The notes under the pieces: generated by a model | What the model saw: the letters and a program-made list of their open reading frames with translations, nothing else | What the model was told of the DNA's origin: nothing | Databases searched by the model: none | Made by a program: the position numbers and the translations under genes | Part shown: positions 1-64,000 of the stretch, piece by piece | Position numbering within the stretch: the first letter of the stretch is position 1 | Layout: every line of letters starts with the position of its first letter | From: Macromonas bipunctata | Lineage (GTDB): Bacteria; Pseudomonadota; Gammaproteobacteria; Burkholderiales; Burkholderiaceae_C | Length of the DNA stretch: 64,000 bases | Assembly (NCBI RefSeq): GCF_002837135.1 | Contig: NZ_NWBQ01000020.1 | Span: 1 to 64,000, forward strand | Direction: 5' to 3'

Positions 1-1
1 A

Positions 2-493
2 GACAACAGGCCGTCCCGGCCCGATCGCTCGAACCTCGGGCTGAACCCCGAGGCTTGCCGCTCAGTCTGGGTCAGCACGGCAGCCCACCCCATGTCAAGC
101 CAGGAGCTGGACGGCATCGTGCAGCACTCCAAGGACTTCAACCCCTCGGTGGGCGTGACGGGCATGCTGCTGTACCACGACGGCAACTTCTTCCAGTACC
201 TCGAAGGCCCGGCCCGGGGGCTGGAGGTGGTGATGGAACGCGTGCGCCGGTCGCGCCGCCACCACAGCCTGTACATCCACTTCAAGGGCGCCATCGAGCG
301 GCGCCACTTTGGCGACTGGAGCATGGACGTGGCCGACTTGTCCAAGCCGCGCACGCTCAAGAACGCCGAACAGCTGCGCCGGCTGGAGCAGGCCTGGCAC
401 AACGGCGACACCACCTGCGTGGCGGTGCGGCTGCTGCTCAACTTTGCCGAGCACATGACCGGCATCGGGCACTGGGGCCAGCGGCCGGCGTAA
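2..493 (+). CDS. BLUF-domain flavoprotein, 5' end outside window
   Basis: BLUF domains bind FAD and act as blue-light sensors. The reading frame is open from the window edge. The first ATG is at 92, but starting there would remove the first beta strand of the fold, which is encoded at about 62-76, so the true start is probably just before the window. The FAD-site Asn (codon 140) and Gln (codon 194) and the late Trp-Ser-Met (codon 317) are present with exactly the spacing of AppA Asn45, Gln63 and Trp104. The residue at the position of AppA Tyr21 is Trp (codon 68). No output domain follows, so this is a short stand-alone BLUF protein. The family is confident; light responsiveness is doubtful because of the missing Tyr. 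Confidence 0.85.
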   Translation, partial: DNRPSRPDRSNLGLNPEACRSVWVSTAAHPMSSQELDGIVQHSKDFNPSVGVTGMLLYHDGNFFQYLEGPARGLEVVMERVRRSRRHHSLYIHFKGAIERRHFGDWSMDVADLSKPRTLKNAEQLRRLEQAWHNGDTTCVAVRLLLNFAEHMTGIGHWGQRPA

Positions 494-523
494 AAAAAGC
501 CCGGATCGGTGCAGATCCGGGCT
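492..523 (-). terminator. Intrinsic terminator of sodB
   Basis: A perfect 10-bp stem (498-507 with 514-523) encloses a 6-base loop. Read on the minus strand it is followed by a run of seven T. It lies about 45 bases downstream of the sodB stop codon. Confidence 0.85.
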
Positions 524-569
524 GTGAACGCCAGCGCCAGCCCAGCAACGGGCCAGCAGGTTAGCCTGT

Positions 570-1151
570 TCAGGCGAAGTTGGCTTCGGCAAACTTCCAG
601 TTCACCAGCTTGTCCAGGAAGGTGGCCACAAAGTCGGGGCGGCGGTTGCGGTAGTCGATGTAGTAGGCGTGTTCCCACACGTCCACGGTCAGCAGCGCCT
701 TGTCGTCGGTGGTCAGCGGGGTGCCGGCGGCGCCGGTGTTGACGATATCGACCGAGCCATCGGCCTTCTTCACCAGCCAGGTCCAGCCCGAACCGAAGTT
801 GCCCACGGCGCTCTTGACGAACGCTTCCTTGAACGCGGCGTAGCTGCCGAACTTGGCGTTGATGGCCGCAGCCAGCGCGCCGGTGGGCTCGCCGCCGCCG
901 TTGGGGGCCATGCAGTTCCAGAAGAAGGTGTGGTTCCAGATCTGGGCGGCGTTGTTGTAGATGCCACCGCTGGACTTCTTGACGATGGACTCCAGGTCCA
1001 TCGCTTCAAACTCGGTACCCTTTTGCAGGTTGTTCAGGTTGACCACGTAGGCGTTGTGGTGCTTGCCATGGTGGAACTCCAGCGTTTCACGGCTGTAGTG
1101 GGGTTCCAGCGCATCAATCGCGTAAGGCAGTGCGGGCAGGGTGTGTTCCAT
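570..1151 (-). CDS. sodB: Superoxide dismutase [Fe]
   Basis: Converts superoxide to oxygen and hydrogen peroxide in the cytoplasm. The 193-residue protein has the usual family length. Metal ligands are visible: a His in the EFHHGKHH segment near residue 27, the His in IWNHTFFW, and Asp plus His in DVWEHAYY. The AAQIWNH context with the active-site Gln is typical of iron rather than manganese enzymes. I chose the ATG at 1151, preceded by an AGGA-type site, because the N-terminus then begins directly with the canonical HTLPALPYA segment; the frame upstream is open but unlike the family. It is transcribed divergently from exbB and ends at a strong terminator. Confidence 0.95.
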
Positions 1152-1321
1152 GTGAAAAATTCCTGTAAGGCGTTGGACAGTTGAAAGATTGGCGGGGCCA
1201 ACCTGGCGCCATTGTAAAAACAACCCGGCGCCCTTGTGTGGCACGGGACTCTGGGCACGGCTGGGCCATAATCGGCGGCTGTTTTGTTTGCACGCGGCAG
1301 TGCGCCGCCCGGAGACCCAAG

Positions 1322-1984
1322 TTGCTGTCCATCCTACAAGCCGCTGGCTGGCCGATCTGGCCGCTGATCATCTGCTCCATTGTGGGTCTGGCCCTGGTGA
1401 TTGAACGCTTGGTCAGCCTCAAGAGCGCGCGCATCGTGCCGCCCCGGCTGCTCGACGAGGCGATCGCGGCCTCGCGCACCGCCGTGCCAGCACCGGATGT
1501 GGTGGCCAAGCTGGAGCGCAACTCGGTGCTGGGCGCGGTGCTGGCCAGCGGCTTCAAGGCGCTGCACGCCAACCCCCACGCCAGCCCCGAGGCGCTGCAC
1601 ACCGAACTGGAGTCGGCTGGCAAGCTGGCCGCCGCGCAGCTGCAACGCTACCTGGGCGCGCTGGCCACCATCGCCTCGGCGGCGCCGCTGCTGGGCCTGC
1701 TGGGCACCGTCATCGGCATGATCGAGATCTTTGGCGCGCAGACCAGCCCCGGCGGCGTGGCCGGGGGCGACCCGGCGCAGCTGGCGCACGGCATCTCGGT
1801 GGCGCTGTACAACACCGCGTTCGGCCTGATCGTGGCGATTCCGGCGCTGATGTGCTGGCGCTACCTGCGCGCCCGCACCGACGGCTACCTGCTGCAGCTG
1901 GAGGTGGCGGCGGAACGCTTCGCCCAGCACCTGCTGACGCTGCGCCGCGCCGAGCCCAAACCCAGCCGCCCCGCTGCGCCATGA
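1322..1984 (+). CDS. exbB: ExbB/TolQ/MotA-family proton channel protein
   Basis: Inner-membrane subunit of an ExbB-ExbD motor that uses the proton gradient to energise outer-membrane processes. With a TTG start at 1322, preceded by GGAGA at a good distance, the protein is 220 residues. It has three membrane segments at about 11-31, 114-137 and 158-180, with the glycine/proline-rich core [12 protein letters not shown] in the second. The frame is open further upstream, but that extension is not membrane-like and lacks a ribosome site. It overlaps exbD by ATGA, so translation is probably coupled. Placement ahead of lpxK is common in betaproteobacteria. No TonB gene is nearby, so whether it serves TonB-type import or envelope maintenance is inference. 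Confidence 0.9.
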
Positions 1985-2403
1985 ACTTCCGCCACCGCGA
2001 CCGCGACGAGCCCGAGATCAACCTGATCCCGTTCATCGACATCCTGCTGGTGGTGCTGATCTTTCTGGTGCTCACCACCACCTACCAGCGTTTCAAGGAG
2101 CTGCAGATCACCCTGCCCGCCGCCAACGCCGAAGCACCGCAGCCCAAACCGCAAGAAATTGTGGTGGCGGTGGCGCACGATGGCCGCTACGCCATCAACG
2201 GGCAGGTGCTGGAAGTGGCCTCGGTGGAAGCCCTCGTGCGGCTGCTGCGCGAAGCCGCCAGCGCCAGCACCGCGTCACCGGTGGTGGTCATCAACGCCGA
2301 CGCCGCCGCCACGCACCAGTCCGTCATCAACGTGATGGACGCCGCCCGGCGCAGCGGCCTGAGCCAGATCACCTTTGCCACCACCGCCGCCACCGCGCCC
2401 TGA
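1981..2403 (+). CDS. exbD: ExbD/TolR-family biopolymer transport protein
   Basis: Partner of ExbB: a single-pass inner-membrane protein with a periplasmic domain that couples proton flow to mechanical work. The 140-residue protein has a short charged N-terminus, then a membrane helix at about 15-35 containing the conserved Asp20 (IPFIDILL), the expected proton-carrying residue. The rest forms the small periplasmic domain. The start overlaps the exbB stop (ATGA) and lpxK begins 9 bases after the stop, so the three genes look co-transcribed. Confidence 0.92.
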   Translation: MNFRHRDRDEPEINLIPFIDILLVVLIFLVLTTTYQRFKELQITLPAANAEAPQPKPQEIVVAVAHDGRYAINGQVLEVASVEALVRLLREAASASTASPVVVINADAAATHQSVINVMDAARRSGLSQITFATTAATAP

Positions 2404-2411
2404 GCCACCCC

Positions 2412-3521
2412 GTGTCAGCCGCCCGCTCCACACTGGCCAGCCACCTGCTGCGTGCGTGGCAAACGCGCGGCCCCACCGCCTGGGCCTTGCGCCCGCTGGC
2501 GGCACTGTACGGCGCGCTGCTGCGGCTGCGGCGCTGGCGCTACCAGTGCGGCCACCTGCGCAGCGTCAAATTGCCGGTACCGGTGCTGGTGGTGGGCAAT
2601 GTGGTGGTGGGCGGCACCGGCAAGACGCCCACCGTGGCCGCGCTGGTGCAACACTTGCAAGCGCGCGGCTGGCGCCCCGGCATCGTCTCGCGCGGCTATG
2701 GCGCCTCGGGCGCGGGGGATGCGGTACACGCGGTCTCGCTGGCGCAGCCCCAGCCCCACGACGGCGACGAGCCCCGGCTGCTGGCGCGTCTGACCGGTGT
2801 GCCGGTGTGGGTGGGCCGCAATCGCGTGGCCGCCGCCAGCGCCCTGCTGCAGCGGCACCCCGAGATCAACCTCATCGTCAGCGACGACGGCATGCAGCAC
2901 TGGCCGCTGGCGCGCGACCTGACGATCGTGGTGTTTGACGAACGCGGCGCCGGCAACGGCTGGCTGCTGCCCGCCGGGCTGCTGCGCGAACCCTGGCCTA
3001 CCCCGCCGTTTGGCGATAGCACCATGCTGGTGCTGCGCAACCTGCGCCACAACGCCACCCACCCTGGGGTAGCGCCGTTGTACAGCCCTTACCCAGTGTT
3101 TGTGGCGTGGCGCCAGCTGGCCGACCACGCCATCGACCGCCACGGCAGCCGCCAGCCACTGCAACACTGGGCGCCCCCGCCAGGCAGCAGTGCGCCACCT
3201 GCGCTGGCTGCGCTGGCCGGTATCGCGCAACCCGAAGTGTTCTTTGACATGCTGCGCGCGCAAGGGCTGGTGCTGCAACACACCATGGCCCTGCCCGACC
3301 ACGCCAGCGATGCCGAACTGCTGTCGGCCCTGACCGCCGGCTGCACCTGGCTGTGTACCGAAAAAGACGCGGTCAAACTGTTTCCCTTGCTGGCGCAGCG
3401 GCCCGGTGCCCCAGAGGTCTGGGCCGTGCCGCTGCAACAAAATCCCGAACCCGGCTTCTTTGCGGCGGTGGATGCGTGCCTGGAAAAGTTATCATCCGCG
3501 CATGGACGCCAAACTACTTGA
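2412..3521 (+). CDS. lpxK: Tetraacyldisaccharide 4'-kinase
   Basis: Phosphorylates the 4' position of the lipid A disaccharide precursor using ATP, at the cytoplasmic face of the inner membrane; an essential step of the Raetz pathway. The start is GTG at 2412. The 369-residue protein has a Walker A loop ending GGTGKT at 67-72, the DGDEP segment at 117-121 and DDGMQH at 158-163. It is somewhat longer than the usual 330-340 residues. Its last 20 bases overlap the next gene. Clustering with kdsB makes this an envelope-lipid operon. Confidence 0.95.
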
Positions 3522-3714
3522 ATTGCTGGTCTGCCCGGTCACCAAAGGCCCCCTGATCTACCAGCGCGAGACCCAGGAGCTGGTATCGCGCAGTGCGCGC
3601 CTGGCCTACCCGGTGCGCGACGGCATCCCCATCATGCTCGAGAACGAGGCCCGCACCCTCACCGACGACGAGCTGGCCCGCCTGCCCACCCCCAGCCCGC
3701 TCGCCGCCGCATGA
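3502..3714 (+). CDS. Trm112/YcaR-family small protein
   Basis: A 70-residue protein of the family of E. coli YcaR, which regularly sits between lpxK and kdsB. The conserved N-terminal LLELLVCP and central [12 protein letters not shown] are present. The zinc-ribbon cysteines of E. coli YcaR are mostly missing here: only Cys11 remains, and the other two positions are Thr and Ser, so metal binding is unlikely. It overlaps lpxK by 20 bases and kdsB by ATGA. No biochemical role is established; context suggests an accessory function in the lipid A/KDO operon. Confidence 0.85.
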
Positions 3715-4511
3715 CCACCCCGACCACACCCGCCTTTTCAGTGCTGATTCCGGCCCGCCTGGCCTCCACCCGCTTGCCCAACAAGCCGCTGGCCGACTTG
3801 GCTGGGGTGCCAATGGTGGTGCGCGTGGCACAGCGTGCGCTGCAAAGCGGCGCGCAGCACTGCGTGGTGGCCGCCGACGACGCCGCCATCGTGGCAGCCT
3901 GCGAGGCCGCCCAGGTGCCCGCACTGCTGACCCGCAGCGACCACGCCTCCGGCAGCGACCGCCTGGCCGAGGCCTGCAACCTGCTGGGCTGGCCCGACGA
4001 CGCCATCGTCGTCAACGTGCAGGGCGACGAGCCGCTGATGGAACCCGGCCTGATCGCCGCCGTGGCCCGCGAGCTGCACACCCACCCCGATTGTGTGATG
4101 AGCACCGCCGCCCACGCCATCCACGACGTGGCCGACTTCCACAACCCCAACGTGGTCAAGGTCGTGTGTAACCAGGCCGGGCAGGCGCTGTACTTCAGCC
4201 GCGCGCCCATCCCGTGGTGGCGCGACGGCCAATCGGCCACCACCCCAGCAGGCACACCGGCGCCCGCGCTGCCGCACAGCCCGGCGGCGCTGCGCCACAT
4301 CGGCATCTACGCCTACCGCGTCGGCTTCTTGAAGCAATTTCCGCAACTGCAGGCCGCTGCGGTCGAGCAGTGCGAATCGCTGGAGCAACTGCGCGTGCTG
4401 TGGCACGGGCACCGCATCGCGGTTCACCTTGCCGCACAGGCACCCGCTGCGGGCGTGGACACGCCCGAAGACCTGGCCCGGGTGCGGGCACTGCTGCACA
4501 GTGGGCGATAA
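3711..4511 (+). CDS. kdsB: 3-deoxy-manno-octulosonate cytidylyltransferase
   Basis: Activates KDO with CTP to CMP-KDO, the sugar donor for the inner core of lipopolysaccharide. The 266-residue length is close to the family norm. The nucleotide-binding start is [15 protein letters not shown], followed by the [13 protein letters not shown] segment and the metal-binding VQGDEPL motif. A Pro/Ala-rich insertion lies around residues 170-190. The start overlaps the preceding gene by ATGA, completing the exbB-exbD-lpxK-Trm112-kdsB cluster. Confidence 0.95.
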
Positions 4512-4559
4512 TCCGGGCACCGTTTTTCCCTTGAGCAACCACCTTAAAAGAGGACAACC

Positions 4560-6791
4560 ATGGCTTCAGAGACTTCCCAGATCATCTACACCCTGACCGA
4601 CGAAGCGCCGCGTCTGGCAACGGCAGCCTTCCTGCCCATCATCCGCACCTTCGCCAAGCCGGCGGGCATCGATTTCGTCGAGGCCGACATCTCTGTGGCC
4701 GGTCGCATCCTGGGCGAGTTCCCCGAATTCCTGCGCGAAGACCAGCGCGTGCCCAACACCCTGGCCGAGCTGGGCAAGAAGACCCTGCAGCCCGATGCCA
4801 ACATCATCAAGCTGCCCAACATCTCCGCCTCGGTGGGCCAGCTCAAGGCCGCCATCCAGGAGCTGCAAGCCAAGGGCTACGCCATCCCCGACTTCCCGGA
4901 ACAGCCCAAGACCGACGAGGAAAAAGCCATCCGCGCGCGTTACAACAAGTGCACCGGCTCGGCCGTGAACCCCGTGCTGCGCGAGGGGAACTCCGACCGC
5001 CGCGCGCCCAAGGCCGTCAAGGAATACGCGCGCAAGAACCCGCACAGCATGGCCGAATGGAGCCAGGCCTCGCGCTCGCACGTGTCGCACATGCACCACG
5101 GCGACTTCTACCACGGCGAAAAGTCCATGACCCTGGACCGCGCCCGCGACGTGAAGATGGAACTCATCACCAAGAGCGGCAAGACCATTGTGCTCAAGGA
5201 AAAGGTGTCGCTGCTCGACCGCGAAGTCATCGACAGCATGTTCATGAGCAAGAAGGCGCTGGTCGCGTTCTACGAAAAAGAGATCGAGGACGCGCACAAG
5301 ACCGGCGTCATGTTCTCGCTGCACGTCAAGGCCACCATGATGAAGGTCTCGCACCCGATCGTGTTCGGCCACTGCGTCAAGATCTTCTACAAGCAGGCGT
5401 TCGAGAAGCACGCCAAGCTGTTTGAGGAACTGGGCGTCAACGTCAACAACGGCATGGTCGACCTGTACAACAAGATCGCCACCCTGCCGCAAAGCCAGCA
5501 AGACGAAATCAAGCGCGACCTGCACGCCTGCCACGAAGGCCGCCCCGAACTGGCCATGGTGGACTCGGCCAAGGGCATCACCAACTTCCATTCGCCCAAC
5601 GACATCATCGTCGATGCCTCCATGCCCGCCATGATCCGCAATGGCGGCAAGATGTGGGGCGCCGATGGCCGCCTCAAGGACGTCAAGGCCGTGATGCCCG
5701 AATCGACCTTTGCCCGCATCTACCAGGAGATGATCAACTTCTGCAAGTGGCACGGCGCCTTCGACCCCAAGACCATGGGCACCGTGCCCAACGTCGGCCT
5801 GATGGCCCAGCAGGCCGAGGAATACGGCTCGCACGACAAGACCTTCGAGATCCCCGAAGACGGCGTGGCCAACATCACCGACATCGCCACCGGCGAGGTG
5901 CTGCTGAGCCAGAACGTGGAGCAAGGCGACATCTGGCGCATGTGCCAGGTCAAGGATGCCGCCATCCGCGACTGGGTCAAGCTGGCCGTCAACCGCGCGC
6001 GCAACTCGGGCATGCCCGTGGTGTTCTGGCTCGACGCCTACCGCCCGCACGAGGCCCAGCTCATCACCAAGGTCAAAATGTACCTGCACGAGCATGACAC
6101 CAGCGGTCTGGACATCCAGATCATGAGCCAGGTGCGTGCGATGCGCTACACGCTGGAGCGCGTGATCCGTGGCCAGGACACCATAAGCGCCACCGGCAAC
6201 ATCCTGCGCGACTACCTGACCGACCTGTTCCCGATCATGGAACTGGGCACCTCGGCCAAGATGCTGTCCATCGTGCCGCTGATGGCCGGCGGCGGCATGT
6301 ACGAGACCGGTGCCGGCGGCTCGGCGCCCAAGCACGTGCAACAGCTGGTGGAAGAAAACCACCTGCGCTGGGACTCGCTGGGTGAATTCCTGGCGCTGGC
6401 CGTGTCGCTGGAAGACCTGGGGCTCAAGGAGCACAACGCCCAGGCCAAGCTGCTGTCCAAGACGCTGGACGCGGCCACCGGCAAGCTGCTGGACAACAAC
6501 AAGAACCCCAGCCCCAAGACCGGCCAGCTCGACAACCGTGGCAGCCAGTTCTACCTGGCCCTGTACTGGGCGCAAGAGCTGGCCGCACAGACCGAGGACG
6601 CCGCCCTAGCGGCCAAGTTTGCGCCGCTGGCCCAGACCCTGGCCGAGAACGAGGCCAAGATCGTGGACGAACTGAACTCGGTGCAAGGCCACGCGGTGGA
6701 CATCGGTGGCTACTACCTGCCCGATGCGCAAAAGCTTGAAGCCGTGATGCGCCCCAGCGCCACCTTCAACGCTGCACTGGCCAGCCTGTAA
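4560..6791 (+). CDS. icd: Isocitrate dehydrogenase [NADP], monomeric type
   Basis: Oxidatively decarboxylates isocitrate to 2-oxoglutarate with NADP in the TCA cycle. At 743 residues it belongs to the monomeric (IDH-II) class rather than the ~420-residue dimeric class. The signature region [19 protein letters not shown] at about residues 130-148, with following [16 protein letters not shown], marks the isocitrate site of this class. The ATG at 4560 follows AAGAGG. The gene stands 48 bases after kdsB and is probably transcribed separately. Its product feeds the 2-oxoglutarate dehydrogenase encoded later in this window. Confidence 0.97.
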
Positions 6792-6978
6792 GCTGCGCAC
6801 CTCACCCTGGACCCGCCGCTTGACGCAAGCCACGGGGCCGGGGCTTTCCAGCAAGACAAACCCGGTTGGCTGCGCTGTGCTCGCCTGTCGGCGGCTGTAA
6901 GGCTGCGTCAGGTTGGGCCGTGCTATTCTCTCCAGTTGCTGTTTTTTACCCTCGGGGTGCCGCGACTGGGTGCGGTGA

Positions 6979-7677
<699 letters not shown>

Positions 7678-7695
7678 TCCAGCCCCAAAAGCCCG

Positions 7696-7736
7696 ACGGC
7701 CACCCCTGCCCTGTGCGGCGGTGGTGGCCGTTTTTT
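7696..7736 (+). terminator. Intrinsic terminator of adk
   Basis: A 9-bp stem (7696-7704 with 7723-7731) is followed by a run of six T on the plus strand, about 20 bases after the adk stop. It also separates adk from the convergent asparaginase gene. Confidence 0.8.
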
Positions 7737-7761
7737 CATGGGGCCAAGCCTGAACCTCGGC

Positions 7762-8814
7762 TCAACCAGCCACTTTGGCAGCACCCAGCGCGTCGCCGTG
7801 CAGCAGCGCCAGCTGCAGAGCCAGCCGCGCCTGTGCCAGCGGCAATGCGATGGCGGGTATGCCGTCCTGCTCTGGTGCATCGCCCGGGACTACCCGCCCT
7901 TCGGCGCAGCGCGTAGTGCGCCACACCACCACACCTTGGGCCTGCGCCTGCCGCAGCGCCGCCAGCACATCCTGGTGCAAGGTGCCATTGCCGGTACCGG
8001 CCACCACCAGCCCGCGCAACGGCGCCACGCCGGGGCCAGCGTACGCCAGCAAGGCCCGCACCAGCGCACCGTCAGCACCCGCGTGGCTGACAATCGTTTC
8101 CACACGGTGCCAGCCTTCAGCGGCGAGCAGGCGCGGCAGCAGCTCGTCGTGCTGGTGTTGCGGACTGGGCCAAGGATTGCCGTTGAATCCTGCCACCTCT
8201 GCGGCAGCGGGCCAGGCGCGCCACAACGTCAGGCGGCCCTGCTCCACCTGCCCCAGCGGGCCTGCATCGCCGGAGCTGAAGGCGTCCAGCCGGTACGGGT
8301 GGATCTTCTGCACCGCATCGGCGCGGTGGGCGCGCCCGGCGCACACCACCACCACGCCGCGCGCGCCGGGGTGGGCGGCCACCAGCAGCGCATCGGCCAG
8401 GTTCTGCGGCCCATCGGGCGCCAGCGCCGTGGCCGGACGCATGGCGCACGTCAGCACCACCGGCTTGGCCGGGCACAGCACCCGTTGCAGCAGGTAGGCG
8501 GTTTCCTCCAGCGTGTCGGTGCCGTGCGTCACCACCAGCCCGGCCACGTCGGGGCGTTGCAAGTGGTGCTGCACGCGCGCCAGCAAGGGCCTCCACACCG
8601 CAGGCCCCATGTCCTTGCTGTCGATCTGGGCCACCTGCTCGTGCTCCACATGGTGGCCTGTAGGCACCGGAATGCCGTGCAGCAGCGCCTGCACGCCAAT
8701 CTGGCCAGCGGTGTAGCCGGTGTGGTCGTCGCGGCACTGGGCACGCCCGGCAATGGTGCCACCGGTGCCCAGCACCACCACGGTGGTGGCCACTGCCGCC
8801 TGTCTGTTGTCCAT
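7762..8814 (-). CDS. Asparaginase (L-asparaginase family)
   Basis: Hydrolyses L-asparagine to aspartate and ammonia. The 350-residue protein carries both threonine active-site motifs, GTGGTIAG near the N-terminus and THGTDTLEET, with the conserved DGPQNL and a Lys in the DAVQKIHPYRLDAF segment at the position of catalytic Lys162 of E. coli AnsB. No signal peptide is visible, suggesting a cytoplasmic enzyme. The ATG at 8814 has GGAGT at a good distance; the frame continues upstream through a repetitive, low-complexity stretch and that longer start is rejected. Glutaminase side activity cannot be judged from sequence. Confidence 0.9.
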   Translation of the reverse strand: MDNRQAAVATTVVVLGTGGTIAGRAQCRDDHTGYTAGQIGVQALLHGIPVPTGHHVEHEQVAQIDSKDMGPAVWRPLLARVQHHLQRPDVAGLVVTHGTDTLEETAYLLQRVLCPAKPVVLTCAMRPATALAPDGPQNLADALLVAAHPGARGVVVVCAGRAHRADAVQKIHPYRLDAFSSGDAGPLGQVEQGRLTLWRAWPAAAEVAGFNGNPWPSPQHQHDELLPRLLAAEGWHRVETIVSHAGADGALVRALLAYAGPGVAPLRGLVVAGTGNGTLHQDVLAALRQAQAQGVVVWRTTRCAEGRVVPGDAPEQDGIPAIALPLAQARLALQLALLHGDALGAAKVAG

Positions 8815-8865
8815 GTTTTCACTCCTTTGTTGCTGCCCCAATGCAGGCCACGGCCATGATGCCGC

Positions 8866-8900
8866 GCCACCCAGTGCAGGGCCACCCAGTGCAGGGCCAC
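8866..8900. repeat. 15-bp tandem repeat, 2.3 copies
   Basis: GCCACCCAGTGCAGG occurs at 8866-8880 and again immediately at 8881-8895, with the first five bases of a third copy. It lies between the divergent asparaginase and FabG-like genes. A degraded relative is visible at about 8835-8851. It is probably a local slippage duplication. Confidence 0.9.
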
Positions 8901-8985
8901 AAAAAACCCGGCGCTTGAGGCTATCATGTGACGGGTGGCCGCTTCGTGGTCGCTGTGTTCCCATTTACCCAACAGGATTCCTGCA

Positions 8986-9729
8986 ATGAAACGTCTCGAA
9001 GGCAAAGTCAGTCTGATCACCGGCGCCGCACAGGGCATTGGCGAGGCCACCGCACTCAAGTTCGCCCGCGAAGGCGCGATTGTGGTGGTGTGCGATGTGC
9101 AACAGGCCGGCATCGACAAGGTGGTGGCGCAGTGCGAGGCCGCTGGCGCACAGGCCGTCGGTTACGTCATGGACGTGACCGACCGCGAGCAGGTGGAAAG
9201 CGTGGTGGCACAGGTCAAGGAACGCTTTGGCCGCATAGATGCGCTGATCAACAACGCCGGCATCACGCAAGACGCGCGCCTGCAAAAGATGACACTGGCC
9301 CAATTTGACCGCGTGATCGACGTGAACCTGCGCGGTGTGTTCCACTGCGCGCAAACAGTGGCCGACGTGATGGTGGCCCAAGGTTCGGGGTCTATCGTCA
9401 ACGCCTCCAGCGTGGTAGGCATTTACGGCAACTTTGGCCAGACCAACTACGCCGCCACCAAATTTGGCGTGATTGGCTTTACCAAGACCTGGAGCCGCGA
9501 ACTCGGGGCCAAAGGCGTGCGCGTCAACGCGGTGGCTCCCGGCTTCATCACCACCCCGATGGTCAAGGCCATGCCCGAAAACGTGCTGCAAAGCATGGAA
9601 GCCAAGGTGCCGCTCAAACGCTTGGGCGAACCGGAAGAAATTGCCAATGTGTACGCCTTTCTGGCCAGCGATGAAGCCAGCTACATCAACGGTGCCGTGA
9701 TCAGCGTCGATGGTGGCATGACCATCTGA
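8986..9729 (+). CDS. FabG-like short-chain dehydrogenase/reductase
   Basis: NAD(P)H-dependent reductase most similar in motifs to 3-oxoacyl-ACP/acetoacetyl-CoA reductases. The 247-residue Rossmann protein has TGAAQGIG at 12-19, NNAG at 89-92 and the catalytic Ser142, Tyr155 and Lys159. The ATG at 8986 is preceded by AGGA; it gives the usual family N-terminus. It is monocistronic, away from other fatty-acid or polyhydroxyalkanoate genes, so whether it serves as a FabG paralogue or a PhaB-type enzyme is undecided. It is divergent from the asparaginase gene. Confidence 0.85.
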
Positions 9730-9768
9730 GCCGTTGACATTGCCCTGAGCCGCTGACACACCGCCACC

Positions 9769-10380
9769 ATGCCGCCCGCCTCGCCTCCAGCGCCAGCCCA
9801 CAGCGCACCGCAACAACCACGCTCGCGCGCCGATCTGTTCTGGTCGTTCAGCTGGCTGGCCTTGCAAGGCTTTGGCGGCGTGCTGGCGGTGGTGCAACGC
9901 GAAGTGGTGGAGCGCAAGCAATGGCTCACGCGCGAGCAGTTCATCGAGGAATGGGCCGTGGCCCAGATCCTGCCCGGCCCCAACGTCATCAACCTGGCGC
10001 TGATGCTGGGGGGCCGCCACTTTGGCCTGTCGGGTGCGCTGGCGGCGCTGGCCGGGATGCTGTGTTTTCCGCTGCTGGTGATTCTGGTGCTGGCGGTGGC
10101 CTTTGCCAGCGTGGCCGACCACCCCGTCGCGCTGGGGGCGTTGCGTGGCATGGGTGCGGTGGCGGCGGGCCTGATTGCAGCCACCGGTCTCAAACTGGTA
10201 CCGGCCCTGCGCCAAAATGTGATGGGCCACACCGCCTGCTGGATGCTGGGCACACTGATGTTTGTGGGCATTGCCTGGTTGCGCTGGCCGCTGGCGTGGG
10301 TGCTGCTGGGGCTGGGTGTGCTGGCCTTTGCGTGGGCCTGGCGCTGTCTGGGCCGCGTAGCCCCCACCCAACAACCATGA
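9769..10380 (+). CDS. Chromate transporter, N-terminal half (ChrA family)
   Basis: A 203-residue membrane protein corresponding to one half of a ChrA (CHR family) transporter. It shows the FGGVLAVVQREVV entry segment, the WLTREQF motif and the family signature QILPGPNVIN, followed by hydrophobic helices. Full-length ChrA proteins contain two such homologous halves in one chain; here the second half is a separate gene overlapping by ATGA. Known family members export chromate; substrate here is inferred. The N-terminus is Pro/Ala-rich and probably disordered. Confidence 0.85.
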   Translation: MPPASPPAPAHSAPQQPRSRADLFWSFSWLALQGFGGVLAVVQREVVERKQWLTREQFIEEWAVAQILPGPNVINLALMLGGRHFGLSGALAALAGMLCFPLLVILVLAVAFASVADHPVALGALRGMGAVAAGLIAATGLKLVPALRQNVMGHTACWMLGTLMFVGIAWLRWPLAWVLLGLGVLAFAWAWRCLGRVAPTQQP

Positions 10381-10973
10381 ACCTGACGCTGCACGCTACC
10401 GATTGGTGGCAACTGTGTTTGCATTTTTTGTCGCTGTCGCTGCTGGCGGTGGGTGGGGCCATCACCACCTCACCGGACATGCACCGCTACCTTGTCACGC
10501 AACAAAGTTGGCTCACCGACGCGCAATTCACGGCCTCGATTGCATTGGCGCAAGCTGCGCCCGGCCCCAACATCCTGTTTGTGGGCCTGATGGGCTGGCA
10601 CATCGGCATCAACGCGGGTGGCGGCCACGCTGCGGGCGCAACGGCATGGCCACTGGGGCTGCTGGGCCTGTTGCTGAGTCTGGTGGCGATTCTGCTGCCA
10701 TCGTCGGTGCTGACCTACACCGCCACACAATGGGCGCACCGGCACCGCGAACAACGCGGTGTCAAAGCTTTCAAGCAAGGGTTGGCCCCTCTGGTGGTGG
10801 CACTGCTGCTGGCCACGGGCTGGGTGTTGAGCAGCGCCCACGCCCACCCGGCCACCGACTGGCCGCTGTGGTTGCTGACCGCCGTGGCGACGCTGCTGGT
10901 CTGGCAAACCAAGTTGCACCTGCTGTGGCTGCTGGGCGCAGGCGCATTGCTGGGGGCATTCGGGCTGGTGTAG
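10377..10973 (+). CDS. Chromate transporter, second half (ChrA family)
   Basis: A 198-residue membrane protein paired with the preceding gene. It repeats the CHR-domain features: an AVGGAITTSPDMHRY segment, WLTDAQF, then LAQAAPGPNILF, followed by several hydrophobic helices. ATG at 10377 overlaps the previous stop (ATGA), implying coupled translation and a heteromeric two-subunit transporter, as known for short-chain CHR pairs. It lies convergent to rlmB with only 18 bases between stops. No chrB-type regulator is visible nearby. Confidence 0.85.
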   Translation: MNLTLHATDWWQLCLHFLSLSLLAVGGAITTSPDMHRYLVTQQSWLTDAQFTASIALAQAAPGPNILFVGLMGWHIGINAGGGHAAGATAWPLGLLGLLLSLVAILLPSSVLTYTATQWAHRHREQRGVKAFKQGLAPLVVALLLATGWVLSSAHAHPATDWPLWLLTAVATLLVWQTKLHLLWLLGAGALLGAFGLV

Positions 10974-10991
10974 GCCAGCCCGCACCGGTCG

Positions 10992-11741
10992 TCAGCTGCG
11001 CTGGCGCAACGCCTCGTACAAGCACACCCCACTGGCCACCGACACGTTGAGGCTTTCCACTGCGCCGTGCATCGGAATGCTCACCAGCTCATCGCACGTC
11101 TTGCGCGTCAGCTGACGCATGCCCGGCCCTTCGGCCCCCAGCACCAGCGCCACCGGGCCTTTCAAGTCGACCTGGTAGATGGTCTTGGGCGCATCGCCAC
11201 TGGTGCCAATGATCCAGATGTTGCGCTCTTTCAGCTCGTTGAGCGTGCGCGCCAGATTCGTGACCATGAAGTACGGCACCGTCTCGGCGGCACCGCTGGC
11301 CACCTTGGCCACGGTGGCGTTCAGGCCAGCGGCGTGGTCCTTGGGCGCAATCACGGCATGGGCACCGGCCCCGTCGGCCACGCGCAAGCACGCGCCCAGG
11401 TTGTGCGGATCGGTCACGCCATCGAGCACCAGCAGCAGCGGCGGATCCACGTCGTCGGCGTGTTCCATCTGCTCCAGCAAATCGTCGAGCGAACGGGCCT
11501 GCGCCACCGGTTGCACCAGCGCCGCCACGCCCTGGTGGCCGTGGCTGCCCGCGAGTTTGGCCAGACGCAAGCCGTCGGCCTCGATCAGGCGCACGCCCGC
11601 CTCGTTGGCGCGGTCGATGAACTGGCGCATGCGCGCGTCGCGGCGGCTGGCGTCAAAATACACTTCCAGAACGGAAGCCGGTGCGGTCTTGAGGCGCACA
11701 CCCACGGCGTGAAAGCCGAACAATACTTTGGGGGAAGACAT
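10992..11741 (-). CDS. rlmB: 23S rRNA (guanosine-2'-O-)-methyltransferase RlmB
   Basis: SpoU-class methyltransferase that methylates the ribose of G2251 (E. coli numbering) in 23S rRNA. The 249-residue protein begins with the substrate-binding domain (VLFGFHAVGVRL). The three SPOUT motifs follow: LDGVTDPHNLGACLR near 105-120, LVLGAEGPGMR near 200-210, and SIPMHGAVESLNVSVA near the C-terminus. The start is ATG at 11741. It is convergent with the chrA pair and sits 18 bases after the ABC ATPase gene on the same strand. Confidence 0.94.
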   Translation of the reverse strand: MSSPKVLFGFHAVGVRLKTAPASVLEVYFDASRRDARMRQFIDRANEAGVRLIEADGLRLAKLAGSHGHQGVAALVQPVAQARSLDDLLEQMEHADDVDPPLLLVLDGVTDPHNLGACLRVADGAGAHAVIAPKDHAAGLNATVAKVASGAAETVPYFMVTNLARTLNELKERNIWIIGTSGDAPKTIYQVDLKGPVALVLGAEGPGMRQLTRKTCDELVSIPMHGAVESLNVSVASGVCLYEALRQRS

Positions 11742-11759
11742 GCCCCGATTATCGGGCCA

Positions 11760-12449
11760 TCACGCCGCGCTGGCGCCCAATTCGTGCGCCTGGCCCGCTT
11801 CGATGTGGATGCGGCGCTCGCAGCGGTCGGCAATGGCGCGGTCGTGCGTCACCAGCACCAGCGTGGTGCCCTGCTCGCGGTTGAGGTCGAACATCAGCTC
11901 CATGATGCGCTCGCCGGTGGCAAAGTCCAGGCTGCCGGTGGGCTCATCGGCCAGCAGCACCGCCGGATGCACCACAAACGCCCGCGCCAGCGCCACGCGC
12001 TGCTGCTCACCGCCCGAGAGCAGCTTGGGGTAATGCCGCAGGCGCGCCCCCAACCCGACACGCTCCAGCATCTGCGTGGCGGCTTGGCGGGCATCGCGCC
12101 GCCCGGCCAGCTCCAAGGGCAGCATCACGTTTTCCAGCGCGGTCAGGTTGCCCAGCAACTGAAAGCTCTGGAACACGAAGCCCACTTTCTGCGCCCGCAA
12201 TGCGGCGCGCTGGTCTTCGTTCAGGGCGAACAAATCGGTGCCATCCAGGTGAACTGTGCCGCTGCTGGGGGTATCCAACCCGGCCAGCAAGGTCAGCAGC
12301 GTGCTCTTGCCCGAACCGGACGCGCCCACAATGGCCACCGTCTGGCCCCGCTGCAAGGTAAAGTTGACATTGCGCAAAATGTCGAGCGTGCCTGTGGCAT
12401 CGCGCACCGACTTGCACACCCGCTGCACCGCCAGAATGGCATTGGACAT
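11760..12449 (-). CDS. ABC transporter ATP-binding protein, YbbA/LolD type
   Basis: A 229-residue ATPase of the MacB/LolD/YbbA group. Walker A is at 42-50 (GASGSGKST), the ABC signature LSGGEQQ at 144-150, Walker B with DEPTG at about 165-172 and the switch His at 202. In E. coli, ybbA is divergent from tesA and followed by the permease ybbP. Here the divergent tesA-type gene is present, but the next gene downstream is rlmB, so the permease partner is missing locally. Start is taken as ATG 12449; a GTG at 12482 is possible but would run through the divergent gene's start. Substrate unknown. Confidence 0.85.
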   Translation of the reverse strand: MSNAILAVQRVCKSVRDATGTLDILRNVNFTLQRGQTVAIVGASGSGKSTLLTLLAGLDTPSSGTVHLDGTDLFALNEDQRAALRAQKVGFVFQSFQLLGNLTALENVMLPLELAGRRDARQAATQMLERVGLGARLRHYPKLLSGGEQQRVALARAFVVHPAVLLADEPTGSLDFATGERIMELMFDLNREQGTTLVLVTHDRAIADRCERRIHIEAGQAHELGASAA

Positions 12450-12467
12450 AAAAGAAAGGCTTTCAAG

Positions 12468-13139
12468 TTGAACCGACGACACTGTACCGCGCTCATGGCT
12501 GGCCTATGGCTGCTGGGGTCTTGTGGCGTGCCACTGGCACAGGCACAGACCCGCACGGCCGACGCCAACGCACCCACCCTGCTGGTGCTGGGCGATTCGC
12601 TCAGCGCCGAATACGGTTTGCGGCGTGGCAGTGGCTGGGTGGCGTTGCTGGAACGCAAGCTGGCGACGGAAAAGTCGCCGGTGCAAGTGGTCAACGCCAG
12701 CGTCAGCGGCGACACCACCTCGGGCGGGCGCTCGCGGCTGCCGGGTCTGCTGCAAGAGCATCGCCCTGCCGTGGTGGTGATCGAACTGGGCGGCAACGAT
12801 GCCCTGCGTGGCCTGTCGCTGGACTTGACCCGCGACAACCTTAGCGCAATAGCACAACGAGCCCGCGCCAGCGGGGCCAAGGTGCTGCTGTTGGGCATGC
12901 AGATGCCACCCAACTACGGCGCGCGCTACGGCAAGGACTTTGCGCAACTGTTCGCGGATGTGGCCAAAGCCGAGCGCACCGCGCTGGTGCCGTTTTTCCT
13001 CAAAGGTGTGGTTGATGGCCTGCTGCCACTGGCCCTGTTCCAGCCCGACCGCATCCACCCGAACGAGAAGGCCCAGCCGATCATGCTGGACAACGTGTGG
13101 CCCGCGCTGCGACCGCTGCTGCCCCGCTCAGGCCGCTGA
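12468..13139 (+). CDS. tesA: SGNH-fold esterase / acyl-CoA thioesterase I-like
   Basis: Periplasmic GDSL-family hydrolase acting on acyl esters or thioesters. With TTG at 12468, preceded by AAAGG, the 223-residue precursor has a signal peptide: two Arg, a hydrophobic core and an AQA cleavage site at residue 26. Catalytic residues fit the family: Ser44 in LGDSLS, Gly81, Asn110 in GGND, and Asp194/His197 in DRIHPN. ATG at 12495 is an alternative but removes the charged n-region. Only 18 bp separate it from the divergent ATPase start. Its last 12 bases overlap the convergent metC. Confidence 0.9.
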   Translation: MNRRHCTALMAGLWLLGSCGVPLAQAQTRTADANAPTLLVLGDSLSAEYGLRRGSGWVALLERKLATEKSPVQVVNASVSGDTTSGGRSRLPGLLQEHRPAVVVIELGGNDALRGLSLDLTRDNLSAIAQRARASGAKVLLLGMQMPPNYGARYGKDFAQLFADVAKAERTALVPFFLKGVVDGLLPLALFQPDRIHPNEKAQPIMLDNVWPALRPLLPRSGR

Positions 13140-14342
13140 AAGCACCGCAAGTGCCTGCTTCAGATCGGCTTGCAAATCGGTCACCGCTTCCAGCCCCACC
13201 GCAAAACGCACGGGGCCGTGGGCGTGGGGCCAATCGCGGCCACGCATGTCGGCACGGTCGTAGGGCATGCACAGGCTCATCGGGCCCGCCCAGCTGTAAC
13301 CCAGACGGAACAGGCGCAAATTGTCGCAGAAAGCGTCAATGCGTTCAGCCGGAATGGCATCGTCAAACACCACGGTGAACAGGCAAGCCGCTCCTTGGGC
13401 ATCGCGCCGCCAAGTGGCGTGACCGGGTGTACCGGGAAGTGCCGGGTGCAGCACGCGCGCCACACCGGGCTGTTGCTGCATCCACTGCGCCAGTTGGCGC
13501 GTGCTGGCATCTTGGGCACGGTAACGCAGTTGCAACGATGGCAAGCCACGCAACACCAGTTCCGCATCGTTGCCCGACACACCCAGACCCAACCGCATGT
13601 GGGTCATCAACAACGCGTGGTGCAAACGTTCGTCGCGCGTGACCACCGAACCCATCAACACGTCGGCACCGCCGCTGGGGTATTTGGTCAAGGCCTGCAT
13701 CACCACATCGGCACCCAGGTCAAAACCGCAGAAGGCCACCCCGGCCCCCCAAGTGTTGTCCAACACCGTTACCGTGGGGCGGAGCTGGGCTTCGGTAGAG
13801 GCACAACGGGCGTTGTGGGCTTGCACCTGCGCCACCAGCGCGGGTACATCGGGAAATTCCAGGGTGATGGAACCAGCCGCCTCCAACCACACCAACCGAG
13901 TCTGCGGTGTGAGTTGCATGGCCAGATCGTCCGGGCGCATCGGGTCGTACGTCCGGTGGCGTATGCCCCAGTGCGCCAGCTCCACCGCCGCAAAAGCCAG
14001 GTTGGGGCCGTAGGCGTTGTGCGGGATCAACACCTCATCACCCGCGCGCAAAAAGGCCATATCGACCAGCGCAACCGCGGCCAACCCGCTGGGGGCCAGC
14101 ACGCAATGGTGCCCACCTTCCAGCGTAGCGATGCGCTCTTCCAGCGTAAAGGTGGTGGGCGTGCCGTGCAAGCCGTAGGTATAGGCCGATTTGTCTTGCC
14201 AGCGGCGCTGGCGTACCGCCGCCACGTTCGGGAACAACACCGTGGAGGCTTTGAACACCCCCACCGGCACCGCGTCAAACTCTGCCGGGGCGCGGTATGG
14301 GTGGTGTACCAGCTGGGTCGGCAGGGCGGTATCGGTCGTCAC
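13128..14342 (-). CDS. metC: Cystathionine beta-lyase
   Basis: PLP-dependent cleavage of cystathionine to homocysteine, pyruvate and ammonia in methionine synthesis. The 404-residue protein has the Cys/Met-metabolism fold: SAYTYGLHGTPT near 52-63, the stacking Tyr111, the PLP Asp195 (VLDNTW) and the Schiff-base Lys220 in LTKYPSGGAD. The C-terminal GYSWAGPMSL contains the substrate-binding region. It is convergent with tesA (12-base overlap) and lies 38 bases after purA on the same strand. The beta-lyase assignment over a gamma-lyase rests on overall resemblance. Confidence 0.88.
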   Translation of the reverse strand: MTTDTALPTQLVHHPYRAPAEFDAVPVGVFKASTVLFPNVAAVRQRRWQDKSAYTYGLHGTPTTFTLEERIATLEGGHHCVLAPSGLAAVALVDMAFLRAGDEVLIPHNAYGPNLAFAAVELAHWGIRHRTYDPMRPDDLAMQLTPQTRLVWLEAAGSITLEFPDVPALVAQVQAHNARCASTEAQLRPTVTVLDNTWGAGVAFCGFDLGADVVMQALTKYPSGGADVLMGSVVTRDERLHHALLMTHMRLGLGVSGNDAELVLRGLPSLQLRYRAQDASTRQLAQWMQQQPGVARVLHPALPGTPGHATWRRDAQGAACLFTVVFDDAIPAERIDAFCDNLRLFRLGYSWAGPMSLCMPYDRADMRGRDWPHAHGPVRFAVGLEAVTDLQADLKQALAVLSAA

Positions 14343-14380
14343 ACGCCGCTCCTTTCAGTGGTTGGCCCCGGCAACGCGCC

Positions 14381-16973
<2,593 letters not shown>

Positions 16974-17028
16974 GTATATAAGTGGGGGGCTGTTAAAAAC
17001 GTGATTTTACCGGGTGTGGGCGGCGCAC

Positions 17029-17919
17029 TCAGCGCGCGCCCGCGCCATTGCCGCGCATGGCCTTGAAGAATTCCGACGACGGATCCATCACGAGCACATC
17101 GCCCTTGCTGGCAAAGCTGCTGCGGTAGGCCTCCAGGCTGCGGTAGAACTGGGCAAACGCCGGGTCGCGCCCGAACGATTCGGCGTACAGGCGCGCGGCG
17201 GCGGCATCGCCCTCGCCCTTGATCTTCTGGGCTTCGCGGAAGGCCTCGGCCACGATCACCTCACGCTGGCGGTCGGCGTCGGCGCGGATCTTCTCGCCCT
17301 CGGCCAGGCCGGTGGAGCGCAGCTCGTTGGCCACGCGCTTGCGCTCGGCTTCCATGCGGTCGTACACCGACTTGGTGATGGTCTCGGCGTAGTCGATGCG
17401 TGTGATGCGCACGTCCACCACGTCAATGCCCCACGGCTTTTCAGCACCGCGCACCGCCGCCAGCACGCCGCGCTTGACGTCGGCCATCAGCTCCTCGCGC
17501 TGGGCCGACAGCAGCTCCTTGACGGTGCGCTTGTTGACTTCCTGCTGGAACGAGTTGCGCACCACGCGGTTGAGCTGCAGCGTGCCGGCGCGCTCGTCCA
17601 TGCCCACGTTGCGGATGTAGGCCGACGGCTCGGCAATGCGCCAGCGCACGTACCAGTCGATGACCACGCGCTGCTTCTCGGCGGTCAGCGTGGGCTCAGT
17701 GTCGGTGCTTTCCAGCGTCAGCAGGCGCTTGTCGATGTAGGACACGTTCTGGAACGGTGGCGGCAGCTTGAAGTGCAGCCCCGGCTCGGTGATGACGTTC
17801 TTGATCTGGCCCAGCGCGTACACCACGCCGTACTGGCGCTGGTCCACCACAAACAGGGTGGAGCTGCCCAAGCCCAGCAGCACCAGCAACGAAGAAACCC
17901 AAAAACCTATCTTGTTCAT
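17029..17919 (-). CDS. hflC: HflC, modulator of FtsH protease
   Basis: SPFH/prohibitin-family membrane protein that forms the HflKC cage around FtsH and limits degradation of membrane proteins. The 296-residue protein begins with an N-terminal membrane anchor (about residues 5-24), followed by the SPFH domain from VVDQRQYGVV onward and an Ala/Glu-rich coiled-coil region near 190-250. ATG at 17919 starts 23 bases after the hflK stop. It works as an obligate complex with the adjacent hflK product. Confidence 0.95.
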   Translation of the reverse strand: MNKIGFWVSSLLVLLGLGSSTLFVVDQRQYGVVYALGQIKNVITEPGLHFKLPPPFQNVSYIDKRLLTLESTDTEPTLTAEKQRVVIDWYVRWRIAEPSAYIRNVGMDERAGTLQLNRVVRNSFQQEVNKRTVKELLSAQREELMADVKRGVLAAVRGAEKPWGIDVVDVRITRIDYAETITKSVYDRMEAERKRVANELRSTGLAEGEKIRADADRQREVIVAEAFREAQKIKGEGDAAAARLYAESFGRDPAFAQFYRSLEAYRSSFASKGDVLVMDPSSEFFKAMRGNGAGAR

Positions 17920-17942
17920 GTCTATGTTGTCCTGGCTACGGC

Positions 17943-19319
17943 TCAGCGGGTGTCGCGCTCACGGCTGCGGGCGGCGTCGCGCGAGCGGGTGTCGCTGGCG
18001 AGGGCGCCATTGCTGGCCGGTGCGGGGGTGTTGGCGGGCGGATTGGCGGTGGGCGCAGCCGCGCCGGTGGCTGCAGTCTGCTGCATGATCTTGTCCAGCG
18101 GCAGGTACAGCAGGTTGGAATTCTGCTTGCTGTCCACCAGCACCTTGGTCACGTTGCTGTAGACGTGCTGCATGGTTTCAAGGTACAAGCGGTCGCGCGT
18201 GACCTGGGGCGCCTTGGCGTGCTCGGCCTGGATCAGGCGGAAGCGTTCGGCGTCACCCTCGGCCTGTGCGGTGATGCGGGCCTTGTAGCCTTCGGCCTCC
18301 TCCATCAGGCGCGACGCAGTGCCCTTGGCGCGCGGCACCACCTCGTTGGCGTAGGCCTCGGCCTCGTTCTTGGCGCGTTCGCGCTCCTGGCCCGCTTTCA
18401 GCACATCGTCAAAGGCGGCCTGCACCTGCTCTGGTGGCCGCACCCCACCCTGCTGCAGGTTGATGCCCACCACCTCGACCCCGACCTGGTAACGGTCGAG
18501 GATGGTCTGCATCAGCGTGCGCACGCGCGGGCCGATCTGGTCGCGCTCCTCGGCCAGCGCGGCGTCCATCTTCATCTTGCCCACCACCTCGCGCACCGCT
18601 GTTTCGGCAGCTTTCAGCACCGAAGCGTCCGGGTCGCGGCTGCTGAACAGGTAGGCGCGGGCGTCGTTGAGGCGGTATTGCACCGCAAACTTGATTTCAA
18701 CAATGTTCTCGTCCTCGGTCAGCATGGCGGAATCGCGCAGGCCGGTGGCGGTGACAATGCTGTCGCGCCCCACATCCACCGAGCGGATCTGCGTCACGAA
18801 CACCGACTCGTGGCGCTGCACCGGGTATGGCATCCGCCAGTTGAAACCGGCCCCCACCGTGCTGTGGTACTTGCCAAACTGGGTGATGACGGCCTGCTGG
18901 CCTTCCTGCACGATGAAAAAGCCCGAACCGAGCCAGATCAGCGCCGCCGCGCCTGCCACCAGGCCCGCACCGATGCCGGTGCTCTTGGGGCTGGGCTTGA
19001 AGCCACCGCCCGACGGGCCGTTGCCCTGCCCGCGCGGTGCGCCCGGACGGCCACCGTTGCCGCCACCGCCAAACAGGTCGCCCAGCTTGCGGTTGAAGTC
19101 GCGCCACAGCTCGTCCAGATCCGGCGGCCCGTCACCCGATGGCGACTGACGCGGCCGCTGCGGTGGCTCGGTCGGGCGCGGCTCATCGGCGCGGGGGGGA
19201 CGTTCAGCGTTGGGGCGGGAACCTTCGTCGTCTCGGCCCCAGCGCGGGTCGTTGAGGTTGAACATGCCCCGCAATCGACTCCAGGACAACGGGCGCAGTT
19301 GAAACGAATGCAGGTTCAT
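17943..19319 (-). CDS. hflK: HflK, modulator of FtsH protease
   Basis: Partner of HflC in the membrane-bound FtsH regulatory complex. The 458-residue protein has a long polar N-terminus rich in Pro, Arg and Gly (roughly 1-110), a single membrane helix at about 113-137, then the SPFH domain (VQEGQQAVITQFGKY) and a coiled coil. The C-terminal ~50 residues are Ala/Pro-rich followed by an Arg/Asp/Glu-rich tail. ATG at 19319. The order hfq-hflX-hflK-hflC matches E. coli. Confidence 0.95.
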   Translation of the reverse strand: MNLHSFQLRPLSWSRLRGMFNLNDPRWGRDDEGSRPNAERPPRADEPRPTEPPQRPRQSPSGDGPPDLDELWRDFNRKLGDLFGGGGNGGRPGAPRGQGNGPSGGGFKPSPKSTGIGAGLVAGAAALIWLGSGFFIVQEGQQAVITQFGKYHSTVGAGFNWRMPYPVQRHESVFVTQIRSVDVGRDSIVTATGLRDSAMLTEDENIVEIKFAVQYRLNDARAYLFSSRDPDASVLKAAETAVREVVGKMKMDAALAEERDQIGPRVRTLMQTILDRYQVGVEVVGINLQQGGVRPPEQVQAAFDDVLKAGQERERAKNEAEAYANEVVPRAKGTASRLMEEAEGYKARITAQAEGDAERFRLIQAEHAKAPQVTRDRLYLETMQHVYSNVTKVLVDSKQNSNLLYLPLDKIMQQTAATGAAAPTANPPANTPAPASNGALASDTRSRDAARSRERDTR

Positions 19320-19360
19320 GGATCAGGGCACAAAAATGGGTCGGGGGGGAAGGAAAAGGC

Positions 19361-20527
19361 TCAGTGGCTGGGGTCGTCGTCGGGCGGCGCGGGCAGCGGC
19401 TGCAGGCGTTGTGCCAGCAGGCGGCGCAAGGCATCCAGGTTCAGGCCACTGCGCGCGCTCAGGAACACGCGCGGCACGGCCACGCCATCGAGCTCCATGA
19501 TGTCGGTCACGTGCAGCGGCTGGTGCTCGGGCGCCACGGCGTCGAGCTTGTTGAAGACCAAGATCTGCGGCACATCGTCGGCACCAATCTCGCGCAGCAC
19601 GCGCTGCACTTCCTGGATCTGCTCGGGGTGGCCGGGGTTGGCGGCGTCGACGACGTGCAGCAGCAGGTCGGCGTCGCGCGCTTCTTGCAGCGTGGCGGCG
19701 AAGGCATCGACCAGGGTGTGCGGCAAGTCGCGGATGAAGCCCACGGTGTCGGACAGCGAGACGCTGCGCCCGACCTCGCCCAGGTACATCTGGCGCGTGG
19801 TGGTGTCGAGCGTGGCAAAGAGCTGGTCGGCGGCGTAGCTGCGCGCCTTGACCAGCGCGTTGAAGAGCGAGGACTTGCCCGCGTTGGTGTAGCCCACCAG
19901 CGACACAGTGAAGGCGTCGCGGCGCTCGCGCTGGCGGCGTTGCGTGGCACGCTGGCGCTTGACTTTTTCCAGCCGCTCCTTGGTGCGCTTGATGGCGTCA
20001 CCGATCATACGGCGGTCGAGTTCGATCTGGGTTTCGCCGGGGCCGCCGCGCATGCCGATGCCGCCGCTTTGGCGCTCCAAGTGCGACCAGCGCCGCACCA
20101 GGCGGGTGGAGAGGTATTGCAGCCGCGCCAGTTCCACTTGCAGCTTGCCTTCGTGGCTGCGGGCGCGCTGGGCGAAAATTTCAAGAATCAGCAGGATGCG
20201 GTCGTTGACCGGCATGCCCATGTGGCGCTCCAGGTTGCGCTGCTGGGCCGGGCTCAGGGCCTGGTCGAACAGGATCTCGACCGCGCCGTGACCGTGGGCC
20301 AAGGCCTGGATCTCGTCGGCCTTGCCGGAACCGATGAACAGCGCCGGGTCGGGCGCACGGCGCTTGCACGTGATGCGGTCAAGCACGCGGTAGCCTGCGG
20401 TGGTGGCCAGTTGTGCCAGCTCGTCGAGCTCGGCATCAAAATGGGGCAGTCCCAGATCCACACCCACCAGCACCACACCGGGTAGCTGGGAGGAGGACTG
20501 CACGGAAGGGGAAGGAGCAGTGGTCAA
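19361..20527 (-). CDS. hflX: Ribosome-associated GTPase HflX
   Basis: Obg-class GTPase that binds and splits stalled 50S/70S ribosomes. The 388-residue protein has an N-terminal HflX domain ending in GGPGETQIELDRR (161-173), a basic coiled coil (about 180-205), and the G domain with G1 GYTNAGKSS at 212-220 and NKLD further on. The start is apparently TTG at 20527; no strong ribosome site is visible, and GTG codons at residues 9 and 18 are alternatives. It lies 57 bases after hfq. Confidence 0.94.
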   Translation of the reverse strand: MTTAPSPSVQSSSQLPGVVLVGVDLGLPHFDAELDELAQLATTAGYRVLDRITCKRRAPDPALFIGSGKADEIQALAHGHGAVEILFDQALSPAQQRNLERHMGMPVNDRILLILEIFAQRARSHEGKLQVELARLQYLSTRLVRRWSHLERQSGGIGMRGGPGETQIELDRRMIGDAIKRTKERLEKVKRQRATQRRQRERRDAFTVSLVGYTNAGKSSLFNALVKARSYAADQLFATLDTTTRQMYLGEVGRSVSLSDTVGFIRDLPHTLVDAFAATLQEARDADLLLHVVDAANPGHPEQIQEVQRVLREIGADDVPQILVFNKLDAVAPEHQPLHVTDIMELDGVAVPRVFLSARSGLNLDALRRLLAQRLQPLPAPPDDDPSH

Positions 20528-20584
20528 TGTTGGGGGGCGGGGCCCGGCGCGGCACGGGTGCCACGGTCTGCCCCGCCAGAAACG

Positions 20585-20833
20585 TCATTCGGCGTCGGTG
20601 GCCGCAGGGCTGGTGCTGAACTGCACCGGACGACCCGGCACAATGGTGGAGATGGCGTGCTTGTACACCATCTGGGTCACGGTGTTGCGCAGCAGCACCA
20701 CGTACTGGTCAAACGACTCGATCTGGCCTTGCAGCTTGATCCCGTTCACCAGGTAGATGGACACCGGCACGTGTTCGCGCCGGAGTTGGTTCAGGAAAGG
20801 GTCTTGCAAGAGTTGGCCTTTGTTGTTGCTCAC
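20585..20833 (-). CDS. hfq: RNA chaperone Hfq
   Basis: Hexameric Sm-like protein that pairs small RNAs with mRNAs. The 82-residue product has the Sm1 motif through [18 protein letters not shown] and the Sm2 motif YKHAIS. The start is GTG at 20833 (GTG AGC AAC AAC), with GGAG about 8 bases upstream; the frame stays open further upstream to 20881 but that extension is not Hfq-like. The acidic/Ala C-terminal tail is short, as in other betaproteobacteria. It sits 84 bases after der. Confidence 0.96.
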
Positions 20834-20917
20834 GATATGCTCCGTGTTCAGAGGAAGTTGAGGGGGGGTTGACCATACCACAGCAGGCCCGGGGTGGGCG
20901 CAGCTGCGGCAACAAAC

Positions 20918-22249
20918 CTATTGGTCGTAAGGGTTGTGCGAGGTTTTGAATTCGATGCGCAGCGGTGTGCCCACCAGGTCGAACGCCTTGCGGAAGCGCC
21001 CTTCCAGAAAGCGCTTGTAGGCGTCGCCCACGTGCTCGAGCGAGTTGCCGTGGATCACAATCACCGGCGGGCTCATGCCGCCCTGGTGGGCGTAGCGCAT
21101 CTTGGGACGGAACATGCCGCTGCGTTTGGGCGCCTGCAGGTCGATGGACTCCTGCAGCAGGCGCGTGAGCACCGGCGTGGGCATCTTGCAGGTGGCGGAG
21201 GCGTAGGCCTTGGCAATCGACTTCCACAGCGGGGCAATGCCCTGGCGCTTCTTGGCCGAGATCTGGTGCAGCGGCGCAAACTTCAGAAAGCCCAGGCGGC
21301 TCTCGATCGAGCGCTCCAGCGTTTCGCGCTGGTAGCTGTCGATGGCGTCCCACTTGTTGATGGCCAGCACCACGGCGCGGCCCGCCTCCAGGATAAAGCC
21401 GGCGATGTGCGCGTCCTGGTCGGTCACGCCCTCGGTGGCGTCGATCAGCAGCAGCACCACGTGCGCGTTCTCGATCGCCTGCAGCGTCTTGACGACCGAG
21501 AATTTCTCGATCGCCTCGAATACGCGGCCCTTGCGGCGCAGCCCGGCGGTGTCGATCAGCTCGAACTTCTGGCCATCGCGCTCGAACGGCACCGAGATGG
21601 CGTCGCGCGTGGTACCGGGCATGTCGAACGCCACCAGGCGCTCCTCGCCCAGCCAGGCGTTGATGAGGGTGGATTTGCCCACGTTGGGCCGCCCCGCCAC
21701 CGCCAGCCGGATCGGCTTGTCGGCTTCGGGGGTGTCGTCCTCGGTTTCCTCGGGCCAGACCAGGCGGTCCAGCGCGGCTTCGACCATCGAGCGGATGCCC
21801 TGCCCGTGCGCCGCCGAGACCGGCAACACCTCGCCCAGCCCCAGCTCGTAGAACTCGACCAGCTGGCCACCGGCCTTGAGGCCTTCGGCCTTGTTGGCCA
21901 CCAGCAGGCAGGGCTTGTTGAGCTTGCGCAGGTAGTTGGCGATGTCGTGGTCTTGCGCGCTGAGGCCGTCGCGGGCATCGAGCACGAAGATCACCACGTC
22001 GGACTCGGCCACCGCCTGGCGGGTCTGCCGGGCCATTTCGCGGTAGATGCCGCTGCTGGCGTCGGGCTCGAAGCCGCCGGTGTCGATGACGATGAACTCG
22101 CGCTTGCCCAGGCGGGCGTTGCCGTAGTGGCGGTCGCGCGTGAGGCCGGCAAAGTCGGCCACGATGGCGTCGCGCGTGTGCGTGAGCCGGTTGTAGAGGG
22201 TGGATTTGCCCACGTTGGGGCGCCCGACCAGGGCTATGACAGGTTTCAT
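20918..22249 (-). CDS. der: GTPase Der (EngA)
   Basis: Tandem-GTPase needed for 50S ribosomal subunit assembly. The 443-residue protein has two G domains, with GRPNVGKS P-loops at 9-16 and about 184-191, DTAG motifs, and a C-terminal KH-like domain. The ATG overlaps the bamB stop by ATGA, so translation is coupled to bamB. The yfgM-bamB-der order matches E. coli. Confidence 0.97.
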
Positions 22250-23397
22250 TCAGGTCGCCAGGCGTATACGCCGCCATTGCGGGTCACCGCCACCAGTGTG
22301 TTGTCCACCAGCAAGGGCGCGGACACCAACGGCGACCCATCGGTTGATAAACGGTTCAGGAGGGTGCCATCCTCGCGCGAGAGGAAATGCAGGTGGCCAG
22401 TGGCGTCGCCCCAGACGGTGGAGCGGCCCGCGGCCAGGGGGGCGGTCAAGCCACGGTGCAGCAGGATGTCGCTGGACCAGGCCACGTCGCCACTGGTGCG
22501 GCGCCAGGCCTGCACGCGACCATTGCTTTCGGCGCCATAGACGTGGTCGTCGTCGGCGTCCACACCCACGGAACCGTTGACGGATCTGGTCCATTGCAGG
22601 CTGCCGCGCGCGGCATCCACGCAGCCCAGCGCGGACTGGAAGGCGCGCACGCACAACTGGTCGTCGGTGCGGCCGACGTGGGCCACCAGGTCGACCAGAC
22701 GCTCGATCTCGTTGACGCCACGCGGGCTGGCCACGGGCACTTCCCAGCGCGGGGCGCCGGTGTTGGGGTTGAGCCCCACCAGGCGGCCAGCAATGCCCGC
22801 CACCAGGGTGTTGCCCACCGCCGTCAGCACGCCCGCCTGCTGCAGCACCAGCTGGTCGGTGTTGCGGGCGGCCTGGTGCCAGAGCTGAGCGCCGGTGTCG
22901 GCATCAAAGGCGGTGACGCTGCGCTCGCCACTGAGGACGAACACGCGCTTGCCCGCCACCAGCGGCGGCGTGAACACGCGGGCGTTGAGGCGGGCCCGCC
23001 AGCGCGGGCGGCCTTCGGCCAGCACCACCAGATCGTTGTCGCGCGTGACGACAGCCACCGATTGACCGTCGGTGCCGACGCCCGCCGACAGCGGCTGGCC
23101 GACCTCATGGCGCCAGACGCTGCGCCCGGTCTGGCCGTCCAGCGCGCTGACGCTGCCGTCGGCACTGGCCACGTAGAGCTGGCCGCTGTGCGCCACCGGT
23201 AACAGCAAGGCGTGCGTGGGCGGCAGCTGCACCTTCCAGACCTGGGTGGCGGGCACCTGCTGGGTGAACGGCAGCAGCGGCGCCGGTTGCAGCGCCTTGG
23301 GCGAGGACGAACACGCCGCCAGCACAGCGGCCAGCAGCACCGCACCGGCGGCTGGCACCAGGCGGCGGCGGAAGGGAACGGAAATCTGACGCATCAC
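22246..23397 (-). CDS. bamB: Outer-membrane assembly lipoprotein BamB
   Basis: Beta-propeller lipoprotein of the BAM complex that inserts outer-membrane beta-barrels; anchored in the inner leaflet of the outer membrane. The 383-residue precursor has a signal peptide and lipobox LAAC with Cys29. The body shows repeated PQQ-like blades such as [16 protein letters not shown] and [15 protein letters not shown]. The start is GTG at 23397 or the adjacent ATG at 23394; the GTG overlaps the yfgM stop. BamD is encoded about 10 kb away in this window. Confidence 0.93.
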
Positions 23398-24071
23398 GGT
23401 GTGACCTCGGGCGCGGAAGATGGTTCAACCGCAGGGTTGACACCCAGCGCGTTGAGCTTGGCCTCGACCAGGCGGCGGTAGTCCTGCTGCGGCGCCAAGG
23501 CGGCGTAGGCGGCCTGGTAGGCGGTGCGGGCAGCGGCGCGGTCGTTCTGCGCCAGCAGCGCATCGCCACGCCGGTCGGCGGCCAGGCCAGCAAAGGCAGC
23601 GGGCCATTCGGCGTCCAGCCACTTCAGGGCCTGGGCCGGGTCTTGGGCTTGCAGCTCCAGCCCGGCCAGGCGCAAACGCGCCACGGCCACGGTGGCCGGA
23701 TCGGCGGCTTGCTCCACCACAAAACGCAGCGCGGCGCGGGCGTCGTCGGTCTTGCCCGCGTCGTGCAGGGCCTTGGCCACCAGCAGGCCACCTTGCGCCG
23801 CCTGGGCGCTACGGCCCGCGTTGCCTTGCAGGTCGGCCCAGACGCGCTGCACGCGCTCAGTCTGGCTGGCCTGCACGGCGCGGTCAAGTTCCTCGTACAG
23901 GGCGGCGGCTTCGACGGCGGTCTTGCGCTGCCAGTACTGCCAGCCGTTCCAGGCCGCAAAACCGCCCAGCACCAGCACCAGCAGCCAGGTGATGGCGTTG
24001 CCGTACTTGGCCCAGAAATGTTTGAGCTGATCGAGCTGCTCTTGCTCTTCAAGGTCGAGGTGTTGGGCCAT
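23394..24071 (-). CDS. yfgM: YfgM-family TPR membrane protein
   Basis: Ancillary SecYEG-associated protein that hands secreted proteins to periplasmic chaperones in E. coli. The 225-residue protein begins with a DLEEQEQLDQLKHFW amphipathic segment, then one membrane helix at about 27-47, then a periplasmic TPR-like helical domain rich in Ala. ATG at 24071. It overlaps bamB and follows hisS by 60 bases. Function is transferred from E. coli; here the sequence supports family and topology only. Confidence 0.88.
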   Translation of the reverse strand: MAQHLDLEEQEQLDQLKHFWAKYGNAITWLLVLVLGGFAAWNGWQYWQRKTAVEAAALYEELDRAVQASQTERVQRVWADLQGNAGRSAQAAQGGLLVAKALHDAGKTDDARAALRFVVEQAADPATVAVARLRLAGLELQAQDPAQALKWLDAEWPAAFAGLAADRRGDALLAQNDRAAARTAYQAAYAALAPQQDYRRLVEAKLNALGVNPAVEPSSAPEVTP

Positions 24072-24131
24072 GCAGCGCGTGGGGTCGGTTGGGGGTCAAA
24101 AAGGCTGTCGGATTGTAGGCGGGCGCCAGCG

Positions 24132-25427
24132 TCAGGCGGGCAACAGCATGGCGGCCCAGGTGGGGACGCTGGCCAGCGGTTGCAAGGTCTGCTCGTGCAG
24201 GCTCACGCCCTCGGCACGCAGGGGCTTGACCGCCACCTGCCCCGCGGCGACTTCGCTGTCGCCAAAGATGAGGGCGTAGCGCGCACCGCTGGCGTCGGCC
24301 TTCTTGAACTGCGACTTCATGCTGCCATAGCTGTCGGTGCCGGTGGCGTGCATCTGCACCTGCACCCCGGTCTGGCGCAGGGCGCGCAGGGTTTGCAGCA
24401 CCTGCGGCAGCACCTCGGCTTGCGGGATGATGGCGTAGGCATCGGGCACCGGCGCGGCGGGCAAAAGGTTCTGTGCCTTGAGCAGCTCCAGAATACGCTC
24501 CACCCCCAACGCCCAACCCACCGCCGGGGCGGCCTTGCCACCAATTTGGGCGATGAGGCCATCGTAGCGGCCACCGGCACACACCGTACCTTGCGCACCC
24601 AACGAGGTGGTAACGAACTCAAACACGCTCAGGTTGTAGTAGTCCATGCCACGCACCAGACGCGGGTTGACCCGGTACGCAATCCCTTGCGCGTCCAGCA
24701 AAGCCCGCAAGCGGTTGAAATGCGCCAACGACTCCTCGCCCAAGTAGTCCATCAACTTGGGCGCGGCCTCGACCAGCGCCTGCATGGCGGGGTTTTTGGT
24801 GTCCAGAATGCGCAGCGGGTTGCTGTACAGGCGACGTTTGGCATCTTCGTCCAACTGATCCTGGTGCTGTTCCAAGTAGGCAATCAGTGCCTGACGGTGC
24901 TGGTTGCGCTCAGCGATTTGGCCCAGACTGTTGATTTCCAGCGTCACATCGGTCAAACCCAGTTCGGCCCACAAGTCACACGCCATTGCAATTTGTTCAG
25001 CGTCTACGTCAGGCCCGGCAAAGCCCAAGGCTTCCACACCAATTTGGTGGAACTGGCGGTAGCGCCCCCGCTGCGGACGCTCGTGGCGGAACATCGGCCC
25101 AAAGTAGTACAAACGCTTGGGGCCGTCGTACAGCATGTTGTGTTCCACCACCGCACGCACCACGCCAGCGGTGGCTTCGGGGCGCAACGTGAGCTGCTCG
25201 CCGTTGAGGCGGTCTTCAAAGGAGTACATCTCCTTTTCCACAATGTCCGTTACCTCGCCCAGACCGCGCACAAACAGGCCGGTGGGCTCCACGATGGGGG
25301 TGCGGATGTTGCGGTAGGCGTAGCGGGCCATCAAGGCGCGCACCTTGGCTTCCAGCCATTCCCAATGCGCCGATTCGGGCGCTGCGATGTCGTTCATGCC
25401 TTTGACGGCGCTGAGTTTTTCTGCCAT
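24132..25427 (-). CDS. hisS: Histidine--tRNA ligase
   Basis: Class II synthetase charging tRNA-His. The 431-residue protein has the expected motif 1 region ([14 protein letters not shown]), motif 2 ([21 protein letters not shown]), the two histidine-binding segments LVRGMDYYN and AGGRYDGL, motif 3 ([12 protein letters not shown]) and a C-terminal anticodon-binding domain. ATG at 25427. It lies between ispG and yfgM, as in E. coli. Confidence 0.97.
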
Positions 25428-25466
25428 AGCGTTGTTCTTGTTGGTGTCAGAGAAGTACCTGACCGC

Positions 25467-26720
25467 TCAGGCGGTGGCACCAAATTTTTGCTGGATGTAG
25501 CGTTCCACAATCTGCTGGAATTCTTGCGCGATGCCTTCGCCGCGCAGCGTCAGGGCTTTTTCACCGTCGATGAACACCGGCGCAGCCGGGGCCTCGCCGG
25601 TGCCGGGCAGGCTGATGCCAATGTCGGCGTGCTTGCTCTCACCGGGCCCGTTGACGATACAGCCCATGACGGCCACCTTGAGGTTTTCGACGCCGGGGTA
25701 ACGCTCGCGCCACTGCGGCATGGAAGCGCGCAGGTAATCGTCGATCTGCTTGGCCAACTCTTGGAACGTGGTGCTGGTGGTGCGGCCACAGCCCGGACAC
25801 GCGGTCACACTGGGCACAAAACTGCGCTGGCCCAAAGCCTGCAAAATCTCCATCGCCACCACCACCTCTTGCGTGCGGGCCTCGCCCGGCTGGGGCGTGA
25901 GCGAGACGCGGATGGTGTCTCCTATGCCCTGCTGCAACAGCACGGCCAATGCGGCGGTGGAAGCCACCGTGCCCTTGGTGCCCATGCCGGCCTCGGTCAG
26001 ACCGAGATGCAGCGGGTAGTCGCAACGCTCGTGCAACTGCTGGTACACGGCAATCAGATCCTGCACACCACTGACCTTGCACGACAACATGATGTTTTCG
26101 GGTGCCAAGCCCAGCTCCTGCGCACGTTGCGCCGAACCCAGCGCCGAGGCCATCAGTGCCTCGTACATCACCTGCTTGCCATCCCAAGGCTCGGCACGGC
26201 GGGCGTTGTCGTCCATCATCTGCGCCAGCAGTTCCTGGTCCAGGCTGCCCCAGTTGACGCCGATGCGGATGGCCTTGTTCCAGCGGGCCGCGGTTTCCAC
26301 CATCTGGCCAAACTGGCGGTCTTTCTTGTCGCCCTTGCCCACGTTGCCGGGGTTGATGCGGTACTTGGACAGGGCTTGCGCCATGTCGGGGTACTGCGTC
26401 AGCAAGGTGTGGCCGTTGTAGTGGAAGTCCCCGATCAGCGGCGCGTGGACGCCCATGCGGTCCAGTTGCTCGCGGATGTGCGGCACGGCGCGCGCAGCCT
26501 CGTCGTTGTTGACGGTGATGCGCACCAGCTCCGAGCCCGCCAGCGCGAGCTCCTTGACCTGGATGGCGGTGCCGATGGCATCGGCGGTGTCGGTGTTGGT
26601 CATGGACTGCACCCGCACCGGGGCATTGCCGCCGACAGTGACGTGGTGGTCGCCCCAGGACACCACACCCTGACGGCTTTTGCGCACAGGCAAGACGGAC
26701 ATGTTGGCCTCCAGCCTCAT
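25467..26720 (-). CDS. ispG: 4-hydroxy-3-methylbut-2-enyl diphosphate synthase
   Basis: Reduces MEcPP to HMBPP in the MEP isoprenoid pathway, using a [4Fe-4S] cluster. The 417-residue protein is the bacterial form with a TIM-barrel N-terminal domain. The cluster ligands Cys308, Cys311, Cys354 and Glu361 are all present ([14 protein letters not shown]). ATG at 26720 overlaps the rodZ stop (ATGA). The later Met at residue 7 is an alternative start. Confidence 0.96.
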
Positions 26721-27691
26721 TGAACGGAAAAACGCGCGACGTTGTTGCGCTTGTATGGTGTGATGTCGAACGCCTGGCCACGCAACTGGACTTCGATCGC
26801 GTCGGCGCGGCCCACCACCACGCCAAACGGCGCGCCGGTGTTGAAGGAAACCGACTCGCCCGCCTGCAAGGTGCGCTGCAGCAGCGTGCGGCCACCGCCC
26901 CGGACTTCGACCCAGGTGGTCTGGCGCGCCTGCAAGCGCAGCACGTCGGTGCTGGCCGGGGCCACGGCCGCTGGTGCAGCACCCGGTGTGGCCGCCGGCA
27001 CCACCGCGGCACCGGGCGGTGCCAAGGGTGCGGCTGGCACCACAGGCGTGGTCACCGCAGGAGCTGGGGCCACAGCGGGCGACGGCACCGGAAGCGATGC
27101 CACGGCGGCAGGCGCAACGGTTTCAGCGGTCTGGTTCAGGGTCGGCACCACTTCCACCGTGGCGTGTGGCTGATTGGAGTTGGCAGCGTCGGTGCCTGTG
27201 CCACCGGGCGGGCTGGCGGGCAGCCACCACCACAGGGCCACGGCCACCGCCACGGCGGCCAACGCAAAGGTGGGGGCCCCCACCGAAAAACCGCTGCGGC
27301 CCGAGCCATGGATGCGCAGACCCCGGTTCGCGTCCAGCGGCGTGCGCAGGGTCTGGCGGTTCAGTGCGGTCGCGGAGGCTGCGGCAGCGGTGGCCGGAAA
27401 GCCCGCCAGCACTGGCACGGGGTCGATGTTGAAATGGCGGCAGATGGTCTTGGCCAGTGCGCGGGCAAAGGTCAGGTCGGGCAATTCGTCAAAACGGCCC
27501 TCTTCCAGCGCGGCCAGCTTGTGCGGCAGCACCTTGACGCGCGAAGCCAGCGTCTCCAGCGACATGCCCGCCTGCTCGCGCGCCTGCTTGAGCAGCGCAC
27601 CCGCCACGGCGGCGTCGGCAGCAGCGGCGGTGGACGCTGCGTCGGCGGTGGAAACCACGGCCGGGGTGGTGGCGTTCACCACATCATTCAT
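26717..27691 (-). CDS. rodZ: Cytoskeletal protein RodZ
   Basis: Bitopic membrane protein that links MreB to the elongasome and maintains rod shape. The 324-residue protein has a cytoplasmic helix-turn-helix domain at about 30-95 ([17 protein letters not shown]), a basic linker, one membrane helix around 135-155 ending in a Trp triplet, then a long Pro/Ala/Val-rich periplasmic linker and a C-terminal DUF4115 beta domain. ATG at 27691 overlaps the pilW end by 8 bases. Position between pilW/pilF and ispG is conserved. Confidence 0.92.
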
Positions 27692-28501
27692 AAAAAGATC
27701 CTCGTTCGTAGGCCTGCCGTTCGCGGGAGTCGGGGAAACGGCGGCGCAGTTGTTCGCCCAGCTGGCGCACGGCCTCGGTGTTGCCCAGGCGTTGCTCGAC
27801 CTGCATGCCCAGCCAGAGCGACTCGGCGTTGGCCAGCTCCGAATTGTTCAGGCGCCGGACGTAAAAGCGCGCCCGCTCCAGCTCGCCCCGGCGCAGCAGC
27901 AGCGCGGCCAGGTTGTAGGTGGTGATGGGATTGGCCGCGTCCAGCTCAAAGGAACGCGTCAGGCTGCGCTCGGCCTCCGCGCTCTGGCCAGCGCGGGCCT
28001 GGCACACGCCCTGCGCCATCCAGGTGCGCGCGGCGGCGGCGTACTGCGGCACCTGCAACGCGCGCTCAAAGTGGCGCTGAGCCTCGGGGTAACGCTGCTG
28101 CTGGCAGTGCAGCCAGCCCAGGTTGTGCAGCACATCGGCGTCCTGCGGCGCCAGGCGCAAGGCTTGCTCGAAGCTGGCTTGCGCCAGCGCCGTCTGGTTC
28201 AGGCGCAAATAGATCAGGCCACGCAGGTTGTGGGCGGCAGCGTAGCCAGGCTCGGCGCTGAGGGCCTGCTTGACCTCGTCCAGCGCCACCGTGGTCTGGT
28301 CCTGCTCCAGGTAACCCGCCGCCAGCTGCAGGCGGATGCGGGCGCGCTTGAGCGATTCGGGCTCGTCGGATTCGGTCATCAGGTCGGTGCCGGGCGCCGC
28401 CACCGGCGCCGGGGGCTGCACGCCGCCCGGCTGGGCACAGCCGACCAGCCCCACCCCCGCCAGCACCGCTACCGTGGCCCACCAGCGCCAGCGCGCACGC
28501 A

Positions 28502-28505
<4 letters not shown>
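27684..28505 (-). CDS. pilW: Type IV pilus assembly lipoprotein PilW/PilF
   Basis: TPR outer-membrane lipoprotein (pilotin) required for assembly of the type IV pilus secretin PilQ. The 273-residue precursor has a lipobox LVGC with Cys23, followed by a Pro/Ala linker and about six TPR-like repeats (for example [20 protein letters not shown] and [19 protein letters not shown]). Start ATG at 28505 overlaps the rlmN stop (ATGA); the adjacent second ATG is equally possible. No other pilus genes lie in the window. Confidence 0.9.
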
Positions 28506-29692
<1,187 letters not shown>

Positions 29693-29699
29693 CGTGCGA

Positions 29700-30125
29700 T
29701 CAACGTGCGTAGACGTTCAGGGCCGGGAAGAAGTAGGCGATTTCGACGGCGGCGGTTTCCGGCGCGTCGGAGCCGTGCACGGCGTTGGCGTCGATGCTTT
29801 CAGCGAAGTCGGCGCGGATGGTGCCCTTCTCGGCCTTCTTCGGGTCGGTGGCACCCATCAGTTCGCGGTTCTTCAGGATGGCATTTTCGCCTTCGAGCAC
29901 TTGCACGAACACCGGGCCGGAGATCATGAAGTCCACCAAGTCCTTGAAGAAAGGACGGGCGCTGTGCACGGCGTAGAAGCCTTCGGCTTCGGCACGCGAC
30001 AGTTGCACCAGCTTGGCGGCGGCGATCTTGAGGCCAGCGGCTTCAAAACGGGCCACGATTTGGCCGATCACGTTCTTGGCAACGGCGTCGGGTTTGATGA
30101 TGGACAGGGTGCGTTCAATCGCCAT
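29700..30125 (-). CDS. ndk: Nucleoside diphosphate kinase
   Basis: Equilibrates nucleoside di- and triphosphates through a phosphohistidine. The 141-residue protein has the canonical start [12 protein letters not shown] and the active-site NAVHGSD with His117. It is the first gene of the long minus-strand run. The 77-base region before it, facing rluB, is the likely promoter site, though I cannot name boxes with confidence. Confidence 0.97.
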
Positions 30126-30202
30126 GGTGAATACCTTGAAAATACAGGTTGAGGGACGGACAAAGGCTGCGATTCTAACCGTTCAACGTGACGGGGCCAC
30201 GC

Positions 30203-31489
30203 TCAGCGGCGCGGGCCTTTGCGGCCCGGCTTGCCCGCAGGCGCGCCGGCCACAAAGCCGTTGTTGCCGCTGCGGGTGCGGGGCTTGAAATCGGCGCCGA
30301 TGTAGCCTTGCGGCGCGGGCTGCGCGCCACCGAAGTTGCGACCGCGCGGGGCGGTGTCGCGCCCGTCGCGTGCATCACGCGGGTCGTGTCGGCCTTCGTC
30401 GCTGTAGGCGTCGTTGTCGCGCCAGCGGGCGGTGTCGCGGCGCGGGTTGCTGGCGGTGAAGCCTCCACGCGGCACCGACGGGCCATCCACCAGGCGTGGG
30501 GCGCTGGGGCGCGGGCCGTTGCCCTTGTTACGCCGGGGCGGGGTCGGGGCGCGGCTGGCCGGGCGCGCGGCGGGGCGTTCTTCCTCGCGGCGCACCATGC
30601 CGGCGGCGCTGGTCAGGCGTTCGATGTCGCGCGCGTCCAGCTCCAGCCAGACACCACGGCGCAAGCCGCGCGGCAGCATCACCGCGCCGTAGCGGATGCG
30701 GATCAGGCGGCTGACGGCGTGGCCCACGGCCTCGAACATGCGGCGCACCTCGCGGTTGCGGCCTTCGGCAATGGTGACGCGGTACCAGCAGTTGGCGCCA
30801 TCGCCGCCGCCGTCCTCGATGGACTGGAACTGCGCCATGCCGTCGTCGAGGCGCACGCCGTCGAGCAGGCGCTGTTTTTCGTCGTTGCTCAGGGCGCCCA
30901 GCACGCGCACGGCGTACTCGCGCTGCAGGCCAAAGCGCGGGTGCATGAGCTGGTTGGCCAGTTCACCCGAGTCGGTGAACAGCAGCAGGCCTTCGGTGTT
31001 CAAGTCCAGGCGGCCCACCGACTGCCACTTGCCATGCTGCAGGCGCGGCAGGCGGCGGAACACGGTGGGGCGGTTTTGCGGGTCGTCGTGCGTCACCACC
31101 TCGCCGGCGGGCTTGTGGTAGGCCAGCACGCGCGGCGGCGGCGGGGCAATGCGCACACGCACCGGACGGCCATCAACACGGATGGAGTCGCCGTACTGGA
31201 TGCGCTGGCCAACGTGCGCGGGCTCGTGGTTGACCAGCACCCGGCCCTGCTGGATCAGTGTTTCCATTTCCAGGCGCGAGCCCAGCCCGGCCTGCGCCAG
31301 CACCTTGTGCAGCTTGGGCGCATCGAACTGGGGTTGCAGCACGCGCTTGCCGGGCAGCTCGGGCTCGGTATCGTCCTGCGCTTGCGCGGCGTCGAACTGG
31401 CCCGACACCACTTCTTCAAAGCGGGCGGCGTCGGCCAGGGCATCGGAAACGGCGGGCGCGGCGGGCGTGTGGGAGGGAGCAGAAGTCAT
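30203..31489 (-). CDS. rluB: rRNA pseudouridine synthase RluB-type
   Basis: Converts U2605 (E. coli numbering) of 23S rRNA to pseudouridine. The 428-residue protein has an S4 RNA-binding domain at about 58-105 ([20 protein letters not shown]) and the RsuA/RluB catalytic motif [14 protein letters not shown] with Asp162. After about residue 300 comes a ~125-residue Arg/Pro/Gly/Asp-rich tail with RG-like repeats, predicted disordered. ATG at 31489 overlaps the scpB stop; the scpB-rluB pairing is conserved widely. Confidence 0.92.
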
Positions 31490-32115
31490 AGCGATTCGGT
31501 ATCAGGGGTAGGAATGGGGGCGGACGTGGCCACCTCGGCGGGCGGCGCCACGTTGGCCTCAACCATGTGGAGTTCGAGCTGTGGCAGCATGGTATCGGTA
31601 CCTTGCAGCGGCGGCAAGGCACTTAGGCTGGCCAGGCCCAGGTCGTTGAGGAACTGGCGCGTGGTGGCGTACAGGGCCGGGCGGCCCACGGTCTCGCGGT
31701 GGCCGATCACCTCGACCCAGCCCCTATCCTCCAGCTGCTTGAGGATGCCGGAGTTGATGGTGACGCCCCGGATGTCCTCCATGTCGCCACGCGTGACGGG
31801 CTGACGGTAGGCCACGATGGCCAGCGTCTCCAGCACCGCGCGGCTGTACTTGGGCGGTTTTTCGGGGTGCAGGCGGTCCAGGAACGGCCGCATCTCGGGC
31901 CGGCTCTGGAAACGCCAGCCGCCGGGCAGCGCCACCAGCTCCAGGCCACGGTCGGCCCAGCGCGCCTGCAGTTGCGCCAGCAGCTCGCGCAGCCGGTTCT
32001 GCGGCCACGCGCCATCGAACAGCGTGGCCAGGTCGGGCAACGACAGCGGCTCGGACGCGCAGATCAGGGCGGTTTCGAGGATGCGCAGCGCGTCCTCAGG
32101 ATGGGAGGGGTTCAA
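31486..32115 (-). CDS. scpB: Chromosome segregation/condensation protein ScpB
   Basis: Winged-helix kleisin-associated subunit that works with ScpA and SMC in chromosome condensation. The 209-residue protein shows the two winged-helix domains, with [22 protein letters not shown] and [18 protein letters not shown] as clear family segments. The start appears to be TTG at 32115, with no strong ribosome site visible. No scpA is adjacent in this window. It overlaps rluB by ATGA. Confidence 0.9.
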
Positions 32116-32210
32116 GCCGGGTGGTCAGGGTGGCCCTGGGTGGCACAGCAAGCGCCACGGCAGCGGAGCCGCTGCAGTCAGGGACGGGGTAGGGAAAGCG
32201 GGCAACGGCG

Positions 32211-33245
32211 TCAGTCTGGCGACACCTGCCAAAGGTGGGTCAGATTGTAATCGAGAGCGGCCTGTTGCACCGCGCCGTCCAGGTCGGGCGGCAGCGCGGC
32301 CTGCAGCTGCAGCACTTGCCCGGTGATGGGGTGGCGCAGCGCCAGCCGGTGCGCGTGCAAGGCCTGGCGCACCATGCCCAGTACCGGCTTGCCGCCGTAC
32401 ACCGTATCGCCCACCAGCGGGTGACCCAGCCAGGCCATGTGGACGCGGATCTGGTGCGTGCGCCCGGTGTGCAGCTTGCAGCCGACCCAGGAGTACGCGT
32501 CGCTGCGGTCCAGCAAGCGCACCGTGGTCTGGGCCGCCTTGGCGCTGGTGCTGTGCGCAGGCTGCACCGCCATGCGCAGGCGGTTGCGCAGATCGCGCCC
32601 CAGTGGCTGGTCCACCAGCACCTCGGCTTGCTTGAGCGCGCCATGCGCCAGCGCCACGTAAATGCGGTGTACCCGGCGTTCCGCAATCATGCGCACCAGG
32701 GCGTCCACCGCCACCTGCGTCTTACCGACCAGCATCAGGCCGCTGGTGTCCTTGTCCAGCCGGTGCACGATGCCTGCGCGCGGCAGGCGCGCTGCACCGC
32801 TGTGGTAGGCCAGCAAGGCGTTGAGCAAGGTGCCCGTCCAGTTGCCCGCCGCCGGATGCACCACCAGCCCGGCGGGCTTGTCGATCACCAGCAGGTGCTC
32901 ATCCTCGTGCACCACGTTCAGCGGGATGGCCTCGGGCAAGAAGGCCTGCGCCTGCGCGGTCGGGCGCAGTTCAACCTGCACCGCATCGCCCACCTTGACC
33001 CGCTGCGACGCCTTGAGCACCGGGCGCCCCCGCACCGTGACGGCCTGCTGCTCCAGCAGCTGCTGGAAATAGCCGCGCGAGAACTCCGGCACGCGCAGCG
33101 CCAGCCACTTGTCGATGCGCAGGTCGTGCTCGGCGGGGGTGACGTGCAGCACGCGGGTTTCGACCGCGCTGTCGGCGTCGTCGAGCTCGTCGGCCAGAGC
33201 GTCCCCCGGGCCGTGGGGGGGCGTCGATATAATTTCCTGGGTCAA
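32211..33245 (-). CDS. rluD: 23S rRNA pseudouridine synthase RluD
   Basis: Makes pseudouridines 1911, 1915 and 1917 (E. coli numbering) in helix 69 of 23S rRNA. I chose TTG at 33245, preceded by GGAA, giving 344 residues; the frame is open to 33419 but would then overlap divergent bamD and be poorly conserved. S4 domain at about 42-95; catalytic HRLDKDTSGL with Asp164. The acidic stretch at 17-28 is not part of the conserved core. Divergent from bamD, as is common in betaproteobacteria. Confidence 0.92.
   Translation of the reverse strand: MTQEIISTPPHGPGDALADELDDADSAVETRVLHVTPAEHDLRIDKWLALRVPEFSRGYFQQLLEQQAVTVRGRPVLKASQRVKVGDAVQVELRPTAQAQAFLPEAIPLNVVHEDEHLLVIDKPAGLVVHPAAGNWTGTLLNALLAYHSGAARLPRAGIVHRLDKDTSGLMLVGKTQVAVDALVRMIAERRVHRIYVALAHGALKQAEVLVDQPLGRDLRNRLRMAVQPAHSTSAKAAQTTVRLLDRSDAYSWVGCKLHTGRTHQIRVHMAWLGHPLVGDTVYGGKPVLGMVRQALHAHRLALRHPITGQVLQLQAALPPDLDGAVQQAALDYNLTHLWQVSPD
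33228..33233 (+). promoter_or_regulatory. Candidate -10 box for bamD
   Basis: A perfect TATAAT lies 50 bases before the bamD ATG. No good -35 box stands at 17 bases (CCCGGG), so this is a candidate only; it also overlaps the 5' end of rluD as annotated. Confidence 0.35.
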
Positions 33246-33282
33246 ATCCGCTGTTCCTGTTGCTGCAAAGGTTTTACGCACA

Positions 33283-34128
33283 ATGTTGCTTTCCAGATTA
33301 TCCGCTGTGTCCGTGCAGCGCCCGTCCGTGGCCCGCTGGTCGGCGGGCATGGCCAGTGCCGCGCTGGCGGCGCTGCTGGCGGGCTGTGCCGCACCCAAGC
33401 CGGTGGACGAGACCGCCAAGTGGAGCCCGAACCAGCTCTACAACGAGGCGCTGGACGAGCGCAGCGTCGGCAACTACGACAAGGCCATCAGCCATTTCGA
33501 GAAGCTCGAAGGCCGCGCCGCTGGCACACCGCTGGCGCAACAGGCCCAGCTTGACAAGGCCTACACCCACTACAAGAACGGCGAGCAGGCGCAGGCCATC
33601 GCCACCATCGACCGCTTCCTCAAGCTGCACCCGGCCAGCCCGGCGCTGGACTACGCGCTCTACCTGCGGGGTCTGGCCAACTTCAACGACAGCCTGGGGC
33701 TGTTTGGTTCGTGGGTGCAGCAGGATCTGGCCGAACGCGACCAGAAGGCGGCCAAGGTCTCGTTCGAGTCGTTCAAGGAGCTGACCGAACGCTTCCCGGA
33801 TTCGCGCTACGCCCCGGATGCGCGCGCGCGCATGGTACACATCGTCAACGCGCTGGCGATGTCGGAAGTGCACGTGGCGCGCTACTACCACCAGCGCGGC
33901 GCCTACGTGGCGGCCATCAACCGCGCCCAGACCGCCATTGCCGAATACCGCGAGGCCCCGGCGCTGGAAGAGGCCCTGCACCTGCTGGTGCAGTCCTACG
34001 ACGCGCTGGGCATGACCGACCTCAGCGCCGACGCGCGCCGCGTGCTGGAAAAGAATTTTCCGCAAAGCGTCTACCTCGGCCACAAGGGCAGCACGCAATC
34101 CAGCGCCAGCTGGTGGAAGAAATGGTGA
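33283..34128 (+). CDS. bamD: Outer-membrane assembly lipoprotein BamD
   Basis: Essential TPR lipoprotein of the BAM complex, located at the periplasmic face of the outer membrane. The 281-residue precursor has a long polar n-region, a hydrophobic core and a lipobox LAGC with Cys35. The body has about five TPR-type repeats (QLYNEALDERSVGNYDKAISHF; AQLDKAYTHYKNGEQAQAI). The ATG at 33283 follows AAAGG at slightly long spacing. The next gene overlaps or abuts its stop. Confidence 0.94.
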   Translation: MLLSRLSAVSVQRPSVARWSAGMASAALAALLAGCAAPKPVDETAKWSPNQLYNEALDERSVGNYDKAISHFEKLEGRAAGTPLAQQAQLDKAYTHYKNGEQAQAIATIDRFLKLHPASPALDYALYLRGLANFNDSLGLFGSWVQQDLAERDQKAAKVSFESFKELTERFPDSRYAPDARARMVHIVNALAMSEVHVARYYHQRGAYVAAINRAQTAIAEYREAPALEEALHLLVQSYDALGMTDLSADARRVLEKNFPQSVYLGHKGSTQSSASWWKKW

Positions 34129-34136
34129 TAAACCGC

Positions 34137-34847
34137 ATGACACAACACGCCCTGAGCGCCTTCCCGATCACGCACAAGTGGCCGCCGCAGCACCCCGATC
34201 GGCTGCAGCTGTATTCCCTGCCCACGCCCAACGGCATCAAGGTGTCGGCGTTCTTGGAGGAAACCGGCCTGCCCTACGAGGCGCACCTGGTGCGCTTTGA
34301 CAGCAACGACCAACTTTCGCCCGAATTCCTGTCGCTCAACCCCAACAACAAGATCCCGGCCATCCTCGACCCCAACGGCCCGGGCGGCCAGCCACTGGCG
34401 TTGTTCGAGTCCGGCGCCATCCTGTGGTATCTGGCCGAAAAGACCGGCCAGCTGCTGCCCGCCGACCCCGCGCTGCGCTACGAGACGCTGCAATGGGTGA
34501 TGTTCCAGATGGGCGGCGTGGGCCCGATGTTTGGCCAGCTGGGCTTCTTCCACAAGTTTGCGGGCAAGGACTTCGAGGACAAGCGCCCGCGCGACCGCTA
34601 CGTGGCCGAGGTGCAGCGCCTGCTGGTCGTGCTGGAACAGCGCCTGGCCACGCACCCCTGGATCATGGGCGAGGACTACACCATCGCCGACCTGGCCATC
34701 CTGCCTTGGGTGCGCACGCTGGTGAACTTCTACGAGGCGGGCGCGCTGGTGGGCTTTGACCAGTACCCACACGTGGGCCGCACGCTGGCGGCGTGGCTGC
34801 AACGCCCGGCGGTGCAGCGCAGCCTCAACATCCCGGCGCGGGACTGA
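34137..34847 (+). CDS. Glutathione S-transferase family protein (YfcG/YghU-like)
   Basis: A 236-residue protein with a thioredoxin-like N-terminal domain and all-helical C-terminal domain. The N-terminal motif YSLPTPNGIKVSAFLEE has Thr-Pro-Asn, as in the disulfide-bond reductases YfcG/YghU, and the cis-Pro/glutathione-binding segments NKIPAI and FESGAILWYLAE are present. The C-terminal WIMGEDYTIADLAI N-capping box is intact. Starts at ATG 34122 and GTG 34125 overlap the bamD end and have a better-placed GGAAGAA site, so a protein a few residues longer is possible. Likely a glutathione-linked oxidoreductase. Confidence 0.88.
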   Translation: MTQHALSAFPITHKWPPQHPDRLQLYSLPTPNGIKVSAFLEETGLPYEAHLVRFDSNDQLSPEFLSLNPNNKIPAILDPNGPGGQPLALFESGAILWYLAEKTGQLLPADPALRYETLQWVMFQMGGVGPMFGQLGFFHKFAGKDFEDKRPRDRYVAEVQRLLVVLEQRLATHPWIMGEDYTIADLAILPWVRTLVNFYEAGALVGFDQYPHVGRTLAAWLQRPAVQRSLNIPARD

Positions 34848-34856
34848 AACGGGCCA

Positions 34857-35108
34857 TCAACGGTAGAACGCTTCCACCTGCCCCTTGAGCTTGAGCAGCA
34901 GCGGACGGCCCTTGCGGTCCACGGTCTTGCCGGCCGGCACCTTGATCCAGCCTTCGCTGACGCAATACTCCTCCACGTCCGAGCGCTCCTTGCCATTGAA
35001 GCGGATGCCGATGTCGTGCTCGAACACGGCGGCCACATGGTGCGGGCTGCGCGGGTCGATCGACAGGTGGTCGGGCAAGGCAGGACGGGTGGCGTTGGAT
35101 TCGCTCAT
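34857..35108 (-). CDS. DUF3297 family protein
   Basis: An 83-residue protein of unknown function. It shows the conserved family core: PDHLSIDPRSPHH, DIGIRFNG, VEEYCVSEGW and KTVDRKGRPL. No signal peptide or membrane segment is visible, so it is probably cytoplasmic. It is monocistronic, 9 bases from the convergent glutathione transferase gene and divergent from the penicillin-binding protein gene, from which it is separated by an 86-base intergenic region. Confidence 0.88.
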   Translation of the reverse strand: MSESNATRPALPDHLSIDPRSPHHVAAVFEHDIGIRFNGKERSDVEEYCVSEGWIKVPAGKTVDRKGRPLLLKLKGQVEAFYR

Positions 35109-35194
35109 GACAGAAAACTCCTAGTATGGTGAACAATCGGCCCCGATTGTCCACGACTCCAGCCCCCATGCGGCGCTGACCGCAGAGAGAAACG

Positions 35195-37666
35195 GTGCAA
35201 ATTCCAGACACTTTTAGGGACAACCTGGTCCAGACCCTGCGCCGGGTGCGCATCTGGCTGTGGCACTGGCGCGTGCCGCCGTGGCGCCGCGCGTTGCGCT
35301 GGCTGACCGTAGTCATGCTGCTGGGCCTGCTGTACCTGCTGGTGCTGATACCGCTGACGCCCAGCACCAACGACATCCGCAAGGCCGCGCTGGAGCAGCC
35401 CGCACAGGTGGTGTCGGCCGACGGCAAGCTGCTGGCCGAGTTCAAGCGTTCCAACCGGGTCTGGGTCGAGCTGGAGGACATCTCGCCCCACGTGCGCCAC
35501 GCGCTGGTGGCCACCGAGGACCACCGCTTCTTCGAGCACCATGGCATCGACTGGTACCGCACCGCAGCCTCGGCCGTGCACACGCTGATGGGCAACCGCC
35601 AGGGCGGCTCGACGCTGACGCAGCAACTGGCACGCAACCTGTACCCGGAGCAGATCGGGCGTGCGCCCACGCTCAACCGCAAACTCAAGGAGGCCATCAC
35701 CGCGCTCAAGATCGAGTGGGTGCATTCCAAGGACGACATCCTGGAGACCTACCTCAACACGGTGCCGTTCCTGTACAACGCCTTTGGCATCGAGATGGCG
35801 GCGCACACCTACTTCGACACCTCCGCCGACGCGCTGGACGTGCTGCAAAGCGCCACCCTGGTCGGCATGCTCAAGGGCAACAGCTACTACAACCCGGTGC
35901 TGAATCCGGAACGCGCCGTGCAGCGTCGCAACACCGTGCTGGGCCAGATGGTGAAACGCCAGCGCCTGGACGCGGCGCAGTACGAGCGGCTGCGCCAGAA
36001 GCCGCTGCGCATCGTGTTTGCGCGCCAGAACGAACCGCTGGGCGTGGCGCCGCACTTCACGCAGCAGCTCAAGAAGTGGCTGATTGCCTGGGCCGACCGC
36101 AACGACTACAACATCTACAGCGACGGCCTGGTGGTGCGCACCACGCTCGACAGCAAGCTGCAAACGCTGGCCAACCAGGCGGTGGCGCGACAGGGCAAGC
36201 GACTGCAAGGCGTGGCCGATGCCGAATGGAGCACCCGCCAGGGCTGGCGCCTGGACAACCCGCTGGTGCAGACACTGGTGCGCGAAACGGCGGAATACCG
36301 CAAACTCAGCGCCGCCGGGGTCGCACCGGAACAGGCGCTGCAGGTGCTGCAGGCCGACCCGGACTTCATGCGCGTGCTGCGGGAGAAGAAAACCCTGGTG
36401 CAGGCGGGTTTTCTGGCGCTGGATCCGCGCAACGGCCACATCAAGGCCTGGGTGGGCAGCCGCGACTTCGAGCAGGACGCCTTCGACCACGTGCAGCAGG
36501 CGCGGCGTCAGCCGGGCTCCACTTTCAAGCCCTTCGTCTATGGCGAGGTGCTGCGCCAGGGCGCCAGCCCGGACGACACCTGGGTGGATCAGGCGGTGGA
36601 GATCGACGTCGGCAACGGCGAGATCTGGCGCCCCACCGATGGCGGCAACCCCAGCGGACGCGCCATCAGCCTGCGCGACGGGCTGGTCTATTCCAAGAAC
36701 ACCATCGCCGCCCAGATCATGCAAAGCGTGGGTGCCACCAAGGTGGCGCGGCTGGCGTACGGAATGGGCGTGCGTCACAGCCCGCTGGAGGCCGTGCCCT
36801 CGCTGGCCCTGGGCACCAGCCCAGTCACGCTCAAGGAGATGGTGAGCGCCTACGGCACCATCGCGCACCAGGGCCAGTACATGGAGCCGGTATGGGTGAC
36901 GCAGATCGAGGACCGCCACGGCAACGTGCTGGAGACCTTTGCCCCCAGCGAGCCCGAGCAGGCGCTGTCGGCCGACGTGGCCTACGAGCTGCTGGACGTG
37001 ATGCGCGGCGTGGTCACGCGCGGCACGGGGCGCGACATCCGGCAGCGTTTTGGCATCCAGGCCGACGTGGCGGGCAAGACTGGCACCACACAGGACAATG
37101 CCGACGGCTGGTTCATCCTGATGCACCCGCAACTGGTGGCGGGCGCGTGGGTCGGCTTCAACGACAGCCGCATCACCCTGCGCAGCGACCACTGGGGCCA
37201 GGGGGCGCGCAGCGCGTTGCCGATGGTGGGCGACTTTGTGGCCAAGGCGCTGCAAGGCCGCGCCATCGACCGCAAGGTGCGCTTCACCGCCCCCGAAGAC
37301 AACAGCTGGTGGCGCCGCCTGGGCTGGCAGGCACAGCAGTGGCTGGAGCAATGGTGGCGCCAGCTGGACATGCCATTGCCGGAACTGCCCGCTCTGCCCG
37401 CTCTGCCCGGCTGGGCCGAGCTGCAACGCTGGCTCGATGGCCTGGCACTGCCCGAGTGGCCCTTTGGCTGGCCCGACCCGTGGCCGGAGCTGCCCCGCCC
37501 CGACCCGCGCACACCGGAACGCGCACCCCTGGACGCGCCGCCCGGCCAGACCACGCCCGACCCGCTGCAGGAAAAGATCGACCAGATCCTGGAAGAGCAG
37601 CGGGTGCAGGACATTCTGGAGGCGGTGCCGGGTGCCACCCCGCCGATGGACTCGAATCCGCCATGA
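35195..37666 (+). CDS. Bifunctional penicillin-binding protein 1 (transglycosylase/transpeptidase)
   Basis: Class A PBP that polymerises and cross-links peptidoglycan. The start is GTG at 35195 after GAGAGAAA. The 823-residue protein has one membrane anchor at about 36-53, a GT51 transglycosylase with catalytic Glu108 (ATEDHRFF) and QGGSTLTQQLARNL, and a transpeptidase with Ser442-x-x-Lys445 (STFK), a Ser-Lys-Asn motif and Lys628-Thr-Gly. The last ~110 residues are an unusual tail rich in Trp, Pro and Leu, then Pro/Asp, ending in a short acidic helix. I do not assign a PBP1a/1b/1c symbol. Confidence 0.92.
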   Translation: MQIPDTFRDNLVQTLRRVRIWLWHWRVPPWRRALRWLTVVMLLGLLYLLVLIPLTPSTNDIRKAALEQPAQVVSADGKLLAEFKRSNRVWVELEDISPHVRHALVATEDHRFFEHHGIDWYRTAASAVHTLMGNRQGGSTLTQQLARNLYPEQIGRAPTLNRKLKEAITALKIEWVHSKDDILETYLNTVPFLYNAFGIEMAAHTYFDTSADALDVLQSATLVGMLKGNSYYNPVLNPERAVQRRNTVLGQMVKRQRLDAAQYERLRQKPLRIVFARQNEPLGVAPHFTQQLKKWLIAWADRNDYNIYSDGLVVRTTLDSKLQTLANQAVARQGKRLQGVADAEWSTRQGWRLDNPLVQTLVRETAEYRKLSAAGVAPEQALQVLQADPDFMRVLREKKTLVQAGFLALDPRNGHIKAWVGSRDFEQDAFDHVQQARRQPGSTFKPFVYGEVLRQGASPDDTWVDQAVEIDVGNGEIWRPTDGGNPSGRAISLRDGLVYSKNTIAAQIMQSVGATKVARLAYGMGVRHSPLEAVPSLALGTSPVTLKEMVSAYGTIAHQGQYMEPVWVTQIEDRHGNVLETFAPSEPEQALSADVAYELLDVMRGVVTRGTGRDIRQRFGIQADVAGKTGTTQDNADGWFILMHPQLVAGAWVGFNDSRITLRSDHWGQGARSALPMVGDFVAKALQGRAIDRKVRFTAPEDNSWWRRLGWQAQQWLEQWWRQLDMPLPELPALPALPGWAELQRWLDGLALPEWPFGWPDPWPELPRPDPRTPERAPLDAPPGQTTPDPLQEKIDQILEEQRVQDILEAVPGATPPMDSNPP

Positions 37667-37697
37667 CCTGCAGGCAGGGTCAGCCGCACCAACAGCA

Positions 37698-37718
37698 AGG
37701 CCCGCACATGGCGGGCCT
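37698..37718. terminator. Hairpin between convergent genes
   Basis: A perfect 8-bp GC stem (37698-37705 with 37711-37718) with a 5-base loop stands between the stop codons of the PBP gene and zapE. No T-run follows on either strand, so termination is only suggested by position. Confidence 0.4.
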
Positions 37719-37762
37719 GCCAATCACCCTGCGGCGGGTGCAACACGGTTCGGGGCGCGCCG

Positions 37763-38911
37763 TCAGGTCAGCGAGGTATCGACCTCGCGGCGCTCCAGCT
37801 CCAGGTACTCCTTGGACTGCATCTCGTTGAGGCGCGACACCGTGCGCGGGAACTCGTGCGACAGCGGCCCTTCGGTGTAGAGCTCCTCGGCGGGCACGGC
37901 GGCCGACAGCATCAGCTTGACGCGGCGGTCGTACAACACATCCACCAGCCAGGTGAAGCGGCGCGCCTGCGAGGCCATGTTCACTGGCATGTGCGGCACG
38001 TTGCTCACCAGCACGGTGTGGAACTGGTTGGCCAGCTCCAAATAATCGTTCTGCGAACGCGGGCCACCGCACAGGGTGCGGAAGTCGAACCATACCACGC
38101 CGCCAGCGCGGCGGATGGCACGGATCTGGCGTGACTCGATCTGCAGCACCGGCTCCTCGTCGTGGGTCTCGGCCAGCCGGTTGAAGGCGTCCTCGAGCTC
38201 GGCGTCGGTGTCCGGGCTCAGCGGCGTGTGGTAGAGCTTGACGGCCTCCAGCGTGCGGCGGCGGTAGTCGGTGCCGTTGTCCACGTTAAGCACCGCCATG
38301 GTCTGCTTGAGCAGCTCGATGGCGGGCAGGATGCGGTCGCGGTGCAACCCATCGGGGTAGAGCCCGTCTGGGTGGAAGTTGCTGGTGGTGACCATGCCGA
38401 TGCCGTAGCGGTGCATGGCGTCCAGCACCCGGTGCAGGATCATGGCATCGGTCACGTCGGCCACGTGGAACTCGTCAAAGCACAGCAAGCGGTAGCGCTT
38501 GGACATGCGCTTGCCGAGCTCGTCCAACGGGTTGACCGTACCTTGCAGTTCATTGAGTTCGCGGTGTACCTCGCGCATGAACTCGTGAAAGTGCAGGCGC
38601 GTCTTGCGGCGCAGCGGCACGGCGTTGAAAAAGCAATCCATCAGGAAGCTTTTGCCGCGCCCCACCCCACCGTACATGTAAACCCCTTTCGGGATCGGCA
38701 AGCGGTTGATGAATTTTTTCAAGGCGTTGGAACGCTTGTGCTTGAAGTGCGCCCATTCCGCCGCGCAATGCTCCAGCGCCTCAATGGCGCGCAACTGCGC
38801 TGGGTCGCTCTGGAAACCGCGCACTTTTAACTCGGCTTCGTAAGCGGTACGCACCGGCCCCCAAGGGGTGCCGGATGCCACGGAAGAACGGGACGCAACA
38901 GACTGGCTCAT
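37763..38911 (-). CDS. zapE: Cell division ATPase ZapE (AFG1-like)
   Basis: AFG1-family P-loop ATPase; E. coli ZapE associates with the Z-ring. The 382-residue protein has Walker A at 81-88 (GGVGRGKS) and Walker B at 142-147 (LLCFDE), followed by TTSNFHPDGLYPDGL, a family signature. ATG at 38911. It lies 18 bases after lpd and downstream of sucA-sucB-lpd in a minus-strand run, the usual betaproteobacterial arrangement, although no functional link is known. Confidence 0.93.
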   Translation of the reverse strand: MSQSVASRSSVASGTPWGPVRTAYEAELKVRGFQSDPAQLRAIEALEHCAAEWAHFKHKRSNALKKFINRLPIPKGVYMYGGVGRGKSFLMDCFFNAVPLRRKTRLHFHEFMREVHRELNELQGTVNPLDELGKRMSKRYRLLCFDEFHVADVTDAMILHRVLDAMHRYGIGMVTTSNFHPDGLYPDGLHRDRILPAIELLKQTMAVLNVDNGTDYRRRTLEAVKLYHTPLSPDTDAELEDAFNRLAETHDEEPVLQIESRQIRAIRRAGGVVWFDFRTLCGGPRSQNDYLELANQFHTVLVSNVPHMPVNMASQARRFTWLVDVLYDRRVKLMLSAAVPAEELYTEGPLSHEFPRTVSRLNEMQSKEYLELERREVDTSLT

Positions 38912-38929
38912 CAACCGCTTTCAACAACT

Positions 38930-40369
<1,440 letters not shown>

Positions 40370-40433
40370 GAGAATTCCTTGGGCGTGGTACAGCACGCGG
40401 GATCAAAAGTATAAAAGCCCCAAGGCTGCCGAC

Positions 40434-40453
40434 AACACCCCCACAGGGGCGTT
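40434..40453. repeat. Inverted repeat between sucB and lpdA
   Basis: An 8-base stem (40434-40441 with 40446-40453, one A:C mismatch; G:T pair on the transcript strand) flanks a 4-base loop. It lies in the 114-base gap inside the operon and has no T-run. It might be an RNA processing or attenuation element. Confidence 0.35.
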
Positions 40454-40483
40454 GCCTTCAGCCATGAGGCTGCACGGGGGTGC

Positions 40484-41734
<1,251 letters not shown>

Positions 41735-41772
41735 GATGTTGTTTTAACTCTGAAATGTCGTTGGAGCGAAGG

Positions 41773-44652
41773 TTACTTGGTCAGCACAAAACCCTTGAGC
41801 TTGGCAAAAGCGGCCTCGATCAGGGCCTTTTGCTGGTCTTGGTGCAGGTGTGAGTAACCCACCGCGGGTGAGGCCGAAGCGGCGCGACCGGCGTAGCCCA
41901 GCTTCTGGCCATCGAGCATGTTCTCGTGGATGTTGTGCTGGATGAAGAACCACGCGCCCTGGTTTTGCGGCTCGTCCTGGCACCACACGATGTCGGTGGC
42001 GTTGGGGTACTTCTTGAGCTCGGCGCCGAAGGCCTTGTGCGGGAACGGGTACAGCTGCTCGACGCGGACGATGGCCACGTCGCTGGCGCCCTTTTCCTCA
42101 CGCTTCTTGACCAGGTCGTAGTACACCTTGCCCGAGCAGGCAATGATGCGCTTGACCTTGGCGGCGTTCTTGGCCACTTCGGCGTTCTGTTCCGGGATCA
42201 CGGTCTGGAACGCGCCCTTGGTGAACTCGGACAGCGGCGAGGTCGCGTCCTTGTTGCGCAGCAGCGACTTGGGCGTGAAGATGACCAGCGGCTTGCGCAG
42301 GTTGCGCACCACTTGACGGCGCAACACGTGAAAGATCTGGCTGGCCGTGGTCGGCTGCACGATCTGCATGTTGGTGTCGGCGGCCAGCTGCATGAAGCGT
42401 TCCAGACGGGCCGAGCTGTGCTCGGGGCCTTGACCTTCGTAACCGTGCGGCAGCATCAGGGTCAAGCCATTGACGCGGCCCCACTTGACCTCACCAGAAG
42501 CGATGAACTGGTCGATCACGACTTGGGCACCGTTGGCGAAGTCGCCAAACTGGGCTTCCCAGATCACCAAGGTGTTGGGGTCGGAGCCAGCGTAGCCGTA
42601 CTCGTAAGCCAGCACCGCTTCTTCCGACAGGATGGAATCGATGACCACAAACGGGGCCTGGTTCTCAGCCACGTTTTGCAGCGGCACATAGGTGCCGGTG
42701 TCCCACTTCTCGCGGTTTTGGTCGTGGATGACGGCATGGCGGTGCGTGAACGTACCGCGACCGCAGTCTTCACCCGACAAACGCACGGGGTAGCCCGAAG
42801 CCACCAGCGAGGCAAACGCCATGTGCTCGCCCATGCCCCAGTCCACGTTGACTTCACCACGGCCCATTGCGGCGCGGTCGGCGTACACCTTCTTGACCAG
42901 TTGGTGCGGGGTCACGCTCTCGGGGATGGTGGTGAGCTTTTCGGACAGACGCTTCCACTCGGTGAGCGGAATGGCGGTGTCGCCCGCATCGGTCCATTTT
43001 TTGCCCAAGAACGGGGCCCAATCGACCGCGTACTTGCTCTTGAAGTTGGTCAGTACCGGATCGACGGTGTGGCGGCCTTCGTCCATCGCAGCACGGTAGG
43101 CCTTGACCATGTCATCGCCCAGCGATTCGCCCAAACCTTGTGCGGCCAGCTTGTCGGCGTACAGCTTGCGGGTGCCGGGGTGAGCACCGATCTTTTTGTA
43201 CATCAGCGGCTGGGTCAGGCTGGGGGTATCTTGCTCGTTGTGACCCAGCTTGCGGAAGCAGATAATGTCCACCACGACGTCCTTGCGGAAGGTCATGCGG
43301 AACTCTAGGGCCAATTGCATGGCCAGCACCACGGCTTCTGGATCGTCACCGTTGACGTGCAGCACCGGCGACTCGATCATCTTGACGATGTCGGTGCAGT
43401 ACATGGTGGAGCGCAGGTCGCGCGGATCGGAGGTGGTGAAACCGATCTGGTTGTTGATGATCAGGTGCACCGTGCCGCCGGTGGAGTAGCCACGGGTTTC
43501 GGACAGCGCCAGGGTTTCCTGGTTCACGCCTTGACCGGCAAAGGCGGCATCGCCGTGTACCAGCACCGGCAACACTTGCTGGCCCAGCGGATCGCCACGG
43601 CGATCCATGCGGGCGCGCACGGAACCTTCCACCACCGGGTTGACGATTTCCAGGTGCGACGGGTTGAACGCCAGGCTCAAGTGAACGGGTCCACCGGCAG
43701 TGGACACGTCGGAGCTGAAGCCCTGGTGGTACTTCACGTCACCGGCGGGCAGATCCTCGGGCGCGGTGTGGTCGAATTCGGCAAACAAGTCCTTGGGCAT
43801 CTTGCCCAGGGTGTTGACCAGCACGTTCAGACGGCCACGGTGGGCCATGCCGATCACGATTTCCTGCACGCCCTTGGCACCGGCTTGCTGGATCAGCTCG
43901 TCCATCGCAGCGATGAAACTTTCGCCCCCTTCGAGCGAGAAACGCTTTTGGCCGACGTACTTGGTGTGCAAGTAGCGTTCCAAGCCTTCGGCAGCGGTCA
44001 AGCGGTCCAGAATGTGCTTTTTCTTTTCAGCGGTGAAAGCCGGCTTGCTGCGGATGCTTTCCAGTTTTTGCTGCCACCAACGCTTTTGCTCTTGGTTGGT
44101 GGTGTGCATGAACTCGGCGCCGATGGTGCCGCAGTAGGTCTCGCGCAGCGCGTTGAGCAGCTCACGCAGCGACATGGTCTCCTTGCCGAAGAAGGTGTTG
44201 CTGGTGTTGAACACCGTTTCCTGATCGGCGTCGGTGAAGCCGTAGAACGACGGCTCCAGCTCCGGAATGGCCGGGCGCTCGGTGCGTTGCAGCGGATCGA
44301 GGTTGGCCCAGCGCTGGCCGACGTTGCGGTAGGCGGCAATGAGCTGCTGGGTGGAGACGCGCTTGCGGCCCAGGTCGGAGTCGGCGCCGCTGGCCACCAC
44401 CACTTGCGTCACGCCGGCCTTGGCACGCTCGGCGAAGGCGTTGATGACGGGCAGGTGCGGGATGTCGCGGGCATCGCTGCCGTCGGCGGCCGGCACGTGC
44501 TGCAGGGCGTCAAAGTAGGCGCGCCACGTGTCGGGCACGCTGGTGGGGTCGGCCAGGTAGTTTTCGTACATCTCTTCGACATAGGGCGCGTTGCCGCCGA
44601 AGAGGTAGGTGTTGCCCTGGTAGGCAACGTAGACGCTGTTCGTCTCGCTCAT
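41773..44652 (-). CDS. sucA: 2-oxoglutarate dehydrogenase E1 component
   Basis: Thiamine-diphosphate enzyme that decarboxylates 2-oxoglutarate in the TCA cycle. At 959 residues it has the usual length. The N-terminal segment LFGGNAPYVEEMYENYL, the GMAHRGRLNVLVNTLGK active-site region, the HGDAAFAGQG thiamine-binding motif and the C-terminal QDEPQNQGAW segment are all present. ATG at 44652. It is the first gene of sucA-sucB-lpdA, with a 289-base leader region that should hold the promoter. Confidence 0.97.
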   Translation of the reverse strand: MSETNSVYVAYQGNTYLFGGNAPYVEEMYENYLADPTSVPDTWRAYFDALQHVPAADGSDARDIPHLPVINAFAERAKAGVTQVVVASGADSDLGRKRVSTQQLIAAYRNVGQRWANLDPLQRTERPAIPELEPSFYGFTDADQETVFNTSNTFFGKETMSLRELLNALRETYCGTIGAEFMHTTNQEQKRWWQQKLESIRSKPAFTAEKKKHILDRLTAAEGLERYLHTKYVGQKRFSLEGGESFIAAMDELIQQAGAKGVQEIVIGMAHRGRLNVLVNTLGKMPKDLFAEFDHTAPEDLPAGDVKYHQGFSSDVSTAGGPVHLSLAFNPSHLEIVNPVVEGSVRARMDRRGDPLGQQVLPVLVHGDAAFAGQGVNQETLALSETRGYSTGGTVHLIINNQIGFTTSDPRDLRSTMYCTDIVKMIESPVLHVNGDDPEAVVLAMQLALEFRMTFRKDVVVDIICFRKLGHNEQDTPSLTQPLMYKKIGAHPGTRKLYADKLAAQGLGESLGDDMVKAYRAAMDEGRHTVDPVLTNFKSKYAVDWAPFLGKKWTDAGDTAIPLTEWKRLSEKLTTIPESVTPHQLVKKVYADRAAMGRGEVNVDWGMGEHMAFASLVASGYPVRLSGEDCGRGTFTHRHAVIHDQNREKWDTGTYVPLQNVAENQAPFVVIDSILSEEAVLAYEYGYAGSDPNTLVIWEAQFGDFANGAQVVIDQFIASGEVKWGRVNGLTLMLPHGYEGQGPEHSSARLERFMQLAADTNMQIVQPTTASQIFHVLRRQVVRNLRKPLVIFTPKSLLRNKDATSPLSEFTKGAFQTVIPEQNAEVAKNAAKVKRIIACSGKVYYDLVKKREEKGASDVAIVRVEQLYPFPHKAFGAELKKYPNATDIVWCQDEPQNQGAWFFIQHNIHENMLDGQKLGYAGRAASASPAVGYSHLHQDQQKALIEAAFAKLKGFVLTK

Positions 44653-44941
44653 GGATTCGCTGACCTCCGTTTTCCTGGGGAAAACATTAGCTGGTTACAA
44701 AAAACCTTCCGCGACACGGCTGAACCGGTTGGCGGATGCGACAGTGACTGTGGAAGGAACTGAAGCAAAACGCCGATTGTGCCACTGAATGCCGCAGGCT
44801 GGGAAAACACGGACTTTTGCCGCACCCGCTGGCGGGCGCATGAATGCAGTCGTGTTGCGATTTTCTCACGTGCAACCCCCGCCGGACACGCTGTGGCACC
44901 GCGCGGGGGTGATTCGGGCATCAGGTTTACCCTGATAGGGT
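44653..44941. other. Intergenic region prpE-sucA
   Basis: The longest gene-free stretch in the window (289 bases). It must hold the end of the prpE transcript and the sucA promoter. Two hairpins are visible near prpE: a 6-bp stem with a 5-base loop at 44920-44936 and an 8-bp CG stem with a long loop at 44875-44910. Neither has a clean T-run on the minus strand. No tRNA or convincing small ORF was seen. Confidence 0.5.
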
Positions 44942-46843
44942 TCAACCCAGCACGTCCTTGATCTGCTGGAGGGCGGCCGGGTCGTCCATGGTGGTCAGGT
45001 CGCCGGGGTCGCGCCCTTCGCACACGGCCTGGATGGCGCGGCGCAGCAGCTTGCCCGAGCGGGTCTTGGGCAGCGTGTGCACGAAGCGCACGTGCGCCGG
45101 ACGTGCCACGGCGCCGAGCTGCTCGTCCACGCGGTGCATGATGTCGAGCTCCTGCTGGCGCGTGCCGTCCTCGGTGGCGGTCAGGCTCTGGTCCTTGAGC
45201 ACCACAAACGCCACCGCCACCTGGCCCTTGATGCTGTCGGCCACGCCCACCACCGCCACCTCGGCCACGTTGGGGTGGCTGGAGACGCTTTCCTCGATCT
45301 CGCGCGTGCCCAGGCGGTGGCCAGCGACGTTGATCACGTCGTCGGTGCGACCCAGGATAAAGAAATAGCCATCTTCGTCTTTGACACCCCAGTCGAAGGT
45401 GCTGTACATGACGCGGTTGTGGATGCTCGACCAGTAGGTCTTGACGTAGCGCGCGTCGTCGCCCCAGATGGTTTGCAAGCAGCCGGGCGGCAGCGGGCCT
45501 TCGACCGCGATCACGCCTTTCTTGTTGGCCTCGTGGATTTCCTCGCCGGTGGTTTCGTCGATGAGCTTGATGTCGTAGCCGTACACCGCCTTGCCCGGCG
45601 AGCCGAACTTGGTGGGCGCCGCTTCCACGCCGTTGCAGATGGCCATGATGGGCCAGCCGGTTTCGGTCTGCCAGTAGTTGTCGATGATAGGCTTCTGGAT
45701 CGCGTCGGCAATCCAGGTGGCGGTGGGTTCGTCCAGCGGCTCCCCGGCCAGGAACAGCGCCTTGAGGCTGCTCAGGTCGTACTTGCTGAGGTAGGCCGGA
45801 TCTTGCTTCTTGAGCACGCGCGCCGCGGTGGGTGCGGTGAACATGACGCTGACCTTGTACTTCTCGACCAGGCTCCACCAGATGCCCGCGTCGGGGCGGG
45901 TGGGCAGGCCTTCGTACATGATGGTGGCCATGCCGTGGATCAGCGGCGCGTAGATGATGTAGCTGTGGCCCACGACCCAGCCGATGTCGCTGGTGCTGAA
46001 GTAGGTTTCGCCCGGTTCGCCCATGTAGATGTGCTTCATGGACGCGGCCAGCGCCACGGCGTAGCCGCCGGTGTCGCGCTGCACGCCTTTGGGCTTGCCG
46101 GTGGTGCCGCTGGTGTACAGAATGTAGCTGGGGTGGGTGCTGTCCACCCACTCGCACGGCACCACGGTGTCAAGTTGTTGTTCGCGCAGGGTGGCGTAGT
46201 CCACGTCGCGCCCGGCCACCGGGGCCAGGTCGGCCAAACCCCGGTTGACCATCAGCACGTGGGCCGGCTTGTGGCTGGAGAGCTCAATGGCTTCGTCCAG
46301 CAAGTGCTTGTACGGCAGCACCTTGCCGCCGCGCATGCCGGCGTCGGCACTGACCACCACGGTGGGCTGGGCGTCCTCGATACGGCTGGCCAGGGCATGG
46401 CTGGCAAAACCGCCAAACACCACCGAGTGGACGGCGCCGATGCGCACTGCCGCCAGCATGGCAAAGCAGGCCTCGGCAACCATGGGCATGTAGATCAGCA
46501 CGCGGTCGCCTTTGCGCACACCCAAGGCTTGGTAGATGGCGGCAAAGCGTTGCACCTCGGCGTGCAGTTCGGCAAAGCTGTAGGCCTTTTCGGTGTTGGT
46601 CTCGGTGGAGACGAACACCAGCGCGTTCTGGTCTGGGCGCGTGGCCAGGTGGCGATCCACCGCGTTGTGGCACAGGTTGGTCTGGCCGCCTTCAAACCAG
46701 CGCGCAAACGGGGGCTTGTCGTAGTTGCAGACGCGGTCGTAGGGCTGGTGCCAGTCGATCAGCTGGGCTTGCTCGCCCCAGAAGGCGTCGCGCTCGTCGA
46801 TGGAGCGGCGGTAGAAGTCGGTGTAGGAAGCGGCGGCACTCAT
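44942..46843 (-). CDS. prpE: Propionyl-CoA synthetase
   Basis: ATP-dependent acyl-CoA synthetase activating propionate (and more weakly acetate) to the CoA thioester. The 633-residue protein has the adenylation motifs YTSGTTGKPKG and YWQTETGWP, the hinge region DGYFFILGRTDDVIN and the catalytic, potentially acetylated Lys598 in TRSGK. The SGTTGKPKGVQRDTGGYAVA context is typical of PrpE rather than Acs. ATG at 46843 follows AGGAG. No prpB/C/D genes lie nearby, so the methylcitrate pathway, if present, is elsewhere. Confidence 0.88.
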   Translation of the reverse strand: MSAAASYTDFYRRSIDERDAFWGEQAQLIDWHQPYDRVCNYDKPPFARWFEGGQTNLCHNAVDRHLATRPDQNALVFVSTETNTEKAYSFAELHAEVQRFAAIYQALGVRKGDRVLIYMPMVAEACFAMLAAVRIGAVHSVVFGGFASHALASRIEDAQPTVVVSADAGMRGGKVLPYKHLLDEAIELSSHKPAHVLMVNRGLADLAPVAGRDVDYATLREQQLDTVVPCEWVDSTHPSYILYTSGTTGKPKGVQRDTGGYAVALAASMKHIYMGEPGETYFSTSDIGWVVGHSYIIYAPLIHGMATIMYEGLPTRPDAGIWWSLVEKYKVSVMFTAPTAARVLKKQDPAYLSKYDLSSLKALFLAGEPLDEPTATWIADAIQKPIIDNYWQTETGWPIMAICNGVEAAPTKFGSPGKAVYGYDIKLIDETTGEEIHEANKKGVIAVEGPLPPGCLQTIWGDDARYVKTYWSSIHNRVMYSTFDWGVKDEDGYFFILGRTDDVINVAGHRLGTREIEESVSSHPNVAEVAVVGVADSIKGQVAVAFVVLKDQSLTATEDGTRQQELDIMHRVDEQLGAVARPAHVRFVHTLPKTRSGKLLRRAIQAVCEGRDPGDLTTMDDPAALQQIKDVLG

Positions 46844-46866
46844 TCGGGGGTCTCCTGGTTAATTAT

Positions 46867-46878
46867 TCATAATTATGA
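46867..46878. promoter_or_regulatory. AT-rich palindrome upstream of prpE
   Basis: TCATAATTATGA, a perfect 12-bp palindrome, ends 23 bases upstream of the prpE ATG. It overlaps plausible -10 sequence on the minus strand, so it may be an operator or simply promoter DNA. Confidence 0.35.
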
Positions 46879-46966
46879 GAAGGGCGATCTTGCGTCATGC
46901 TGACAAGCGGGCCCACGGCTGCAACGCCCGGGCGCGCTCGTGGGCGGGCACCAGCGCCGCCGCAGG

Positions 46967-47203
46967 TCAGGCTGTGAGCCAGCCCTGGATTTCGGCCTTG
47001 GTCGGGATGCGACCGCTGGCCACCACCTTGCCGTTGACCACCAGGCCGGGGGTGGACAACAGGTCGTATTCCAGGATCTGGCCCATGTCAGTGACTTTGA
47101 CGAACTCGGCGGTAATGCCCGCCTCGCTGGCGGCCTCGCGCGCCACGGCTTCGAGCTTCTTGCAGTTGGCACAGCCCGAGCCCAGAATCTTGACGGTCAA
47201 CAT
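46967..47203 (-). CDS. Small thioredoxin-like protein
   Basis: A 78-residue minimal thioredoxin-fold protein (redox-active disulfide protein 2 family). Cys11 and Cys14 form a CxxC motif (GCANCKKLE) directly after the first beta strand, and the cis-Pro motif STPGLVVNG is present. AAGGAG precedes the ATG at 47203. It is the last gene of the arsenic cluster, 39 bases after the DUF318 permease. Such proteins often accompany ArsP/DUF318 permeases; a role in delivering electrons or thiol-bound metalloid to the permease is inference. Confidence 0.85.
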   Translation of the reverse strand: MLTVKILGSGCANCKKLEAVAREAASEAGITAEFVKVTDMGQILEYDLLSTPGLVVNGKVVASGRIPTKAEIQGWLTA

Positions 47204-47242
47204 GGTGATCTCCTTGGTGATGAGAAAAGAAGCCCCATTGTG

Positions 47243-48676
47243 CTACGCGCGGCGGCGCGGCACACGCTGGAGCAGCAGCGCGAACACCGCCGCCACCGCA
47301 CCCAGCCCTGCGGCCAGCCGCCAGGCGGCCACGCCATCGGCCCAGGCGCCGTACGTCAGGCCCGAAATCACGCTGAACACAGCGACCAGCCCGACGTAGG
47401 TGAACGTCTTTTTGCGGCCGATGACGGATATCACCATCAGCATGCTTTGCAGGCTCAGCTCGGGGTCGGCCATCAGGTAGGCCAGCAGCGGGCCGGGGTG
47501 CATGCCCAGGTCGAGGAACATCCGGGCCACCGGCACTTCCACCAGCGTCGGGAAGTACATGAACACGCCAAAGAACACCGCCACCACGTTGGCCGCCAGG
47601 GTGTTGGTGCCCGCCAGGGTCTCTATCCATTCGGAGCGGATGAGCTGGCGCACCACGCCCACGATGAACACGCCCACCACCAGCAGGGCAAAGATCTGCT
47701 TGACGAAGCGCCAGGCCTCCCACAACCAAGCCTGGCGCTCGTCGGCGTCCAGCCGCATCGCATAACGCCACACGGCCCACAGGCACACTGCCACGCCCAG
47801 GAAGCGCCCGGTGATGGCCAGCGCCAGCCCCTCGGTGTTGGGCGTCAGGCGCAGGGCGGCCACCAGCAAGGTGGCAGCGGCCAGGCCCAGCGTGGCAACC
47901 GTCCAGCGGTTGGCGCCTTCCACGATGTTTTCCAGCCCCTTCCAGGCGGTGGTGGCAATGGCCAGCAGCAGCACAATCAGGACCGAGCCCTGGAACGTCA
48001 CGCCCTCCTCGCCCTTGGCGGCGTCGTACGGTACCCAGCCAAACAGGGTGTCTTGCCAGGCCTGCGCCCAACCCATGGGCAGTTGCACGGTAGCCACGGT
48101 GGCGGTCAGAGGCCAGAGCTTGAGCGTGCCGGCCACCAGCAGCGCCACCATCGACAGCAGCAGGCCGGTGGCCGCCGGCGCGATGCGGGCCTGCTGCGCA
48201 AACAGGGTGTCGGTCTGGGCGTCGTGGCTGGCGTCGTCCTTCCAAAAGAACAGTGCCATCAACAAGCCGATGCCGATGCCAAACAACAGACATAGCAGCA
48301 CCCGCGCCAGCGCAAATTCCGGCCCCAGAATGCTGCCGGTGTAGGCCAGCGCCATGATGTTGCCCGCGGGCGCAAAGAACAGGAACGTGATAGCTGGCCC
48401 AATGCCCGCACCCTTGCGGTAGATGCCCGCAAACAGCGGCACGATGGTGCAGGAACACACCGCCAGCAGTGAGCCCGCCAGCGCTGCCGCCGGGTACGAA
48501 ATGTGCGCCGGGGTGCTGCGCCCCAGCCAGCGCGTGATGCTGGCCTTGGGAATCAGCGCCGCCATGGCACCGGCAATAAAGAATGCGGGCACCAGGCACA
48601 GCAACACATGCGCCGCCAGATAAGCGGCCAGATTGCCCGCGCCGCCGCCGAGCAAATGCAGAAAATAGTCCATCAT
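47243..48676 (-). CDS. ArsP/DUF318-family permease
   Basis: A 477-residue integral membrane protein of the permease family that includes the organoarsenical exporter ArsP. About ten hydrophobic segments are visible. The diagnostic early motif CSCTIVPLFAGIYRKGAG has a Cys-Ser-Cys and is followed by FLFFAPAGNIMAL; a second similar half contains FGVFMYFPTLVEVPV. The ATG at 48676 overlaps the stop of the small upstream ORF (ATGA); the adjacent ATG at 48673 has slightly better spacing to AAGGA. Substrate is inferred from its place in the ars operon. Confidence 0.8.
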   Translation of the reverse strand: MMDYFLHLLGGGAGNLAAYLAAHVLLCLVPAFFIAGAMAALIPKASITRWLGRSTPAHISYPAAALAGSLLAVCSCTIVPLFAGIYRKGAGIGPAITFLFFAPAGNIMALAYTGSILGPEFALARVLLCLLFGIGIGLLMALFFWKDDASHDAQTDTLFAQQARIAPAATGLLLSMVALLVAGTLKLWPLTATVATVQLPMGWAQAWQDTLFGWVPYDAAKGEEGVTFQGSVLIVLLLAIATTAWKGLENIVEGANRWTVATLGLAAATLLVAALRLTPNTEGLALAITGRFLGVAVCLWAVWRYAMRLDADERQAWLWEAWRFVKQIFALLVVGVFIVGVVRQLIRSEWIETLAGTNTLAANVVAVFFGVFMYFPTLVEVPVARMFLDLGMHPGPLLAYLMADPELSLQSMLMVISVIGRKKTFTYVGLVAVFSVISGLTYGAWADGVAAWRLAAGLGAVAAVFALLLQRVPRRRA

Positions 48677-48840
48677 CCCGTCCTTGCCAAGTTGTGGTGG
48701 TGCTGCGTGCGCCGGGCCCGCCATTTGCGGCCTTCGCTGTAGCACAGCACCGCGCTGGCGGCGGCCAAACATTGCAGGCGCTGCGCCACCACCGGCCCGG
48801 CCTGTTGTGAAGGATCCGGGGCGGGGGTGTCGGTGCTCAT
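48673..48840 (-). CDS. Unknown 55-residue ORF in ars operon
   Basis: A small open frame filling the gap between the arsC-arsH fusion and the permease. It begins with ATG at 48840 and its TGA overlaps the permease ATG. The predicted product is Pro/Asp-rich at the N-terminus, has two Cys (24 and 33) in an Ala-rich middle, and a basic, His-rich C-terminus (three consecutive His at 47-49). No strong ribosome site is visible. I do not recognise a family. The exact overlap with the permease start supports translation, but it could be a chance frame. Confidence 0.4.
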   Translation of the reverse strand: MSTDTPAPDPSQQAGPVVAQRLQCLAAASAVLCYSEGRKWRARRTQHHHNLARTG

Positions 48841-48864
48841 GGTGCGCCAGCTTACCGCACCCCG

Positions 48865-50013
48865 TCAGAGGGCGGCCTGGTTCACCCGCTTCATCAGCTC
48901 CTCGGCGCTTTCCTTGCGCTCGCTGTAGCGGTCCACCAAATAAGGCGCCACATCGCGCGTGAGCAGCGTGAACTTGACCAGTTCCTCCAGCACGTCCACG
49001 ATGCGGTCGTAGTAGCCCGAGGGCTTCATGCGGTCGTTGTCATCGAATTCCAGGAACGCCTTGGCCACCGAGGACTGGTTGGGGATGGTCAGCATGCGCA
49101 TCCAGCGGCCCAGAATCCGCATCTGGTTGACGGCATTGAAGGATTGCGAACCGCCGCAGACCTGCATCACCGCCAGCGTCTTGCCTTGGGTGGGGCGGAT
49201 GGCCCCTTGCGACAAGGGCAGCCAGTCGATTTGCGTCTTCATGATGCCGGTCATGGCGCCGTGGCGCTCGGGCGAACACCACACCATGCCCTCGCACCAG
49301 CGCGTGAGCTCGCGCAGCTCCTGCACCTTGGGGTGCGTGTCGGGCGCGTCGTCCACCAGCGGCAGGCCGGTCGGGTTGAACACCTGGACTTCAGCACCCA
49401 TGGCCTGCAACAACCGGGCCGATTCCTCCACCACCAGGCGGCTGAAGGAGCGCGCCCGCAACGAGCCGTACAGCAGCAGGATGCGCGGCGGGTGGCTGGA
49501 GCGCAACGGTGCCTGCAACTGGGTCAGGTCGGGCAGGCGGAAGTGCTCGGGCACCAAGGCGGGCAAGCTCTCCAGTGCCGCCGCCAGGGCTTGAGCAGGC
49601 CCGGTCGACCACGCTGGCACCACTTCGCCATCCTCCTTGGTGAAGGGGCCGATGTGCGGATTGGGCAAAATCTCCAGCACACGCTCGGACGGACGGCACA
49701 GGCGCACACCCAGCGGTGTCACCACAATCGGGCGGTTGAGCAGGATGGGGTGCTGGCCGATGAAGTCCAACAGCTGCTCGTCGCTCCACTTGGGGTTGCC
49801 CAGGTCGAGTTCGTCGTACGGCGTGCCTTTCTGGCGCAGTACGGCACGCACGCCCACGCCCATGGCGCGCAGCAAGGCCTGGAGCTCGGTGCGGTTGGGT
49901 GGCGTGACGAGGTAATCCACCACGTGCGGTTCGACGCCACTTTGACGAACCATGGCCAGCGTGTTGCGCGAGGTACCGCACTTGGGGTTGTGGTAAATGG
50001 TGATAGAAGTCAT
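48865..50013 (-). CDS. Fused arsenate reductase ArsC - ArsH
   Basis: A single 382-residue chain with two arsenic-resistance enzymes. Residues 1-~142 are a glutaredoxin-dependent ArsC of the R773 type: catalytic Cys12 (NPKCGTSRN) and Arg60, Arg94 and Arg107 all fall at the R773 positions. Residues ~155-382 are a complete ArsH NADPH-FMN reductase: FMN loop [10 protein letters not shown] at 183-192, [18 protein letters not shown] at 247-264, [14 protein letters not shown] at 286-299 and the YSERKES end. The linker is short. ArsC reduces arsenate to arsenite; ArsH oxidises trivalent organoarsenicals in studied bacteria. It starts 7 bases after acr3. Confidence 0.92.
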
Positions 50014-50020
50014 GTTTTGC

Positions 50021-51037
50021 TCATTTCAAGGTTGCAGGCCGCCAAGCATTCACCATCGCCACCAGCGACAGCATCACCGGCACTTCGACCAGCACACCGA
50101 CCACCGTGGCCAGCGCCGCGCCCGAGTTCAAGCCAAAGAGGGAAATTGCCACCGCCACCGCCAGCTCAAAGAAGTTCGAGGTGCCAATCAGGCACGCCGG
50201 GCCCGCAATGTCGTGCGGCAGCTTGAGCCACTTGGCGGCCCACCAGCTGATGAAGAAAATGCCGTACGTCTGCAACACCAGCGGTACCGCAATCAGGCCA
50301 ATCACGGTGGGTTGCGCGATGATGGTCTGGGCCTGAAAGCCAAACAGCAGCACCACGGTCGCAATCAGACCCACAATCGACCACGGCTTGAGCTGGGCCA
50401 CGAAATTGCCCACCGCGTGCACCGAGCGCCGGGCCAGCAGGTGGCGTGTGGCCATCCCCGCCGCCAGTGGCAACACCACGTACAGCACGGTGGACAACAT
50501 CAAAGTCTCCCACGGCACGGTCACATCCGTCACACCCAGCAAGAAGGCGGCAATCGGCGCAAACGCCACCACCATCACCAAGTCGTTGATGGACACCTGC
50601 ACCAGCGTGTAGTTGGCATCGCCTTTGACGAGCTGGCTCCAGACGAACACCATGGCCGTACACGGTGCCACGCCCAGCAAAATCATGCCCGCGATGTACT
50701 CGCTGGCCGATTGCGGGTCGACCCACGGCGCAAACAGGTGCTGGAAGAACAGCACACCCAATGCCGCCATGGTGAAGGGCTTGATGAGCCAGTTCACCAC
50801 CAGCGTCAGCAACAGGCCTTGGGGCTTCTTGCCCACGTCTTTCACCGCCGACCAGTCGATCTGAATCATCATCGGGTAAATCATCACCCAGATGAAGACC
50901 GCCACCACCAGGTTGACCTGGGCGTATTCAAGGAACGCGACCAGCTGGAACACCGACGGCAGCCACAGCCCCAGGCCCACCCCCGCCGCAATGCCCAGCG
51001 CGACCCAGACGGTCAGGAACCGTTCAAAGATACCCAT
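50021..51037 (-). CDS. acr3: Arsenite efflux transporter Acr3
   Basis: Inner-membrane arsenite exporter of the ACR3/BART superfamily. The 338-residue protein has about ten membrane helices. The essential Cys of the family lies in [10 protein letters not shown] (Cys126), and acidic residues in late helices (Glu291, Glu318) match the conserved Glu of Acr3. ATG at 51037 starts 5 bases after the preceding arsC stop, behind AAGG; the TTG at 51046 is rejected. It exports the arsenite made by the two arsenate reductases in the operon. Confidence 0.94.
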
Positions 51038-51042
51038 GACCT

Positions 51043-51546
51043 TCAACCCTGGGTGCCAATCTGGTGCAACTCGGCTTGCAGCGACAACTGGCTGAGCTTG
51101 GCCACCGGCAGGTTCACGAACAGGCTGATGCGGCGGTGCAAGAGCCGGAACGCTTCGGCAAAGGCTTGCTGCTGCGCCTCGGCGCTGCTAGTGACGCTGG
51201 CCGGGTCGGGCACGCCCCAGTGGGCCGACATGGGTTGTCCGGGCCACAGGGGGCAGGTTTCGGCTTGGGCGTTGTCGCACACCGTCAGCACAAAGTCCAT
51301 CTGGGGCGCGCCGGGCGTGGCGAACTCGTCCCAGCTCTTGCTGCGCAGGCCTTCGGTGCCAAAGGCGTTGCGCTTGAGCATCTCGAGCGCCTGCGGATGC
51401 ACCTGTCCGGCAGGCTGGCTGCCGGCGCTGAACGCGCGGTACTTGCCCGCACCAAGCTGGTTGAGCATGGCCTCGGCCATGATGCTGCGCGCCGAATTGC
51501 CGGTACACAGAAACAGGACGTTGAAAACAGGGGTGATGTTGTTCAT
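51043..51546 (-). CDS. arsC: Arsenate reductase, low-molecular-weight phosphatase type
   Basis: Reduces arsenate to arsenite through a phosphatase-like P-loop and a cysteine relay. The 167-residue protein has the CX5R loop with Cys14 and Arg20 (LCTGNSAR), candidate relay cysteines Cys90 and Cys98, and the general-acid Asp in VPDPA near 114. This class is mechanistically unrelated to the R773-type ArsC in the fusion gene two positions downstream. ATG at 51546; 29 bases after arsR. Confidence 0.93.
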
Positions 51547-51575
51547 GGCGGACTTTCAGGAGGATAAAAAAGTTG

Positions 51576-51929
51576 TCAACACAAGGGGACGTCACCAGCG
51601 GCAGGCCCGCTGGTGCAGGTGACGGCGGTGGCATCCAGGCACGGCTGGCCCTGGCAGCAGTTGGCGGTCAGGAAGGCCAGCAGCTCATTCATGGTGTCGA
51701 TGCGGGCCCGGTAGATCAAGTGGCGGCCCTCGCGCTCAAAGGCCACCAGCCCGGCGCGGGTGAGCTCCTTGAGGTGGAACGAGACCACGCTGCCACCAGC
51801 GTCCACCACCTCGGCCAGGCGGCCCGGCGTCATGCCCGCTGGCCCGGCCACCACCAGCGCCCGGAACAGGCGCAGGCGCGTCTCCTGGGCCAGGGCGCCC
51901 AGCGCCAGCACGGCGTCGGGTTCACGCAT
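51576..51929 (-). CDS. arsR: ArsR/SmtB-family arsenite-responsive repressor
   Basis: Winged-helix repressor that leaves DNA when arsenite binds. The 117-residue protein has the recognition helix region GGSVVSFHLKELTRAGLV at about 45-62 and a GRHLIYRA wing. Metalloid-binding cysteines are at the C-terminus, Cys91, Cys92 and Cys97 (NCCQGQPC), resembling the C-terminal site of Acidithiobacillus ArsR rather than the CVC site of R773. I chose ATG at 51929; an upstream ATG at 51968 would add a non-conserved basic segment. It is the first gene of the operon and presumably autoregulates. Confidence 0.92.
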   Translation of the reverse strand: MREPDAVLALGALAQETRLRLFRALVVAGPAGMTPGRLAEVVDAGGSVVSFHLKELTRAGLVAFEREGRHLIYRARIDTMNELLAFLTANCCQGQPCLDATAVTCTSGPAAGDVPLC

Positions 51930-51983
51930 ACGGATGCACCTGCAAGGTGGAAGGCGGTGCAGCGGCAAGGTGTGGCATAAAAC

Positions 51984-52002
51984 TTCTCAATAATTTTATG
52001 AA
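51984..52002 (-). promoter_or_regulatory. Candidate ArsR operator, imperfect AT-rich inverted repeat
   Basis: A 19-base imperfect palindrome with TTC/GAA ends lies about 55 bases upstream of the arsR start. ArsR-family operators are typically AT-rich imperfect dyads over the promoter. It could overlap the -10 region. Confidence 0.4.
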
Positions 52003-52003
52003 T

Positions 52004-52023
52004 ATAGAATCGTTGAATTCTAT
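52004..52023 (-). promoter_or_regulatory. Candidate operator, perfect 7-6-7 inverted repeat
   Basis: ATAGAAT and ATTCTAT flank a 6-base spacer, directly adjacent to the other dyad. On the minus strand TTCAAC inside it stands 17 bases from ATTATT, a weak -35/-10 pair. The position upstream of arsR suggests ars control. Confidence 0.4.
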
Positions 52024-52027
52024 GCCC

Positions 52028-52051
52028 AAAAAAACCGCCGGTGGCCAGCGG
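52028..52051 (-). terminator. Intrinsic terminator of phoX
   Basis: A 7-bp GC stem (52035-52041 with 52045-52051, one wobble pair) with a 3-base loop is followed on the minus strand by seven T. It lies about 57 bases after the phoX stop and insulates the ars promoter. Confidence 0.75.
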
Positions 52052-52108
52052 TGGAACACAGGTAGGCGGCACAGGGAGCCCGAGCCCCCTGCCCGCCCAG
52101 GCGCCTTG

Positions 52109-54301
52109 TCAGCTGCCCAGCACGCCGCCGTCCTTCTTGGTGATGACAATGGTGGCCGAACGCGGACGCTTGCCCGCGCCATAGCCTGCGTTGGCAGGCC
52201 ACTGGCTGGTGTACTTGGACGGATCGCCGATATCGGCCATCTTGGTGGTTTCGCCCGGGTGCTGGATGTTGATGAACATGGCGCGGCCGTCGGGGGTCTC
52301 GCACCAGCCGGTGATCTCGCAGTCCTTGGGGCCGACCAGGAAACGCTTGAGCGTGGCCTCGGTCGGGGTCTTGCCCACCGGCGTGGTCACATGGCGTGCG
52401 GTGCCGTCGGCCAGCTGGTGGTGCAGGGCCTGGGTGCCGCCGTCGCCCACTTGGCCCGGAATGGCGGCCAGCAGCATGCAGTTGCTCTGGTCGGTGTAGG
52501 CACCGTCGTCGGTCTGGATCCAGCACACGCCGGTGGTGGGGCTGAACACCAGGCCGTCGGGCGAGGAGTGGTCGTTGGCGTCGGTCAGGTTGGACAGGTT
52601 GACCAGCGAGCGGTCGGCCCCGGCCTCGGCGCCAAACAGGTAGATGTCCCACTTGAAGGTGGTGGCGGCGGGCTGGGTGTCGGCCAAGCGGATGATGTGG
52701 CCGTTGACGTTGCCCTTTTGCGCCTTGCCCGCCTTGTCGTCGCGGTAGGCGCGCGGGTTGGCGGCGTCGGTGCGCTCGGGCGTGCGGGTGCTGTTGTTGG
52801 TCAGCGTCATGTAGAACTCGCCGTTCTTGGGGTTGACGCCGCCCCACTCGGGCCGGTCCATCTTGGTGGCGCCCACCACGTCGGCGGCAATGCGGGTGAA
52901 GACCACGATTTCAGCGTCCGAGGTGAACTTGAAGGTGGGGTTGCTGGTCAGCAGCGGGTTGGCCAGCGACAACTCCAGCCACTCGCCGGTGCCGTCCTCG
53001 CGGAAACGCGCGGCGTAGAGCGTGCCCTTGTCCAGGTACTTGTCGCCCACGGCCAGGCGGTTGACGGCGTGCGCGTCCTTCGGATCCCACTTGGCGGCCG
53101 AGACAAACTTGTACATGTACTCGTTGCGCGCGTCGTCACCCATGTAGGCCACCACCGGCTCACCGGCCACGGTCTTGGCAAAGCTGACGCTTTCGTGGGC
53201 AAAGCGGCCCAGCGCCGAGCGCTTGCGCACCTTGAAGGCGGTGTTGTAGGCGTCCATTTCGACCACGTAGCCGAAGGTGTTCATCTCGTGGCGGTAATCT
53301 TGTGCGGCGCTGTCGGCCAGCGCGCCGTTGTTCCAGCGCGCGTACTGGTCTTGCGGGCCAGCACTTTCCCAGCCGTGGCGGCTGGCGGCACCTGCCTTGC
53401 GGCCGTAGCGGTTGAGGCCCAGCACGTCCTTGCTGTCTTTGCCACGGCGTTGATCGTCCTGGGCGTCGCGGAAGAAGTAGCCGCTCCAGTTTTCCTCGCC
53501 CGACACCAGGGTGCCCCACGGCGTCTTGCCGGTGCCACAGTTGTTGAGCGTGCCACGCGCCACCGAGGCGTTGGGGCTGAACTTGGTCACCGCCAGCGCG
53601 CTGCCGCGCAGCGGGCCGTGCAGCTCGACTTCGGTGTTGACGGTGACGCGGCGGTTGAAGCGCGAGTCCTGCTGGTAGGCCCAGCGGCCCTTGTGCGCCC
53701 GGACTTCGACCACCGACAGGCCGTGGATAGCCAGCTCCTTGTCCACCTCGGCCGCCGGGCGTGGCAAGCTGGCCTGGCCGCCGTTGGCGTGGATGAAGAA
53801 GGAGGTCAACTTCTCGTCGGTGGTGGCCTCGTGGTTGACGGCCAGCAGGCCGCGCGTGGTGGCGCTGGGGCTGGGCTGGTCCGTCTCGTCCAGGCCGAAC
53901 CACTCCATGCCGTCGTGGTGGTCACCGGCGCGGCGGTCAAAGTCGGTGTCGGTGCCGTCGTTCTTGTAAGCGGGGGTTTGCGCGTCCAGCGGATCGCCCA
54001 GCGCGTAGATGACCTGGTACTGGTAGCCCTCGGCCAGGCTGACGCGGTCGGCCAGGCTCTTGGCCACCGGCTTGAAGCCCAGCGCATTGAGGTAGCCCGC
54101 CGCTTTTTTGGACACACCGTGGCTGGCGGCGTGGGCCAGGCCGGTCGCGCCCAGCAATCCCATGCCCGCCGCCCCCACCGCGCCACGCAACAGGCCCCGG
54201 CGGCTCAGGCGCGCATCGAGCACCTGGGCGAATTCGGGGTTCGGGCTGTGGTTGTGGATTTCTGCGTCGGCCAGTGCGCTGGGGCGGCGGTGTTCGGTCA
54301 T
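52109..54301 (-). CDS. phoX: PhoX-family alkaline phosphatase (DUF839)
   Basis: Calcium/iron-dependent phosphatase releasing phosphate from organic esters in the periplasm. The 730-residue precursor has a Tat signal: SRRGLL with the twin Arg at 34-35, a hydrophobic core and AHA near 58. The PhoX/DUF839 body shows LAVNHEATTDEK, NNCGTGKTPWGTLVSGEENW (including the family Cys) and DARNEYMYKFVS. ATG at 54301. A good sigma-70-like promoter lies just upstream. I see no convincing Pho box, so phosphate control is not demonstrated. Confidence 0.92.
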   Translation of the reverse strand: MTEHRRPSALADAEIHNHSPNPEFAQVLDARLSRRGLLRGAVGAAGMGLLGATGLAHAASHGVSKKAAGYLNALGFKPVAKSLADRVSLAEGYQYQVIYALGDPLDAQTPAYKNDGTDTDFDRRAGDHHDGMEWFGLDETDQPSPSATTRGLLAVNHEATTDEKLTSFFIHANGGQASLPRPAAEVDKELAIHGLSVVEVRAHKGRWAYQQDSRFNRRVTVNTEVELHGPLRGSALAVTKFSPNASVARGTLNNCGTGKTPWGTLVSGEENWSGYFFRDAQDDQRRGKDSKDVLGLNRYGRKAGAASRHGWESAGPQDQYARWNNGALADSAAQDYRHEMNTFGYVVEMDAYNTAFKVRKRSALGRFAHESVSFAKTVAGEPVVAYMGDDARNEYMYKFVSAAKWDPKDAHAVNRLAVGDKYLDKGTLYAARFREDGTGEWLELSLANPLLTSNPTFKFTSDAEIVVFTRIAADVVGATKMDRPEWGGVNPKNGEFYMTLTNNSTRTPERTDAANPRAYRDDKAGKAQKGNVNGHIIRLADTQPAATTFKWDIYLFGAEAGADRSLVNLSNLTDANDHSSPDGLVFSPTTGVCWIQTDDGAYTDQSNCMLLAAIPGQVGDGGTQALHHQLADGTARHVTTPVGKTPTEATLKRFLVGPKDCEITGWCETPDGRAMFINIQHPGETTKMADIGDPSKYTSQWPANAGYGAGKRPRSATIVITKKDGGVLGS

Positions 54302-54352
54302 GCAATGCCTCGAAGGGTGGTTGAAAAGTGGGCGCCAGTATTCAACAACCAC

Positions 54353-54381
54353 GTTACAACTGCGTGACCAAAACCGGTCAA
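54353..54381 (-). promoter_or_regulatory. Candidate sigma-70 promoter of phoX
   Basis: On the minus strand TTGACC (54376-54381) and TGTAAC (54353-54358) are separated by exactly 17 bases, about 50 bases before the phoX ATG. The -35 box overlaps the end of sugE. Confidence 0.5.
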
Positions 54382-54692
54382 GCCGTCAGCTTCAGGCCCA
54401 CAATGCCCGCCACGATCAGGCCCACGCAGACCAGCCTGGCCACGCTGACCGGTTCACCCAGCAGGACGATGCCGAACACGACCGTGCCCACCGCACCGAT
54501 GCCGGTCCAAACCGCGTAGGCCGTGCCCACCGGCAAGGTGCGCAGCGCCAGCCCCAGCAAGCCGACGCTGGCGACCATCGCCACCAGCGTGCCCACCGAA
54601 GGCCAGAAGCGGGTGAAACCCTCGGTGTACTTCAGGCCTATCGCCCAGCCGACCTCGAACAGGCCGGCCACCAGCAGCATCAACCAGGGCAT
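54378..54692 (-). CDS. sugE: SugE/Gdx-type guanidinium exporter (SMR family)
   Basis: Four-helix small multidrug resistance protein; the SugE branch exports guanidinium in exchange for protons. The 104-residue protein has the essential Glu13 ([12 protein letters not shown]) with the SugE-type [12 protein letters not shown] context and three further helices. ATG at 54692 lies 3 bases after the stop of the YgiQ-type gene, so the two are co-transcribed. No guanidine riboswitch can lie directly upstream because that space is coding. Confidence 0.9.
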
Positions 54693-54695
54693 GGC

Positions 54696-57134
54696 TCAGC
54701 GTTTCTTGCCCGGGAATGAAGGCGCAGGCTTGCTGCCAGCGCGCGGCTTGCCCGCCGCCGTGCCAGCACGCGGCGGCAGACCGGTGTGCTGGGTCAGGAT
54801 CTGGCCCGGCGCCGGACGCGAACTGGCGGGCTTGCCAGCCACACCAGCAGCGCCAGCGCGCGGCATTTTGGCCGCCGATACCGGCACACTGCCCGCCTTG
54901 CCCACCGGGGTCGAGTTCTTGCGCCGCGCACTCTGGTAGGCACCATCGGTCAGGGGCTGGAAGGTCGGGATCAAATGGTGCTTGCCATTGCCGATCAGAT
55001 CGGCGCGGCCCATCTGTTTCAGCGCATCACGCAACAGCGGCCAGTTGTTGGGGTCGTGGTAGCGCAAGAAAGCCTTGTGCAGGCGGCGGCGCTTCTCGCC
55101 CTTGACGATGTCCACCTTCTCGGCACGTTCGTCCCGGTGGATGCCCTTGAGCGTGTTGAGGCCGGTGTGGTACATCGCCGTGGCGGTGGCCAGCGGGCTG
55201 GGGTAGAAGGTCTGCACCTGGTCGGCACGGAAGCCATGCCGCTTGAGCCACAGCGCCAGGTTCATCATGTCTTCGTCGCTGGTGCCGGGGTGGGCGGCAA
55301 TGAAGTACGGGATCAGGAACTGCTTCTTGCCCGCTTCCTCGCTGTATTGGTCGAACAGTTGCTTGAAGCGGTCGTAGGTACCAATGCCGGGCTTCATCAT
55401 CTTGGACAGCGGCCCGCCCTCGGTGTGCTCCGGCGCAATCTTGAGGTAGCCGCCCACGTGGTGCTGCACCAGCTCTTTCACGTACTCGGGGGACTTGACC
55501 GCCAGGTCGTAGCGCAGACCGGAGCCGATCAAAATCTTCTTGATGCCCTTGAGCGTGCGCGCCCGGCGGTACATGTGGATCAGCGGGTCGTGGCTGGTGT
55601 TGAGGTTGGAGCAGATGCCCGGATAGACACAGCTGGGCTTGCGGCACGCGGCCTCGATCTCGGGCGACTTGCAGCCGATGCGGTACATGTTGGCGGTCGG
55701 CCCGCCCAGGTCGGAAATCACGCCGGTAAAGCCGGTCACCTTGTCGCGGATGTCCTCAATCTCTTGGATGATGGAATCCTCGGAGCGGCTCTGGATGATG
55801 CGGCCTTCGTGCTCGGTGATGGAGCAGAACGTACAACCGCCAAAGCAGCCGCGCATGATGTTGACGGAAAAGCGGATCATCTCCCACGCCGGGATCTTGG
55901 TCGCGCCATCGTGGCCGCCGTGCTCGTCGGCGTAGACCGGGTGCGGGCTGCGGGCGTAGGGCAGGCCAAACACGTGGTCCATCTCGGCGGTGGTGAGCGG
56001 AATGGGCGGCGGGTTGATCCACACGTCGCGCGCGGTGGGGCCGCTGCCGTGCGCCTGCACCAGCGCGCGGGCGTTGCCGGGGTTAGTTTCGAGATGCAGC
56101 ACGCGGTTGGCGTGGGCGTACAGCACCGGGTCGGCCTTGACGCGCTCATAGCTGGGCAGGCGGATCACGGTCTTGTCGCGCGGGGGCTTGCCCTGGCTGG
56201 CCAGCGCCGGATTCGGCACAAACTGCAGCGGCTGGATCGCGCCGCCCTGCGGTTGCTTGCGGGACACCGCGCGGTTGGCGGCATCGGCCTCGGCGTTGGC
56301 CTCGTCCTCGCGGGCGCAGGTTTCGCCTTGGGCCTTGGCCTGCTCCGACACCATCAGGTACGGATTCAGGTGGGCATCCACCCGTCCCGGCTGGTCCACG
56401 TCGGTGGAGTCGAGCTCAAACCAGCCCTCGGGCGTGTGCTTGCGCACAAAGGCGGTGCCGCGCACATCGGTGATGTTTTCCACTGGTTCGCGCTTGGCCA
56501 AACGGTGTGCAATGTCCACCAACGCACGTTCGGCGTTGCCGTACAGCAGCAGGTCGCATTTGCTGTCCAGCACCACGCTGCGGCGCACGGTTTCCGTCCA
56601 GTAGTCGTAATGCGCGATGCGGCGCAAGCTGCCTTCAATGCCACCCAGGATGATGGGCACGTCCTTGTAGGCCTCGCGGCAACGCTGGCTGTACACGGTG
56701 GCGGCGCGGTCGGGCCGCTTGCCGCCCACGTCGCCGGGGGTGTAAGCATCGTCGGAGCGGATCTTGCGGTCCGCCGTGTAGCGGTTGATCATGGAGTCCA
56801 TGTTGCCCGCCGTCACGCCCCAGAACAAATTGGGCTTGCCCAGCGCCTTGAACGGCTCGGCGCTGTGCCAATCGGGCTGCGCGATGATGCCGACCCGAAA
56901 GCCCTGCGCCTCCAACACCCGCCCAATCACCGCCATGCCAAAGCTGGGATGGTCCACGTACGCGTCCCCGGTCACCAGCACCACATCGCAACTGTCCCAG
57001 CCCAACTGCTCCATCTCGGCACGGCTCATGGGCAAGAAAGGAGCTGGGCCAAAACGCTTGGCCCAGTAGGGGCGGTAGCTGGTCAGCGGCTTGGCGGCAC
57101 GCTGGAAAAAGGACACATCGACAGGGGCATTCAT
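54696..57134 (-). CDS. YgiQ-family radical SAM protein
   Basis: Radical-SAM protein of unknown substrate. The 812-residue protein has an N-terminal cobalamin-binding-like region ([18 protein letters not shown]), then the iron-sulfur motif Cys430-x3-Cys434-x2-Cys437 (CFGGCTFC), a radical-SAM barrel with [11 protein letters not shown], and a C-terminal DUF3362-type region ([16 protein letters not shown]). The last ~100 residues are Lys/Pro/Ala-rich and probably disordered. ATG at 57134; the open frame upstream is rejected. No strong ribosome site is seen. Confidence 0.9.
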
Positions 57135-57150
57135 AGGCACAAACCAAACA

Positions 57151-57173
57151 GCCCGACTGCGAAAACAGCGGGC
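57151..57173 (-). terminator. Candidate terminator after the esterase gene
   Basis: GCCCG...CGGGC with an inner CTG/CAG extension (one bulged base) forms a stem with a 6-base loop; on the minus strand it is followed by a T-rich but interrupted stretch. It lies between the esterase stop and the YgiQ start. Confidence 0.4.
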
Positions 57174-57277
57174 ACACACATCCGAAATAGGTAGAAAACA
57201 GGATTAGCGCACAAGTGTACGGCGTAGCGCGGTTTTGTGCCCCGGCAAGGGTATGTACGGCCAGTGCAGCCGTTCGC

Positions 57278-58255
57278 TCAGGCCAGGCCGAACGCGTAGC
57301 GCAAGGCGCGCGCCGCGTCCTGGTGCGCACGCAGGGCCTCGGGGATGGCGCGGCCCATTTTGATGAACTCGTGCGTCACGCCCCGGTAGATGTCCAGATC
57401 CACCGCCACACCAGCCAGCCGCAGCCGATCGGCCATCAGCACGCCCTCGTCCACCAGCGGGTCGCACTCGGCCAGCCCAAACCAAGCAGGGGCCACACCC
57501 TCCACATCGGGGGCGTTGAGCGGCGCAAAGCGCCAATCGTCCCGGTCGGCGGGCGTACGCAGGTATTGGCCAAAAAACCACGTGATGGCGGGCTCTTCCA
57601 GCACAAAACCGTGCGCAAAGGTCTTGTGCGAGGGCGTGTCTTGGTGCGCCGTGCAGCCGGGATAAAACAGGACTTGCAGCGCCAGCGGCAAACCGGCATC
57701 ACGGGCCTGGATCGCCGTCACCAGGCTGAGGGTACCGCCCGCGCTGTCACCGCCGATGGCGATATGGGCTGGATCCAGCCCCAAGGATGGCGCGTGCTGG
57801 TGCAACCATTGCAGGCCGTCCCAGGCGTCGTCCACCGCCGTCGGAAACAGGTGTTCGGGCGCCAGCCGGTAGTCCACCGACAACACCGCGCAATGCGCCA
57901 GATGCGCCAGGTGGCGGCACAGGCTGTCGTGGGTGTTGACGCTGCCCACGGTAAAGCCGCCACCGTGCAGGTACAGCAGCACCGGGCACGGCGTGGCGGC
58001 CCATTCGGGCGGCAAGTGTGGCACCAGCAACCGCGCAGGCAACTGTGCGCCGTCGCGGGTGGGGATCTGCAACGCCTCCACGCGGGCCATCTTGTGCGGC
58101 GCCAGGTCCAGCACGCCGGAACTTTGTTCGTAAAAAGCGCGTGCCTGCTGTGGCGTCAGCGCGTGCAACGGGGGGCGGCCTGCGCGCGCCATGCGGTCGA
58201 TCACGCTGCGCATGGCGGGGGTCAGCAGGGAACGGGGGTGGGCGTGGTGGTGCAT
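57278..58255 (-). CDS. Alpha/beta-hydrolase, family IV (HSL-like) esterase
   Basis: Carboxylesterase of the hormone-sensitive-lipase group. The 325-residue protein has the oxyanion motif HGGGF, the nucleophile motif GDSAGG, an Asp in AECDPLVDEG and a His in GVTHEFIKMG, a complete triad. There is no signal peptide, so it is probably cytoplasmic. ATG at 58255; the frame starts with a TTG two codons earlier. Substrate cannot be inferred from its neighbours (HDOD protein upstream, YgiQ downstream). Confidence 0.9.
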   Translation of the reverse strand: MHHHAHPRSLLTPAMRSVIDRMARAGRPPLHALTPQQARAFYEQSSGVLDLAPHKMARVEALQIPTRDGAQLPARLLVPHLPPEWAATPCPVLLYLHGGGFTVGSVNTHDSLCRHLAHLAHCAVLSVDYRLAPEHLFPTAVDDAWDGLQWLHQHAPSLGLDPAHIAIGGDSAGGTLSLVTAIQARDAGLPLALQVLFYPGCTAHQDTPSHKTFAHGFVLEEPAITWFFGQYLRTPADRDDWRFAPLNAPDVEGVAPAWFGLAECDPLVDEGVLMADRLRLAGVAVDLDIYRGVTHEFIKMGRAIPEALRAHQDAARALRYAFGLA

Positions 58256-58302
58256 CGGCAAACAGAATCCAAAAAGCGCCAGGGTTCAGCAGGCGTCAGG
58301 CA

Positions 58303-59130
58303 TCAGGGCAGGAACGCCGACAGCTCGCCCGCCGACACCCAGTCGGCCGGATCCTTGTCCAGCACCATGTCCAGGTCCAGCCCCAGCAGCAGCGCCACAA
58401 CGTCGGGGAAGGTGGCGGCCAGACCCTCGCGGTCCAGGTGCATCTCGGCCGCGCGCGCGCGCCACGCCGCCATGTGGATCAGCCCAGCCAGCGGCTCGTA
58501 CACATCGCCCTCGAACGGCTGCAGCTGGTGCCTGAGCGCGCGCACGATGGTGTCCGGAAAATCCCAGGTCGCGGCAAAGGCGGCGCCCACGTCGGCGTAG
58601 GTGTAGCCCAGCGCGGCCTGCTCGGCCTCGGCACGCTTCAAGTCCAGCGGCGCCACGCCAAAGTCGATGCGCGCCACCACGTCGGGCATGCCCATGTGCA
58701 TCACCAGGTCGCCCACGGCATGGATCAGCCCGGCGGTGAAGGCCTCGCCCTCGCTCAGGTGCAGGCTGTGCGCCAGCGTCTTGCAGATCTTGGCCACATT
58801 CAGGCTGTAGCGCCAGAACTGCTCCAGGTTCACGCCCGGCACGCTGTGGAAGCTGCTGCTGAGCGCCACCGCCGTCACCAGCGTGCGCACATGGTTGAAG
58901 CCCAGCAGCGCAATCGCCTCCTCCACGCTGCCCACCTGGCGCGACAGGCCAAAGTAGGCCGAATTGGCCAGCTTGAGCACGCGCGCCGTCAGGCCGGGGT
59001 CGGTGGCAATGGTGGCGGCAATGGTGCGGATGTCGGGATCGTGCGCGTCCAGTTCGGCCAGCACCTCCGACACCACGCGCGGCATGCTGGGCAGCGCCTG
59101 GCCTTGTGCCAGCAGATCAACCAGTTGCAT
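58303..59130 (-). CDS. HDOD-domain protein
   Basis: A 275-residue protein consisting almost entirely of an HDOD domain (about 10-210), a non-catalytic relative of HD phosphohydrolases found in signalling proteins. LPSMPRVVSEVL, the PGLTARVLKLANSAYFG segment and the AFTAGLIHAVGDLVM region are typical. No second output or sensor domain is attached. ATG at 59130 lies 12 bases after the tex stop, so it is probably co-transcribed with tex. Confidence 0.88.
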   Translation of the reverse strand: MQLVDLLAQGQALPSMPRVVSEVLAELDAHDPDIRTIAATIATDPGLTARVLKLANSAYFGLSRQVGSVEEAIALLGFNHVRTLVTAVALSSSFHSVPGVNLEQFWRYSLNVAKICKTLAHSLHLSEGEAFTAGLIHAVGDLVMHMGMPDVVARIDFGVAPLDLKRAEAEQAALGYTYADVGAAFAATWDFPDTIVRALRHQLQPFEGDVYEPLAGLIHMAAWRARAAEMHLDREGLAATFPDVVALLLGLDLDMVLDKDPADWVSAGELSAFLP

Positions 59131-59142
59131 AGTGGCGCACTT

Positions 59143-61521
<2,379 letters not shown>

Positions 61522-61577
61522 GAATCGGCTGGCCAGCGGGGCTGGCGCGGGTGTCACAAACAAGGGCTAAAGTGTGC

Positions 61578-61593
61578 CACAGTGACCACTGTG
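61578..61593. promoter_or_regulatory. 16-bp palindrome between tex and the Cache/CheW gene
   Basis: CACAGTG and CACTGTG flank a 2-base spacer, in the 166-base divergent region. It is immediately followed by another palindrome, GCCCCGGGGC at 61593-61602. A possible extended -10 (TGCTAGACT) for the rightward gene lies at 61634-61642. It may be an operator. Confidence 0.4.
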
Positions 61594-61687
61594 CCCCGGG
61601 GCCCCTGCGCTCGCCTGGAGCTGGTGCAGAAATTGCTAGACTCGTTGCACCCGATTTTTCCGCCGCTCCCACCGGCAACCCCGCACC

Positions 61688-64000
61688 ATGACCTCCGGCC
61701 ACCCCATCGCCACCGACACCTTTCTGCCCTACATGCGCGACGTGGCCCGCTGCGAACTGTCGCTGCGCGAGCTCGACCAGATGTGGCGCATGATCGAGGC
61801 CTCGGCCAAGATGAACTGCCCCGAGGAAGCCCAGACCATCCTGCCCACCATGGCCGCCACCCGCGCCGGGCTCAACCGGCTGGAGCACGACCTGGTGGCC
61901 GGACTGGTGCAGGAAAAGGTGCAGAACGTGCTCGACGCCATCGGCACCCAGGCGCAGCACGTGATCGACATCGTGGTGCGCAACCTGTACGAGCGCACCG
62001 CCGACGTCGGCTTTCTGGCCACCGACCGCGAGCTGTGCGACTGGCTGGCCAGCGAACAGGCCGACACCACCGCCATCCGCATCCGGCTGCAACAGTACCG
62101 CGCCAAATACTCGGTCTACGACGACATCGTGCTGCTCGACCGCGACGGCAACGTGCGCCTGCAGCTGGCCGCCCCGGAGGGTGCCGACCGCACCATGGCT
62201 GCACCGCCCACACGCCCCGACTGGTGCGCCGCCGCGCTGCAGCGCCACGGCTACGTGGAACACTTTGGCCCCAGCGCGCTGCACCCGGCCCAGGCCCACG
62301 CGCTGCTGTACGCCCACCGCATGACGCACCCGCACAGTCACGCGCTGGTGGGCGTGCTGTGCCTGTCGTTTGGCTTTGCCGCCGAAATGGCGCGCATCTT
62401 CCACGCCTACCGCGACCCCGAGGGCCGCTCCCTGTTGCTGCTGCTCGACGGCAACGACCGCGTCATCGCCAGCTCCGACCACGCCTGGGTGGCCAACGGC
62501 ACCCGCGTGCCCACCAACCCGCAGGCACTGCCACAACGCTACATCCACGCCGGGCGCGAATACCTGGTGCGCACCCTGCCCGCCCAGGGCTACCAGGGCT
62601 ACCCCGGCCCGCCAGGCTGGCGCGGCCAGGTCATGGTGCCGCTGGAGCTGGCCTTCGGTGGCCCGCAACAGGCCACGCTGGCCCACCTCGACCCCACGCT
62701 GGCGGCCGGGCTGCTGTCGCACGCCCGCACCTTCAGCCCGCCACTGTTCGAGGTCATCACCGCCACCGAATCGATACGGCGCGTGGTCTGGAACGGCCAG
62801 GTCGTCACCGCCGGGCGCAACGGCGAGCTGCAAAAGCTCAAGACCATACTGGAACAGATCAGCGAGACCGGCACCCGCAGCAACGCGCTGTTCTCGGCCT
62901 CGGTGCGCGACCTGTACGACACCGTGCTCGAATCGCAACTGCACACAGCCCAGCTGGCCGCGCTGCTGCTGGTGGACTTGCTCGACCGCAACCTGTACGA
63001 ACGCGCCAACGACTGCCGCTGGTGGGCGCTGGCGCCCGAACTGCGCCACACCCTGGCACAACCGCAACCCGGCGCCGAGGCGCTGCAACAGCTGCACGAG
63101 CTGCTGGCCCACCTCCACCGCCTGTACACCGTGTACAGCGGCCTGTTGGTGTACGACCGCCAGGGCCGCATCGTGGCGCAATCCTGCCGCGCGGGCGTCA
63201 CGGTGGGTGCCGACGCCATCGAGCCCCAGCTGCTGGAGCGCGTGCTGCGCCTGCGCAGCGAGCAGGACTACTGCGTCACCGCCTTCACGCCATCGCCCCT
63301 GCAGCCTGGCCCACCCACCTACACCTACCACGCCGCCATCCGCGACCCGCAGGACGCCAGCCGCACCGTGGGCGGCATTGCGGTGGTGTTCGACGCCGAC
63401 ACCGAACTCGCCGCCATGCTGCGCGGCGGCCTGGGGCAGCCGCCATGCGGCCCCACCGCCGATGCCAACAGCGCCAGCACCACCGCGTTCTACCTCGACC
63501 GCCAGGGGCGCATCATCTCCAGCACCGACCCGCAGCGGCACACCGGCCACGGGCTGGACGGCCTGGACGCCGACGTGCTCACCCTGCCCAACGGCCACAG
63601 CCTGTCGCGCATCGTCGTCCACGACGGGCAGTACGCCATCCTGGGCGCCTCCGCCTCGCAAGGCTACCGCGAGTTCAAGGTCAGCGACGGCTACCGCGAC
63701 GACGTGCTGGCCGTGGTGTTCACGCCGCTGGGCGCGGTGCGCAGCGCCACCGGCGGCGGCAACGCCGACCTGCCCCCACTGCACAACGCCCTGCCGCCCG
63801 GCACCGCCGGCGGCATGGAGGTGGCCACCTTCTTCACCGGTGGCAGCCTGCTGGGCCTGCCCGCCGCCAGCGTCATCGAAGCCCTGCCCGCCAGCGCCCT
63901 GGCCGCACGCACCAGCGTCGATGCCCAGGGCCGCATCGGCATGCTGGTGCCTCAGGTGGGCAGCAAACTGGCGCACTTCGTCTGGGTGTTCGACTTGGGC
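61688..64000 (+). CDS. Large soluble sensor protein: tandem Cache-like domains plus CheW-like domain, 3' end outside window
   Basis: The frame is open from ATG 61688 to the window end (771 codons so far). I see no membrane helix or signal peptide. Two related modules are visible: each has a helical lead-in with an RNLYER motif (98-103 and 434-439) followed by a Cache-like sensor (YSVYDDIVLLDRDGNV; LYTVYSGLLVYDRQGRI). A third sensor-like segment starts near AFYLDRQGRIISS. From about residue 709 the sequence resembles the start of a CheW domain (EVATFFTGGSLLGLPAASVIEAL). A cytoplasmic ligand sensor linked to chemotaxis arrays is inferred. Confidence 0.75.
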   Translation, partial: MTSGHPIATDTFLPYMRDVARCELSLRELDQMWRMIEASAKMNCPEEAQTILPTMAATRAGLNRLEHDLVAGLVQEKVQNVLDAIGTQAQHVIDIVVRNLYERTADVGFLATDRELCDWLASEQADTTAIRIRLQQYRAKYSVYDDIVLLDRDGNVRLQLAAPEGADRTMAAPPTRPDWCAAALQRHGYVEHFGPSALHPAQAHALLYAHRMTHPHSHALVGVLCLSFGFAAEMARIFHAYRDPEGRSLLLLLDGNDRVIASSDHAWVANGTRVPTNPQALPQRYIHAGREYLVRTLPAQGYQGYPGPPGWRGQVMVPLELAFGGPQQATLAHLDPTLAAGLLSHARTFSPPLFEVITATESIRRVVWNGQVVTAGRNGELQKLKTILEQISETGTRSNALFSASVRDLYDTVLESQLHTAQLAALLLVDLLDRNLYERANDCRWWALAPELRHTLAQPQPGAEALQQLHELLAHLHRLYTVYSGLLVYDRQGRIVAQSCRAGVTVGADAIEPQLLERVLRLRSEQDYCVTAFTPSPLQPGPPTYTYHAAIRDPQDASRTVGGIAVVFDADTELAAMLRGGLGQPPCGPTADANSASTTAFYLDRQGRIISSTDPQRHTGHGLDGLDADVLTLPNGHSLSRIVVHDGQYAILGASASQGYREFKVSDGYRDDVLAVVFTPLGAVRSATGGGNADLPPLHNALPPGTAGGMEVATFFTGGSLLGLPAASVIEALPASALAARTSVDAQGRIGMLVPQVGSKLAHFVWVFDLG

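Follow-up and report, generated by a model that had tools for sequence, protein, structure and literature searches.

The window, a 64,000-nucleotide stretch of Macromonas bipunctata DNA, carries an ars operon whose genes lie on one strand in the order arsR, LMWP-type arsC, acr3, arsC-arsH, ArsP_1 permease and ArsE-like thioredoxin. The genes and the parts of the fused gene are as follows.

51576..51968, minus: arsR repressor (NF033788, 58 bits, cut-off 55)
51043..51546, minus: LMWP-type arsC, of a second arsenate reductase family (PF01451, 66.7 bits, cut-off 23.2)
50021..51046, minus: acr3 arsenite efflux permease (TIGR00832, 407 bits, cut-off 283)
48865..50013, minus: arsC-arsH fusion gene, 382 aa (single open frame, Pfam and NCBIfam matches)
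49618..50013, minus: ArsC half, residues 1-132, glutaredoxin-type arsenate reductase (TIGR00014, structural superposition, C12/R60/R94/R107 kept)
49621..49623, minus: candidate internal GTG start, codon 131, in frame with ArsH, 8 nt after AAGGAGG
49498..49617, minus: linker and ArsH N-terminal tail, residues 133-172 (weak pLDDT, low identity to Malikia)
48868..49497, minus: ArsH half, residues 173-382, NADPH-FMN flavoprotein (TIGR02690, PDB match 2q62)
47243..48772, minus: ArsP_1-type permease (PF03773, 217.8 bits, above the cut-off of 32.3)
46967..47203, minus: ArsE-like small thioredoxin, 78 aa (TIGR00412, 97 bits, cut-off 62)

The fusion gene starts 7 nt past acr3. The LMWP-type arsC scores below the cut-offs of TIGR02691 and TIGR02689, and the permease below those of NF033936 (Cu/Zn efflux) and NF040736; an organoarsenical substrate for the latter protein is putative. 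The ArsE-like thioredoxin directly follows the permease, an order also seen in Malikia granosa (L035), where the whole ars gene order, with ORFs read by eye, matches that of the window. The arrangement arsR-arsC-acr3-arsC-arsH is described as one of five main ars forms in Burkholderiales in the available text of PMC3954881; the gene order is alike, and the last arsC and arsH are a single gene here. The genome encodes a glutathione synthetase and has two strong matches to glutaredoxin, and the fusion is its sole ArsH match. Nothing in the genome exceeded the cut-off of NF008823, which we take to be the ArsM model (best score 46 against 263 bits).

Two complete enzymes in one reading frame

The gene is an ATG-started frame of 382 codons with no internal stop, at the coordinates given in the earlier note, which had left the minus strand unstated. 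Both domains asked for in that note were found in the one frame. Residues 6-114 match Pfam ArsC (PF03960, 76 bits, cut-off 24) and residues 175-318 match Pfam FMN_red (PF03358, 115 bits, cut-off 24). The NCBIfam models of glutaredoxin-type ArsC (TIGR00014, 138.3 bits) and of ArsH (TIGR02690, 403.8 bits) both score above their curated cut-offs of 106.05 and 292.25, the ArsH model beginning at residue 150. The description of a complete ArsC and a complete ArsH in one chain thus holds.

Cys12, Arg60, Arg94 and Arg107, which we take to have the catalytic roles in glutaredoxin-type ArsC, are all present in the ArsC half. Residues 1-132 of the E. coli ArsC structures 1jzw and 1i9d, presumably of the R773 enzyme, align to residues 1-132 of the fusion, in keeping with the R773 positions previously claimed for the four residues. 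PDB titles name C12S and R60 mutants of ArsC. In the alignment, the four residues are kept in 9/9 fused rows, the present gene among them, and in 72, 72, 72 and 71 of 72 separate rows, the single miss being a gap. The modelled ArsC half superposes on 1s3d and 1i9d over 130 columns with an rmsd of 1.0 and 62% identity. It has the full domain and the four residues of the stand-alone enzyme (TIGR00014; 1i9d, 1jzw), from which the fusion differs in continuing C-terminally into ArsH. The second half is likewise a full ArsH domain with the GSLRxRSxS flavin motif (TIGR02690; 2q62, 7ple, 2fzv), its best PDB match being 2q62 at 75% identity; stand-alone ArsH differs in having no ArsC and linker in front. 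The FMN phosphate motif of ArsH, GSXRXXS (PMC9137774, in the text available), is found as GSLRARSFS at residues 183-191. PDB matches to BURRH were taken as chance.

In the predicted monomer (pTM 0.52), two parts are for the most part modelled with confidence, and the linker between them is weak. Mean pLDDT is 59-65 in the linker blocks from 131 to 160 and 79 in 161-170; within the ArsH half, 274-300 and 364-368 are poor stretches, with pLDDT below 50. The linker is probably flexible, judging from the model, and since this is a model of the monomer only, with no ArsH interface, no domain arrangement is to be read from it.

Distribution and origin of the fusion

A full-length, stop-free match to the fusion, 78-79% identical to the present one, was found in four of five genomes of a genus that we infer to be Malikia, and the fifth had no match to the fusion. 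These stop-free matches in four other genomes rule out an assembly or frameshift error; the four represent one clade and are not independent evidence, and the genus of the window is itself represented by one genome. The fusion of two complete enzymes is genuine.

Separate genes are the normal state, as the earlier note had supposed. In a sample of the window's own family, 243 of 399 genomes match at 1e-20 and, among the matches listed, there are five full fusions, namely the present genome and the four of Malikia. In the class sample 8 of 369 genomes match at 1e-100, and in the phylum sample, searched with a profile of ten fusions, 90 of 398 match at 1e-90; in each the present genome is the only fused one among the matches listed. 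Family f172 gave 186 matches at 1e-60 in 275 genomes and no fusion among those listed; it holds no row near-identical to the Psychrobacter query, seems not to be Moraxellaceae and serves as a denominator only. The genome samples overlap partly, and the counts refer to listed matches in E-value order. Long frames around ArsH or ArsC in 12 stretches of family genomes contained ArsH only (10) or ArsC only (2) and never both; by eye, their upstream parts appear to be wrong-frame readings.

A contig scan of 578 relatives returned at least 80 loci, 5/80 of them fused: one in Malikia granosa, three in Psychrobacter and one in an 'Alcaligenaceae' MAG, where the fusion sits on a 6.3-kb contig. The first 113 loci comprise 11 fused rows, 9 of them distinct, 49 with arsC and arsH adjacent but unfused, and 53, mostly with ArsH alone, that have no neighbouring pair at 1e-15. 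In plasmids, 202 records cover at least 80% of the query, and the best 60 of these include one one-piece fusion, a 376-aa protein of Asticcacaulis excentricus pASTEX02 (L166, 5001-6131). The gene table of this plasmid, known to be incomplete, shows a shortened arsH only, the ArsC part being missing. The fusions in Psychrobacter, the MAG and the Asticcacaulis plasmid rule out confinement to the present genome and its near kin. The ArsC-ArsH fusion is thus rare yet present in several lineages, which answers the question of spread left open earlier.

Some apparent fusions were rejected. At L034, L037 and L041 the alignment spans both parts, and in each the arsC frame stops before ArsH. In the genome G781, from the f172 sample, both parts are also spanned (L124, C14 35372-36532), but one TGA lies inside; arsC and arsH there share a frame with this single stop between them, one step from a fusion. 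Two further observations concern individual loci. In the Psychrobacter immobilis fusion (L040), the ArsC half is without two residues near position 65, the catalytic residues being kept. On pASTEX02, a 308-aa frame (L166, 6142-7068) joins an LMWP-type ArsC to ArsN2, and the table gives arsN2 only.

The unfused pairs indicate how such a gene could arise. Of 72 distinct pairs of adjacent but unfused genes, which come from loci fetched for likeness to fusions and are not a random sample, 68 have an ATG, GTG or TTG in frame with arsH within the final 30 nt of arsC. From this possible start, arsH would overlap arsC by 8 nt in 37 pairs, by 4 nt in 15 and by 11-23 nt in 16; the remaining four share a frame with a stop between. 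Pairs such as that of Acidovorax sp. MR-S7 (L044) encode the same proteins as the fusion in two frames with overlapping stop and start. With a possible arsH start inside the end of arsC, a small frame change joins the two genes. Malikia fusions keep an IDADGRRV-type arsC tail with the ArsH N-terminus directly after it. The gap measures 54 or 66 nt in these genes, while the nearest unfused rows have 55 nt and certain other unfused rows 67 nt. These gaps are consistent with a one-base frame change at the origin. The gap of the present gene is also 54, but the arsC tail is no longer recognisable, and the one-base history is therefore read from Malikia and not from the present gene.

A tree of the concatenated halves was built from 68 rows, 10 of them fused, after 14 rows of f172 had been dropped by hand. 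The present fusion and those of Malikia form one clade (99/86) and those of Psychrobacter another (100/96), and the neighbours of Asticcacaulis are three alphaproteobacterial rows and two from the class of the window. The fused or separate label needs four changes on this tree, three of them forced by starred branches; a previous tree, made without Asticcacaulis from 81 rows of which 9 were fused, needed three, two of them forced. At least three separate origins of the fusion would be the simplest reading, though the changes may be gains or losses. Forcing all fusions into a single clade was rejected, at a cost of 265 log units (p-AU 4.1e-55). A group of the L036 fusion with Psychrobacter was not rejected (AU test, p 0.43); the groups for both AU tests were picked after the tree was seen.

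Constraint on the halves and an unfused ArsC copy

Comparison of the present gene with Malikia in four pairs gave dN/dS values of 0.24-0.29 for ArsC and 0.12-0.16 for ArsH. Purifying selection acts on both halves. In the linker, identity is 30-40%, against 75-89% for the halves, and dS, at 1.2-2.1, is near saturation.

A partial duplicate of the ars cluster lies on contig C33 of the same genome (L002, 192-1908). It holds acr3, a 141-aa ArsC that stands alone, and an LMWP ArsC without its middle, as read by eye, and no ArsH match was found in it. A further ArsR-like frame follows the copy (L002, 2577-2972). The main block shared with the fusion cluster comprises 1501 aligned bases at 94% identity, and the stand-alone ArsC is 96% identical to the ArsC half over residues 1-132. 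Between these two, dN is 0.019 and dS 0.298; since the ArsC dS between the present gene and Malikia is 0.60-0.73, the copy looks younger than the Malikia split, unless gene conversion mimics youth. ArsC is constrained with or without ArsH attached. Given the single clade formed by the present fusion and those of Malikia, the C33 copy would more simply have lost its ArsH, the alternative being an unfused ancestor.

Function of the joined enzymes

We consider it likely that this is a two-domain protein in which each half does the job of its stand-alone relative and the linker is a mere tether. It would have arisen in an ordinary ars operon of Burkholderiales when arsC and arsH, two overlapping genes, came into one frame. 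The ArsC half would reduce arsenate with glutathione and glutaredoxin, Acr3 exporting the product, and the ArsH half would act as an NADPH:FMN oxidoreductase on organoarsenicals or in redox stress. The linker would only tether the halves, in a fixed 1:1 ratio. This ordinary reading is enough because the genome encodes both glutaredoxins and a glutathione synthetase, has no ArsH match besides the fusion and gives no ArsM match above the cut-off. ArsH forms tetramers (PMC9137774, available text), and an assembly of the fusion would therefore carry four ArsC units. That the two halves are active, that they assemble in this way, how the fusion came about and that no electrons pass from one half to the other are what we infer for this protein. 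Recurrence in separate lineages could mean that tethering is favoured, in which case our reading of the linker as a tether and no more may understate its role.

The direction of the ArsH reaction is disputed. Work cited in the text available from PMC6205960 has ArsH as an oxidase of trivalent organoarsenicals, and PMC9137774, in its corresponding passages, as an organoarsenate reductase and redox-stress enzyme. The portions available of PMC9144182 report higher resistance to several oxyanions from cloned ArsH; one results sentence contradicts the arsenate claim. Of the proposal that the fusion ties an arsenate reductase to an organoarsenical oxidase, the tie fits, and the oxidase role shares in this dispute.

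A selectable gain from proximity, through hand-over of an arsenical or through ArsH quenching oxidants near ArsC, appears unlikely, although it is the best placed of the alternatives. Arsenite, the product of ArsC, is not known to be a substrate of ArsH without methylation, and the host genome has no ArsM match over the cut-off. The linker is poorly kept between the present gene and Malikia, and one base suffices to fuse overlapping genes. Fusions are, moreover, rare (5/399, 1/369, 0/275 and 1/398 genomes among the matches listed, the present genome being in each non-zero count). Coupling would agree with the occurrence of fusions in several separate lineages, with the constraint on both halves and with the fusion of ArsC to several other ars proteins (PMC6205960, available text). 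ArsH may also bear on arsenate itself: in the available text of PMC5930303 the products of arsH1-acr3-2-arsH2 of Halomonas GFAJ-1 are called sufficient, the context being arsenate resistance without a working ArsC.

It is slightly less probable again that the gene effectively yields two proteins, the fusion and a free ArsH made from an internal start, or a chain cut at the linker. The GTG at codon 131 recurs 8 nt after AAGGAGG in one Malikia gene (L005), and two others (L007, L008) have GTG at codon 132, 11 nt after the same motif, so that such a site is present in 4/5 of the present and Malikia genes. The fifth (L006) is without it, its only candidate being GTG160 with no AAGGAGG-like motif, and start codons in two Psychrobacter fusions (L038, L039) also lack such a motif. 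Because AAGGAGG and GTG encode conserved ArsC residues (KEDGEVV), the internal site may be incidental.

A self-contained reductase, in which electrons pass from NADPH to the FMN of the ArsH half and on to the ArsC half, directly or via ArsH cysteines, bypassing glutaredoxin, is very improbable. The probably flexible stretch of low model confidence between the halves would be compatible with it. So would Cys240, Cys246 and Cys286 in the ArsH halves of the present and Malikia proteins, Cys286 mapping to a loop over the presumed flavin site (loop as in the available text of PMC9137774). All three cysteines are missing, however, in the Psychrobacter and L036 fusions. The Asticcacaulis fusion, outside the 9-row count, has cysteine at the 246 place only, and unfused rows have it at the 240, 246 and 286 places in 6, 34 and 17 of 72. 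No ArsH cysteine is common to the nine fusions compared, which speaks against a thiol relay in ArsH. Glutaredoxins and glutathione synthetase are encoded in the genome, and on C33 an ArsC with 96% identity occurs unfused. The earlier suggestion of NADPH/FMN supply to ArsC without glutaredoxin thus found no support, and the extension of it to the recurrent fusions, as flavin-driven arsenate reductases needing NADPH only and no glutaredoxin, we regard as the least credible of all.

Fusion of ArsC to other ars proteins is already known. ArsR-ArsC, Acr3-ArsC, aquaglyceroporin-ArsC and ArsN-ArsC fusions are named in the text available from PMC6205960, where the view is reported that ArsC seems 'predestined' for fusion. 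In these, as here, an arsenate reductase is joined to a protein of the ars operon; the partner here is a flavoprotein enzyme, ArsH. To the prospect that the present fusion was already well characterised, the answer was that the portions of the open-access literature searched name no ArsC-ArsH fusion, and ArsH as partner is new relative to those texts.

The Asticcacaulis gene, tabulated as a shortened arsH, suggests that fusions of this kind can go unseen in gene tables. The fusion is a natural construct with which the role of ArsH, as oxidase, reductase or redox guard, could be settled beside an enzyme of known direction. The recurrence of the ArsC-ArsH fusion suggests that both enzymes serve the same task.
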